Shown: one piece after another, positions 1-43,515 of the stretch
Numbering within the stretch: position 1 is the first letter of the stretch
How the letters are laid out: each line of letters starts with the position of its first letter
Source: Pseudomonadales bacterium
Lineage (GTDB): Bacteria > Pseudomonadota > Gammaproteobacteria > Pseudomonadales > Azotimanducaceae
Assembly: GCA_022825925.1 (NCBI GenBank)
Contig: JAJDVW010000009.1
Coordinates: 1 to 43,515, forward strand
Direction of reading: 5' to 3'
Length of the DNA stretch: 43,515 nucleotides
Program-made: the position numbers and the translations under genes
Notes under the pieces: generated by a model
The model's database searches: none
What the model saw: only the letters and a program-made list of their open reading frames with translations
What the model was told of the DNA's origin: nothing

Positions 1-2220
1 CTCGACGATCATCTCCGTGAAGCTGCCCTGTTCGGACTCGACGCGGATCGACCCGCCGTGCTCGCGGACCACGTCGTTGGAGAGCGACAGGCCGAGTCCC
101 GTGCCCTGGTCCGTGGGCTTGGTCGTGAAGAAGGGGTTGAAGATCTTGTCGGCGACCTCCTTCGGCATGCCCGTGCCGTTGTCGCGCACGCGGATCTCCA
201 CCCGGTCTTCGTGCCTTCGGCTGACGATGTTGAGCGTCGGCTCGAAGGACCGCCCCTCGGCCTCCTCCGCGAGCCGCCGCTCGTGCGTCGCGTAGCAGGC
301 GTTGCCCACGAGGTTCAGGATGACGCGGCCGAGATCCTGGGACGCCACCTCCAGGGTGCCCATCCCCGGGTCGAGGTCCTGCTTGATGTCCATCCGGAAG
401 TCCGAGTCGTTGGCCCGCGCGCTGTGGAAGGCCAGGCGCGCGTGGTCGTCGATGAGTTCGTTGATGTCCGTGGGCTGCCGCTGGGTGTCCGTGCGCTGCA
501 TGCGCAGCATGTCGCGCACGATCCGGTCCGCGCGGTCCCCGTGGCCGCGGATGAGCTTCAGGTTCTCCGTCAGGTCCTCCCCCAGCTCGCCGACCAGGTC
601 GCGCTGATCCTCCGTGAGCGCGTTCTCCGCCTCCTGCAGGGTCTCGATCAGTTCTTCGAGGAGTTCCTCCGACGCCTCCGAGAAGTTCTTGACGAAGTTC
701 AGCGGGTTCTTGATCTCGTGCGCCACGCCGGCGGTCAGCTCGCCGAGCGCCGCGAGCTTCTCGCGCATGACGATCTGGTCCTGGGCCCGGTTCAGTTCCT
801 CCAGCGTCTGCTCGAGCGTGTCGTTCTTTTCGCGCAGCTCCTCGGCAAGGCGCTCGACGAGGTTGAGCCGCTGCACCTCCAGCGCGTGACGGCGGAACAC
901 CTCGAGCGCCGCCGCCATGTCGGCGACCTCGTCGCGTCCGCCGATGTCGACCGTGGCCTCGAGGTCCCCCCCGGCCATCGCGCGCATGCGATCCGAGAGA
1001 CGCCCCAGCCGGCGCAGCAGCACGCGTCCCACGAACAGCCAGGCGATCAGGATCGCGCCCACGATGCTGATGCCGTTGAGCGCGAGGAGCAGGTTCTGGC
1101 CGGTGAGGATGGCGTCCGCCGAGGCCTGCGTGGCCGCGCTCGCGCTCTCGCGCGCCTCGCTCACGAGACCCTCCACCTCCAGCGCCAGGTCATTGGCGAG
1201 GGCGCGGTTCTCCGCCAGCAGGCGTTCCTGCCGCTCTACGCCCTCCAGTTCCGCCGCGCGCAGGTCGAACCCGCCGCCGTCGCCGGTCCCGAGCTCCGTC
1301 AGGCGGGCCACCATCGGCGCGAGCTGCTCCCGGACCGCGAGGTCTCCGAGCGCCGAGAGGTGACGCTCCATGCTCCCCGCGCTCGCCTGGAAACGGTCCC
1401 GCATGGCCTCGAGCAGCGCCCGGTCCGGCAGGTTGAAGATGTCCGTCAGTATCTGCGCGGCCACGTTCGACTCCGTACGCAGCCCCGCCAGGCGCCGGTA
1501 CAGGCCGAACTCCTGCTCGACGAACCGGGCCTCCCGCGGCCGCGCCGGCGCGCCGAGCGTCCGGTAACCCGTCACCGCGTAGAACAGTTGATCGTCGATG
1601 ACGGGCACCAGGACGGCCGTCAGCCGCGCCCGGAGGTCGTTGAGTTCCCGCCTCACCCGCGCGCCGCGGTCGGCAAGATCGAAGCCCCGGGCGACCGAAC
1701 CCTCGAGCGCCTCCACATTGGCGATCAGCGCGTCCGCCCGCCCGCGCACGCCGCCGTGCTGTTCGCCCTGGTCCATCAACTCGGACAGCCGCCACTGGAA
1801 CACGACCTCTTCCCGGTCGAGTTCGGCCGTCACCACACCAAACTCCTCGCGGTTCGCCGCCGCCGTCAGCCGCGGCGCCGCCGCCACGAGCGCCGCGCCC
1901 TGCCGGGCCACGCCGAACGCCGCCGCCATGCCGGGAACGCTGTGCTGGTTCACGCGGTCCTGGGCGTCGCCGAGACGGTTGAACGACCACCAGGCCACCA
2001 GGCTCGCAATCAGCGTGAACGACACGGCGACGCCGATGCCGGCGTAGAGCTGTACCGAGATCCGGTAGCGGCTCGCCGCGAGCCGCCGCAGGCGTTCGCG
2101 CAGACCCCGGGCAGGCGCCGGTTCCGGCCCAGGCGAATCGTCGGACCCCGGCGCCTCGGTCGTCGCCACGGGCTCCGTGGCGAGCTCCGCCGACGACGAT
2201 CGTTCGCTCGTGTCCGTCAC
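1..2220 (-). CDS. Membrane sensor histidine kinase (C-terminus cut by window edge)
   Basis: Autophosphorylating membrane kinase of a two-component-type pathway; 740 codons are present and the frame is still open at base 1. I read an N-terminal cytoplasmic tail, TM1 at about residues 58-79, a long periplasmic helical region, TM2 at about 375-398, a HAMP domain, a coiled coil, HisKA with the phospho-acceptor motif GVAHEIKNPLN (His501), and HATPase_c with N-box NLVGNA, DNGTGM, FFTTK and GTGLGLS. The start is GTG at 2220, overlapping the TGA of the upstream binding-protein gene (GTGA), which implies translational coupling. It is the last visible gene of the operon with a periplasmic binding protein, an anti-sigma-type kinase and a REC-PP2C phosphatase. 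Inference: the binding protein presents a ligand to this sensor. The family is certain; the signal is unknown. Confidence 0.9.
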   Translation of the reverse strand, partial: MTDTSERSSSAELATEPVATTEAPGSDDSPGPEPAPARGLRERLRRLAASRYRISVQLYAGIGVAVSFTLIASLVAWWSFNRLGDAQDRVNQHSVPGMAAAFGVARQGAALVAAAPRLTAAANREEFGVVTAELDREEVVFQWRLSELMDQGEQHGGVRGRADALIANVEALEGSVARGFDLADRGARVRRELNDLRARLTAVLVPVIDDQLFYAVTGYRTLGAPARPREARFVEQEFGLYRRLAGLRTESNVAAQILTDIFNLPDRALLEAMRDRFQASAGSMERHLSALGDLAVREQLAPMVARLTELGTGDGGGFDLRAAELEGVERQERLLAENRALANDLALEVEGLVSEARESASAATQASADAILTGQNLLLALNGISIVGAILIAWLFVGRVLLRRLGRLSDRMRAMAGGDLEATVDIGGRDEVADMAAALEVFRRHALEVQRLNLVERLAEELREKNDTLEQTLEELNRAQDQIVMREKLAALGELTAGVAHEIKNPLNFVKNFSEASEELLEELIETLQEAENALTEDQRDLVGELGEDLTENLKLIRGHGDRADRIVRDMLRMQRTDTQRQPTDINELIDDHARLAFHSARANDSDFRMDIKQDLDPGMGTLEVASQDLGRVILNLVGNACYATHERRLAEEAEGRSFEPTLNIVSRRHEDRVEIRVRDNGTGMPKEVADKIFNPFFTTKPTDQGTGLGLSLSNDVVREHGGSIRVESEQGSFTEMIVE

Positions 2221-3428
2221 CGCCCCACGTCCGTACGGACGGCGCGACCTTCGGGCCGCCGCCAGCGGATGCGCTCCGCCAGGCTCGCAACGGCCCGGTA
2301 CCGCCCGTCCGATCCGATCATGGTGAGGTACACGGCGCTTGAACCGCCGTTGTCCGTCTCGCTGTAGCGCAGTTCGAAGCCGTCGAGATCGACCCGGGCC
2401 GCGTCGCGCAGGACCCCCAGGAAACACGCCCGGTCCACCTCGCGTCCACAGCCCTCGAGGGCGACCAGCGCGAGACGACCCGCCAGGTATCCTTCCAGCG
2501 AGACGAAGCCGGGAGCCGTGTCCGGGGCCACCGCCTTGAGCGCGCGCGCATAGGACTGCACGACGGGAGGGCGGGGACCGGTGGGGAACGGGACCACCTG
2601 CGTGACGTAGACGCCGGGGCCGTACTCGCCGAGTTCCCGGGCCAGCGCGTTGCTGCCGACGAACGAAATAGTGACGAACACGGGATCGAAGCCGGTGTGC
2701 CTGGCCCAGGCGATGAGGGCGGCGACGGGCTCGTAGGCGCCCACCACGATGACGGCCTCCGGGTCGCCCGCGCGCAGGTCCAGCAGTCCGGTCTTCACCG
2801 CCGTGGTGTTGCGCGGATAGACCCCGGTCGCGACCGGCTCCATGCCCCGGGTCTCGAGCGCCTCGATGACCCCCGCGTAACCCGCCCGACCGAACGAGTC
2901 GTCCTGGTACATGACGGCGATCCGGCCGATGCCCCGGTCCGCGATCAGCCGCGCCACCATGGCCTCCGTCTCCTGGCCGTAGGACGCCCGCAGGTTGATG
3001 ACGTTCCCCCAGCTCGGATCGCGCAGAAACGCGGCCCCCGTGAACGGTGCGACGTAGGGAACGCCGGCCTCGGCGGCGATCGGCACGGCGACCACCGAGG
3101 TCGGCGTGCCCACCGCGCCGATCAGGGCGAACACCCCCTCTTCGATCAGGCGCCGGGTGTTGGCGATAGCGCCCTCCGGTTCGTACGCGTCGTCGAGGGA
3201 GGACAGCTCCAGGCGACGGCCATGCACGCCGCCCCGCGCGTTGGCTTCCCCGAAAGCCGCTTCGATGCCGAGCCGCATGTCGGTGCCGAGTTCCTGCGCC
3301 GGTCCGCTGAAGGCCGCGGACTGGCCGAACAGGATGCGCTCGTCGGTGACGCCCGGCTCCGCCAGCGCTCCCCCCCACACGACGACGGACAGACCCAGCG
3401 CGCAGAGCCGCCGGACCCGCGCGGTCAT
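2217..3428 (-). CDS. Periplasmic branched-chain amino acid-type substrate-binding protein
   Basis: 403 aa, type I periplasmic binding protein (Peripla_BP_6, LivJ-like). It starts with a signal peptide (charged MTARVRRL, hydrophobic core, cleavage near ALA-EP) and continues with the typical ILFGQSAAFSGPAQELG opening and a TRRLIEEGVFALIGAVGTPTS segment. No LivHMGF permease or ATPase genes are present. Instead it lies inside a signalling operon: its ATG overlaps the stop of the anti-sigma-type gene (ATGA) and its TGA overlaps the GTG of the histidine kinase. That context suggests a sensory rather than a transport role, delivering ligand status to the kinase's periplasmic domain (inference). The ligand cannot be told from sequence. 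Confidence 0.9.
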   Translation of the reverse strand: MTARVRRLCALGLSVVVWGGALAEPGVTDERILFGQSAAFSGPAQELGTDMRLGIEAAFGEANARGGVHGRRLELSSLDDAYEPEGAIANTRRLIEEGVFALIGAVGTPTSVVAVPIAAEAGVPYVAPFTGAAFLRDPSWGNVINLRASYGQETEAMVARLIADRGIGRIAVMYQDDSFGRAGYAGVIEALETRGMEPVATGVYPRNTTAVKTGLLDLRAGDPEAVIVVGAYEPVAALIAWARHTGFDPVFVTISFVGSNALARELGEYGPGVYVTQVVPFPTGPRPPVVQSYARALKAVAPDTAPGFVSLEGYLAGRLALVALEGCGREVDRACFLGVLRDAARVDLDGFELRYSETDNGGSSAVYLTMIGSDGRYRAVASLAERIRWRRPEGRAVRTDVGR

Positions 3429-3847
3429 CCGGGTCTCCGCTTGATCGCGGTCAGGCGGTTGCGACCGTCCTCCCGGCGGTAGCTCAACTCGTCCATGATG
3501 GTCCGCACCAGATAGACGCCGAGTCCGCCGATGGGCCGATCCTCGAGCGACGCCTCGAGGTCCGGCGCCGGCGCCTCCTCCAGCGGATCGAAAGGCCGGC
3601 CGCCGTCCACGATCTCCAGGGTGAGCGACCGGTCGTCCGACCTGATCGAAATCGAGAACTCGTGTTCGCCGCCGTCCTCGTAGGCGTAGTTGACGACGTT
3701 GATCCCGAGTTCCTCGACGACCAGGCCGACCTGGAACACGATGTCCGCCGGCCAGGACTGCGCGTTGCAGAAGGCTTCGATCTCGTCCTGTGCCCGTCGC
3801 AGGTCTTCCACGTTCGTGGCGACCTGCACGGACAGGTTGGCGCTCAC
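3425..3847 (-). CDS. RsbW-like anti-sigma factor / serine kinase (HATPase_c_2)
   Basis: 140 aa, single GHKL ATPase domain of the RsbW/SpoIIAB kind. It shows the N-box (ELGINVVNYAYEDGG), a DGGRPFDPL motif and a GGLGVYLVRTIMDEL glycine box. These proteins bind a sigma factor or phosphorylate a STAS anti-anti-sigma factor in partner-switching cascades. Here it follows the REC-PP2C phosphatase by one base and overlaps the next gene by four, so the pair should be made together. No STAS or sigma gene is visible in the window, so its partners must be encoded elsewhere or the target is not a sigma factor. Confidence 0.88.
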   Translation of the reverse strand: MSANLSVQVATNVEDLRRAQDEIEAFCNAQSWPADIVFQVGLVVEELGINVVNYAYEDGGEHEFSISIRSDDRSLTLEIVDGGRPFDPLEEAPAPDLEASLEDRPIGGLGVYLVRTIMDELSYRREDGRNRLTAIKRRPG

Positions 3848-3848
3848 G

Positions 3849-5009
3849 TCAGGCCTCCCGCACCACGATCAGGCAGGTGATGTCGTCCGACTGCGGCGTG
3901 CTGCCGGCGAACTCGTGGACGGCGTCGAAGATCGCCTCGCTGGCCGCTCGGGCGCTGTCCGGCTGGCGTTCCCCGAACACCGCCTGCAGCCGCTCGACGC
4001 CGAACTCCTCGTCGTTGGCGTTCATCGCCTCGGTGACGCCGTCGGTGTACAGGACGGCGATGTCGCCCGGCTCCAGCGTCGTAGCGCTCTGGCGGTAGGG
4101 GAACCCCGACATTACCCCGAGGGCCATCCCCCCGGTGGTCGGCAGCAGGGCCGAAGACCCTCCTGGATGCACGATCAGCGGCGGGTTGTGACCGCCGTTG
4201 GCGTACTGCAGCGTGCCGCTCTGGGGATCGAGGACGGCATAGAACAGCGTGACGAACATCGCCGCCTCGTTGTCCGCCTCGAGCAGGCCGTTGACCTCTT
4301 CGAGGACGTCCCCCGGAGCGGGCATCCCGATCGCCGAGCCCTTCATCAGGGTACGGCTCGACATCATGAAGAGCGCCGCCGGCACGCCCTTGCCGGAGAC
4401 GTCGGCGATCGTCAGGCCGATCCGTCCGCCCTCGAGGTTGATGATGTCGAAGAAGTCTCCCCCCACCTCCCGCGCCGCCTCCATCTGGCCGAACACCTGG
4501 TAGCCGGGCGTCTTGGGGAAGACCGTGGGCAGGATCGACTGCTGCATCCGGCTCGCGACGTCGAGTTCGTTCTGGAGCGCCACGAGCCGATCACGGGTCT
4601 CGAGCGCTTCCCGCAGCAACTGCAGGTGGCTCAGGGTCTTGTCGATCGTGACCTTGAGGTCGTTGAAGTCGATGGGCTTGGTGACGAAGTCGAAGGCGCC
4701 CCGGTTCATGGCCGTGCGGATGTTCTGCATGTCGCCGTACGCGGAGACGATGACGGCGCGGATGTTCGGGTCGACCTTCGGAATCTGGTCGAGCAGCGTC
4801 AACCCGTCCATGCCCGGCATGTTGATGTCGGACAGGACCATCTCGATGCCGCGGTCTTCATGCAGCCGCTCGAGGGCCTCGAAACCGTCGCGCGCGAAGG
4901 AGAACTCGTAGCGGCCGTCCCGCACCTCGCGGCGCATGCGTTGCCGCATCAGCCGTTCGAGGTCCGGTTCGTCATCGACGACCAGTATCTTGCGTGTCCT
5001 GTCGCCCAT
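3849..5009 (-). CDS. Response regulator with PP2C/SpoIIE phosphatase output (RsbU-like)
   Basis: 386 aa. Residues about 6-125 are a receiver domain with acidic pocket VVDDE, phospho-acceptor Asp61 in LSDINMPG and Lys111 in FVTKPI. A coiled linker (about 125-160) leads to a SpoIIE-type PP2C domain with metal-binding motifs EVGGDFFD (Asp185), IADVSGKG (Asp203) and LYTDGVTEAMN. Known members dephosphorylate a STAS protein in a partner switch and are switched by phosphorylation of the receiver. I chose ATG 5009 because the receiver fold begins just after it; an upstream in-frame ATG at 5078 would add 23 residues of unrelated sequence. It is first in the operon, divergent from the ATP-grasp gene across 175 bases. 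Confidence 0.92.
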   Translation of the reverse strand: MGDRTRKILVVDDEPDLERLMRQRMRREVRDGRYEFSFARDGFEALERLHEDRGIEMVLSDINMPGMDGLTLLDQIPKVDPNIRAVIVSAYGDMQNIRTAMNRGAFDFVTKPIDFNDLKVTIDKTLSHLQLLREALETRDRLVALQNELDVASRMQQSILPTVFPKTPGYQVFGQMEAAREVGGDFFDIINLEGGRIGLTIADVSGKGVPAALFMMSSRTLMKGSAIGMPAPGDVLEEVNGLLEADNEAAMFVTLFYAVLDPQSGTLQYANGGHNPPLIVHPGGSSALLPTTGGMALGVMSGFPYRQSATTLEPGDIAVLYTDGVTEAMNANDEEFGVERLQAVFGERQPDSARAASEAIFDAVHEFAGSTPQSDDITCLIVVREA

Positions 5010-5143
5010 CGCCCCGCTCCACGGGGACGCCGTGGTTCGGTCGGCAGCATGGCCGCGCCACCGGGGGGTGTCAAGCACGGAGCGCGCTCCAGGCGCCAGG
5101 GCCGCGCTCGCGGATGGAACCCCGGAACGGCCCGTCCCGTTCC

Positions 5144-5149
5144 TATAAT
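5144..5149 (+). promoter_or_regulatory. Candidate -10 box (TATAAT) for the ATP-grasp operon
   Basis: A perfect TATAAT stands 35 bases before the TTG start at 5185, in otherwise GC-rich intergenic DNA between divergent genes. I see no convincing -35 hexamer. Assignment is by match and position only. Confidence 0.4.
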
Positions 5150-5184
5150 CCGACCGTCAGGAGCGCCGCTACGGAGCTTGCGTT

Positions 5185-6591
5185 TTGGACCTCGACGCGT
5201 ACGAGCCCGACCCCGCGATCCCAGACGAGGCGTGCACCGCGGCGGGCGAACTTCGCCCGCACTGGCGGCGCTTACGCGACGCGTTGCGGGAGCGGGACGC
5301 GTCGCGGGAGCGGGACGCCGCCGCGCTCGCGCCGGCCGAGCGCTCTTCCAGGGCGGCGGGGGACCTGGGCGGGGCACCCCCGGACGGCATCCCGCTGCTC
5401 CTGCCGGAGCGTGCGTGGCGGCTTCTCGAAGCCGGGCTCGAACAGCGCGTCAGGGCGTTGAACCACCTTGTCGCCGACCTCTACGGCGATGCGGCGATCG
5501 TGCGGGACGGCATCGTTCCGGCCGCCGTCGTGCGTGGCAGTCCCCAGTTCCGCGTCGAGATGCGCGGCGCCGTCCGGCCCGATGGCGTGCCCGCGGCGGT
5601 GTGCCGCATCGACGTCGCGCGCACGCCGGGGGGGTTCGAGGTCGTGCGCGACAACGTGCGCTGCCCGGCGGGGGGCGACCGCATGGTCGCGAACGACCGC
5701 GTCCTCAAGGACCGCCTCCGTTCGGCCTACGTCGCCTGCGCCGTGCGGGACGCACCGGTCTACGCGTCGGCGCTGCTCGAGACCCTGCGCGAACTCGCGC
5801 CCGGGGGCGCCGGTCCCCGCGTCGTCCTGCTCACGCCGGGGCGTTACGGCACGGGCTTCGCGGAGCACGCCCGCCTGGCCGAGGCGGCCGGGATGGAACT
5901 CGTCACGGGAGCGGATCTCCTGGTGGACGACGGGCAAGTACACCTGCGCCACGCGGGCGGACGCCGGCGCGTCCATGTCCTGTACCGGCAGGTCGATGAC
6001 GACTTCCTCGACCCCCTCGCGTTTCGGCCCGACTCCGTCCTTGGCGTGCCCGGCCTCCTGCACGCATGCCGACGCGGCAGCGTCGCGGTGCTGAACGCAC
6101 CCGGCACGGGCGTCGCCGACGACCCTGCCGTGTTCGCCTTCGTCGAGGACGCGATCCGCTATTACCTCGCGGAGGAGCCGACGCTCCCCGGCGTCGAGAC
6201 CTGGGCATGCAGCCGGCCGGACCACCTGGAACACACCCTCGAGCACCTCGACCAAGTGGTCATCGAACAGCGGGGCAACAACGAGGTGCTGTTCGGCCCG
6301 GCGCTTTCCGCCGCCGAGCGCGCCGCCTGCGCCGCACGCCTGCGGGCTGCCCCGGACGGTTTCGTCGCCCGGCGGGTTCCCGAGGTGACCACCGCTCCGT
6401 GCTTCCTCGACGGTCGGCTTCGCCCGGGCGCCGTCACGTTGGCCTGTTTCGTCCTGCAGGGGCGCCGCACGCGCGTCGTGCCGGGAGCGCTGTGCCACCC
6501 CGTGTCCCACGGTGGGACCGGCGGGGGCGGCGGCTTCCAGGAACCCCGCCGCAAGGATGTCTGGGTGGTCCCCGACATCGCATCCGGATAG
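5185..6591 (+). CDS. Circularly permuted type 2 ATP-grasp protein
   Basis: 468 aa, in the DUF404/DUF407 circularly permuted ATP-grasp family, whose members are predicted carboxylate-amine/thiol ligases making small peptides. Recognisable parts are the Leu-rich helix LEQRVRALNHLVADLYGD, the RIDVARTPGG-EVVRDNVRCP-G block, the LTPGRYGTGFAEHARLAEA stretch and the glycine-rich end GGTGGGGG ahead of KDVWVV, equivalent to the SGG-SKDTWV end of relatives. The start is TTG 5185 with GGAGC a few bases upstream. It is followed by a transglutaminase gene, as is usual, but the alpha-E (DUF403) gene that normally lies between them is absent here. Substrate unknown. Confidence 0.85.
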   Translation: MDLDAYEPDPAIPDEACTAAGELRPHWRRLRDALRERDASRERDAAALAPAERSSRAAGDLGGAPPDGIPLLLPERAWRLLEAGLEQRVRALNHLVADLYGDAAIVRDGIVPAAVVRGSPQFRVEMRGAVRPDGVPAAVCRIDVARTPGGFEVVRDNVRCPAGGDRMVANDRVLKDRLRSAYVACAVRDAPVYASALLETLRELAPGGAGPRVVLLTPGRYGTGFAEHARLAEAAGMELVTGADLLVDDGQVHLRHAGGRRRVHVLYRQVDDDFLDPLAFRPDSVLGVPGLLHACRRGSVAVLNAPGTGVADDPAVFAFVEDAIRYYLAEEPTLPGVETWACSRPDHLEHTLEHLDQVVIEQRGNNEVLFGPALSAAERAACAARLRAAPDGFVARRVPEVTTAPCFLDGRLRPGAVTLACFVLQGRRTRVVPGALCHPVSHGGTGGGGGFQEPRRKDVWVVPDIASG

Positions 6592-6678
6592 CCCGACGTG
6601 GTCCCTCCTGGCTCGCATGCAACCACCGCCGCCGGTCGCTATGCTCCCGTGAGGTCCGGTCTCCCCGAGGCAACGGCC

Positions 6679-7548
6679 GTGAGTCTTCGTTACCTGATCG
6701 AGCACGTGTCCCGCTACCGCTACGCTTCCCTTGCCAGCGCGTGCGCGATGTCGCTGCGGCTGCGCCCGCTGGAGGACTGCCGCCAGCGGGTGCTCGCCTT
6801 CGCCATCGAGACCGAACCGCCGAGCAGCCTCGAGTGCACGCGGGACGGGTTCGGCAACGCGCACCACCTGCTCGCGCTGCACCGCGAACACGATGCGCTG
6901 ACGATCACGGCCCGCTCGACGGTCGAGCTGCAGCCCGCGAACCCACGCCCGACGGGGCTCGCCCCCGACACCTGGGACACGGTGCGTAGCTGGACCGATC
7001 GTTTCGACCTCTGGGAGTTCACGCACCCCAGCGCCCTGGCCCGGCCGACGGCCGCGCTCGACGCCTTCGTCGGCGAGCTGGCGCTGGCGCCGCTGGGGGA
7101 CCCGCTCAGTTCCGTCACGGCGCTGTCGGACACGCTGCACGCCGCCTTCACGTACGCGCCGGGCGCGACGACCGCCGAGTCGCCGATCGAGCACATCCTG
7201 GCCTCGCGCCGCGGGGTCTGCCAGGACTACGCGCACGTCATGATCGCGATCGCGCGTTCCTGGGCCATCCCCGCGCGCTACGTGTCCGGCTACCTGCACG
7301 TTACCGGCGACGATCATGCACACGTGCCCGGCAACGCCATGCACGCGTGGGTGGAGTGTCTCCTGCCCGGGCTCGGCTGGGTGGGTTTCGACCCGACCAA
7401 CCTCGGTCTCCCGGACCGGCACATCCGGGTCGCGGTGGGACGCGACTACCGCGACGTCTCCCCGACCCGCGGGGTACGGCAGGGCGGCGACGAGGAGGAA
7501 CTCTCCGTGCACGTCAGCGTGAGATCCGACGGCGTCCCCGCAGGGTAG
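6679..7548 (+). CDS. Transglutaminase-like cysteine protease family protein
   Basis: 289 aa. An N-terminal beta region (SLRYLIEHVSRYRY, SLRLRPLEDCRQ) is the DUF2126-associated transglutaminase_N domain. The core carries the papain-like triad: Cys in SRRGVCQDYAHV, His in GNAMHAWVECLLPGLGW and Asp in GFDPTN. Proteins of this kind travel with permuted ATP-grasp enzymes and are thought to cleave the peptides those make. I chose GTG 6679 because CGAGG precedes it and the conserved domain begins at once; an upstream in-frame ATG at 6598 would add 27 residues of no visible homology. It lies 87 bases after the ATP-grasp gene, likely one transcript. Confidence 0.88.
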   Translation: MSLRYLIEHVSRYRYASLASACAMSLRLRPLEDCRQRVLAFAIETEPPSSLECTRDGFGNAHHLLALHREHDALTITARSTVELQPANPRPTGLAPDTWDTVRSWTDRFDLWEFTHPSALARPTAALDAFVGELALAPLGDPLSSVTALSDTLHAAFTYAPGATTAESPIEHILASRRGVCQDYAHVMIAIARSWAIPARYVSGYLHVTGDDHAHVPGNAMHAWVECLLPGLGWVGFDPTNLGLPDRHIRVAVGRDYRDVSPTRGVRQGGDEEELSVHVSVRSDGVPAG

Positions 7549-7554
7549 CGGCCC

Positions 7555-8874
7555 ATGCACGCCACCGTTCAAGCCGCGCCCGAAGGCTACCCCCCGCCCA
7601 GAACGGGCCTCGCCTGGGCCCTCTACGACTGGGCGAACTCGGCCTTCACGACCCTCGTGGTCACGTTCGTGTACGCGGCCTATTTCACGGCGGCGATCGC
7701 CCCGGACGAGGTGACGGGGACGGGACAGTGGTCCCGGGCCGTCGCGGTCTCCGGGATCGCCATCGCGCTCCTGTCGCCGCTGCTCGGCGCGATGGCCGAC
7801 CGCGGCGGTCACCGGCGACACTACCTGGCGGCGGCCACGTGGATCTGCTGCGCGGCCACAGCGGCGCTGACGTTCGTGCGTCCCGGCATGGAGCATGCCG
7901 TGCTCCTGGCCCTGGTGCTCTTCGTCTTCGCGAACGTCGCCTTCGAGCTTGGCGGCGTGTTCTACAACGCGTTCCTGCCGGAGATCGCACCGAAGGAGCG
8001 GATGGGCCGCATGTCCGGGTGGGCCTGGGGCCTGGGCTACGCCGGCGGCCTGGCCTGCCTCGCCATCGCCCTGCTGGTGCTGGTACGGGACGACCCGCTG
8101 TTCGGAATCTCCACGGAAGCGGGCTTCAACTACCGGGCGACCAACCTGCTCGTCGCCGCCTGGTTCCTGGTGTTCAGCCTGCCGCTGCTCCTGATGGCGC
8201 CGCGCCAGTCGCACCGCGCAACCGCGGCCGGAGGGCCGGCGGGGGCTTATCGGGCGCTGTTGGCGACCTTGCGCAGGCTCCGCGGCTACCGGGAGATCGT
8301 GCGGCTGCTGGTCGCGCGCCTCGTCTACAACGACGGCCTGGTGACGGTATTCGCCTTCGGTGGGATCTATGCGGCCGGCACGTTCGGGCTCAGCCTGTCG
8401 GAGGTGATCGTCTTCGGCATCGCCATCAACGTCGCGGCCGGTCTCGGCGCCGCCCTCTTCGGCTTCGTGGACGACCGCATCGGCGCCCGCACGACGATCC
8501 TGGTCAGCCTCGTCGCGCTGACGGGGGCCACCCTGCTCGCGGCCTTCGCGCCCAGCGTCACGTGGCTGTGGGTCTCCGCCGTGGCCCTCGGCATCTTCGT
8601 CGGTCCGAACCAGGCCGCCAGCCGGAGCCTGCTGGCCCGCTTCGTCCCCGAACGGCAGAGCACCGAGTTCTTCGGCTTCTTCGCCTTCTCCGGCAAGATC
8701 ACCGCGTTCCTCGGACCGCTGCTATTCGGCCTCATGACCGAGGCGTTCGACAGTCAGCGGGCCGGGGTGGCGACCGTCGTGCCGTTCTTCGTCGTCGGCG
8801 GGCTGTTGCTACTTGCCGTGGATGAGAAGCGTGGGATCGCGGCGGCGCGGGACGCGGCGGGGACGTCCGACTGA
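7555..8874 (+). CDS. MFS permease, UMF1 (Atg22-like) family
   Basis: 439 aa polytopic membrane protein with about 12 predicted membrane segments. The signature GLAWALYDWANSAFTTLVVTFVYAAYF at its start marks the UMF1/Atg22-like branch of the major facilitator superfamily; a central QAASRSLLARFVPE loop and the FFGFFAFSGKITAFLGP segment also fit. Members are thought to export small solutes or amino acids. It starts 6 bases after the transglutaminase stop, so it may export or take up the product of the ATP-grasp/protease pair (inference). It ends 7 bases from a convergent PIN toxin gene. Confidence 0.9.
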   Translation: MHATVQAAPEGYPPPRTGLAWALYDWANSAFTTLVVTFVYAAYFTAAIAPDEVTGTGQWSRAVAVSGIAIALLSPLLGAMADRGGHRRHYLAAATWICCAATAALTFVRPGMEHAVLLALVLFVFANVAFELGGVFYNAFLPEIAPKERMGRMSGWAWGLGYAGGLACLAIALLVLVRDDPLFGISTEAGFNYRATNLLVAAWFLVFSLPLLLMAPRQSHRATAAGGPAGAYRALLATLRRLRGYREIVRLLVARLVYNDGLVTVFAFGGIYAAGTFGLSLSEVIVFGIAINVAAGLGAALFGFVDDRIGARTTILVSLVALTGATLLAAFAPSVTWLWVSAVALGIFVGPNQAASRSLLARFVPERQSTEFFGFFAFSGKITAFLGPLLFGLMTEAFDSQRAGVATVVPFFVVGGLLLLAVDEKRGIAAARDAAGTSD

Positions 8875-8881
8875 ACGCGGG

Positions 8882-9292
8882 TCATCCGCCGCCGGCGGCG
8901 GGCACCGTCATGAAGCCGACGGCCCGGGCGACCGCGGCCTGCCGGGCATCCAGCGTTACGAACGCCAGGTCCTCGGGTCGCGGTGTGACGTACAGGGCGG
9001 TCGCGACGTGCCACAGGTCCGCCCCTCGCAGGTAACCACTGGCCAGAACCACGGACAGTTCCCGCGTCAGGGGCCGTTCGGGCAAGATCCACTGCACGTC
9101 TCCGAGCGCACGGCGTTCGAAGGGCAGGCCCTCGCGCGAGAATGCGGAACGCAATTCGGCCTCCAGCAGGTTGGACGACAGCAGGCACTCATACGCAGCC
9201 AAGTCGCCGCGGAGGTCGCCGAGGTTGCTCGCTTCCGCCTCGCCGAAGGCCAGGGCGGCCAACGCCGAGGTGTCCACATAGGCGAGCTTCAT
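8882..9292 (-). CDS. PIN-domain toxin (VapC-like ribonuclease)
   Basis: 136 aa. The PIN-domain acidic residues are visible: Asp in YVDTSALAAL, Glu in NLLEAELRSAF, Asp in ADLWHVATAL and Asp in FVTLDARQ. PIN toxins cleave RNA using Mg ions and are held inactive by the partner antitoxin. The start is ATG 9292; an ORF extending to 9421 would overlap the antitoxin gene with non-conserved sequence. The Phd-type antitoxin gene lies 22 bases upstream on the same strand, so the two form one operon. Confidence 0.88.
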   Translation of the reverse strand: MKLAYVDTSALAALAFGEAEASNLGDLRGDLAAYECLLSSNLLEAELRSAFSREGLPFERRALGDVQWILPERPLTRELSVVLASGYLRGADLWHVATALYVTPRPEDLAFVTLDARQAAVARAVGFMTVPAAGGG

Positions 9293-9314
9293 GCCATCGC
9301 CGCTCACTCGCCGC

Positions 9315-9587
9315 TCACTCGCCTCTGTCCGCCAGAAAGCGCTCCAGCGCCCCGGGACGGTTCGCGATGGGCTCGAAGCGCCGTTCCCCGGGCCCCGGGA
9401 TGAGCACGCCCCTGCGTTCAAGCGCCTGCAACCGCTCCTCGAGAGTCTCCCGCTTGTCGTTCAACGGCCGAATCTCCGCCACCGGTTCGCCGCGATAGGA
9501 GACGGTGACCGTCGCACCCTCACGCACCTGTCTGATCACCTCCGAGAAGCGGGCCTTTGCCGCGTACAGCGAATACGTCACTCCCAT
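9315..9587 (-). CDS. Phd/YefM-family antitoxin
   Basis: 90 aa with the Phd fold opening SLYAAKARFSEVIRQVREG, the strand-turn TVTVSYRGEPVAEIRP and an acidic-to-mixed C-terminal tail that would wrap the PIN toxin. It represses its own operon in known systems by binding palindromes upstream; two near-identical palindromes lie directly upstream here (9600-9644). A decayed second copy of the same antitoxin lies further upstream at about 9711-9858. Confidence 0.88.
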   Translation of the reverse strand: MGVTYSLYAAKARFSEVIRQVREGATVTVSYRGEPVAEIRPLNDKRETLEERLQALERRGVLIPGPGERRFEPIANRPGALERFLADRGE

Positions 9588-9599
9588 GCGAACGCCACT

Positions 9600-9644
9600 C
9601 TGGTCAAACTGACCAATGACTCTACCTGGTCAGACTGACCAATG
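9600..9644 (-). promoter_or_regulatory. Tandem palindromic operators of the Phd/VapC operon
   Basis: Two copies of a 15-base palindrome, TGGTCAAACTGACCA (9601-9615) and TGGTCAGACTGACCA (9627-9641), sit in a 19-base direct repeat with a 26-base period, i.e. about two and a half helical turns. The nearer one ends 13 bases from the antitoxin start. Position and symmetry fit autorepression by antitoxin dimers; the core promoter between them is not clear. Confidence 0.75.
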
Positions 9645-9710
9645 TCAACGGGCGCGGCTATGCGAGTATGCGATCCGCGTGCGGAGGAGCCGACAGCCTC
9701 CAACGCGTGC

Positions 9711-9858
9711 CCGGAAGAAACCAGCACGCCGGAGCGCTCAAGCACAGCGAGACGGTGTTCCAACGTCTCACGCTCAGGTGTCGGCGGGTGTCGGCGTGGG
9801 GCGGGTTTCGGCCACGGGCTCGCTGTAGTAGGAAACAGTCACCGTCTCGCCCTCGTTA
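9711..9858 (-). pseudogene. Decayed second copy of the Phd antitoxin gene
   Basis: Reading leftward, one frame gives EGETVTVSYYSEPVAE, matching EGATVTVSYRGEPVAE of the intact antitoxin, then hits a stop. Another frame continues ERETLEHRLAVLERSGVL, matching RETLEERLQALERRGVL. The two parts join in the right order with a frameshift near 9780, the 5' third is missing, and the remnant runs directly into a degenerate CRISPR repeat on its right. It is an old paralogue of the 9315-9587 gene, not a working gene. Confidence 0.75.
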
Positions 9859-11460
9859 CCTATCGCGCCCGCGTGGGAGGCGACCGCCCACGCCAATCTT
9901 CTCGACGTTCGACGTTACGTTTCAATCCACGCCCCCGAGTGGGAGGCGACCTTCGTCGGCGGCGGGCTGCTGCTCCTCACGGTGTTTCAATCCACGCCCC
10001 CGCGTGGGGACGACCCCTATCCCGCGCACACTATGTTGACCTCCCCATAGTTTCAATCCACGCCCCCGCGTAGGGGGCGACCGGCACGCCTACGGCGTTC
10101 CTGACGTACCAAACCGTTTCAATCCACGCCCCCGCGTAGGGGGCGACTGCAAATCACCGGCTGCACTTGGTGCCAATCGGGTTTCAATCCACGCCCCCGC
10201 GTAGGGGGCGACAAGCGTGATGGATGTCGCTGAGGTCCTGGCCAGGTTTCAATCCACGCCCCCGCGTAGGGGGCGACCGACGCCGCGATCGATCTGGTCG
10301 GCCAGGCGGCGTTTCAATCCACGCCCCCGCGTAGGGGGCGACCTGCGCGTTACGCGGAGCTGGAGCTGGCAGCGCAGTTTCAATCCACGCCCCCGCGTAG
10401 GGGGCGACCTGCGCCTTGTCGCGCTTACCCAGGCCCGACATGCGGTTTCAATCCACGCCCCCGCGTAGGGGGCGACCGCTGAGTCACGTCATCCTGTATC
10501 GGGCGGGGTGTTTCAATCCACGCCCCCGCGTAGGGGGCGACGCACTACATCGGTAGCGGCTCGGGTCGCTCCGGGTTTCAATCCACGCCCCCGCGTAGGG
10601 GGCGACGCAGGATCGGCGGACGGCAAAACACGAGTACCATGTTTCAATCCACGCCCCCGCGTAGGGGGCGACCCGGCCCCGCCGGCGAGAAGGGCGACCG
10701 CGGCGAGTTTCAATCCACGCCCCCGCGTAGGGGGCGACGGGATGCCGGCGCGCGATGAAGCCGCCCTTGACGTTTCAATCCACGCCCCCGCGTAGGGGGC
10801 GACCCGACGCTGATCGTGATGCCGCACAAGGTGCACGTGTTTCAATCCACGCCCCCGCGTAGGGGGCGACTTGCCGCCGCGATCGCGTTCAGCAGGCGTT
10901 CGACGTTTCAATCCACGCCCCCGCGTAGGGGGCGACTCATCGAGCGCGTCCAGCCACGCCTTCAACGTCTGGTTTCAATCCACGCCCCCGCGTAGGGGGC
11001 GACGCCGTCGCAGCACCTGGCCCCACCATCGCGCCCGTTTCAATCCACGCCCCCGCGTAGGGGGCGACGAGGCACAGCGTACCATGCTCCACAACGCCTA
11101 TGTTTCAATCCACGCCCCCGCGTAGGGGGCGACGTCGTTCGCTCCCGCCGTCCCCGGCTTCTCGAAGTTTCAATCCACGCCCCCGCGTAGGGGGCGACTT
11201 TCTACGCGCCACCCTATTTTCCCTCCACTTCGTTTCAATCCACGCCCCCGCGTAGGGGGCGACCTCGACGCTCAGCGTCGTCCCGTCCCCCCAGACGTTT
11301 CAATCCACGCCCCCGCGTAGGGGGCGACGTCATCATGCGGCTGACCGCGGAGATGGGCCTGCTGTTTCAATCCACGCCCCCGCGTAGGGGGCGACTTGTG
11401 GGTCTCCACTGGTATGGGTTGGTTCCGGGTTTCAATCCACGCCCCCGCGTAGGGGGCGAC
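9853..11460 (-). CRISPR. Type I-C CRISPR array, 24 repeats plus one degenerate outer repeat
   Basis: 24 repeats run from 9919 to 11460 with 23 spacers of 33-36 bases. The 32-base repeat, in the transcribed minus-strand sense, begins GTCGCCCCCTACGCGGG and ends CGTGGATTGAAAC, the classic I-C form, with a GCCCCC/GGGGGC hairpin. 22 repeats (10050 onward) are identical. The two leftmost (9919-9950 and 9984-10014, the latter 31 bases) carry changes in the hairpin half, and 9853-9884 looks like an eroded half-repeat set one spacer length further out. Decay at the left marks it as the old end, so the leader and newest spacers are at the right, next to cas2. Confidence 0.97.
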
Positions 11461-11641
11461 GCCGTGACTCTATCTGATTGTTAAGGAACGGCAAATCGGA
11501 GGGTGCACGCGAACCCCGCCGGAACGAGTCCACTGGGAGATCGTGCACGCCCAACAAGTCCGAGAAACTCCAACAGTAGCGTCGCTTTATGCAAGTTGCG
11601 AACCCACCGTGGAAATCACGTTCGCTTGAGGTTCGCGCGTC
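11461..11641 (-). promoter_or_regulatory. CRISPR leader
   Basis: 181 non-coding bases between the cas2 stop and the first repeat. In the transcribed sense the segment abutting the array reads CCTTAACAATCAGATAGAG, the most AT-rich part, followed by GTCACGGC and then the repeat. This is where leader promoter and integration-host-factor-type sites usually lie. Identity as leader follows from array polarity and cas2 adjacency. Confidence 0.7.
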
Positions 11642-11932
11642 TTAAACCACGAGTACGCCGTCTGGGTCGTAAGCGGGCTTGGCACCGACATGTTCAATGC
11701 GGCGCTTGCCTTCCGCTCCAAGCCGGTAGAACCTGAGGCTGTCCGTATCCGCATCGATCTCCTCGACGAGTCGCGCCCGAAGCATCGTCCATTGAGCGGG
11801 ATCAACCTGGCATTCGAACACCGAGTACTGCACGCGCTGCCCGAAGTCCGCACACAGGCGCGACACCCGACGGAGCCGGCGCCGACCGGCCGCGTCCGCG
11901 GTCGCGACATCGTAGGTAACGAGCATCAGCAC
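11642..11932 (-). CDS. cas2: CRISPR-associated endonuclease Cas2
   Basis: 96 aa, the usual Cas2 length in I-C systems. It has the beta1 motif LVTYDV with the conserved Asp, RRLRRVSRLCADFGQRVQYSVFEC and a C-terminal strand. With the Cas1 dimer it forms the spacer-integration complex. I prefer GTG 11932 (giving the family's M-x-M-LVTYDV opening) over ATG 11926; frames running further upstream only read into the inserted IS. An IS630 element has landed 11 bases upstream of that GTG and separates cas2 from cas1 and the operon promoter, so cas2 may depend on read-through of the IS. Confidence 0.9.
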   Translation of the reverse strand: MLMLVTYDVATADAAGRRRLRRVSRLCADFGQRVQYSVFECQVDPAQWTMLRARLVEEIDADTDSLRFYRLGAEGKRRIEHVGAKPAYDPDGVLVV

Positions 11933-11943
11933 AGGAGACTCTA

Positions 11944-13145
11944 GTGTTCTGTGCCACAAATGGATTGAATTAATGATTGGCCTCCTGCTTGGCCTCCTGG
12001 ATGTCCGCCAGTCGCTCCCTGGCGCGCTCGATCTTCGCCAGGATGTCCTCGCCGTTGGCGGTCCACCTGTAGGGCCGCGGATGGTCGTTGTGCGCGGCCA
12101 GGTGGCGCACGATCTCGCGCCGCAACGCGGCGACGCTGGCGAAGCTGCCGTCGCGGATCACGGCGGTCAGCTCGGCGAAGAAGCGCTCGACCAGGTTGAG
12201 CCAGGAACTCGACGTTGGCGTGAAGTGCATCTCGAACCGCGGGTGGCGGACCAGCCAGGCCCTGACGGCGGCGTGCTTGTGCGTGGCGTAGTTGTCGGCG
12301 ATGACGTGGATGGTCAACCCGTCCGGCGTCTCCGCGTCGATCTGCTTGAGGAAGCGCAGCCACTCGACGTGCGTGTGCTTGGCCTCGAGTCGCTGGATCA
12401 GCTTGCCGTCGAGATAGTTCATCGCCGCGAACAGCGTGATCGTGCAGTGCCGGATGTAGTCGTGCGTCGCGGTGCGGACGTGGCCGACGCCGAGCGGCAG
12501 GCCCGGTTGCGTGCGCTCCAGCGCCTGGATCTGCGTCTTCTCGTCGCAGCACAGCACGACGGAGCGCTCCGGCGGATCGAGATACAACCCGACGACGTCC
12601 CAGAACTTGGCCTCGAACCGCGGATCGTTCGACAGCTTGAAGGTGCGCTTGAGGTGCGGCTTGAGGCCGTGTTCGCGCCAGATGCGCCCCACGCTCGACG
12701 CCGAGATGCCGACCTCGGCCGCCGTGGTGCGCGTGCTGCGCCGCCGCATGCCGGGCGCGTCCTGGCCCGCCTTGGCCACCACCGCCTCGACCACCGCCGG
12801 CGCAATGGTCGCCTTGGCGCCGCGCCCCGCGCGGTCCGCCAGACCGTCCAGCCCCAGCCGCTCGAAGCGCTGCGACCACTTGTTGACCGACGTCGTCGAC
12901 ACGCCCACCGCCCGCGCCACGTCCGCCTGCTTCATCCCCTCGCCGCGCAGCAGCACGATGCGCGCCCGCACCACGTCCCGCGCCGTGGTGGTCGCCGCGC
13001 GAACCCGACGGTCGAGTTCCGCTTCCTCTTCCGCCGTCAGCTCCAAAACCGAAATGGGTCGCGCCATCGCATTCGTCTCCCAAAGGTCGACGGCCACCAT
13101 GGCACGGAACAATCATTAGTTCAACTTATTTATGGCTCAGGGCAC
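11944..13145 (-). mobile_element. IS630-family insertion sequence between cas1 and cas2
   Basis: About 1.2 kb bounded by TA dinucleotides at 11942-11943 and 13146-13147, the TA target duplication typical of the IS630/Tc1/mariner group. The terminal inverted repeats are imperfect: inward from the left end TGTTCTGTGCCACAAATGG, inward from the right end TGCCCTGAGCCATAAATAA, followed by matching TTGAAYTAATGATTG segments. One transposase gene fills it. The right-hand TA is part of the cas1 TAG stop codon, so neither cas gene lost coding sequence. Confidence 0.9.
11970..13067 (-). CDS. IS630-family transposase (DDE)
   Basis: 365 aa. An N-terminal helix-turn-helix (MKQADVARAVGVSTTSVNKW) is followed by a second winged HTH region and a DDE catalytic domain: first Asp in VVLCCDEKTQIQALER, second in HVIADNYATHK, and the acidic third residue in SSSWLNLVERFFAEL. 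The full-length frame and intact motifs suggest an active element. I chose ATG 13067 because GGGAG lies 9 bases upstream; a longer start at 13112 would begin in the terminal repeat region. Confidence 0.93.
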   Translation of the reverse strand: MARPISVLELTAEEEAELDRRVRAATTTARDVVRARIVLLRGEGMKQADVARAVGVSTTSVNKWSQRFERLGLDGLADRAGRGAKATIAPAVVEAVVAKAGQDAPGMRRRSTRTTAAEVGISASSVGRIWREHGLKPHLKRTFKLSNDPRFEAKFWDVVGLYLDPPERSVVLCCDEKTQIQALERTQPGLPLGVGHVRTATHDYIRHCTITLFAAMNYLDGKLIQRLEAKHTHVEWLRFLKQIDAETPDGLTIHVIADNYATHKHAAVRAWLVRHPRFEMHFTPTSSSWLNLVERFFAELTAVIRDGSFASVAALRREIVRHLAAHNDHPRPYRWTANGEDILAKIERARERLADIQEAKQEANH

Positions 13146-14185
13146 TAGCGCCAGAGGAACGGCGGGTATCCGTCGAGGTCGCCGCGCAGATGCCTTGCCA
13201 ACAGGTTGGCCTGTAGGAACGGGACGAGCCCAACGGTCGTCTTTTCGCGGAGGTAGGGATGCATGATCTCGTCCTTTTTCCGATCCTGGTAGGCGACCAA
13301 GACGGTCTTTCGAGCATTGTCTCGCATCGCGACCGCCCCGCTGAGCTGGGTCTCGAAATCTCCGGGACCGAGCTGGCGGCGATTCACCAGTGAGAGTGCC
13401 AGCCGGTCGGCGAGGATCGGGCGAAGCTCTTCCATCAGGTCGAGGGCCAGGCTGGGGCGCCCGGGCCGCTCCTTGTGGAGGAACCCCACAGCCGGGTCGA
13501 GGCCAACCGTCTCCAGCGCAGAGCGACAGTCATGCACCAGCAGCGTGTACAACAGCGACAACAACGCATTGATGGGGTCCAATGGCGGCCGGCGCGAGCG
13601 GCCGGCAAACGCAAATGCGTCCTCGTCCCGCCTTACAAGGTCACCGAAGACGGAGAAGTACAAGCGGGCCGCCTCTCCCTCTATACCACGCGTCGCATCC
13701 GTGTCCCGTGACTGGGCGGCGCGGCGTGCGGCGTCGCGCAGACGGATCTGGCAGCCGTTCAGCCGATCTTGCCAATCGGGGCCGCTCTTGGTCGCGTGGT
13801 CGCGTAACGCTCGACGCACCACCGTGCGCTGATTGTGCAACTTGCCCGTGACCACATGACTCGCGATGGCCGCTTCACTCGGAGAGTCGTCCGCGGCGCG
13901 GTATTGGGACCGACGCAGCAGCACGTTCCCCGACACCGGGCCTTCCATCCGGGCGAGAAAGCGCCCGTTCCGCCCGAGCATCGTGATGCAAACGCCCCGG
14001 TCGGCGCAGTGGCCCATCAGGGCGGGGGTGAGCCCAGTAGCCCCGAAGCACACCACGTCTCCGAGCAGATGAACGGGTACGCGCATGCGGTTCTTGCCGT
14101 CAACCTTCACCACGACGTTCTCGCCGTCCTTGTGGAGCCACGCGTCATGCGTCGTGACGTAGAGCGTGTTGAGGTGGCGTCGCAT
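13145..14185 (-). CDS. cas1: CRISPR-associated endonuclease Cas1, type I-C
   Basis: 346 aa, the normal length for I-C Cas1. It opens LNTLYVTTHDAWLHKDGENV, and the metal-site Glu in GIEGEAARLYFSVF and the later His in LVHDCRSALETVGLDPAVGFLH with Glu in DLMEELRP are in place. It integrates spacers with Cas2. The start is ATG 14185, 4 bases after the cas4 stop region. Its TAG stop (13147-13145) contains the TA target of the IS insertion; the first two bases of the stop come from the duplicated TA and the third from the flank or IS end, so the protein is unchanged. Confidence 0.93.
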   Translation of the reverse strand: MRRHLNTLYVTTHDAWLHKDGENVVVKVDGKNRMRVPVHLLGDVVCFGATGLTPALMGHCADRGVCITMLGRNGRFLARMEGPVSGNVLLRRSQYRAADDSPSEAAIASHVVTGKLHNQRTVVRRALRDHATKSGPDWQDRLNGCQIRLRDAARRAAQSRDTDATRGIEGEAARLYFSVFGDLVRRDEDAFAFAGRSRRPPLDPINALLSLLYTLLVHDCRSALETVGLDPAVGFLHKERPGRPSLALDLMEELRPILADRLALSLVNRRQLGPGDFETQLSGAVAMRDNARKTVLVAYQDRKKDEIMHPYLREKTTVGLVPFLQANLLARHLRGDLDGYPPFLWR

Positions 14186-14189
14186 GGGC

Positions 14190-14822
14190 TCAGGCGTCGA
14201 TTGCGGCCAACACCCATCGTTCGACGTGGCGCGAGCCGTCGCCGATCTCCGGCTGGCAGAGTTCCCGCAACGAACATGCGGCGCATTTGCGGGCCTCGAG
14301 TATCGGAGCCGGCGTGCGACCGCTCTGGAACAGAGCATGCGCGCGCTCCGCCACCTGCTCGGTGAGACCTCGCAACTCGCTACCGAAAAGGACCACCTGT
14401 CGGCGGCGAGTGCGTCCGTAGTACAGGGCGCCCTCGGGCACTACGGTGTCGAGCATCTCCTCCAAGCACATCCCCTGAGCGCACAACTGGACTTCGTCCG
14501 CTCGGTGCGCCTTCGGACTGCCACGTTTGTACTCCACCGGGTAGGGGCGACCGTCGTCGCGCAACTCGACGGCGTCGGCTATTCCAGTCAGGCCGAGGCG
14601 GTCCGAACGCAAGGGAACCGAGCGTCCGGTGGTCACCCCAAGCCGACGCTCGCGGCCCCCGGCATCGACTCTCTCGTGCAGCACGCGCCCCTCGGCCGTA
14701 AACGCGTTCTCGGCCCACTGCCGCTCATTGTGAATGAGCGCACACTGCCGCGGGCAATAGAGCATGTGCTGGAGAGCCGAAATCGGAATCGGCTCGTCGG
14801 GCGGGTGTGGCGGCGCACGCAT
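14190..14822 (-). CDS. cas4: CRISPR-associated exonuclease Cas4
   Basis: 210 aa RecB-family nuclease that trims prespacers and helps choose those with a PAM. An iron-sulphur cluster is indicated by the Cys in MLYCPRQCALIH and the C-terminal trio KCAACSLRELC. The nuclease core shows VEYKRG (Lys of the D-ExK motif) with Asp/Glu in GIADAVEL and the QLCAQGMCLEEM QxxxY-like helix. It sits between cas7 (13 bases) and cas1 (4 bases), the standard I-C order. Confidence 0.93.
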   Translation of the reverse strand: MRAPPHPPDEPIPISALQHMLYCPRQCALIHNERQWAENAFTAEGRVLHERVDAGGRERRLGVTTGRSVPLRSDRLGLTGIADAVELRDDGRPYPVEYKRGSPKAHRADEVQLCAQGMCLEEMLDTVVPEGALYYGRTRRRQVVLFGSELRGLTEQVAERAHALFQSGRTPAPILEARKCAACSLRELCQPEIGDGSRHVERWVLAAIDA

Positions 14823-14835
14823 CGCGGGGACTTCG

Positions 14836-15771
14836 TCAGATACGGTCGATCACCTCGATACCGGATGGCAGGTCGACCGTGTCGACGTGAACTGCGTAGT
14901 CGGCGTAGGCACGCGCGGGCGGGAGATTGTGCGCACTTCGGGCACCGGGATCGAATTCCTCCCCCTCAAAGACACGCTTGACCGATACGCGCTCGAAGAG
15001 CTTGTGTGCCTGGGCGTTCCCGAGCGCGCCGCGATGTTGAAACAGGATCAGCCTGCGCGCGGCCATCTCGCCACGTGCCGCCGAGCGGTCGTGATCGAAC
15101 ATTCCTTCGAGCGCCTGCCAAAGGACCGCGACATCCTCCTCGGAAAAGCCGGTCCCCCTCCCGTTCTGGCCCGCCAAGCTCGCGGAAACGTAACCGTGCG
15201 CCCGATACAGTCCGTAGGGCACGATGTGCTTGCGCCCCATGGTCCGGACATCCCCCTTCGCGTCCGCGTCCGCCTCGGTGGTGGCGGCCATTCTCGTGAT
15301 GGACACCTCCAGTGGCAGGATCGGCTCGATCGAGCGGGCAAAGGAAAACTGCACCGGGCCGCGCACCTGGCCGCAGTTCGCGCCCTTGGTGGACATCACC
15401 GCGCCGAACGTCCGCACGTCGAAGTAGTTGTCGCACATCCACCGCGTGATCTCCCGGGCCTTCGCCTCGTCCTTGGGGAGCTTCTCCCGGTCCTTGGTCG
15501 AGGCCTCGGGCACCACCGCGTCCCAGGCGCGCTTCTGCTTGATCTCGAGGATGCCGCGCTCCGTGACGAAGATGTCACAGCCGGGGACATCGCCCCGCGT
15601 CAGCGCCACGTAGTTGCGCACCTTCCGTTTCAGGCAGACGTCGGAAACAAGTCCCTGGTTGGTCTCCGGGTCCAGGCGCGGAAGGTTGCCCGCGTCGGGG
15701 TCCCCGTTGGGATTCCCGTTGGTTACGTCGAACAGGTAAACGAAGTCGTAGCGGTTCTGCAGTGCCGTCAT
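14836..15771 (-). CDS. cas7c: Cascade backbone protein Cas7c (Csd2)
   Basis: 311 aa, Cas7/Csd2 family RAMP protein that polymerises along the crRNA to form the I-C Cascade backbone. It has the hallmark opening [20 protein letters not shown], then [12 protein letters not shown] and the [33 protein letters not shown] and [11 protein letters not shown] segments. ATG 15771 lies 11 bases after the end of cas8c. The gene is intact, unlike the neighbouring cas8c. Confidence 0.95.
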
Positions 15772-15782
15772 GGTTCGTGCCT

Positions 15783-17458
15783 CTACGCGGTTTCGGTGTG
15801 AGCGTCGCTTGTCGGCGATGCGTCTGCCTTCCGCGCTCGCTGATGGTGGTAGCCGATCGCGAAGCGCCCCTGCTCCTCAAGCCGAAGGCTCCGGGGGAAG
15901 GCGTGGTCGATCCCCTCAAGCACAGCGTCGATTTCGCGGTCGAACCAATGGGCCAGCCCGCCCTTGTCCTTGCGCAGAGCCGCAAGGTGATGCGCCGAGT
16001 TGCGCTCGATGAGCGGGAGTATGGAAGCAGGCGTGGCCATCGCGGCCCCGAAGTAACGGTCCTTGATCGTGGCGTTGACCTGCCCCCCGAGCGCGGCGCG
16101 TTGCAGGTTCTCGTAGAGAGCGAACAGGCGTCCGAGGCGATAGGCGCGGCGCGCCTCCCGTTGACATCCTTGTCTGCCCGCATCCGCGTCACCACGGCCG
16201 CGAGAAGCGCTCGGGGATAGCGCACGCCGGTGAGCACCGCGCGCATCATCGCTCCACCGAGCAACGGGGGGATGTTGTCCGCGTTGTGTTGCGGCGCCGT
16301 CTCTCGCAGCAGGCTCCACAATGCGGGAGGTGCTCGCCAAGGCCACGGCTCGATGCGCAGGTCCTCCCAATGTTCGGCGACCCTCCGGGCTATTGCGCCG
16401 ATAGTGTCTTCGTGCCAGAAGCGTACGGATATCCTGGCTGCGTTGGGGGCGAGGCCCAGCACGAAGAAACGGGTGTCCTCGTGCAGATCGGGGCGCACCT
16501 GGGTCAACTCGCGACCCTCGGCGATTTTCTCGAGAACATCGGCCACCTCCACGGACTCCTCGGCATCCGACGGGGGCGGGGGATCCATGAGGTTCGAGAA
16601 CGTGGCCTCCGCCGCCGCAGCGGCACGCTCGCCCGCCGCGGCCCAGAACACGGTGGTCGTGTCGCCAATGAGGATGCTGCGTCCACTGTTGCGCGCCAGC
16701 ATGGTGTTGAGTGCCGTCGTGTAGGCGAAAGCCGCTGGCGCTGAAACGCGGGCGTTGTCGCCCTGCTTGTGCCCGAACGACTCGAAGGCGTCCAGATTGA
16801 ACGAAACGATGGAAGCCCCCGCCGTCTGCGCCCCGCGTACGCCCTTGATCTTCGCGTGTAGGCGCCGCACCGAGGCCCGACGACCCGTCACGAGGCAGAT
16901 TCCGGCCCCGGGCCCCGGCTCCGCGACGTGAGCATCCCACAAGCGCCGCGCCGCGGTGCCGTCGTGGAGAAGTTCCATCGCGCCATCCAGGCGGAACACT
17001 ACGTTGGCGTCCAACATCTCCGGGGCGTGGGGCAGGCCCGCGTACGCGTCGGGATCCCACGCATCCAGGAACGTCGCGAGCGCGGCAAGTCCCGCGTCCT
17101 CGGTTGCCGACAGCAACTCGGCGTGGAGGCGCTTGAAGGCGTCGTGCTCGCCCCGCCGCACGGGCACGGGGTTGGGTGTGGCGTCGTCTCGCGTCACGCC
17201 GAGGACGTAGCCTGTCTTGTCCCACAGGAAGTTCGGGGCGACGTTCGCGCTACGCACCACGGGCCGCGGCACGGCATGACGCGCCGGGCGCGGCATCCTC
17301 CCCGTGGTGTCCCTGATATCGGCAACATCGATGGCCACGCCGTCCGGCGAGAGCACAATAGCGAACGAGATCGGTTCGCGCGAATAGCCGTACTCCGGTG
17401 CTTCGCCTTCCTTCGCGAGGCGTTCGTACTGGTCCGTCAACGCCGCCAAGATGCTCAC
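15783..17458 (-). CDS. cas8c: Cascade large subunit Cas8c (Csd1), frameshifted
   Basis: Cas8c/Csd1 recognises the PAM and helps open the DNA. Starting at GTG 17458 (GTGA overlap with the cas5 stop) the frame reads [24 protein letters not shown] and [12 protein letters not shown] to [11 protein letters not shown], then loses homology. A second frame continues [20 protein letters not shown] to the end at 15783. The join lies at a GGG run (16157-16159); adding one G would restore a single ~558-aa protein, close to family length. The broken part is the C-terminal ~125 residues, where I-C systems also make the small subunit Cas11c from an internal start. Either a real inactivating deletion or a sequence error. 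Confidence 0.88.
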
Positions 17459-18126
17459 CCCTTCACCTCGTCGGAATCAGGATGGGGAACCTCCATGACC
17501 CCGTCGCGCAGGACGGCACGGAAGAAGCGCGGCGACATGGCCCGAGCGTAGTCGATGTCGTGCAGCATCCAGCCCAGATCGCGGTTGCGCTGATCCTCCG
17601 GCAGGCACGACGGCGGCGGGGTTCCGTCGAGGGACGCGAAGTGCGCGGCGAACTCCCGAGTGCCCAGATAGGGGCGGTGGAAACACTGTCCCGCAGAGGC
17701 CCGGCGGCTGAACATGGCGGCGAACTTCGCTTCGGTGTCTTCTTCTCCAGCGACCGATGTCGGCGCGAAATGCGCCTCGATCACGTAACCGACATCGCGC
17801 AGCAGCGTGGTCGCACGCTGCTGCCGGTCGTCTTCAATGACGGCGTGCAGATCATCGGTGGTTCCTGCCCGCATGGCTTTGCGGACGTTATCCGCCGAGG
17901 CCCGGTGCCCCAGTTCGTTACGACGCAGGTTCTCGAAACGAATGGGCTTCAGCACATGAATGCGGTCGACGATCCACCGGATGGCGGGCTTCCAGAGCAC
18001 GGCTTCGAGAATCCCCCGCGCCGCAGAGGGCGTCATCACATCGTAGGACACGCGCTCCACCTTCATTTCCGGCCGCGTGAAGCAAGCGTAGTCCCCCCAC
18101 ACGTGGAGCTGCGCTCCGTAAGGCAT
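17455..18126 (-). CDS. cas5c: Cas5c (Cas5d) crRNA-processing endoribonuclease
   Basis: 223 aa. In I-C systems Cas5 replaces Cas6 and cuts pre-crRNA at the repeat hairpin. The opening YGAQLHVWGDYACFTRPEMKVERVSYDVMTPSAARGILEA is the family signature, with the Tyr/Lys/His region used for cleavage in FTRPEMKVER. Later come PIRFENLRRNE and QQRATTLLRDVGYVIEAHF. I chose ATG 18126; a longer frame to 18210 would overlap the end of cas3 by non-conserved residues. It ends in a GTGA overlap with cas8c. Confidence 0.93.
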   Translation of the reverse strand: MPYGAQLHVWGDYACFTRPEMKVERVSYDVMTPSAARGILEAVLWKPAIRWIVDRIHVLKPIRFENLRRNELGHRASADNVRKAMRAGTTDDLHAVIEDDRQQRATTLLRDVGYVIEAHFAPTSVAGEEDTEAKFAAMFSRRASAGQCFHRPYLGTREFAAHFASLDGTPPPSCLPEDQRNRDLGWMLHDIDYARAMSPRFFRAVLRDGVMEVPHPDSDEVKG

Positions 18127-18164
18127 CCCGTTCCCTCCAAGCCCTCCGCAAGTTCCCACCGGAC

Positions 18165-20407
18165 TTAGGATATCAGCCCTTCGGCAGTGCGGAAGGTAGG
18201 GTCGTCCCACCGAAGGCCGATCTCGTCGTCATAAAGGTCGCCGTTGACCACCCAGACGAACTGGCGCTCGAAACGTTCCTCCTGCAAGACTTCCGCCGCG
18301 CCCGCAGCGATGAGCGCTTCGCGCGCCTGTCGCGGGACCTGCACCAGGTACGGCTGCAACCGACGCGCGATGCGGCCGGGGCGCTCGGCGTAACGCAGTG
18401 CGTCCACCAGTGCCCCCGGCCCCTCGTCCGGAGTGCCGTTCGTGTACGGCACGATGACCGGGACCAACGGCGTCTCGATCAGGCGAAACTCCCGCGCCAC
18501 GGTTTCGAACGGAAAGTCGAGGGTGCGCGCGCGCTCGTTGTGCGCCCGCAGGATTCGCTTGGCGTCGAGAGCTTCATCTCGCTTCGTCCAATACAGCTCC
18601 CGAAAGTACGCGTCGACGGCATCCAGCGACTGCAGGTCCTCGTGCTGGCGCGCCACGGACCGCATGATGTCGCCGGACTGGGCGACCTCCGGCGGGGGCA
18701 CGCGCCCGTCGCCCTCCGCAGGCTGGAAGACGAACACATCCGCCGTTGCCACGCGGCCTTCGCGATTGCAGCGCCCGGCCGCCTGCACGAGCGACTCGAG
18801 GCCGGCCTCCGCGCGCCAGACCTCCGGAAAATCGATGTCCACGCCAGCCTCGATCAGGGAGGTGGCGACCAAGCGCACCGCAGCACCGGCGGTCAGTGCA
18901 TTACGCATCTCCGCAAGCCTGACCCGACGATGCGCCGCGCACATGAGCGTAGTGAGATGACGCGCCCCCTCGCCGTCGGCGATCATCTCGAACAACTCGC
19001 GTGCGTGCCAGCGCGTGTTCACGATGCAGAGCACCTGTGCTGAACCTCGCAGCCGGCGCGCGAGCGCGGCGTCGTCCATCTCGCCCATGTGCCTGATCCG
19101 CGTCCGCTTCAGCGTCCGGTAGAGTGCGGGCGGATCCGGGGCAAGCTCCCGGACGTTGGTGAACCCACCACGGAACTTCCCGTCGGCGAGGGCGGGCTGC
19201 GTTGCCGTGCAGAGCACCACGCTGGTTCGCCAGTTGCGCGCGAGCTCGTCGAGGGCGGCCACGCACGGCCGCAGATACCTGGCGGGCAGCGTCTGTGCCT
19301 CGTCGAGCACGACGACGCTGTTCGCGACGTTGTGCAGCTTGCGGCACCGGGACGGACGGTTGGAGAACAAGCTCTCGAAGAACTGCACCGCGGTCGTGAC
19401 CACGACCGGGGCGTCCCAGTTCTCCATCGTGAGGTGCAGCTTCGCGGCGCCCTCCCGGCCGGAGAGCCGCTCCTCGTCAATGCTGCTATGGTGCTCGACG
19501 ATGAAGGCCGCGTCTCCATCGCCGGGTTCGGCCAACGCGTCGCGGAACACGGCAGCGGTCTGCTCCACGATGCTCATGTAGGGGATGACGTAGATGACGC
19601 GATGGAGACCGTGCCGAACCGCGTGCTCAAGCGCGAAGGCCAACGACGCGAGCGTCTTCCCCCCGCCAGTCGGAACGGTCAACGTGAAGACTCCCGGTGT
19701 TGCGTCGGCCATGCCGCGTGCATGGCGAAGAATGCGGGCGCGGATTTCGTTCAGGGGGTTGGCGCGGCGGCGCGCAGGAGAGCGTTCAGGTGCGTCGTGA
19801 GACGCGTCGCGAGGTCAACGCTGGCGGGGTGGCCACCGCGTACGCGCTTCTTCCCCGCAAGGCGATCATGGTACTCCTCCGTGTCTAGGCGGTCGGCGTC
19901 CACCAGCGCCGAGAAGATCATCCGTATCCAGAAGGCAATCGAAAACCCGCTCCCGTCGTGGCCCCGCACCCGCCACTTCGGAAGGGCGACGTTCCCGAGT
20001 TCGATCTCGTCCCGCCACGCGTCGTCGAGCGCGGGGACCTCGCGTTCAAGCCGCTCGGCCAGCGAGCTGGTTCGGAGACCGTTGACGCCGTTCGCGAGTC
20101 CCGCATGGTGCCCGGCTATGCAGAACGCGAGCATCTTCCCGAGCCGGTCGCCGTAACGCTCTACCGCCACCTTCGCTCCCGCCGTCGAGTGGTTGCACGG
20201 CGGACCGCCCCGCAGACGTGCCTGGAACTCCGGCGTGTACTTCCCCAGGTCGTGTAGCAGCCCGGCGACGCGCCCCAGGTCCGCCCCGCCGACATCCGCC
20301 AGGAAACCCCCAGCCCGCGCGCCCGTGCCCTCGAGGTGTTCGACCAGCGGATGCCAGTCCTCCTGGCCCGCCGAGCCGCCGCTATGCGCGAAGTGCCTGG
20401 AACCCAT
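18165..20407 (-). CDS. cas3: Cas3 nuclease-helicase, type I-C, frameshifted between HD and helicase parts
   Basis: The target-shredding nuclease/helicase recruited by Cascade. The HD part starts at ATG 20407 (FAHSGGSAGQEDWHPLVEHL; HD in LLHDLGKYTPEF; later AGHHAGL) but stops at 19751. The helicase part continues in another frame from PLNEIRARILRHARGMADATPG with Walker A TVPTGGGKTLASL, DEAQ box VVLDEAQTLP, TATQP, and motif VI QAAGRCNREGR, ending at 18165. One extra base near the CC-AACCCCC run (about 19754-19765) would join them into ~747 aa, normal for I-C Cas3. Two separate proteins could in principle still be made, but an internal ATG 19712 lacks a clear ribosome site. Confidence 0.9.
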
Positions 20408-20522
20408 GCCATCCTCGCCGGCAATCAACTGATTCGTGCCGATGTACCTATGCCGAAGTCGGCCGGCCCCGGCGTCGATAGCCCCAACAATGCCGGGACG
20501 CACATCTCCACCGGATAAGCGC

Positions 20523-21707
20523 CTAAGCGCTTACGGCCTCCACGGCGACGAGGTCGTCGATCTCGCCGGCGCCGAAGCCGAACTCCGCGAGCACTTCGCG
20601 CGTGTGCTGGCCCACGTCAGGCGCCGCCCGGTCGAAGCGGTCCGCCTGCGGGAACCGGGACAGGTTGATGGGCGAGCGGATGAGATCGACATCGCCGAGT
20701 TCGGGGTGCGGCGCCGGTTTCCTCATCTTCAGGAACTCGGCCTGCGGATTGTCGTACCCCTGGGCGATGGTGTTGACCGGTCCGCACGGGACGCCCGCGG
20801 CGTTCAGCGCCTGCACGAGTTCCTCCACCGAGAGGTGGGCAATGGCGGCCTCGATGTCCCGGTTGAGCGCTTCCTTGTGTTCGCGCCGGCCCCGGAACGC
20901 CCGGTACCGCTCCGCCTCCCGCAGCGCGTCGGCCCCCACGGCGCCGCAGAAGCTCTTCCACATGCGGTCCGACGCGGCGGCGATGTTGACCAGGCCGTCC
21001 GCGCAGGCGAACGTGCCCATCGGCGTCGCCGTCGGGTGGTCGTTGCCCTGGGGACCGGGCACGTCGCCGAGCATCGTGTAGCGGGCGCCCTGGAAGTCGA
21101 GCTTGTTCAGCATCGCCTCGAGCAGGGAGGTGTGCACCCACTGGCCCTCGCCGGTGCGCTCGCGATGCAGCAGGGCGAGCAGGATGCCCTGCCCGAGGAA
21201 CATGCCGGCGGCGGTGTCGCTGATGGCGATGCCGACGCGGAGCGGTCCGGTCTCCGGCGTGCCGGTCACGGACATCAGGCCGCACATGCCCTGCACGATC
21301 TGGTCGACGCCCGGCCGCGCGCTGTAGGGGCCCTCCTGGCCGAAGCCCGAGATGCTCGCGTAGACGATGGCCGGGTTCACCGCCTTCAGCGACTCGTAGT
21401 CGACCTTCAGGCGGCGCTTCACGTCGGCGCGGAAGTTCTCGACCACCACGTCCGCGCGCTCGGCGAGCCGCACGAACGCCGCGTGCCCTTCCGGGCGCTT
21501 CAGGTCGATCGCGATGCCGCGCTTGTTGCGGTGCAGGTTCTGCTCGTCGGGCCCGCGCCGCACCCCGGTCAGGGCGCCGTTGGTCGCGGGAGGCTCGACG
21601 CGGATGACGTCGGCGCCCCAGTCCGCGAGCAGGCGCACGGCGCTCGGCCCGGCGCGCGCGATGGTGAGGTCGAGAACCGTATAGCCTTCGAGGGGCAGTG
21701 CGGGCAT
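20523..21707 (-). CDS. CaiB/BaiF family (class III) CoA transferase
   Basis: 394 aa. Class III CoA transferases move CoA between carboxylic acids. Seen are the opening LEGYTVLDLTIARAGPSAVRLLADWGADVIRVEPP, NLHRNKRGIAIDLKRPEG, VVVENFRADV, and YASISGFGQEGPYSARPGVDQIVQ; the catalytic Asp is expected in the last block (PGVDQ). ATG 21707 is preceded by GGAGC. It is the last gene of a minus-strand cluster with an acyl-CoA dehydrogenase, suggesting activation of an organic acid for degradation. The substrate is not predictable. Confidence 0.92.
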   Translation of the reverse strand: MPALPLEGYTVLDLTIARAGPSAVRLLADWGADVIRVEPPATNGALTGVRRGPDEQNLHRNKRGIAIDLKRPEGHAAFVRLAERADVVVENFRADVKRRLKVDYESLKAVNPAIVYASISGFGQEGPYSARPGVDQIVQGMCGLMSVTGTPETGPLRVGIAISDTAAGMFLGQGILLALLHRERTGEGQWVHTSLLEAMLNKLDFQGARYTMLGDVPGPQGNDHPTATPMGTFACADGLVNIAAASDRMWKSFCGAVGADALREAERYRAFRGRREHKEALNRDIEAAIAHLSVEELVQALNAAGVPCGPVNTIAQGYDNPQAEFLKMRKPAPHPELGDVDLIRSPINLSRFPQADRFDRAAPDVGQHTREVLAEFGFGAGEIDDLVAVEAVSA

Positions 21708-21742
21708 GGCGGCAAGCTCCGTGCGGCGGGAACCGCCCCGGA

Positions 21743-22912
21743 TCATACCCGCCCCAACACCACTTCGTTACCCTCCCGCGGACGCGCCGGGATGTTCTGC
21801 GAGAGCACCAGCGAGCCCACGGCCAGCGCCGCCCCGATCAGGAACACGGCGCCGTGGGAGACGATCCAGACCATGCCCAGCGCGGCCGGGATCGCCACCG
21901 CGGCGATGTGGTTGATGGTGAAGGAGACGCCGGCCGTCGACGCGATGTCCGCGGGATCCGCGATCTTCTGGAAGTACGTCTTGATCGCGATCGCCAGCGC
22001 GAAGAAGAGGTGGTCCGCGACGTACAGTCCCGCCGCGAGGTACGCGTTCTCGACGAACGCGTAGGCCACGAAGATCGCCGTCAGCCCGACGTACTCGAAG
22101 GTGAGCGCGGCGCGTTCCCCGATGCGGCCGATGAGCGCTCCGATGCGCTCCGCGAAAAGCCAGTTGAACGCGTGGTTCACGAGGAACAGCGCCGCGATGT
22201 TGGCCGCGCTGTAACCGAACTTCTCCACCATGAGGAACCCGGCGAAGACGACGAATATCTGCCGCCTCGCGCCGGCCATGAACGTCAGCCCGTAGTACAG
22301 CCAGTACCGCTGCCGGAGCACGAGGGACTTGCGCTGCGGCGTCTTCGACTCGAACCGCGGGAACGAGGACAGCGACAGCGCGAGCAGCACGGCGCCGCCG
22401 CCGGCCACGAGATAGATCCACACGTAGTCCACGGCGAACACTTCGAGGGCGACCCAGAGCACGCCGAAGCAGATGAGGGACGTCATCGAGCCCACCGCGA
22501 TCAGGCGGCCAAGGATGCGGGGCGCCTCCTCCAGGGACAGCCACTGCAGGGACAGGGACTGCTTCACCGTCTCGAAGTAGTGAAAGCCGACGGACATCAG
22601 CACCGCCGTGCAGTAGAGCCCGTACTCGAACGGGAAGAAGCCGGTCAACGCGGTACCGATCCCGAACAGCGCCAGGGACAGGATGGCGAACGTCTGCTCG
22701 CGCAGCGCCAGCAGGACGAAGACCGCGGTGAACGCGAGGAACCCCGGCACCTCGCGCAGGCTCTGCAGGATGCCGATCTCGACGCCCGTGAACGCGGCGC
22801 GCTCCACCGCGAAGTTGTTGAGCAGCGCCTGCCACGCGGCGAAGCCGAGCGGCACCGCCACGCTCGCGACGATCAGGAAGCCGGTCGGGGTCCGGTACCG
22901 CCTCGGGATCAC
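21743..22912 (-). CDS. MFS transporter
   Basis: 389 aa, about 11-12 hydrophobic segments, with short charged loops typical of the major facilitator superfamily. Typical transporter features include the SLREVPGFLAFTAVF segment, a basic central loop SKTPQRKSLVLRQRYWLYYGL and the repeated half SAANIAALFLVNHAFNWLFAERIGALIGRIGERAAL. It sits 22 bases after the hydratase-like gene and 35 before the CoA transferase, so it may bring in the substrate of this pathway. No specific subfamily recognised. Confidence 0.85.
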   Translation of the reverse strand: MIPRRYRTPTGFLIVASVAVPLGFAAWQALLNNFAVERAAFTGVEIGILQSLREVPGFLAFTAVFVLLALREQTFAILSLALFGIGTALTGFFPFEYGLYCTAVLMSVGFHYFETVKQSLSLQWLSLEEAPRILGRLIAVGSMTSLICFGVLWVALEVFAVDYVWIYLVAGGGAVLLALSLSSFPRFESKTPQRKSLVLRQRYWLYYGLTFMAGARRQIFVVFAGFLMVEKFGYSAANIAALFLVNHAFNWLFAERIGALIGRIGERAALTFEYVGLTAIFVAYAFVENAYLAAGLYVADHLFFALAIAIKTYFQKIADPADIASTAGVSFTINHIAAVAIPAALGMVWIVSHGAVFLIGAALAVGSLVLSQNIPARPREGNEVVLGRV

Positions 22913-22934
22913 GAACGCGACGCCGCGTGGTCGG

Positions 22935-23645
22935 TCACGTCACCGTGAACGTGACTTGCCCGAGGACGCCGTAGTCCGCCACGTAGGCGCCGGGCTCCGC
23001 GGGGTGGATGCCGCCGAGGGCGCCGGTGATGAGGAGCATGCCGTCGGCGAGCGGGCGTCCGAGATCGCGCAGCGTCTCCACCATCCACGCGACCGCCGGC
23101 ACGGGGCCGCCCAGGGCCTCGTCGAGGCTCGCCTGCAGCACGGCGTCTCCGTCGCGCGTCAGCGTGACCGAGAGTCCCGCGTAGTCGTCGCGGAGCGCCG
23201 ACTGAGGCCCGGTCACGATCCGGTCCGCGGCGATGTTGCAGGCGCACAGGTTGATGCCCGTGGCGTCCTCGCGGCGGGAGAAGCCGATGCGCGGCACCTC
23301 GATGACCGGTCCCGCCGAGCGCGGCGTTCCGGCGGCGTCGACGACGACGCCCATCTCGCATTCCAGGCTGACGCCGGCGCCGCCCGCGAAGACCGCGCCG
23401 GAGTCCAGCCGTCCCGCCTCGTACAGCGCCCCGACCAGCGGGTGGTCGATGCCGAACTGGGCCTGGCCCGCCGGTGCGGTCAGACCCGCCTTGTACCCGG
23501 CCAGCGCGTCTCCCGCGACGGCCCGCACGAGCGCCTCCTGCACCTCGTAGGCCGCCTCGATGGTCAGCCCCTCGGGCATGGGCGGCAGGGCCTCGCCGGC
23601 CCGCACGGCCGCCGCCATCGACTCGATCAGTTCGTTCATGTGCAT
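22935..23645 (-). CDS. 2-keto-4-pentenoate hydratase / fumarylacetoacetase family protein (MhpD-like)
   Basis: 236 aa, somewhat shorter than classic MhpD (about 260). It shows AYEVQEALVRA, GYKAGLTAPA, the metal-binding ECEMGVVVDA, and the C-terminal GALGGIHPAEPGAYVADYGVLGQVTF barrel end. Family members hydrate 2-oxo-4-pentenoate, decarboxylate 4-oxalocrotonate or hydrolyse C-C bonds in aromatic catabolism. ATG 23645 has GGGAG just upstream. Its neighbours (acyl-CoA dehydrogenase, CoA transferase, permease) fit a catabolic operon. Confidence 0.87.
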   Translation of the reverse strand: MHMNELIESMAAAVRAGEALPPMPEGLTIEAAYEVQEALVRAVAGDALAGYKAGLTAPAGQAQFGIDHPLVGALYEAGRLDSGAVFAGGAGVSLECEMGVVVDAAGTPRSAGPVIEVPRIGFSRREDATGINLCACNIAADRIVTGPQSALRDDYAGLSVTLTRDGDAVLQASLDEALGGPVPAVAWMVETLRDLGRPLADGMLLITGALGGIHPAEPGAYVADYGVLGQVTFTVT

Positions 23646-23697
23646 GTGGCTCCCGCCGGCGCGGCGGACACCGCGCCGGAGTGGTGTCGCCGCAACC

Positions 23698-24954
23698 TCA
23701 GTTGCCGAAGTCCCAGGTCTCGCCGGCGTGGTAGCGGCGCAGGACGTTCTTCGCGATGAGGATCTTGTGCACCTCGTCCGGCCCGTCCGCGATGCGCAGC
23801 GTGCGGGCGCCCTGGTAGAAGCCCGACAGCGGCAGGTCGCCGGAGACGCCCTTGGCGCCGAACACCTGGATCGCCCGGTCCACGACGCGGTGGAACGCGG
23901 CGGGTACGAAGACCTTGATCGAGGAGATGTCCGTGCGCGAATCGGCGCCGATCTCCATCTTGTTGGCGCAGTCGACCACCATGAGCCGCGCGGCCTGGAT
24001 GTCCATGTACGAGTCCGCGATGAAGCCCTGCATGAACTGCTTCTCCTCGAGCTTCTCGCCGCCGTGCACCTCGCGGGTCATGATCCGCTCCACCATCAGG
24101 TCGAAGCTGCGCCACATCGAGCCGACGGAGTTCATGCAGTGGTAGATGCGGCCGGCGCCGAGCCGGTCCTGGGCGGCCTGGTGGCCGGTCCCCGTGCGGC
24201 CGAGCTGGTTCTCCTTCGGCACGCGCACGTTGTCGTAGACGATCTCGCAGTGGCTCGACGCCCTGCCCCAGACGGGGACGCCGCGGATGATGTTCACGCC
24301 CGGGGTGTCCTTCGGCACGATGATCTGCGTCATCTTGTCGTTGACGCCGCCCGGATCGTCCGGGTCCGACGTGCGGCACATCACGATGTAGAAGTCGGCG
24401 GCGTGGCCGTTGGACGTGAACCACTTGTGGCCGTTGATGACCCACTCGTCGCCGTCGAGGACGGCGCGGGTCTGGATGGAGCGGGGGTCGGAGCCGGCGT
24501 TGTGCGGCTCGGTCATCGAGAAACCCGACTGCATGCGGCCTTCCGTCAGCGGGAGCAGCCACTTCTGGTGCTGCTCCGGCGTGCCGTACTTCACGAGGAT
24601 CTTCTGGTTGCCGGAGTTCGGCGCCACGACCCCGAACAGCGACGCGGCGCCGGGGCTGTAGGCCAGCACCTCGTTCATGTAGGCGTGCTGCAGGAAGGAC
24701 AGGTCCATGCCCCCGAACTCCCGCGGCAGGTGCGGCGCCCACAGCTTGCGCTGCTTGACCGTGTTCTGGATCTGGTGGCGCAGTTCGCGCGCTTCCGCGA
24801 CGGCGTCTTTCGACGTACGCGAGCCGTCGGACGTCCAGCCGTACAGCTTGTCCTCGACCGGCAGGATGTCCTCGTTGACGATCTCCGCCGTGGCGAGCCG
24901 AATCTCGTTCACCTCGTCGTCGAGATGCGGTACGGGCTTGACGTTCATGGTCAT
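23698..24954 (-). CDS. Acyl-CoA dehydrogenase
   Basis: 418 aa flavoprotein that oxidises acyl-CoA to enoyl-CoA. The N-terminal helical domain contains RELRHQIQNTVKQRKLWAPHLPREFGGMDLSF; the beta domain has GFSMTEPHNAGSDPRSIQTRA and WVINGHKWFTSNGHAADFYIVMCRTS; the C-terminal domain has GRIYHCMNSVGSM and FGAKGVSGDLPLSGFYQGARTLRIADGPDEVHK. The IADGPDEVH ending is that of the ACAD10/11-like branch. First gene of the 20.5-25.0 kb cluster. Confidence 0.94.
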   Translation of the reverse strand: MTMNVKPVPHLDDEVNEIRLATAEIVNEDILPVEDKLYGWTSDGSRTSKDAVAEARELRHQIQNTVKQRKLWAPHLPREFGGMDLSFLQHAYMNEVLAYSPGAASLFGVVAPNSGNQKILVKYGTPEQHQKWLLPLTEGRMQSGFSMTEPHNAGSDPRSIQTRAVLDGDEWVINGHKWFTSNGHAADFYIVMCRTSDPDDPGGVNDKMTQIIVPKDTPGVNIIRGVPVWGRASSHCEIVYDNVRVPKENQLGRTGTGHQAAQDRLGAGRIYHCMNSVGSMWRSFDLMVERIMTREVHGGEKLEEKQFMQGFIADSYMDIQAARLMVVDCANKMEIGADSRTDISSIKVFVPAAFHRVVDRAIQVFGAKGVSGDLPLSGFYQGARTLRIADGPDEVHKILIAKNVLRRYHAGETWDFGN

Positions 24955-25040
24955 CGTTCGGTTCTCCCCTTGCTTTCTCTCGCCCCGGCCGGGGTCGGCG
25001 CAAACGCCTAATGTACCAGCTTTGCCGAGGCGGGAGGGGG

Positions 25041-25400
25041 TCAGGCCAGGGGCACCATCGCGGACCGGCGGATCACCCGGTCCCGGGTCAGGAGCGGCAC
25101 GTCGTGCACGACGCTTGTCGCCGCGATCAGCTCGTCCGCCGGATCGCCCTGGAAGTCCAGGCGCGTCGACATCCGCCCAACGGCAAAGTCGATGGGCCAG
25201 AGGTGAATCGCGTTCAGCGTCCGGGCAACCTGCCGATCATCGAGGTCCAGGTCGACCCGGCCGAGTTGTACGAGCTTCGAGAGTTCCCAGGGGACAATCG
25301 CCGAAAGGCTCCATTCCTCGACCTCCAACAGGGCGCGCTCGCGCGGGCGCAACTGGCCCTGCAACGCGAACACCAGGATGTGCGTGTCAAGGTTCAGCAT
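25041..25400 (-). CDS. PIN-domain toxin (VapC-like)
   Basis: 119 aa, short for the family but with the expected acidic residues: Asp in LNLDTHILVFAL, Glu in IVPWELSKL, Asp in FQGDPADELIAATS and Asp in LLTRDRVI. Predicted Mg-dependent ribonuclease. ATG 25400 overlaps the end of the antitoxin gene by 14 bases, giving coupled translation. The extension upstream to 25535 is non-homologous. Distinct in sequence from the PIN toxin at 8.9-9.3 kb. Confidence 0.87.
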   Translation of the reverse strand: MLNLDTHILVFALQGQLRPRERALLEVEEWSLSAIVPWELSKLVQLGRVDLDLDDRQVARTLNAIHLWPIDFAVGRMSTRLDFQGDPADELIAATSVVHDVPLLTRDRVIRRSAMVPLA

Positions 25401-25623
25401 CGGCGTCGTCGCCGGCCTCCCAACGCACGCCCGTCGACACGATGTCGCCCCGGACCTCGATCTTGTCCCGCAGGCTGCCGATGAGGGGTTCGAACCGTCG
25501 CTCGAAGGGCAGGACCCGGGCGACGGGTCTGCCATGCTTGGTCACCACGAGGCCGTCCGGACCAAGGCGGTCCAGCAACGCCAGGCACTGCTCCTTGAAC
25601 TTCGCCGCTCCTATGGTCTGCAT
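25387..25623 (-). CDS. Phd-family antitoxin
   Basis: 78 aa. The pattern AAKFKEQCLALLDRLG, then VVTKHGRPVARVLPF, is the Phd/YefM DNA-binding domain; the tail from FERRFEPLIGSLRDKIEVRGD would bind the PIN toxin. ATG 25623 was chosen because the domain starts there and a palindromic operator lies 24 bases upstream; a longer frame to 25863 runs through that operator. Confidence 0.85.
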   Translation of the reverse strand: MQTIGAAKFKEQCLALLDRLGPDGLVVTKHGRPVARVLPFERRFEPLIGSLRDKIEVRGDIVSTGVRWEAGDDADAEP

Positions 25624-25646
25624 CCGTCCGGCCTCGCCCTCTCGAC

Positions 25647-25680
25647 GGACATATATTATGACCGGTCTAAAATAATGTCC
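25647..25680 (-). promoter_or_regulatory. Dyad operator/promoter of the second toxin-antitoxin operon
   Basis: A 34-base AT-rich island with outer arms GGACAT and ATGTCC, inner ATTAT and ATAAT and a central ACCGGT. It lies 23 bases before the antitoxin start and contains TATTATGA- and TATTTTA-like -10 candidates. Symmetry and place suit autorepression by the antitoxin. Confidence 0.6.
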
Positions 25681-25736
25681 ATAAACGCTCTGCGGCACTG
25701 CGGCACGGAGCCGCACGCCCCTTGAGCGTGGACGAC

Positions 25737-26696
25737 TCAATCGAGCGTCCGCACCGGCGCCAGCGGCAACCCGTCCCGGTCGAACAGCCAGCGTATCCCC
25801 CGCGACAGCGCAAACGGAATCACCGACGCGTGCGTCTCGCCGGGGATGATCTCCGCCGTCCACGCGAGCTCCGGGTAGGCCCGTTCCCGGAGCAGGGCGA
25901 CCAGCCGCTCGTAGTTCCGGCCGAGCAGCGCGTAGGCCGTGCCCGAGTCCGCCTGTTCGTGCTCGCCGATAGAGAGGTAGGCCCGGCCGGCGAGCGGGAC
26001 GCCGGCGTCGAACTGCGCTCCCTCGACCCCGAACACCGCATCGTGCTCGGTCACGATCCCCGGGCTGCCGAGCAGGTAGTGGCTGGAGGCCGGGCTCTGG
26101 CGGAAGAGCGCGTAGAGCCCGAAGAGGCCGCCGTAGGAGCCTTCAGCCGGGGAAGCTCCCTCGGCCGCTGACGCGTAAGGAAGTGTTGGCGTTCCCCCCT
26201 TCGCGGATGCGTACTTCCATGCAAGTCCCCGCAGAAGCACGTCGCCGACGGGTCGTGCTCGTAGCGCTCGCGGATCAGCGGGTCAAGCTCGTCCTCGACG
26301 AACGCGAGGAAGCGGTCCGCCGCCGGTTCCGGGCCGGTGCCTCCGAGCGCCTCGACTACCCAGTCCGGGATGCGCGAGCCCGGGTCACGAGGTCCCGGTT
26401 GCGCAGCAGCATGGGCGACAGGCGTTCCCGGACGTCGTCGGGATAGCCGATGCCGACGACAAGCAGCGGCCCGATCTCCCGGTTGAGGTCCATGGTCAGC
26501 ATCCGCGTGATCTCCACGAGCTGGGCACCGTAGACCCCGCGTCCACGCAGTACACGATGCGCGGCGCGGTCCCCGCCGATGGCGAGCCCGGCAAGGCGTC
26601 AGGCGGCCGCGCGACGAAGATCTCGAACCGGTCACCGACGCGGTCCGACCCCAGTTCGAAGCAATCCGTGCCGTGCAGCCCGTATCCCCTGCCCAT
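25737..26696 (-). pseudogene. Broken alpha/beta hydrolase (esterase) gene with inserted repeat
   Basis: Pieces of one COG2819/esterase-D-like protein lie in order but in changing frames. They are YGLHGTDCFELGSDRVGDRFEI to IVYCVDAG (to about 26535), VYGAQLVEITRMLTMDLNREIGPLLVVGIGYP (to about 26400), IPDWVVEALGG to ATCFCGD (to 26226), and YGGLFGLYALFRQSPASSHYLLGSPGI to the end at 25737. At least two single-base shifts separate the first three pieces. A dispersed repeat (26135-26225) splits the nucleophile elbow, FCGD/SYGG, away from its serine. No full product is possible. Confidence 0.85.
26135..26225 (-). repeat. Dispersed ~91-bp repeat, copy 1 (inside esterase pseudogene)
   Basis: Read leftward it begins CTTGCATGGAAGTACGCATC and ends GGCTGAAGGCTCCT. 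It matches copy 2 at 32607-32698 at roughly nine bases in ten with one gap. Internal inverted segments GGAAGT/ACTTCC and a GGGAGCTTCCC near-palindrome suggest a folded element. It carries no gene. Confidence 0.85.
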
Positions 26697-26756
26697 CGCT
26701 CGCCTCCCCGGTTCCCGTTGACGCGCGCCGCCGCACGAAGCCGCGGCTTCGCCCCC

Positions 26757-26762
26757 TATAAT
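26757..26762 (+). promoter_or_regulatory. TATAAT box overlapping the DUF5916 start
   Basis: A perfect -10 hexamer whose last two bases are the AT of ATG 26761. Transcription from it would begin about seven bases on, at the in-frame TTG 26770, suggesting a leaderless mRNA with a start four codons... i.e. three codons downstream of the annotated ATG. Confidence 0.4.
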
Positions 26763-28911
26763 GCATCGTTTGACTTCCCGAGCACGTCCCATTCGTTTCC
26801 TCGTACTCCTCGCGGTCCTCGGCGGCCTGAGTGTCCAGGGAGCGCCGACCGGCCGCGCCTATCCCCTCGAGCAGGTCCCCGTGCTCGACGGCGTCGTCGA
26901 GGCGGACGACGCTTGGCATGCCGTCGAGCCGCTGTCCGGCTTCGTCCAGATCCAGCCCGCCGCCGGCGCACCCGCGTCCGAGCGCACCGAGGTGTTCCTG
27001 GGCTACACGGACGCGGCGCTGTACGTCGGCGTCGTCTGCCACGACCGCGAGCCGGAAGCGATCGTCATGTCCGACACCCGGCGGGACGGAGGACTCGACG
27101 ACGCCGACAGCTTCCGGCTGGTGCTCGACACCTTCCTCGACCGGCAGACCGGGTTCGTGTTCGGCACGAACCCCTCCGGGGTCCAGTACGATGCCCAGAT
27201 CGACTTCGAGGGCACCCGGACCTTTCGGTCCACGCCCGGATTCAACCAGGACTGGGACGCGGTCTGGGACGTGCGGGCGACGATCACCGAGACCGGGTGG
27301 AGCGCCGAGATGGCCATTCCCTTCTCATCGCTGCGCTATGGCAACGCCGACGTACAGAGTTGGGGCGTCAACTTCGAGCGCGTCATCCGCCGCCACAGCG
27401 AGATCGCGTTCTGGGCCCCGCTCCCCCACCAGTTCGGACTCGAGAGGATCGCGCTCGCGGGCACGGTCGAGGGCATCGCCGTCCCCGCCCATCGCAGCCT
27501 CTCCGTCACGCCCTACGCCCTCGGCAGGACGGTCGACGGCGGCGGCAGGAGCGACGAACAGGAAGTGGGGGTCGACCTGAAGTACTCGCTTACCCCGAGC
27601 CTGACGCTGGACCTCACCTACAACACGGACTTCGCCCAGGTCGAGGCGGACGAGCAGCAGGTCAACCTGGACCGGTTCAGCCTGTTCTTTCCCGAGAAAC
27701 GGCCCTTCTTCCTCGAGAACGCCGGCCTGTTCAGCGTGGGGGAACCCGAGGAGGTCGAACTGTTCTTCAGCCGCCGGATCGGCATCGGGGCCAGCGGCGT
27801 TCGCCTGCCCGTGGATGCAGGAGCCCGTGTCTCCGGCAAGGTGGGCTCCACCAACATCGGACTGCTGCGCATGCGCGCCGGAGAACTCGGCGAGATGCCC
27901 GCGGACGACTTCTCGGTGGTGCGGGTGAGGCAGCTCTTCGGCGACCGCTCCTCCGCCGGGTTTCTCGCGGTGGGTCGCGACAATCCGGATCACGACAACC
28001 GGACCTACGCCTTCGACGGCCGCTGGGGCATCGGCGAGAGCGGCAGGATCGAGGGTTTCGTCGCGCAGACCGACACGCCCGGGATCACCGGGGAAGACCA
28101 TGCGTGGAGATTCGCCGGCACCTACGACTCGGAGACTTGGGAAGCCAGGGGCAGCGTGACGGAGGTGGGCCGCGGCTTCAACCCGGAGGTGGGCTTCCTC
28201 TTCCGCCGCGACTACCGCAAGGAGGAGTGGCACATCGGCCGCCGGTACCGTCCCGAGTCCCTGTGGGGCCTGCTGGAAATGCTCCCCCACGTCACGTACC
28301 GGCGCTTCGTCAACCCCGACGGCTACGTGGAGACCGGGTACCTGCACGTCGACAACCACTGGCGGTGGAAGAACGGCACCTTCGCGTTGAGCGCCGTGAA
28401 CTTCACCGAGGAAGGCGTCCGCGAGCCCTTCGAACTCCGCGGCGTGACCGTGCCGGCCGGACGCTACAAGCACAAGGAGTTCATGACCGGCATCAACACC
28501 GACCCCAGCCGGCGGATCTACACCAACGTCTTCGTGCGCGCCGGCGGCGCCTTCGGCGGCGACCAGGTCTCGGTGAACACGTCCGTCAACTACCGGGCCG
28601 GCGATACGTTCGGCGCCTCCCTCTCGGTGCAGCGCTCGGACTACGAACTGCCCGGCGGGGACTTCGACGTCACCCTGTCGCAGTTGCGCGTCAGCTACTC
28701 GTTCACCCCGAAGGTCTCCTTCCAGGCCCTCGTGCAGCACAACGCGCAGGACGACGTGCTCGCCGTCAACCTCCGCTTCGCCTGGCTGCAGTCCGCGAAC
28801 GCCGGGCTCTACCTCGTCTACAACGAGACGGACGACGACGGCCGCTTCGGCCTGCCCGCCTCGCAACGCGAGGTCATCCTGAAGTACAGCCACATCTTCA
28901 ACGTGTTCTGA
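26761..28911 (+). CDS. Outer-membrane DUF5916 protein with CBM9-like domain
   Basis: 716 aa. A signal peptide (RPIRFLVLLAVLGGLSVQGA) is followed by a CBM9-like beta-sandwich (about residues 40-240: PVLDGVVEADDAWHAVEPL, DSFRLVLDTFLDRQTGFVF, WSAEMAIPFSSLRYG) and a long DUF5916 region rich in alternating strands. The latter has the family marker LYNTDFAQVEADEQQVNLDRFSLFFPEKRPFFLENAG (given in part: FPEKRPFFLENA). It ends on aromatic Phe, typical of outer-membrane barrels. Function unproven; members are thought to be outer-membrane receptors or surface enzymes. ATG 26761 is the longest start, but a TATAAT box overlaps it, so TTG 26770 may be the real one. Confidence 0.88.
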   Translation: MHRLTSRARPIRFLVLLAVLGGLSVQGAPTGRAYPLEQVPVLDGVVEADDAWHAVEPLSGFVQIQPAAGAPASERTEVFLGYTDAALYVGVVCHDREPEAIVMSDTRRDGGLDDADSFRLVLDTFLDRQTGFVFGTNPSGVQYDAQIDFEGTRTFRSTPGFNQDWDAVWDVRATITETGWSAEMAIPFSSLRYGNADVQSWGVNFERVIRRHSEIAFWAPLPHQFGLERIALAGTVEGIAVPAHRSLSVTPYALGRTVDGGGRSDEQEVGVDLKYSLTPSLTLDLTYNTDFAQVEADEQQVNLDRFSLFFPEKRPFFLENAGLFSVGEPEEVELFFSRRIGIGASGVRLPVDAGARVSGKVGSTNIGLLRMRAGELGEMPADDFSVVRVRQLFGDRSSAGFLAVGRDNPDHDNRTYAFDGRWGIGESGRIEGFVAQTDTPGITGEDHAWRFAGTYDSETWEARGSVTEVGRGFNPEVGFLFRRDYRKEEWHIGRRYRPESLWGLLEMLPHVTYRRFVNPDGYVETGYLHVDNHWRWKNGTFALSAVNFTEEGVREPFELRGVTVPAGRYKHKEFMTGINTDPSRRIYTNVFVRAGGAFGGDQVSVNTSVNYRAGDTFGASLSVQRSDYELPGGDFDVTLSQLRVSYSFTPKVSFQALVQHNAQDDVLAVNLRFAWLQSANAGLYLVYNETDDDGRFGLPASQREVILKYSHIFNVF

Positions 28912-28913
28912 CC

Positions 28914-28937
28914 GGCCGGCCCGCCCGAGCGCCGGCC
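28914..28937 (+). terminator. GC hairpin after the DUF5916 gene
   Basis: GGCCGGC (28914-28920) pairs with GCCGGCC (28931-28937) around a 10-base loop, 3 bases after the stop codon. There is no T tract, so termination is only possible, not shown. Confidence 0.3.
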
Positions 28938-28943
28938 AGTGGC

Positions 28944-28949
28944 TATAAT
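28944..28949 (+). promoter_or_regulatory. TATAAT box exactly seven bases before the MBL gene start
   Basis: TATAAT followed by seven bases and then ATG 28957. At normal -10 to +1 spacing the transcript would begin at or beside the A of ATG, which fits leaderless translation. No Shine-Dalgarno is seen in the gap, and no clear -35. Confidence 0.45.
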
Positions 28950-28956
28950 CGAAGCG

Positions 28957-30075
28957 ATGCAGCGCGAACTGAACTACCCCTACGACACGCACCCCGCCCC
29001 GGGGACGACCGTCGAGATCGCCGACGGCGTCCGCTGGCTGACCATGCCGATGGGCGGCTCCCTGAACCACATCAACCTCTACCTGCTCGAGGACAAGGGC
29101 GGCTGGTACGTCGTGGACACGGGGCTCGGAACGCCGCGGACCGCCGAACTGTGGGACGAGATCTTCACCGGCGAACTCGGCGGCCGGCCCGTCCAGGGCG
29201 TCATCTGCACCCACATGCACCCGGATCACATCGGGCAGGCCGGCAACATCACGGAACGCTTCCGCTGCCCCCTCTACATGACCCGGGCCGAGTACTATCA
29301 GGCGCGCGCCTATTCGTCCGGCAGCGGTGGCTTCGGCGGCGGCTCCCATTCGAGCTGGCAGGGCGCCGTGTTCTACGAGCGCTACGGCATGCCACGCGAC
29401 TACCTCGAGCAACTCGCGGTGGCGTGGCGCGGGCGCTCGAGCGAGGGCATGTCCATGCCGGAGATGCCCTTGGGCTACCATCGGCTGCAGGACGGCGACA
29501 TCCTCTCGATCGGCCACCACGACTGGCATGTGGTGGTGGGATCCGGGCACTCGCCCGAGCACGCCTGCCTGCACTGCAAGGCGCTCGGCATCATGATCTC
29601 CGGCGACCAGATCCTGCCGATCATCACCTCCAACGTGAGCGTGCACCCGACCGAGCCGGAGGCGAACCCGCTGCAGGTCTGGATGGAGTCCCACGACAAG
29701 TTCCTCGACACGCCCCCCGACACACTGGTGCTGCCGGCCCACAACCTGCCTTTCCATGGCGTGCGGGAACGCCTCCGGCAGCTCATCGGCCACCACGAGG
29801 ACCGGCTGCTCGCCATCGAGGAGAGCTGCGTCGAACCCCAGGTGGCCAAGGACCTGCTGCCGGTGCTGTTCGCCCGCGAACTGGACGTCCGCCAGACCAT
29901 GATGGCGCTCGGCGAGGCCATCGCGCACTGCCACCTCCTGATGCACCGCAACCGGCTCGAGCGCACGCTGCACGAGGACGGGCGCTATCGCTTTCTCTCG
30001 ATCGACCCGGACCTCGCCCGGCGCGCCCATCCCGACCAGCACGACGCGCCCGACGACCGGCCGATGATGGTCTGA
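28957..30075 (+). CDS. MBL-fold metallo-hydrolase
   Basis: 372 aa. The metallo-beta-lactamase fold is shown by YVVDTGLG, the zinc motif CTHMHPDHIGQAG, SGHSPEHACLHCKALGIMISGDQILP and a late HNLPFHG. A winged C-terminal region (LLPVLFARELDVRQTMMALGEAIAHCHLLMHRNRLER) is of the MBL-associated helical type, as in proteins that cleave thioesters or lactones. The exact substrate is unknown. ATG 28957 was preferred over GTG 28939, which lies upstream of the TATAAT box. Confidence 0.9.
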   Translation: MQRELNYPYDTHPAPGTTVEIADGVRWLTMPMGGSLNHINLYLLEDKGGWYVVDTGLGTPRTAELWDEIFTGELGGRPVQGVICTHMHPDHIGQAGNITERFRCPLYMTRAEYYQARAYSSGSGGFGGGSHSSWQGAVFYERYGMPRDYLEQLAVAWRGRSSEGMSMPEMPLGYHRLQDGDILSIGHHDWHVVVGSGHSPEHACLHCKALGIMISGDQILPIITSNVSVHPTEPEANPLQVWMESHDKFLDTPPDTLVLPAHNLPFHGVRERLRQLIGHHEDRLLAIEESCVEPQVAKDLLPVLFARELDVRQTMMALGEAIAHCHLLMHRNRLERTLHEDGRYRFLSIDPDLARRAHPDQHDAPDDRPMMV

Positions 30076-30085
30076 CGGGCGTCGC

Positions 30086-30463
30086 GTGACACGTCCCGTG
30101 TTACGTCGCGTGGCAAAAGGCCGCAACGGGCCCGCCCGGACCGGCGGCGCGCCGAAGGACGGCGCGCCGAAAGACGGCGCCCCGCACCCGACCACGCTGC
30201 CGCGCGGCACGCTGCGCCGCCGGATCGCGAAGACGACGCTGCGCACGCTCCAGTGGGGGGAGCGCCATGTGCCGGTCGGCGTCCGCAGCCTGGTGGGAGT
30301 CCTCCTGATGGTCGGGGGCGTGTTCGGGTTCCTTCCCATCGTCGGCTTCTGGATGCTGCCTCTCGGGGTCGCCTTCATCGCCCTTGACATCCCGTGGACG
30401 CGGCATCACATCCACGCCTGGATGGCGCGCCTCGAAGGGCGCCTCGGCAGACGCGGAGGCTGA
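30086..30463 (+). CDS. Small membrane protein, unknown function
   Basis: 125 aa from GTG 30086, 10 bases after the MBL gene. Residues 1-45 are basic and contain a short repeat GAPKDGAPKDGAP. Two membrane helices follow, VGVRSLVGVLLMVGGVFGFLP and VGFWMLPLGVAFIALDIP, then a basic amphipathic tail. The two-helix hairpin resembles small inner-membrane proteins often annotated as hypothetical. I cannot assign a role. Confidence 0.7.
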   Translation: MTRPVLRRVAKGRNGPARTGGAPKDGAPKDGAPHPTTLPRGTLRRRIAKTTLRTLQWGERHVPVGVRSLVGVLLMVGGVFGFLPIVGFWMLPLGVAFIALDIPWTRHHIHAWMARLEGRLGRRGG

Positions 30464-30666
30464 TCGGGGCGGCTATATATGCTTCTGCCGAATCGGTCGG
30501 TGGCCGGCTTGGAGATTTCCCTTGAATTCTGCTAGGTTACGCGCCCCGCACGCGGCGTAGGCCGCGTCCCGAAAGCGCCTCCGAGCGCCGACGCCAGCCG
30601 ACCTGAGCGACCTGAGATGCACCGTCCGTCGCACCCCATCGCAACCGCCGGAGCGGAACGCACTCC

Positions 30667-32700
30667 GTGCCGCCGTTTCGAGCGATCCCGGTGACCGAGC
30701 ACCGCCTGCGCTCCATGACCGGCAGGGCCGAGCCCGGGCCCCGTACGGTGGTGCGCTTCGCCGGGGACTCGGGAGACGGCATCCAGTTGCTCGGCGGCGA
30801 GTTCTCGAAGGCCGTGGCGCTCGAGCACCACGACCTCCTGACCCTGCCGGACTTCCCCGCCGAGATCCGCGCGCCGGCGGGCTCCACCTTCGGCGTCTCC
30901 GCGTTCCAGATCCAGTTCGGCGGCGACGGGGTCCTCACGCCGGGCGACGAGGCCGACGTCCTGTTCGCCTTCAATCCTGCGGCGCTCAAGACCAACCTGC
31001 ACACGCTCAAGCCCGGCGGCCTGATCGTGGCCGGCGAAGGCGCCTTCACGGACCGGAACCTGAAACGGGCCGGCTACGCCGAGAACCCGCTCGAGGACGG
31101 CTCGCTCACGGGCTTCCCGCTGATCCGCATCGACATGACCCGTCTCTCCGCGGAAGCGGTGGCGTCCACCGGGGTCGGCAAGAAACAGGCGGGACGCGCC
31201 AAGAATTTCTGGGCCCTCGGGCTCTGCTTCTGGCTGTTCGGCGGCCGGCGGGAACCCGCGATCGACTGGATCAGCCGGAAGTTCGCGGCGGCGCCCGACG
31301 TCGTGGCGTCCAACGTCGCCGCCCTGAACGCCGGACACGCCTACGGCGAGACCATGGAACTCGACGCCGGCGACGCCGCGCTCGGCGCCCGCGGCGAACT
31401 CCACCACGGGCTCTTCCGCACGATTACCGGCACGGACGCGATGGGCCTCGGGCTCGCCGCCGTGGCGGCGTTGTCGGGTCTCAAGATCACGTACTGCTCC
31501 TACCCGATCACGCCGGCCTCCGCGCTGCTGCACTTCCTGGCCTCCCTCAAGGGTCGGGGCATCGTGACGTTCCAGGCCGAGGACGAGATCGCGGCGGCGA
31601 CGGCGGCGCTCGGCGCCTCGTACGCGGGCGGGCTCGGGGTGACGACCAGTTCCGGTCCCGGCATCGCCCTGAAGTCCGAAACGCTCGGCCTCGCCGTGGC
31701 GGCCGAACTGCCGCTGCTGGCGATCGACGTGCAGCGCGCCGGACCCTCGACGGGGATGCCCACCAAGCCCGAGCAGGCGGACCTCAACCTCGCCCTGTAC
31801 GGCCGCCACGGGGAGGCGCCGCTCCCGGTACTCGCGCCGGCCACGCCCTCGGAGTGTTTCGACATCGTCATCGAAGCGGCGCGGATCGCGACCGGCCACA
31901 TGACCCCGGTGATGATCCTGTCCGATGCCTACATCGCCAATGCGGCGGAACCTTGGGAGCTGCCGGACGTGGACGCGCTGCCGTCGATCGAGCCGACGTT
32001 CCGGACGGACCCCGAAGGGTTCGAGCCCTTCGCGCGGGACCCCGATACGCTGGCGCGGCCGTGGGCGAAACCCGGAACGCCCGGACTGGCCCACCGGGTC
32101 GGCGGCATCGAGCGCGAGAGTGGCAGCGGGGAGATCTCCTACGACCCCGAGAACCACCAGCGCATGACCGACCTGCGGGCCGAGAAAGTCGCCCGCGTCG
32201 CCCTCGACGGGCTCGACCACGATATCGACAGCGGCGCCGACCAGGGCGACCTGCTCGTGCTGGGCTGGGGCAGTACCTACGGCGCCATCGAGGAAGCGGT
32301 ATCGCGGATGAACCGCACCGGCCTCGCCGTCGGTCACCTGCACCTGCGTCAACTCGCTCCGCTGCCGCCCAACCTGGGATCCATCCTGGCCCGCTTCTCC
32401 CGCGTCGCGGTCGTCGAACTCAACAAGGGCCAACTCGTACGGCTCATCCGCAGCGAGTTCCTCGTCGACGCCCGGAGCGTCACCCAGGTCAACGGACTGC
32501 CCTTCCGGGTGTCCGACCTGGAAGCCACGCTGCGGGACTGCCTCGACGGCAGCCAGGGCCGGTCCGGGCACGGCCTGCGGACGGTCACCGGCGCCACCGG
32601 CAAGACCTTGCATGGAAGTACGCATCCGCCGAAGGGAGGAACACCGACACTTCCTTACGCGTCAGCGGTCGGGGAAGCTCCCCCGGCTGAGGGCTCCTGA
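30667..32700 (+). CDS. 2-oxoacid:ferredoxin oxidoreductase, fused gamma-alpha subunit (KorA-like)
   Basis: 677 aa. The N-terminal gamma domain reads VRFAGDSGDGIQLLGGEFSKAVAL and LPDFPAEIRAPAGSTFGVSAFQIQFG. The alpha (pyrimidine-binding) domain begins near GTDAMGLGLAAVAALSGLKITYCSYPITPAS and has FQAEDEIAAATAALGAS and TTSSGPGIALKSE. With the beta subunit it oxidatively decarboxylates 2-oxoglutarate or a similar 2-oxoacid to acyl-CoA, reducing ferredoxin. The last ~30 residues and the TGA are encoded by a dispersed repeat (copy 2), so the natural C-terminus has been replaced. GTG 30667 is the longest start; ATG 30715, just before the gamma domain, is also possible. Confidence 0.9.
   Translation: MPPFRAIPVTEHRLRSMTGRAEPGPRTVVRFAGDSGDGIQLLGGEFSKAVALEHHDLLTLPDFPAEIRAPAGSTFGVSAFQIQFGGDGVLTPGDEADVLFAFNPAALKTNLHTLKPGGLIVAGEGAFTDRNLKRAGYAENPLEDGSLTGFPLIRIDMTRLSAEAVASTGVGKKQAGRAKNFWALGLCFWLFGGRREPAIDWISRKFAAAPDVVASNVAALNAGHAYGETMELDAGDAALGARGELHHGLFRTITGTDAMGLGLAAVAALSGLKITYCSYPITPASALLHFLASLKGRGIVTFQAEDEIAAATAALGASYAGGLGVTTSSGPGIALKSETLGLAVAAELPLLAIDVQRAGPSTGMPTKPEQADLNLALYGRHGEAPLPVLAPATPSECFDIVIEAARIATGHMTPVMILSDAYIANAAEPWELPDVDALPSIEPTFRTDPEGFEPFARDPDTLARPWAKPGTPGLAHRVGGIERESGSGEISYDPENHQRMTDLRAEKVARVALDGLDHDIDSGADQGDLLVLGWGSTYGAIEEAVSRMNRTGLAVGHLHLRQLAPLPPNLGSILARFSRVAVVELNKGQLVRLIRSEFLVDARSVTQVNGLPFRVSDLEATLRDCLDGSQGRSGHGLRTVTGATGKTLHGSTHPPKGGTPTLPYASAVGEAPPAEGS
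32607..32698 (+). repeat. Dispersed ~92-bp repeat, copy 2 (3' end of the KorA-like gene)
   Basis: Begins CTTGCATGGAAGTACGCATC and ends GGCTGAGGGCTCCT; inverted relative to copy 1 at 26135-26225 in window orientation. It is translated as the tail THPPKGGTPTLPYASA and supplies the stop codon context; the next gene begins 12 bases after it. Confidence 0.85.
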
Positions 32701-32710
32701 GGAACCCGTC

Positions 32711-33700
32711 TTGGCCGAACGACTGATCCAGCTCACGCCACGCGACTTCGAGACCGACCAGGAGGTCCGCTGGTGTCCGGGGTGCGGCGACTACGCGATC
32801 CTGAAGTCGGTGCGCAAGGTGCTCGCCGAAGTGGGCACGGATCCCGACTCCGTCGTCTTCGTCTCCGGCATCGGCTGCGCCGCGCGGTTCCCCTACTACG
32901 TGGAGACCTACGGCATCCACTCCATACACGGCCGCGCCCCGTCCCTCGCGACCGGCATCAAGCTCGCGAACCCCGATCTGGACGTCTGGGTGGTGGGCGG
33001 CGACGGCGACTTCCTGGCGATTGGCGGCAACCACCTGCTCCACGCCCTGCGGCGCAACGTGGACATCAACCTGCTGCTCTTCAACAACGCCATCTACGGG
33101 CTGACCAAGGGCCAGTCCTCGCCCGCGTCGCTGCCCGGCACGCGTTCGCCCTCCACGCCCGGCGGTTCCTTCGACGCGCCGGTCAACGCGACGGCGCTGG
33201 CGCTGGCCGCCGGAGGGGGCTTCGTCGCCCGCACCGCCGACACGCTGCAGGACCACCTCCCGGAAGTGCTGCTGCGCGCGCACGCCCACCCGGGCGCCGC
33301 CATGGTGGAGATCCTGCAGAACTGCATCGTGTACAACGACAACGCGTTCGGCGACCTCGCGCGCAAGAAGAACCGCGCCGAAGCCACGGTCATCGTGCGC
33401 CACGGCGAGCCCATGGTGTTCGGCGCGGCCGCGGACAAGGGGCTGGTGTACGAAGCCGAACGGGGCACGTTCCGCGTCACCGCCGAGCCGTCGGAAGCGA
33501 GCCTGCACGACGAGACCAATCCCGCGCTGGCCGCCGCGCTCGCTCGCGCCGACGACCCGGGCCTGCCGAAGCCGCTCGGCATCTTCTACTGCGCGGAGCG
33601 CGCCGACTACACGACGGCGCTCGAGCGGCACGTCCCCTACCGTCCGCTGACCCGGGAAGCGCTGAGGAACGTCCTCCACGAGGGAAGCTGGACGGCCTGA
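32711..33700 (+). CDS. 2-oxoacid:ferredoxin oxidoreductase, beta subunit (KorB-like)
   Basis: 329 aa thiamine-pyrophosphate-binding subunit. Motifs: VRWCPGCGDYAILKSV, SGIGCAARFPYYVETYGIHSIHGRAP, the TPP/Mg motif VVGGDGDFLAIGGNH with LLLFNNAIYGLTKGQ, and the C-terminal GIFYCAERADYTTALERH. I chose TTG 32711 because family sequence starts there and TGAGGA lies about seven bases upstream; the frame is open further left only because it runs through the dispersed repeat (an ATG at 32612 falls inside the repeat). Confidence 0.9.
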   Translation: MAERLIQLTPRDFETDQEVRWCPGCGDYAILKSVRKVLAEVGTDPDSVVFVSGIGCAARFPYYVETYGIHSIHGRAPSLATGIKLANPDLDVWVVGGDGDFLAIGGNHLLHALRRNVDINLLLFNNAIYGLTKGQSSPASLPGTRSPSTPGGSFDAPVNATALALAAGGGFVARTADTLQDHLPEVLLRAHAHPGAAMVEILQNCIVYNDNAFGDLARKKNRAEATVIVRHGEPMVFGAAADKGLVYEAERGTFRVTAEPSEASLHDETNPALAAALARADDPGLPKPLGIFYCAERADYTTALERHVPYRPLTREALRNVLHEGSWTA

Positions 33701-33731
33701 GCGCAGCTCCGCCCCGCCGCGGGGGTTCCCG

Positions 33732-34343
33732 TCACCGCCGGTCGGCCACGGGAAAGCCGTGGTCGGTCAGCTCTACCTCGTAGGCTTCGAGCGCACTCCC
33801 CAGAACGGCATCGACGACTTCGCGGGAACCGGCCAGATAGCTCGAGTGACCGCTGTACAGAATCGCGAGAAACCAATCCCGATTGGCCGGCCACACGACG
33901 TGCGGCATGTCGTTCTCCCGCGCCAGCGAGTCGGGCTGCGCCAGCCACCCGCCGAGGTCGGCGAACCGGCACGCCCAGACGAAGTAGACCCAGCGCGGCG
34001 TGACGAGCTTTGCGCCGGTCCGCCAGTGATCGCTGCCCCCGCCCTCCCACTTGCCGCTCAGACACCGATCGGCGGGTCGCGTCCAACGCGACAGCAACTC
34101 GAATAGCGGCTCGGCCACGAACGGCTCGACGGTTCCCTCTTGCGGTCCCCACGTCCACGCCTGTTCGGGAGAGGCCGCCCGTTGACCGTATTCAGCCGCC
34201 GGCCCGCCGCTCAGGAACAGAGCTTGCGAGATAGCCCTCTGCTGCATTCGTTTCGGTCTGAGCAAATCCAGGTCCCGATCCGTAGCGTCCCACCGCGTCG
34301 CATGGAGACGGCCGTTACCCGCGCAGCCCCTGCACCGACTCAT
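33732..34343 (-). CDS. Hypothetical protein
   Basis: 203 aa from ATG 34343, or 171 aa from ATG 34247. No signal peptide or membrane span. It is rich in Trp and aromatic residues (AWTWGPQEGTVEPF, KWEGGGSDHWRTGAKLVTPRWVYFVWACRF) and reads as a compact soluble protein; ends EVELTDHGFPVADRR. I do not recognise the family. The long start would overlap the end of the serine-hydrolase gene by 29 bases; neither start has a good ribosome site. Its 3' end is convergent with the KorB-like gene. Confidence 0.6.
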   Translation of the reverse strand: MSRCRGCAGNGRLHATRWDATDRDLDLLRPKRMQQRAISQALFLSGGPAAEYGQRAASPEQAWTWGPQEGTVEPFVAEPLFELLSRWTRPADRCLSGKWEGGGSDHWRTGAKLVTPRWVYFVWACRFADLGGWLAQPDSLARENDMPHVVWPANRDWFLAILYSGHSSYLAGSREVVDAVLGSALEAYEVELTDHGFPVADRR

Positions 34344-35604
34344 GCACCGCCGCGATCAGCGTGCGCGTGCGGGGGTCGTCGCCCAGCACGAGCTGCATCT
34401 TGTTCATCACGTAGCCGAAGGCGATCCCGGCCTTCGGGTCAGCGAAGCCGAGGGAGCCGCCCGCGCCCCCGTGCCCGAACGCGCCGTCCCGGCCGAGACT
34501 TCCCTCCACGTTGAGCGAGAACCCGGTCCCGAAGCGTGTCGGCACCCGCACCACCTCGTCGCGCCCGTTCGACTGCTCGGCCACGGCGCGCGCGACGGTC
34601 TCCTCGGTCAGCAGCCGCACGCCGTCGACGCCGTCGCCGATGAGGGAGGCGTACATGCGCGCCAGCGAGCGCGCGTCGGTGACCCCGTTCCCCGCCGGGA
34701 TCTCGGCGGCGCGGAACGCGCGGGTGTTCATGTCCACCGGCGCGGTGGTCGAGGGCCGGTTGAGCAGGGAATCCGGCTCCCGGGACGCCTCGAGGACCGC
34801 GCGCCTCCTCTCCGTTACCGCCTGCTCGTCGACTGCGCCGTCCTGCAGGTCGATCCCGATCATCGGGACCACCCGGTTCTCCTGGCTCTCGGGCAGACCG
34901 ATCCAGAAGTCGAGACCGAGAGGCCCGGCGACCTCGTCGGCGAAGAACGTCCCCACGCTCTTGCCGCTGATCCGCCGGATCACCTCGCCGACCAGCCAAC
35001 CGTAGGTCCCGGCATGGTAACCGTGCGTCGTCCCCGGCTCCCACACCGGACGCTGGGCCGCGAGCGCCCGGACCGGCGGGTCCCACGCCAGCCATTCCTC
35101 CGGCGTCAGGGGGTTGTCGAAGACGGGCAGCCCGACCTGATGGGAAAGCAGCCAGCGCACCGGGATTTCCTGCTTGCCGGCGGCGGCGAACTCGGGCCAG
35201 TACTCCGCGACCGGGGCGTCGAGGTCGAGTTCGCCGCGCTGGGCCAGCAGGTGCGCGCAGATCGCCGTCGCCCCCTTCGTGCTTGAGAACACCAGTACGA
35301 TGCTGTCCTCCGCCCACGGCCGGCCGGTCTCCACGTCAGCCACCCCACCCCAGACGTCCACCACCTTCACGCCACGGTGGTACAGGCTGAAGGCGGCGCC
35401 GACATCGCCGTGTTGTTCGAAGTTGGCGGCAAAGGCGTCCTTTACGCGTTCGAAGCCCGGCGCCACCGTTCCGTGGACCTGGGTCGCGGGCGAATCGGCG
35501 CCGAGGCCTGTTCGCGAAGCGCCGGCCAGGGTGCCGCCGAGCGCCACCATGGAGAGCCTGCCGAAGTCACGGCGCGTGAGTTTCCGTAGACGTGTTCGGG
35601 TCAT
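34315..35604 (-). CDS. Serine hydrolase, class C beta-lactamase / EstB family, Tat-exported
   Basis: 429 aa. A twin-arginine signal (LTRRDFGRLSMVALGGTLAGA) precedes a penicillin-binding-like fold. The catalytic SxxK is in FSSTKGATAICAHLLAQRGELDLDAPV, the YxN-type Tyr in THGYHAGTYGWLVGEV and the KTG-equivalent in FGHGGAGGSLGFADPKAGIAFGYVMN. Relatives are esterases or beta-lactam-like hydrolases acting in the periplasm. ATG 35604 is preferred over 35619 because AAGGGG is spaced properly before it and the Tat motif then starts at the usual place. Confidence 0.92.
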   Translation of the reverse strand: MTRTRLRKLTRRDFGRLSMVALGGTLAGASRTGLGADSPATQVHGTVAPGFERVKDAFAANFEQHGDVGAAFSLYHRGVKVVDVWGGVADVETGRPWAEDSIVLVFSSTKGATAICAHLLAQRGELDLDAPVAEYWPEFAAAGKQEIPVRWLLSHQVGLPVFDNPLTPEEWLAWDPPVRALAAQRPVWEPGTTHGYHAGTYGWLVGEVIRRISGKSVGTFFADEVAGPLGLDFWIGLPESQENRVVPMIGIDLQDGAVDEQAVTERRRAVLEASREPDSLLNRPSTTAPVDMNTRAFRAAEIPAGNGVTDARSLARMYASLIGDGVDGVRLLTEETVARAVAEQSNGRDEVVRVPTRFGTGFSLNVEGSLGRDGAFGHGGAGGSLGFADPKAGIAFGYVMNKMQLVLGDDPRTRTLIAAVHESVQGLRG

Positions 35605-35668
35605 GGAAGTCCCCTTCAACTTGCGTGCAGCACAACAACAAACGGAGTCCCACTATCGTACGGGAGCC

Positions 35669-36220
35669 TCAGGTGAACAGCCACTTCGGCGCGTCCCTCG
35701 AGAACTTGGACACCAATCGGTGTCCGGCGATGCCTTCCTCCTCGACGAACCTGCGCAGGGCGTCCCAGTCGATCTCGTCCACGCACGCGTGCGCCACGCT
35801 CAGCGCCTGCGTCAGGGCCGCGGTGTCGTCCCAGTGGCCGCAGGCGGCCAGGCGATCCATCAGGCAATGCGTCGGAGTGATGATGCGCAGGGGCCCTTCG
35901 CTGGTTTGGATTTCCGGGCACTCCGTCATCGGCACCGTCCGGTTGCCGAACGCGAGCGGGGCCGCCGGAAACTCCAGGTACCACTTCGCGAGCGGGTGCG
36001 TGAACACGCTCTGTCGAGGATCGCGTGCGCGAACGAACCCCAGCCGCGTGAGGACCGCTTCGATCTCCGCAACCAGGTGCCCGGTCACGAAGTCGAGATC
36101 GTCCGACGGCTGCCCGCCGCCCGAGTGGATGTCGACCGCCGCGCCGCCGCTGAGCACGGTCGTGATCCCGGCTTCGCGGAGTTCCGCATGGACGAGCGCC
36201 GCAAACTCGATCAGCGACAT
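35669..36220 (-). CDS. Nucleotidyltransferase-like protein (partner of adjacent HTH)
   Basis: 183 aa. The N-terminal half has a nucleotidyltransferase-type signature, VLSGGAAVDIHSGGGQPSDDLDFV, i.e. GG followed by an S-x-DLD acidic pair, as in AbiEii/MNT-like proteins. The C-terminal half is helical (THCLMDRLAACGHW, QALSVAHACVDEIDWDALRRFV). ATG 36220 has GGAGGT ten bases upstream; GTG 36241 is alternative. It follows the winged-helix regulator by about 25 bases and shares its operon. A toxin-antitoxin-like or modification role is possible by analogy, not shown. Confidence 0.75.
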   Translation of the reverse strand: MSLIEFAALVHAELREAGITTVLSGGAAVDIHSGGGQPSDDLDFVTGHLVAEIEAVLTRLGFVRARDPRQSVFTHPLAKWYLEFPAAPLAFGNRTVPMTECPEIQTSEGPLRIITPTHCLMDRLAACGHWDDTAALTQALSVAHACVDEIDWDALRRFVEEEGIAGHRLVSKFSRDAPKWLFT

Positions 36221-36244
36221 GTCGCGACGTACCTCCCGCACGCC

Positions 36245-36595
36245 TCAGGCCTTCCCTTGCCGGCGGGGCCGTCGCCGTGACACGTAGCGCTCCGCGTACG
36301 TCGCTTCGGGCAACATGTCGACCATCTCGAGCAGGAACTTCTCAAGCGCCGCGACGATGGGCCCGCGACCCCAGTAGTAGAACCGGGTGTTGCCCTCCAT
36401 CCTGCTGACCAGCAGGCCGACGCTTTCGAACTTGCGCAGTTGGCGCTGCACCGGGGCCAGCGCGTGCTCGTGTGCGCGGGCGATCTCGCCCGCGTAGCCT
36501 CGTCCGCACGCCGCGATGTACATGAGCGTGTGGTAGGCCGTTACGCTCCCGAAAAGCTTGCGTAACGGTTCTTCCGAAATCTCTACACGCGCCAC
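36245..36595 (-). CDS. Winged-helix transcriptional regulator
   Basis: 116 aa from GTG 36595. The core LFGSVTAYHTLMYIAACGRGYAGEIARAHEHALAPVQRQLRKFESVGLLVSRMEGNTRFYYW is a wHTH of the ArsR/MarR-like type. A basic tail SRRRPRRQGKA follows, possibly for DNA contact. A 31-base dyad lies 8 bases upstream of the start and is the likely operator. It pairs with a nucleotidyltransferase-like gene, an arrangement seen in antitoxin/toxin-type modules. Confidence 0.8.
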   Translation of the reverse strand: MARVEISEEPLRKLFGSVTAYHTLMYIAACGRGYAGEIARAHEHALAPVQRQLRKFESVGLLVSRMEGNTRFYYWGRGPIVAALEKFLLEMVDMLPEATYAERYVSRRRPRRQGKA

Positions 36596-36603
36596 GTATA
36601 ACC

Positions 36604-36634
36604 TAAATTCGAGTTAATATTACCTCAGTTTAGC
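36604..36634 (-). promoter_or_regulatory. Dyad operator upstream of the winged-helix regulator
   Basis: Imperfect inverted repeat with outer arms CTAAA/TTTAG, middle GAG/CTC and a central TAATATTA, within an AT-rich patch. It lies immediately before the regulator start and could also control the divergent PhyH gene. Confidence 0.55.
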
Positions 36635-36926
36635 GTACCCGTACGGAGAACGCCCCGGGACGCCGCGGGAGAACCTGCGCTTGGCGGCGCCCGAAGCTCC
36701 TGTCGCGCACGGTGGAGGTCGCCGGCATCAGCGGTGCGCGACTGTCCGTCGTGTCGGTCGTCAGCCGTTGGAGCACGCGTGCGCGACTGCGCCAGGCGAG
36801 GTCGTCGGTGCCCGGGCGGAAACACCCGAACTGGCATTTGTCGTCCAGAGCAGCTCTCATTCGTCTATCCTCGTGAGACTTGGATCGAGAGTGCCATGTC
36901 TGATCCCAGGACGGCGAGGAGCAAAG
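36635..36926. other. Non-coding stretch before the PhyH gene
   Basis: With 36596-36634 this makes a 331-base gap between divergent genes. Apart from the dyad and an AGGAG ribosome site at 36917 I see nothing. The open frames running through it have no recognisable sequence. Confidence 0.5.
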
Positions 36927-37820
36927 GTGAACATCGCCCAGCAGAAAACCCTGCCGAGCCTCGACTCGATCATGTCCGACATCGAGCGCTACGGGCTGGC
37001 CCGGAACGCCGTGGAACTGATGACCTACGGCTTTACCGTCGCCTCACCCGAAACGCTCGGTGTCGACGACGCGTGGACAGAGCGTTTTCGCGACGCGACG
37101 CTGGCCGCCTACGAAAAGGGGCACGACGTATCGGTGGGCGACTATCGAACCTCGACGATCACCGCGGATGTCTCGTCGGCCCAGCTCTACGACGAGGACG
37201 ATGTGTTCATCGAGGCAGCCATCAACCCGGCGAAGCTGGCGCTGGTCCGTCTCATGCTGGGCCAGCGCGCGGTACTCCGGACCAACACGATCATCCTGAA
37301 GGGCCCCGCTGACCACGCCCCTGCCGACTACCACTTCTACCAGAACGTGCCCCTGCACACCGACAACGATGTGGAAGGGATCCCGATGGGCGCCGGCCGG
37401 ATCTGCCACAGGTTGAACTGCATGTGGATCTGCACCGACCAGGTCGACGAAGCGGACGGCCCGACCCTGTTGGTCCCCGCCAGCCAGCATGTCGGCCATG
37501 GCGTCCTGCCCCACGACAGCGACCTCGCCAACACGCCCTACCCGGTCGTGCGCCTCGATGCCAGGGCCGGCTCGGTGGCGATGTGGCAAGGGGGCACGTT
37601 TCACTCCGCCTTGCCGCGCACCCGGACCGGGCTGCGGGTCACGCTGAGCGAGAACTACACCCGCCACTACATCCAGGGGCCGCACGCCAGGAGTCATTAC
37701 ATTCCGAACCTGGGCCGGCTATCCCCCGAGCTGCTCTCTCGCCATCCGCAGCTCAAGCGCGTGCTCGGACTCTCGCAGAAGCAAAGCGGCATCAATCCTC
37801 CCTTCGACCCGTACGCGTAG
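36927..37820 (+). CDS. Phytanoyl-CoA dioxygenase (PhyH) family protein
   Basis: 297 aa Fe(II)/2-oxoglutarate-dependent oxygenase. The iron ligands are HxD in VPLHTDNDVEGIP and the distal His in MWQGGTFHSALPRTRTGLRVTLSENYTRHYIQG, where Arg also binds 2-oxoglutarate. GTG 36927 has AGGAG five bases upstream; the frame is open to 36681 but that part has no family sequence. The substrate is unknown; relatives hydroxylate acyl-CoAs or small natural products. Confidence 0.87.
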   Translation: MNIAQQKTLPSLDSIMSDIERYGLARNAVELMTYGFTVASPETLGVDDAWTERFRDATLAAYEKGHDVSVGDYRTSTITADVSSAQLYDEDDVFIEAAINPAKLALVRLMLGQRAVLRTNTIILKGPADHAPADYHFYQNVPLHTDNDVEGIPMGAGRICHRLNCMWICTDQVDEADGPTLLVPASQHVGHGVLPHDSDLANTPYPVVRLDARAGSVAMWQGGTFHSALPRTRTGLRVTLSENYTRHYIQGPHARSHYIPNLGRLSPELLSRHPQLKRVLGLSQKQSGINPPFDPYA

Positions 37821-37976
37821 GAAGGCTGGGCCGGAAGGCAACGGGTGGCGCAGGAGAGGAGGCGCCGCGTGGTGGGGTGGTGGTCGGGGCCAAGCCGGTC
37901 GGAGATCCTTGGGTTCTGCGTTAACCATCCATAGCTGATCCGGCCCTCCTGTAGTGCCGGCTCGGGGCATCGGACG

Positions 37977-38009
37977 GGCGGCCATCTGCGGATGAAGTCC
38001 GCAGCCGCC
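37977..38009 (+). repeat. Long hairpin left of the AAA ATPase segment
   Basis: Outer arms GGCGG/CCGCC enclose a perfect inner stem CTGCGGA/TCCGCAG with a five-base loop. It lies 9 bases before the left 17-bp direct repeat. No T tract follows, so a terminator is not indicated; an element end or recombination site is possible. Confidence 0.4.
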
Positions 38010-38018
38010 AACAGGCAC

Positions 38019-38035
38019 ACCACGGCATCCGGGCC
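38019..38035 (+). repeat. 17-bp direct repeat, left copy
   Basis: ACCACGGCATCCGGGCC, identical to the copy at 39394-39410. The two flank the AAA ATPase gene and nothing else. Confidence 0.75.
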
Positions 38036-38049
38036 ATCGTCGGCGGCGT

Positions 38050-38086
38050 TATAATTCTCCGCGTCCTCTCCCCCCCCGGCGGGGAG
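38050..38086 (+). promoter_or_regulatory. -10 box and hairpin covering the ribosome site of the AAA ATPase gene
   Basis: TATAAT at 38050-38055 is a likely -10. Downstream, CTCCCC (38068-38073) can pair fully with GGGGAG (38081-38086), the Shine-Dalgarno, around a seven-base loop, six bases before ATG 38092. This could hold translation low. Confidence 0.45.
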
Positions 38087-38091
38087 CTGTC

Positions 38092-39384
38092 ATGTCTGAC
38101 CATTTCGAACGCCAGCCCCCACCGCCCCCACCGTCACTCGACCAGTGGCTGGACCACTCGGACCGCGCCGACAACCGGCGCGAACCGTTCTTCGTCGGGC
38201 GCGAGGACGAGTACGCGGTGTTCGCGCGCGGCGCTCGGCTGCTACGCGACGGCACCGTCGGTGGGGAAGCGATCATCTTCCAGGGGGCGCCGGGAGCGGG
38301 CAAGAGCGCGTTGATGCAGGAGTGCATTGAGACGGCACGGGCGCGCTCGACACGTAACAGACCGTGGGTGGCGCAGTCGCTTAGCGTGCACACGCTGGCG
38401 AACCCCCATGAGGTGTGCCAGTTGTTGCTGCGTGCGTTGCGCCGGGAGCAACGCCGCTTGGCGGACCGGGGAGCGCATCCGCGTATTGGGAATTGGCTCG
38501 CGCGGCTCCAGGAGGCGCGTGACGAGTTGTCCGCGCGCGGCGGCGGTGCCGGCGGCGTGCGCATGGGCCCGCGCCCGCCGGACGGGATGCTCGCCGAGGG
38601 TGCGTTCAAGACCATCGCGGGCGCGTTCGAGGGTGTGTGCGTGGTGCTGTTCATCGACGAGGCGCAGAACGTCCCCGGCGACGCGCAGCCGGCGATCGAC
38701 GTGTTATCACGCGGCAAGACGGGCATCGACCTGTTGCCAGTGTTCTTTGGCTTGGGCCACGCTGCGCGAGCGCTGTCGGAGAAGGGCCGCTTGTCGCGCG
38801 CCCCCGCCGAGCGCGTGGTGGAGTTGGGGGCGCTGCCCGAAGCCGATGTCCGCGAGTCGCTGGCAATGACGTTCCACGCCTACGCGGTGCGCGGCCGTGA
38901 TCGTGATCGCTGGCTCGACGGACTGACGGCGTTGTCGCAGGGGTGGCCGCAGCACCTGAACCGCGTGGCGCACGCGGCCGCACGGCAACTCATGCCGCAT
39001 GGCATGGATGTCGACCATGGCGACCTCGACGCGGCGCTCGCCGAGGGGGAGGCGGCGAAGCGGGCGTATTACGCGGGTCGGCTCGAAGGGCTCGACGCGC
39101 GCGAGCTTCGCCCCTATGCGGCGTTGGGCGCGCATGTCGCGGCGGCGGGATGCACGTTCGACGTGGACGACGTTGCCAAGGTGCTGGCTGAGTCGGGGAG
39201 CCCGGAGGCGGACCCGGCCAGGTGGCTGCGCGACGCGTTGCGCCGCGGCGTGATCGCCGCAGTGCCCCACGAACCGGGGCGCCTGCAGGTGCCGGTGCCC
39301 TCGCTGGCGGCCTACATGGCGGATCTCCCGCTCCCGAAGCGACCGGGCACCCCCGCGCCTTCGAGCGGTTCGCCGTCACCATAG
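38092..39384 (+). CDS. AAA-type ATPase, unknown function
   Basis: 430 aa. A Pro-rich N-terminus (RQPPPPPPSLDQWLD) leads to an Orc/Cdc6- or TniB-like ATPase: Walker A FQGAPGAGKSALMQ, Walker B VVLFIDEAQNVP, a following sensor region LPVFFGLGHAARALSEKGRL, and a C-terminal helical region with WPQHLNRVAHAAARQL. Such stand-alone ATPases occur in mobile elements and defence loci; no transposase or nuclease partner is adjacent. The gene is bracketed by a 17-bp direct repeat and lies beside a tRNA gene. Codons such as TTG and GTG appear more freely than in its neighbours, hinting at transfer (impression, not counted). Confidence 0.8.
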   Translation: MSDHFERQPPPPPPSLDQWLDHSDRADNRREPFFVGREDEYAVFARGARLLRDGTVGGEAIIFQGAPGAGKSALMQECIETARARSTRNRPWVAQSLSVHTLANPHEVCQLLLRALRREQRRLADRGAHPRIGNWLARLQEARDELSARGGGAGGVRMGPRPPDGMLAEGAFKTIAGAFEGVCVVLFIDEAQNVPGDAQPAIDVLSRGKTGIDLLPVFFGLGHAARALSEKGRLSRAPAERVVELGALPEADVRESLAMTFHAYAVRGRDRDRWLDGLTALSQGWPQHLNRVAHAAARQLMPHGMDVDHGDLDAALAEGEAAKRAYYAGRLEGLDARELRPYAALGAHVAAAGCTFDVDDVAKVLAESGSPEADPARWLRDALRRGVIAAVPHEPGRLQVPVPSLAAYMADLPLPKRPGTPAPSSGSPSP

Positions 39385-39393
39385 CTCCTCGCG

Positions 39394-39410
39394 ACCACGG
39401 CATCCGGGCC
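39394..39410 (+). repeat. 17-bp direct repeat, right copy
   Basis: ACCACGGCATCCGGGCC, 9 bases after the AAA ATPase stop; perfect match to 38019-38035. Confidence 0.75.
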
Positions 39411-39485
39411 TGCCGCGTTGACGAACCACCCCCGGGCGTAACCGGCTGGGAGTTTCAGCCTAGCCGAAAGATCCACGACCGACTT

Positions 39486-39562
39486 TGGTCGGGGCGGCCG
39501 GATTTGAACCGGCGACCACCACACCCCCAGTGTGGTGCGCTACCAGGCTGCGCTACGCCCCG
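39486..39562 (-). tRNA. tRNA-Pro (anticodon GGG)
   Basis: 77 bases including an encoded CCA. The acceptor stem CGGGGCG pairs with CGCCCCG (discriminator A), the D arm is GCGC-AGCCTGGTA-GCGC, the anticodon stem CCACA/TGTGG holds loop CTGGGGG (anticodon GGG), and the T arm is GCCGG-TTCAAAT-CCGGC. It reads CCC codons. Confidence 0.95.
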
Positions 39563-39875
39563 TGAGGGCCGCATTCTACGCGAACTCCTCGGGTACCGAG
39601 GACGATCGGCCACGATCTGTCCGAAGACCCCGAGCAGGCTGCCGCCAGCGGTCGCCGCTCCCACCACAGATGCAGCGTGCCCGGGTGGCCGTGGCGAATC
39701 GACTTCTCGTCTTGCCGACACGACACGAGGGGTGAGGATCGAGTCGATTCCAACGCGAAGGTGAGGGTACCGGGGTGCCAAACGTACCGTGGGGCCCTTT
39801 GTGGCCAGACACGCCAACGCCACGGAAACGCCACGCCGATCGCATCCAGCGACAGCCAGACTCCACCCCCAAACC
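39563..39875. other. Non-coding stretch upstream of tRNA-Pro
   Basis: 313 bases between the tRNA and the end of the AlbA_2 gene. Frames are open on the minus strand but show no conserved motif or start site. No clear promoter for the tRNA could be picked. Confidence 0.5.
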
Positions 39876-40619
39876 TCAGCGCCCGGGCCCGACCCTCACG
39901 GTGCAGCGCACCCAGTTCGGTTCCACCCTGAACTCCGGGCCCTGCTGTCCGTTTTCCTTCAGCGCCCGCCGCGCGGCCGGGATACCGAATCCAAAGCGTT
40001 GCACGAGGCCGAGTACGCGCATCGCCTCGGCAATGATCGGATTGCGGTAGTCCAGGGCGCCGGGCTCCCCGAAGTTGTCCGCCGTCACCGCGCCGTACGG
40101 ACCGCCCGGGCTGTTGATCTCGATCCGGTCGTCGAAGTGCGGATCCCGATGCCGACGCTTTTCGTTCAGCGCCCTCTCGTCTTGAACGGTTGCGACCGCT
40201 CGCCTTGGCCCGACGCGTACCCAAGTTCGGCCCCGATACCGTACCGGCGGCGCGTCCGAGGGCTCTACCGTTACCACGGCAACGGCTTCGCCAAACAAGA
40301 GACGCTTGCCTACGGTCAGGCTCGGCGGCGGAACGATGTTGCCGTCGGTCCGGATGTCGGCCAGTTGCAGCAACAGTTGGTCCGTGATCGCCAAACCCGA
40401 GGGTCGACCGTCGTCCGTGGCGCCGACGAAAACGACCCCCGAACGGCGATGCTCGGGAAGGTCGTTGGCGAAAGCGCATACCGCTTCCCGGACGCTCCGC
40501 CCAGCATCGCCGTCCGAGGATGCATTGCGCTCCACCAGATCGGACTCCTCACACGCCATCATGGCTTCCAGCTCGGCGTCCGAGTAGCCGTCGGTCACGC
40601 CGGGGCCCGGACGGATCAC
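39876..40619 (-). CDS. AlbA_2 (Schlafen-like) DNA-binding protein with internal deletion
   Basis: 247 aa. The N-terminal AlbA_2 domain ([64 protein letters not shown]) is followed at once by a C-terminal block, [26 protein letters not shown] and [22 protein letters not shown]. In relatives (RecG-like/COG2865) these two blocks are separated by a roughly 200-residue ATP-binding middle; here [12 protein letters not shown] joins directly to PHFDDRIEI in frame. GTG 40619 overlaps the stop of the upstream gene (GTGA). An in-frame deletion derivative; activity doubtful. Confidence 0.8.
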
Positions 40620-41791
40620 CTCACCGTCCTCATGTAGCTCTTGAACAGGCCCGGATGGACAGCCTTGAGCGCGGCGCGCAGTGGCGCTCGCCGGTCGTCG
40701 GACTCCGCGCCAAGCCGCAGCGCCCGCAGGAGGTTGAAGGCCTGCGCAGGGCCGTCCGTCCCTTCTGCCACGGGCAGCACGCGGGCAAGCCCTGGTTCCC
40801 GAATCAGCATCCAGGCCGGAAACCACCCCGGCGACAGGTCCTCGGCGAGTTCGTCCGCGTCCATCGCCCGGCGCCACGCCTCCGCCATTCCCGTGTCCGG
40901 GAAGTCCGGTCGGCGGACCAGTTCGGCGAAGTGCCGCGGGGCAGTCGAGCACAGGGCGAACCATAGCCGCACGGCTTGTACGCGGTGGTGCAGCGCGTAC
41001 TCCGCCTCGGCGAGCCTGCCGACGAGGATCGGTTGATCCGCATGGCCCGGCACGCGGCAAACCGTCCGCTTGACGGCCTCCCAGTCGAGGTATTGGCGGA
41101 AGACCCAGCTCGCGTGTCCGTCGGGATCGCCGGGATCGAACTCCCCGCCCTCGAGCGCGAGGCCGACGCCGCGCCACAGGGGCGCCAGGAAGCGTTGTCC
41201 GTCCGCCCCGAGCAACGCCGCCGCCGCGGGCATCCACTCCCGGACGAGGCGGGCGCGCCGGTCCAGTGCATCCCGCCGACCGTCCGGCGAAGGCGTCTCG
41301 AGGGCCGCGATCAAGGCCTCCGCGTGCGCGACGCAGGGGTGCCGCGGCTGGAGCCTCGTCAGACTCGCCAAGTGCTTCCGGGCACCGGTGACGTCGGTCG
41401 AGGCGAGCGCATCGCGCAAGGCGTTGACCGTCACGATCGTGGTGTTGTCCAGGAACAGGTCGCGTTGGGGATCGTCCTCCGCCCGGCAATAGGTGCGCCG
41501 GAGCAACGCGTCGAGCACGGGGTCGCCGGACGCGGCCACGCGGCGCTCTCCGGCGGTCGCGGTCAAGCCCAGGTCCCGGGCGAACGCAGCCGCCTCCTGC
41601 AACACGGCGCGGGCCGCGGATGGGTCCGGCAGCGCCTCGTCGAGGGACGCGCGCTCGCCCCTCAGCCAGGCTTCGTGGTCCTCCTCCGACAGCATCCCGC
41701 CGGCAAGCAGCAGTTCGATCGGCGAATACACGCCCCGATCGAGCAACATGCCGCAGACGATGTCCTGTACCTGCACCAGATCGCCCCGCAC
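40616..41791 (-). CDS. Hypothetical protein, all-helical
   Basis: 391 aa, no signal peptide or membrane segment. Leu/Ala/Arg-rich and mostly helical, with stretches such as ARKHLASLTRLQPRHPCVAHAEALIAAL that recall TPR-like repeats. I do not recognise the family. It overlaps the AlbA_2 gene by four bases, so both are probably co-translated, and begins 16 bases after the TRAP permease gene. Confidence 0.7.
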   Translation of the reverse strand: MRGDLVQVQDIVCGMLLDRGVYSPIELLLAGGMLSEEDHEAWLRGERASLDEALPDPSAARAVLQEAAAFARDLGLTATAGERRVAASGDPVLDALLRRTYCRAEDDPQRDLFLDNTTIVTVNALRDALASTDVTGARKHLASLTRLQPRHPCVAHAEALIAALETPSPDGRRDALDRRARLVREWMPAAAALLGADGQRFLAPLWRGVGLALEGGEFDPGDPDGHASWVFRQYLDWEAVKRTVCRVPGHADQPILVGRLAEAEYALHHRVQAVRLWFALCSTAPRHFAELVRRPDFPDTGMAEAWRRAMDADELAEDLSPGWFPAWMLIREPGLARVLPVAEGTDGPAQAFNLLRALRLGAESDDRRAPLRAALKAVHPGLFKSYMRTVR

Positions 41792-41807
41792 GCCGACTCG
41801 TCGCGGT

Positions 41808-43157
<1,350 letters not shown>

Positions 43158-43187
43158 GCGGGTCCCGTTCGAGGCGGCGCGGCGCGC

Positions 43188-43515
43188 CTAGCGGTCGCCG
43201 CCCAGGAAGAGGTATTTCCAGAGCCGCGTCAGCCGCGACACCGCGGCGAGGCCGAGCAGGCCGAACCCGGCCACGAGGACCGCCTTGATCGCCCAACGGT
43301 ACGGCAGTCCTCCCGGAGAACTCGAGACCTCCCCCGTCGCGAAGCTGTCCGCGACGAAGCGCACCCCGTAGATCAGCATCAGGGCGACGAACGGGAGTAC
43401 GAGGAGCGCCAGCCCGTACAGGTCGATCCACGCCCGCGTCGCCGGCGCGAAGCGCTCGTGCAGGACATCGACGCGGACGTGGGCGTCGGACTGCAGCGCA
43501 TGGCCAAGCCCCAGC
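43188..43515 (-). CDS. dctQ: TRAP transporter small permease (DctQ), N-terminus cut by window edge
   Basis: 109 residues of the C-terminal part, with frame open at the right edge. Typical DctQ pattern: HVRVDVLHERFAPATRAWIDL followed by a membrane helix, LLVLPFVALMLIYGVRFVADSF, then a second helix AVLVAGFGLLGLAAVSRL. It lies 30 bases upstream of dctM in the same operon. Confidence 0.9.
   Translation of the reverse strand, partial: LGLGHALQSDAHVRVDVLHERFAPATRAWIDLYGLALLVLPFVALMLIYGVRFVADSFATGEVSSSPGGLPYRWAIKAVLVAGFGLLGLAAVSRLTRLWKYLFLGGDR

Follow-up and report, generated by a model that had tools for sequence, protein, structure and literature searches.

The window, by which we mean the whole 43,515-nucleotide (43.5-kb) stretch of DNA analysed here, carries on its minus strand a type I-C CRISPR locus that reads cas3, cas5c, cas8c, cas7, cas4, cas1, cas2 and then the array (Table 1). 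Cas1c, Cas2, Cas4, Cas5c and Cas7 form a single run adjoining the array, in agreement with assignment to type I-C. Between cas1 and cas2 lies an IS630-family insertion sequence, and two genes of the interference machinery, cas3 and cas8c, are broken in the assembly.

Table 1. Features of the type I-C locus and its insertion sequence (positions in the window)
Feature	Position	Strand	Evidence or remark
CRISPR array, 24 repeats of 32 nt, 22 identical	9919-11460	-	repeat search
cas2, complete, GTG start	11642-11932	-	ORF and family match
TA target duplication, cas2 side, within CTAG 11941-11944	11942-11943	.	sequence
IS630-family insertion sequence, 1,202 bp, transposase co-directional with cas genes	11944-13145	-	ends, inverted repeats, transposase
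Terminal inverted repeat, cas2-side end	11944-11979	+	alignment of ends
IS630 transposase, 365 aa, DDE_3 (PF13358) and helix-turn-helix domains	11970-13067	-	ORF and family match
Terminal inverted repeat, cas1-side end; terminal G completes cas1 stop codon	13111-13145	-	alignment of ends
cas1 (type I-C, Cas1c), complete	13145-14185	-	TIGR03640, 510 bits (cut-off 385); solved relatives 8d3l, 8d3p
TA target duplication, cas1 side, first two bases of cas1 TAG, within CTAG 13145-13148	13146-13147	.	sequence
cas4, complete ORF	14190-14822	-	TIGR00372
cas7 (Csd2), complete ORF	14836-15771	-	TIGR02589
cas8c (Csd1), broken	15798-17458	-	91-base loss at ~16146 relative to four aligned relatives
cas5c, complete ORF	17455-18210	-	TIGR01876
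cas3, split: HD part 19751-20503, helicase part 18165-19712	18165-20503	-	two different frames

The identical repeats of the array are all those on the cas2 side. The two farthest from cas2 (9919-10014) are degenerate; such repeats are common where an array is oldest. No spacer has a near-exact match elsewhere in the assembly, the best matches being one of 54 bases at 78%, part of it repeat, and one of 34 bases at 85%, which covers one whole spacer. The search for spacer targets gave one weak phage match, in four pieces, and a 27-base piece of one leader-side spacer, the sole spacer scanned against viral contigs, had no exact match there.

The transposase matches the NCBIfam model transpos_IS630 (NF033545) over positions 2-299 of 299 with 252 bits (cut-off 100), and its open reading frame and both ends of the element are intact at the sequence level. 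The ends are imperfect inverted repeats in which 26 of 34 positions match, the TA included. When all nearby TA pairs were searched this same pair was chosen, the next best reaching 16 matches; the local alignment of the ends scored 32, a value that none of 2000 random window pairs attained (maximum 30). A sequence-only reading of this DNA had named an IS630 element with these ends and with TA duplications at their outer edges; family membership and ends are borne out by the matches above, and both TA copies can be read directly, each inside a CTAG. The element thus has a DDE transposase, terminal inverted repeats, a TA duplication and, as described below, a preference for CTAG targets like that of the Shigella IS630, all in keeping with membership of the IS630 family. 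Among the matches listed in the assembly (40 of 240 candidates scored) there is no second full-length copy, and the nearest copy in 200 genomes (L037) has 81% DNA identity; of 903 plasmid records 25 were listed, and those of their transposases that have a name are ISPsy32-like, with 56-58% identity across 86-87% of the query. Judged by these comparisons, the element is a lineage of its own within the IS630 family.

When the flanks are joined in silico with a single TA, the junction reads CGC-TAG-AGTCTCCT-GTG, with eight bases between the cas1 stop and the cas2 start, so that the join expected from the sequence-only reading is reproduced by computation. The empty site that it predicted is found in five relatives (L007-L011), in which the cas1 TAG is followed after 6 to 11 bases by cas2; all five belong to the same family as the window and two share its genus (G006, G096). 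The same reading took the right TA to be that of the cas1 stop codon, which holds for the TA, with one correction: only this TA and the C preceding it are cas1's own, while the third base of the stop (G, position 13145) belongs to the element. The element has G as its first base on either strand and CTAG is a palindrome, so that insertion restores a CTAG at each flank; cas1 survives because the element's first base rebuilds its TAG. On the other side, the duplicated TA preserves the native bases upstream of cas2 from the TA onward. Both adaptation proteins are full length, as had been claimed, with complete frames and family matches. The notion that the two ends came together by chance, and not through one transposition event, we put close to nil: the inverted repeats, the TA duplication, the full-length transposase and the five empty sites are in accord with one another, the empty sites in L007-L011 refute it, and nothing was found in its favour.

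To our survey of Cas1c-like loci the window is the sole exception in gene order. In all 58 other loci that are readable to the end of cas1, cas2 follows directly (51 by motif within 103 bp, 7 by tblastn), and only the window is split. The survey comprised 59 loci drawn from searches at family, order and phylum level, one of which (L198) ends inside cas1. At most 30 loci were taken from each search, so that one of them is represented by its higher-scoring matches. Another search contributed 10 of its 30 loci, namely those with Cas1 at least 40% identical, minus the window and its own-genome relic, while the 20 outside the survey mostly had Cas1 31-37% identical. Three loci (L153, L165, L175) were dropped as the window itself or duplicates. 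Six of the 58 (L174, L199-L203) score below the cut-off of the I-C model, and most of the 10 were not scored against that model. A Cas1 scan of genome contigs confirmed no relative.

Why the element sits at this position is best approached through its relatives. The set held 55 element loci, of which 11 (cut or partial) were left out of end testing, leaving 45 elements (44 relatives and the window). Sixteen of these were not counted, 15 with an end score below 20 and one (L116) dropped by hand since two offset pairs were nearly tied (27 and 26). Of the 28 relatives with resolved ends, 23 are flanked by CTAG at either end, or 24 of 29 once the window is counted; of the 2995 TAs in the DNA flanking these 29 elements, by comparison, 93 (3%) belong to a CTAG. 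Seventeen of the 28 come from one genome (Synoicihabitans), so that they count as separate insertions and not as separate lineages; CTAG flanks both sides in 14 of these 17 and in 9 of the 11 found elsewhere. The sites occupied by these relatives lead us to infer that the transposase prefers CTAG, and the target, not the function of cas1, is therefore the likely reason for the site. The genome in question, Candidatus Synoicihabitans palmerolidicus, contains 28 loci among L096-L129 that are diverged copies of a related IS630 element, and these copies form a natural set for studying target choice.

The target itself is scarce in the window, which is GC-rich and holds CTAG six times, two of these being the flanks of the element. 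It was created at the end of cas1 by the last sense codon, CGC, together with TAG, and a CTAG at the cas1 stop occurs in the window only, in none of the 58 other loci compared. Beyond CTAG, we find no clear enrichment for stop codons: of 56 strand-specific insertion sites, 11 lie at the end of an open frame of at least 100 codons, as do 22 of the 173 other CTAGs in the flanking DNA. As a separate observation, the CTAG at 30532-30535 is the TAG end of a 697-codon minus-strand frame with no Pfam match, and a plus-strand frame at the same place resembles a coding frame more than this minus-strand one does.

A 1991 study by Tenzen and Ohtsubo, to go by its title, reportedly concerns the CTAG target sequence of IS630. 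The window element is like the Shigella IS630 and ISPsy32-like elements in transposase family, inverted repeats, TA duplication and insertion into CTAG. The available text of one paper gives CTAG as the target of IS630 (PMC6811581), and that of another describes a bacterial IS630-family element that moves by cut and paste into TA, with duplication of the TA (PMC2170065). In the accessible part of their report, Sheng et al. (2023) describe 163 natural insertions of insertion sequences into cas genes (PMC10359306); our case resembles those presented there in having an insertion sequence with a target duplication in a CRISPR-Cas gene cluster, and differs in that the element lies between two cas genes, neither of them broken, with the probable inactivation located in cas3 and cas8c. 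An insertion sequence disrupting a cas coding sequence is not what we see here, as the cas1 and cas2 frames are complete. In the portions of the literature that were searched and accessible we found no report of an insertion sequence between cas1 and cas2, or of an IS630 element rebuilding a stop codon, which is not proof of absence.

The insertion moves the cas1 stop 1.2 kb away from cas2. In the five relatives the cas2 Shine-Dalgarno sequence overlaps the cas1 stop (TAGGAG and similar) and its predicted pairing with the 16S tail is -5.6 to -7.3 kcal/mol, as against -2.4 kcal/mol in the window. This weak site suggests reliance on translational coupling with cas1: lying eight bases past the cas1 stop, it would have been served by re-initiation of ribosomes leaving cas1. 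Loss of stop-start coupling across the 8-nt gap is thus a plausible cause of lower Cas2 translation, and with it of the reduced Cas2 supply that the sequence-only reading had raised. Transcription is a different matter, since the transposase gene is co-directional with its neighbours and a consensus scan of 11500-13300 found no terminator-like site, from which read-through from cas1 through the transposase gene into cas2 is predicted. Read-through transcription combined with weaker translation of cas2 is the reading that we prefer on the strength of these sequence features.

Two other accounts of cas2 expression need to be weighed against it. In the first, the insertion is neutral: cas1, the transposase gene and cas2 are co-transcribed, enough Cas2 is made and spacers are still acquired. 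We regard this as possible, though the lesser prospect. The three genes run in the same direction with gaps of just 77 bp (cas1 to transposase) and 37 bp (transposase to the cas2 GTG) and with no terminator-like site between them, there are few changes at conserved columns of cas1, cas2 and cas4, and the 22 identical repeats of the array all lie on the cas2 side. Against neutrality stand the weak Shine-Dalgarno sequence, which points to an earlier reliance on coupling, and the broken interference genes of the assembly, with which acquisition would give no protection from the I-C locus alone. In the second account the element supplies a promoter for cas2, as the sequence-only reading had suggested, and uncouples the gene from the cas operon. 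Outward promoters are known for other insertion sequences; in 11500-13300, however, a consensus scan found no sigma-70-like site at all (0.3 on average in shuffled sequences), and we consider such a promoter decidedly improbable.

A hairpin between the end of the element and the start of cas2 was also entertained as a cause and rejected. In 6 of 6 sequence contexts the prediction shows a cas2 start more closed when the element is present than when it is absent, the difference being 0.1 to 3.6 kcal/mol; however, 27% of random upstream sequences close it as well, and the local fold is ordinary (z -0.12). Separately, an in-frame TTG at 11959, within the end of the element (11944-11959), could extend Cas2 by 9 residues.

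The sequence-only reading, correct about the element, overlooked the breaks in cas3 and cas8c. Both genes are single frames in 5 of 5 relatives compared. In the five relatives cas3 is one open frame of 759 to 776 codons; in the window its HD and helicase parts lie in different frames, with the break within 19713-19775 and placed by alignment at a single base within a run of C. Cas3 function need not be lost through the split, because a possible start is present in each part, Cas3 proteins can be short (P0002, the nearest database relative of the helicase part among the best 120 matches, has 541 aa), and there are other systems in which two proteins make up Cas3. In cas8c, 91 bases present in 4 of 4 aligned relatives are missing and the frame is shifted. 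These bases hold the internal start of Cas11c in L069-L072 (MSLN or VSLN, from ATG or GTG), which aligns with the first residues of the solved Cas11 chains 7kha_K and 9jhb_B. The shifted frame of the window has no start codon between 16199 and the conserved AYRLGRLF; it is open from 17225, so that starts exist far upstream and none beside the Cas11c part. In type I-C systems Cas11c is internally translated, according to the available part of PMC7684278; the window locus shares the gene set and order of the systems described there, and unlike them lacks the Cas11c start, with its Cas8c frame broken across it. An intact Cas8c with an internal Cas11c start and a single-frame Cas3 are thus both wanting in the window, which weakens any claim of a working I-C system and leaves the assignment to the subtype by descent as it is.

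It may be objected that both breaks are errors of sequencing or assembly and that the insertion is the sole real change in an otherwise working system. The assembly is a draft of 182 contigs with 5.7% contamination, and a sequencing error could account for the cas3 break, which concerns one base within a run of C, as a misassembly could for the 91-bp loss in cas8c. We nonetheless think this explanation unlikely. Ninety-one missing bases are unlike the usual base-calling error, and among 20 further open reading frames of the window that were scanned no family match is divided between neighbouring frames, a control to which 10 of the 20 contribute nothing, having no match, and in which the match of one (DUF5916) spans only 98 of the 572 positions of its model. 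Moreover, the helicase open reading frame is recorded on two contigs (P0001), which may mean that a second record has the cas3 break too, and the same assembly holds another, heavily broken I-C locus. Apart from the window's own helicase frame, there were no strain-level relatives for cas3 or cas8c among the best 120 matches of each protein search.

If the assembly is right, interference is probably dead, because there is no intact Cas8c C-terminus or Cas11c and no single-frame Cas3; the predicted loss of interference would follow from these breaks, and spacer acquisition would then probably give no immunity from the I-C locus alone. With cas3 and cas8c frames broken, the locus is probably decaying. 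At columns otherwise invariant in the five relatives, changes in the window fall on 5 of 258 positions in cas1, cas2 and cas4 and on 38 of 700 in the interference genes (p=0.021), and by these few changes the adaptation genes look constrained. The same test shows a similar ratio in L071, whose genes are intact (2/255 versus 18/680, p=0.12), and the pattern therefore neither settles decay nor proves different selection; L069, L070 and L072 show no difference (p 0.85, 0.58 and 0.79). It is also conceivable that interference was lost while cas4, cas1, cas2 and the array are selected as a DNA recorder, the element acting as a removable brake on the supply of Cas2. In that event the loss of the internal Cas11c start would be the key blow to interference. 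We give such an adaptation-only locus very little credence.

Taken together, these observations make it likely, in our judgement, that an IS630-family element entered the CTAG at the cas1 stop with both frames kept, that translation of cas2 is probably lowered as a result, and that the locus, with its broken cas3 and cas8c, is probably decaying. In the sequence of events that we propose, the transposase would have picked the CTAG formed by CGC and TAG at the end of cas1; insertion left CTAG at both flanks, cas1 keeping its TAG and cas2 its bases from the TA on, as the sequence itself attests; transcription would pass from cas1 through the transposase gene to cas2; and cas2, deprived of stop-start re-initiation, would yield less Cas2. 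We see here an ordinary insertion of an IS630 element into its usual target, within a CRISPR locus that is probably degenerating. The case stands out because the element lies between cas1 and cas2 without breaking either frame, and because this coincides with a lost Cas11c start. The case shows a CTAG-targeting element landing on a TAG stop with both genes left readable since its first base restores the codon, and it catches a CRISPR locus at a stage when its acquisition genes seem to be outlasting those of the effector; neither point alters, in kind, what is known of IS630 or CRISPR. Filled and empty cas1-cas2 junctions do provide a natural pair for testing whether stop-start coupling sets Cas2 levels.

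Two further CRISPR loci are present in the assembly. The second I-C locus, on contig C154 (L074, L150, L151; G000:C154 44000-70000), is heavily decayed: the HD part of cas3 lies in two frames, cas5 is a stub, cas8 is in fragments, cas7 and cas4 are each in two frames and half a cas1 is left, with no match to cas2 and no array in the stretches searched. Contig C49 (L149 1-10600) carries a type I-E locus in which all eight cas genes are matched, with an adjoining array of at least 26 repeats; its Cas5e is matched over only 179 of 230 model positions, and its Cas3 falls below the cut-off of the best model and above that of the Cas3 core. Because contamination of the bin is 5.7%, C49 and C154 may come from another cell. 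If C49 does belong to the same cell, its I-E system would lower the cost of losing the I-C system.
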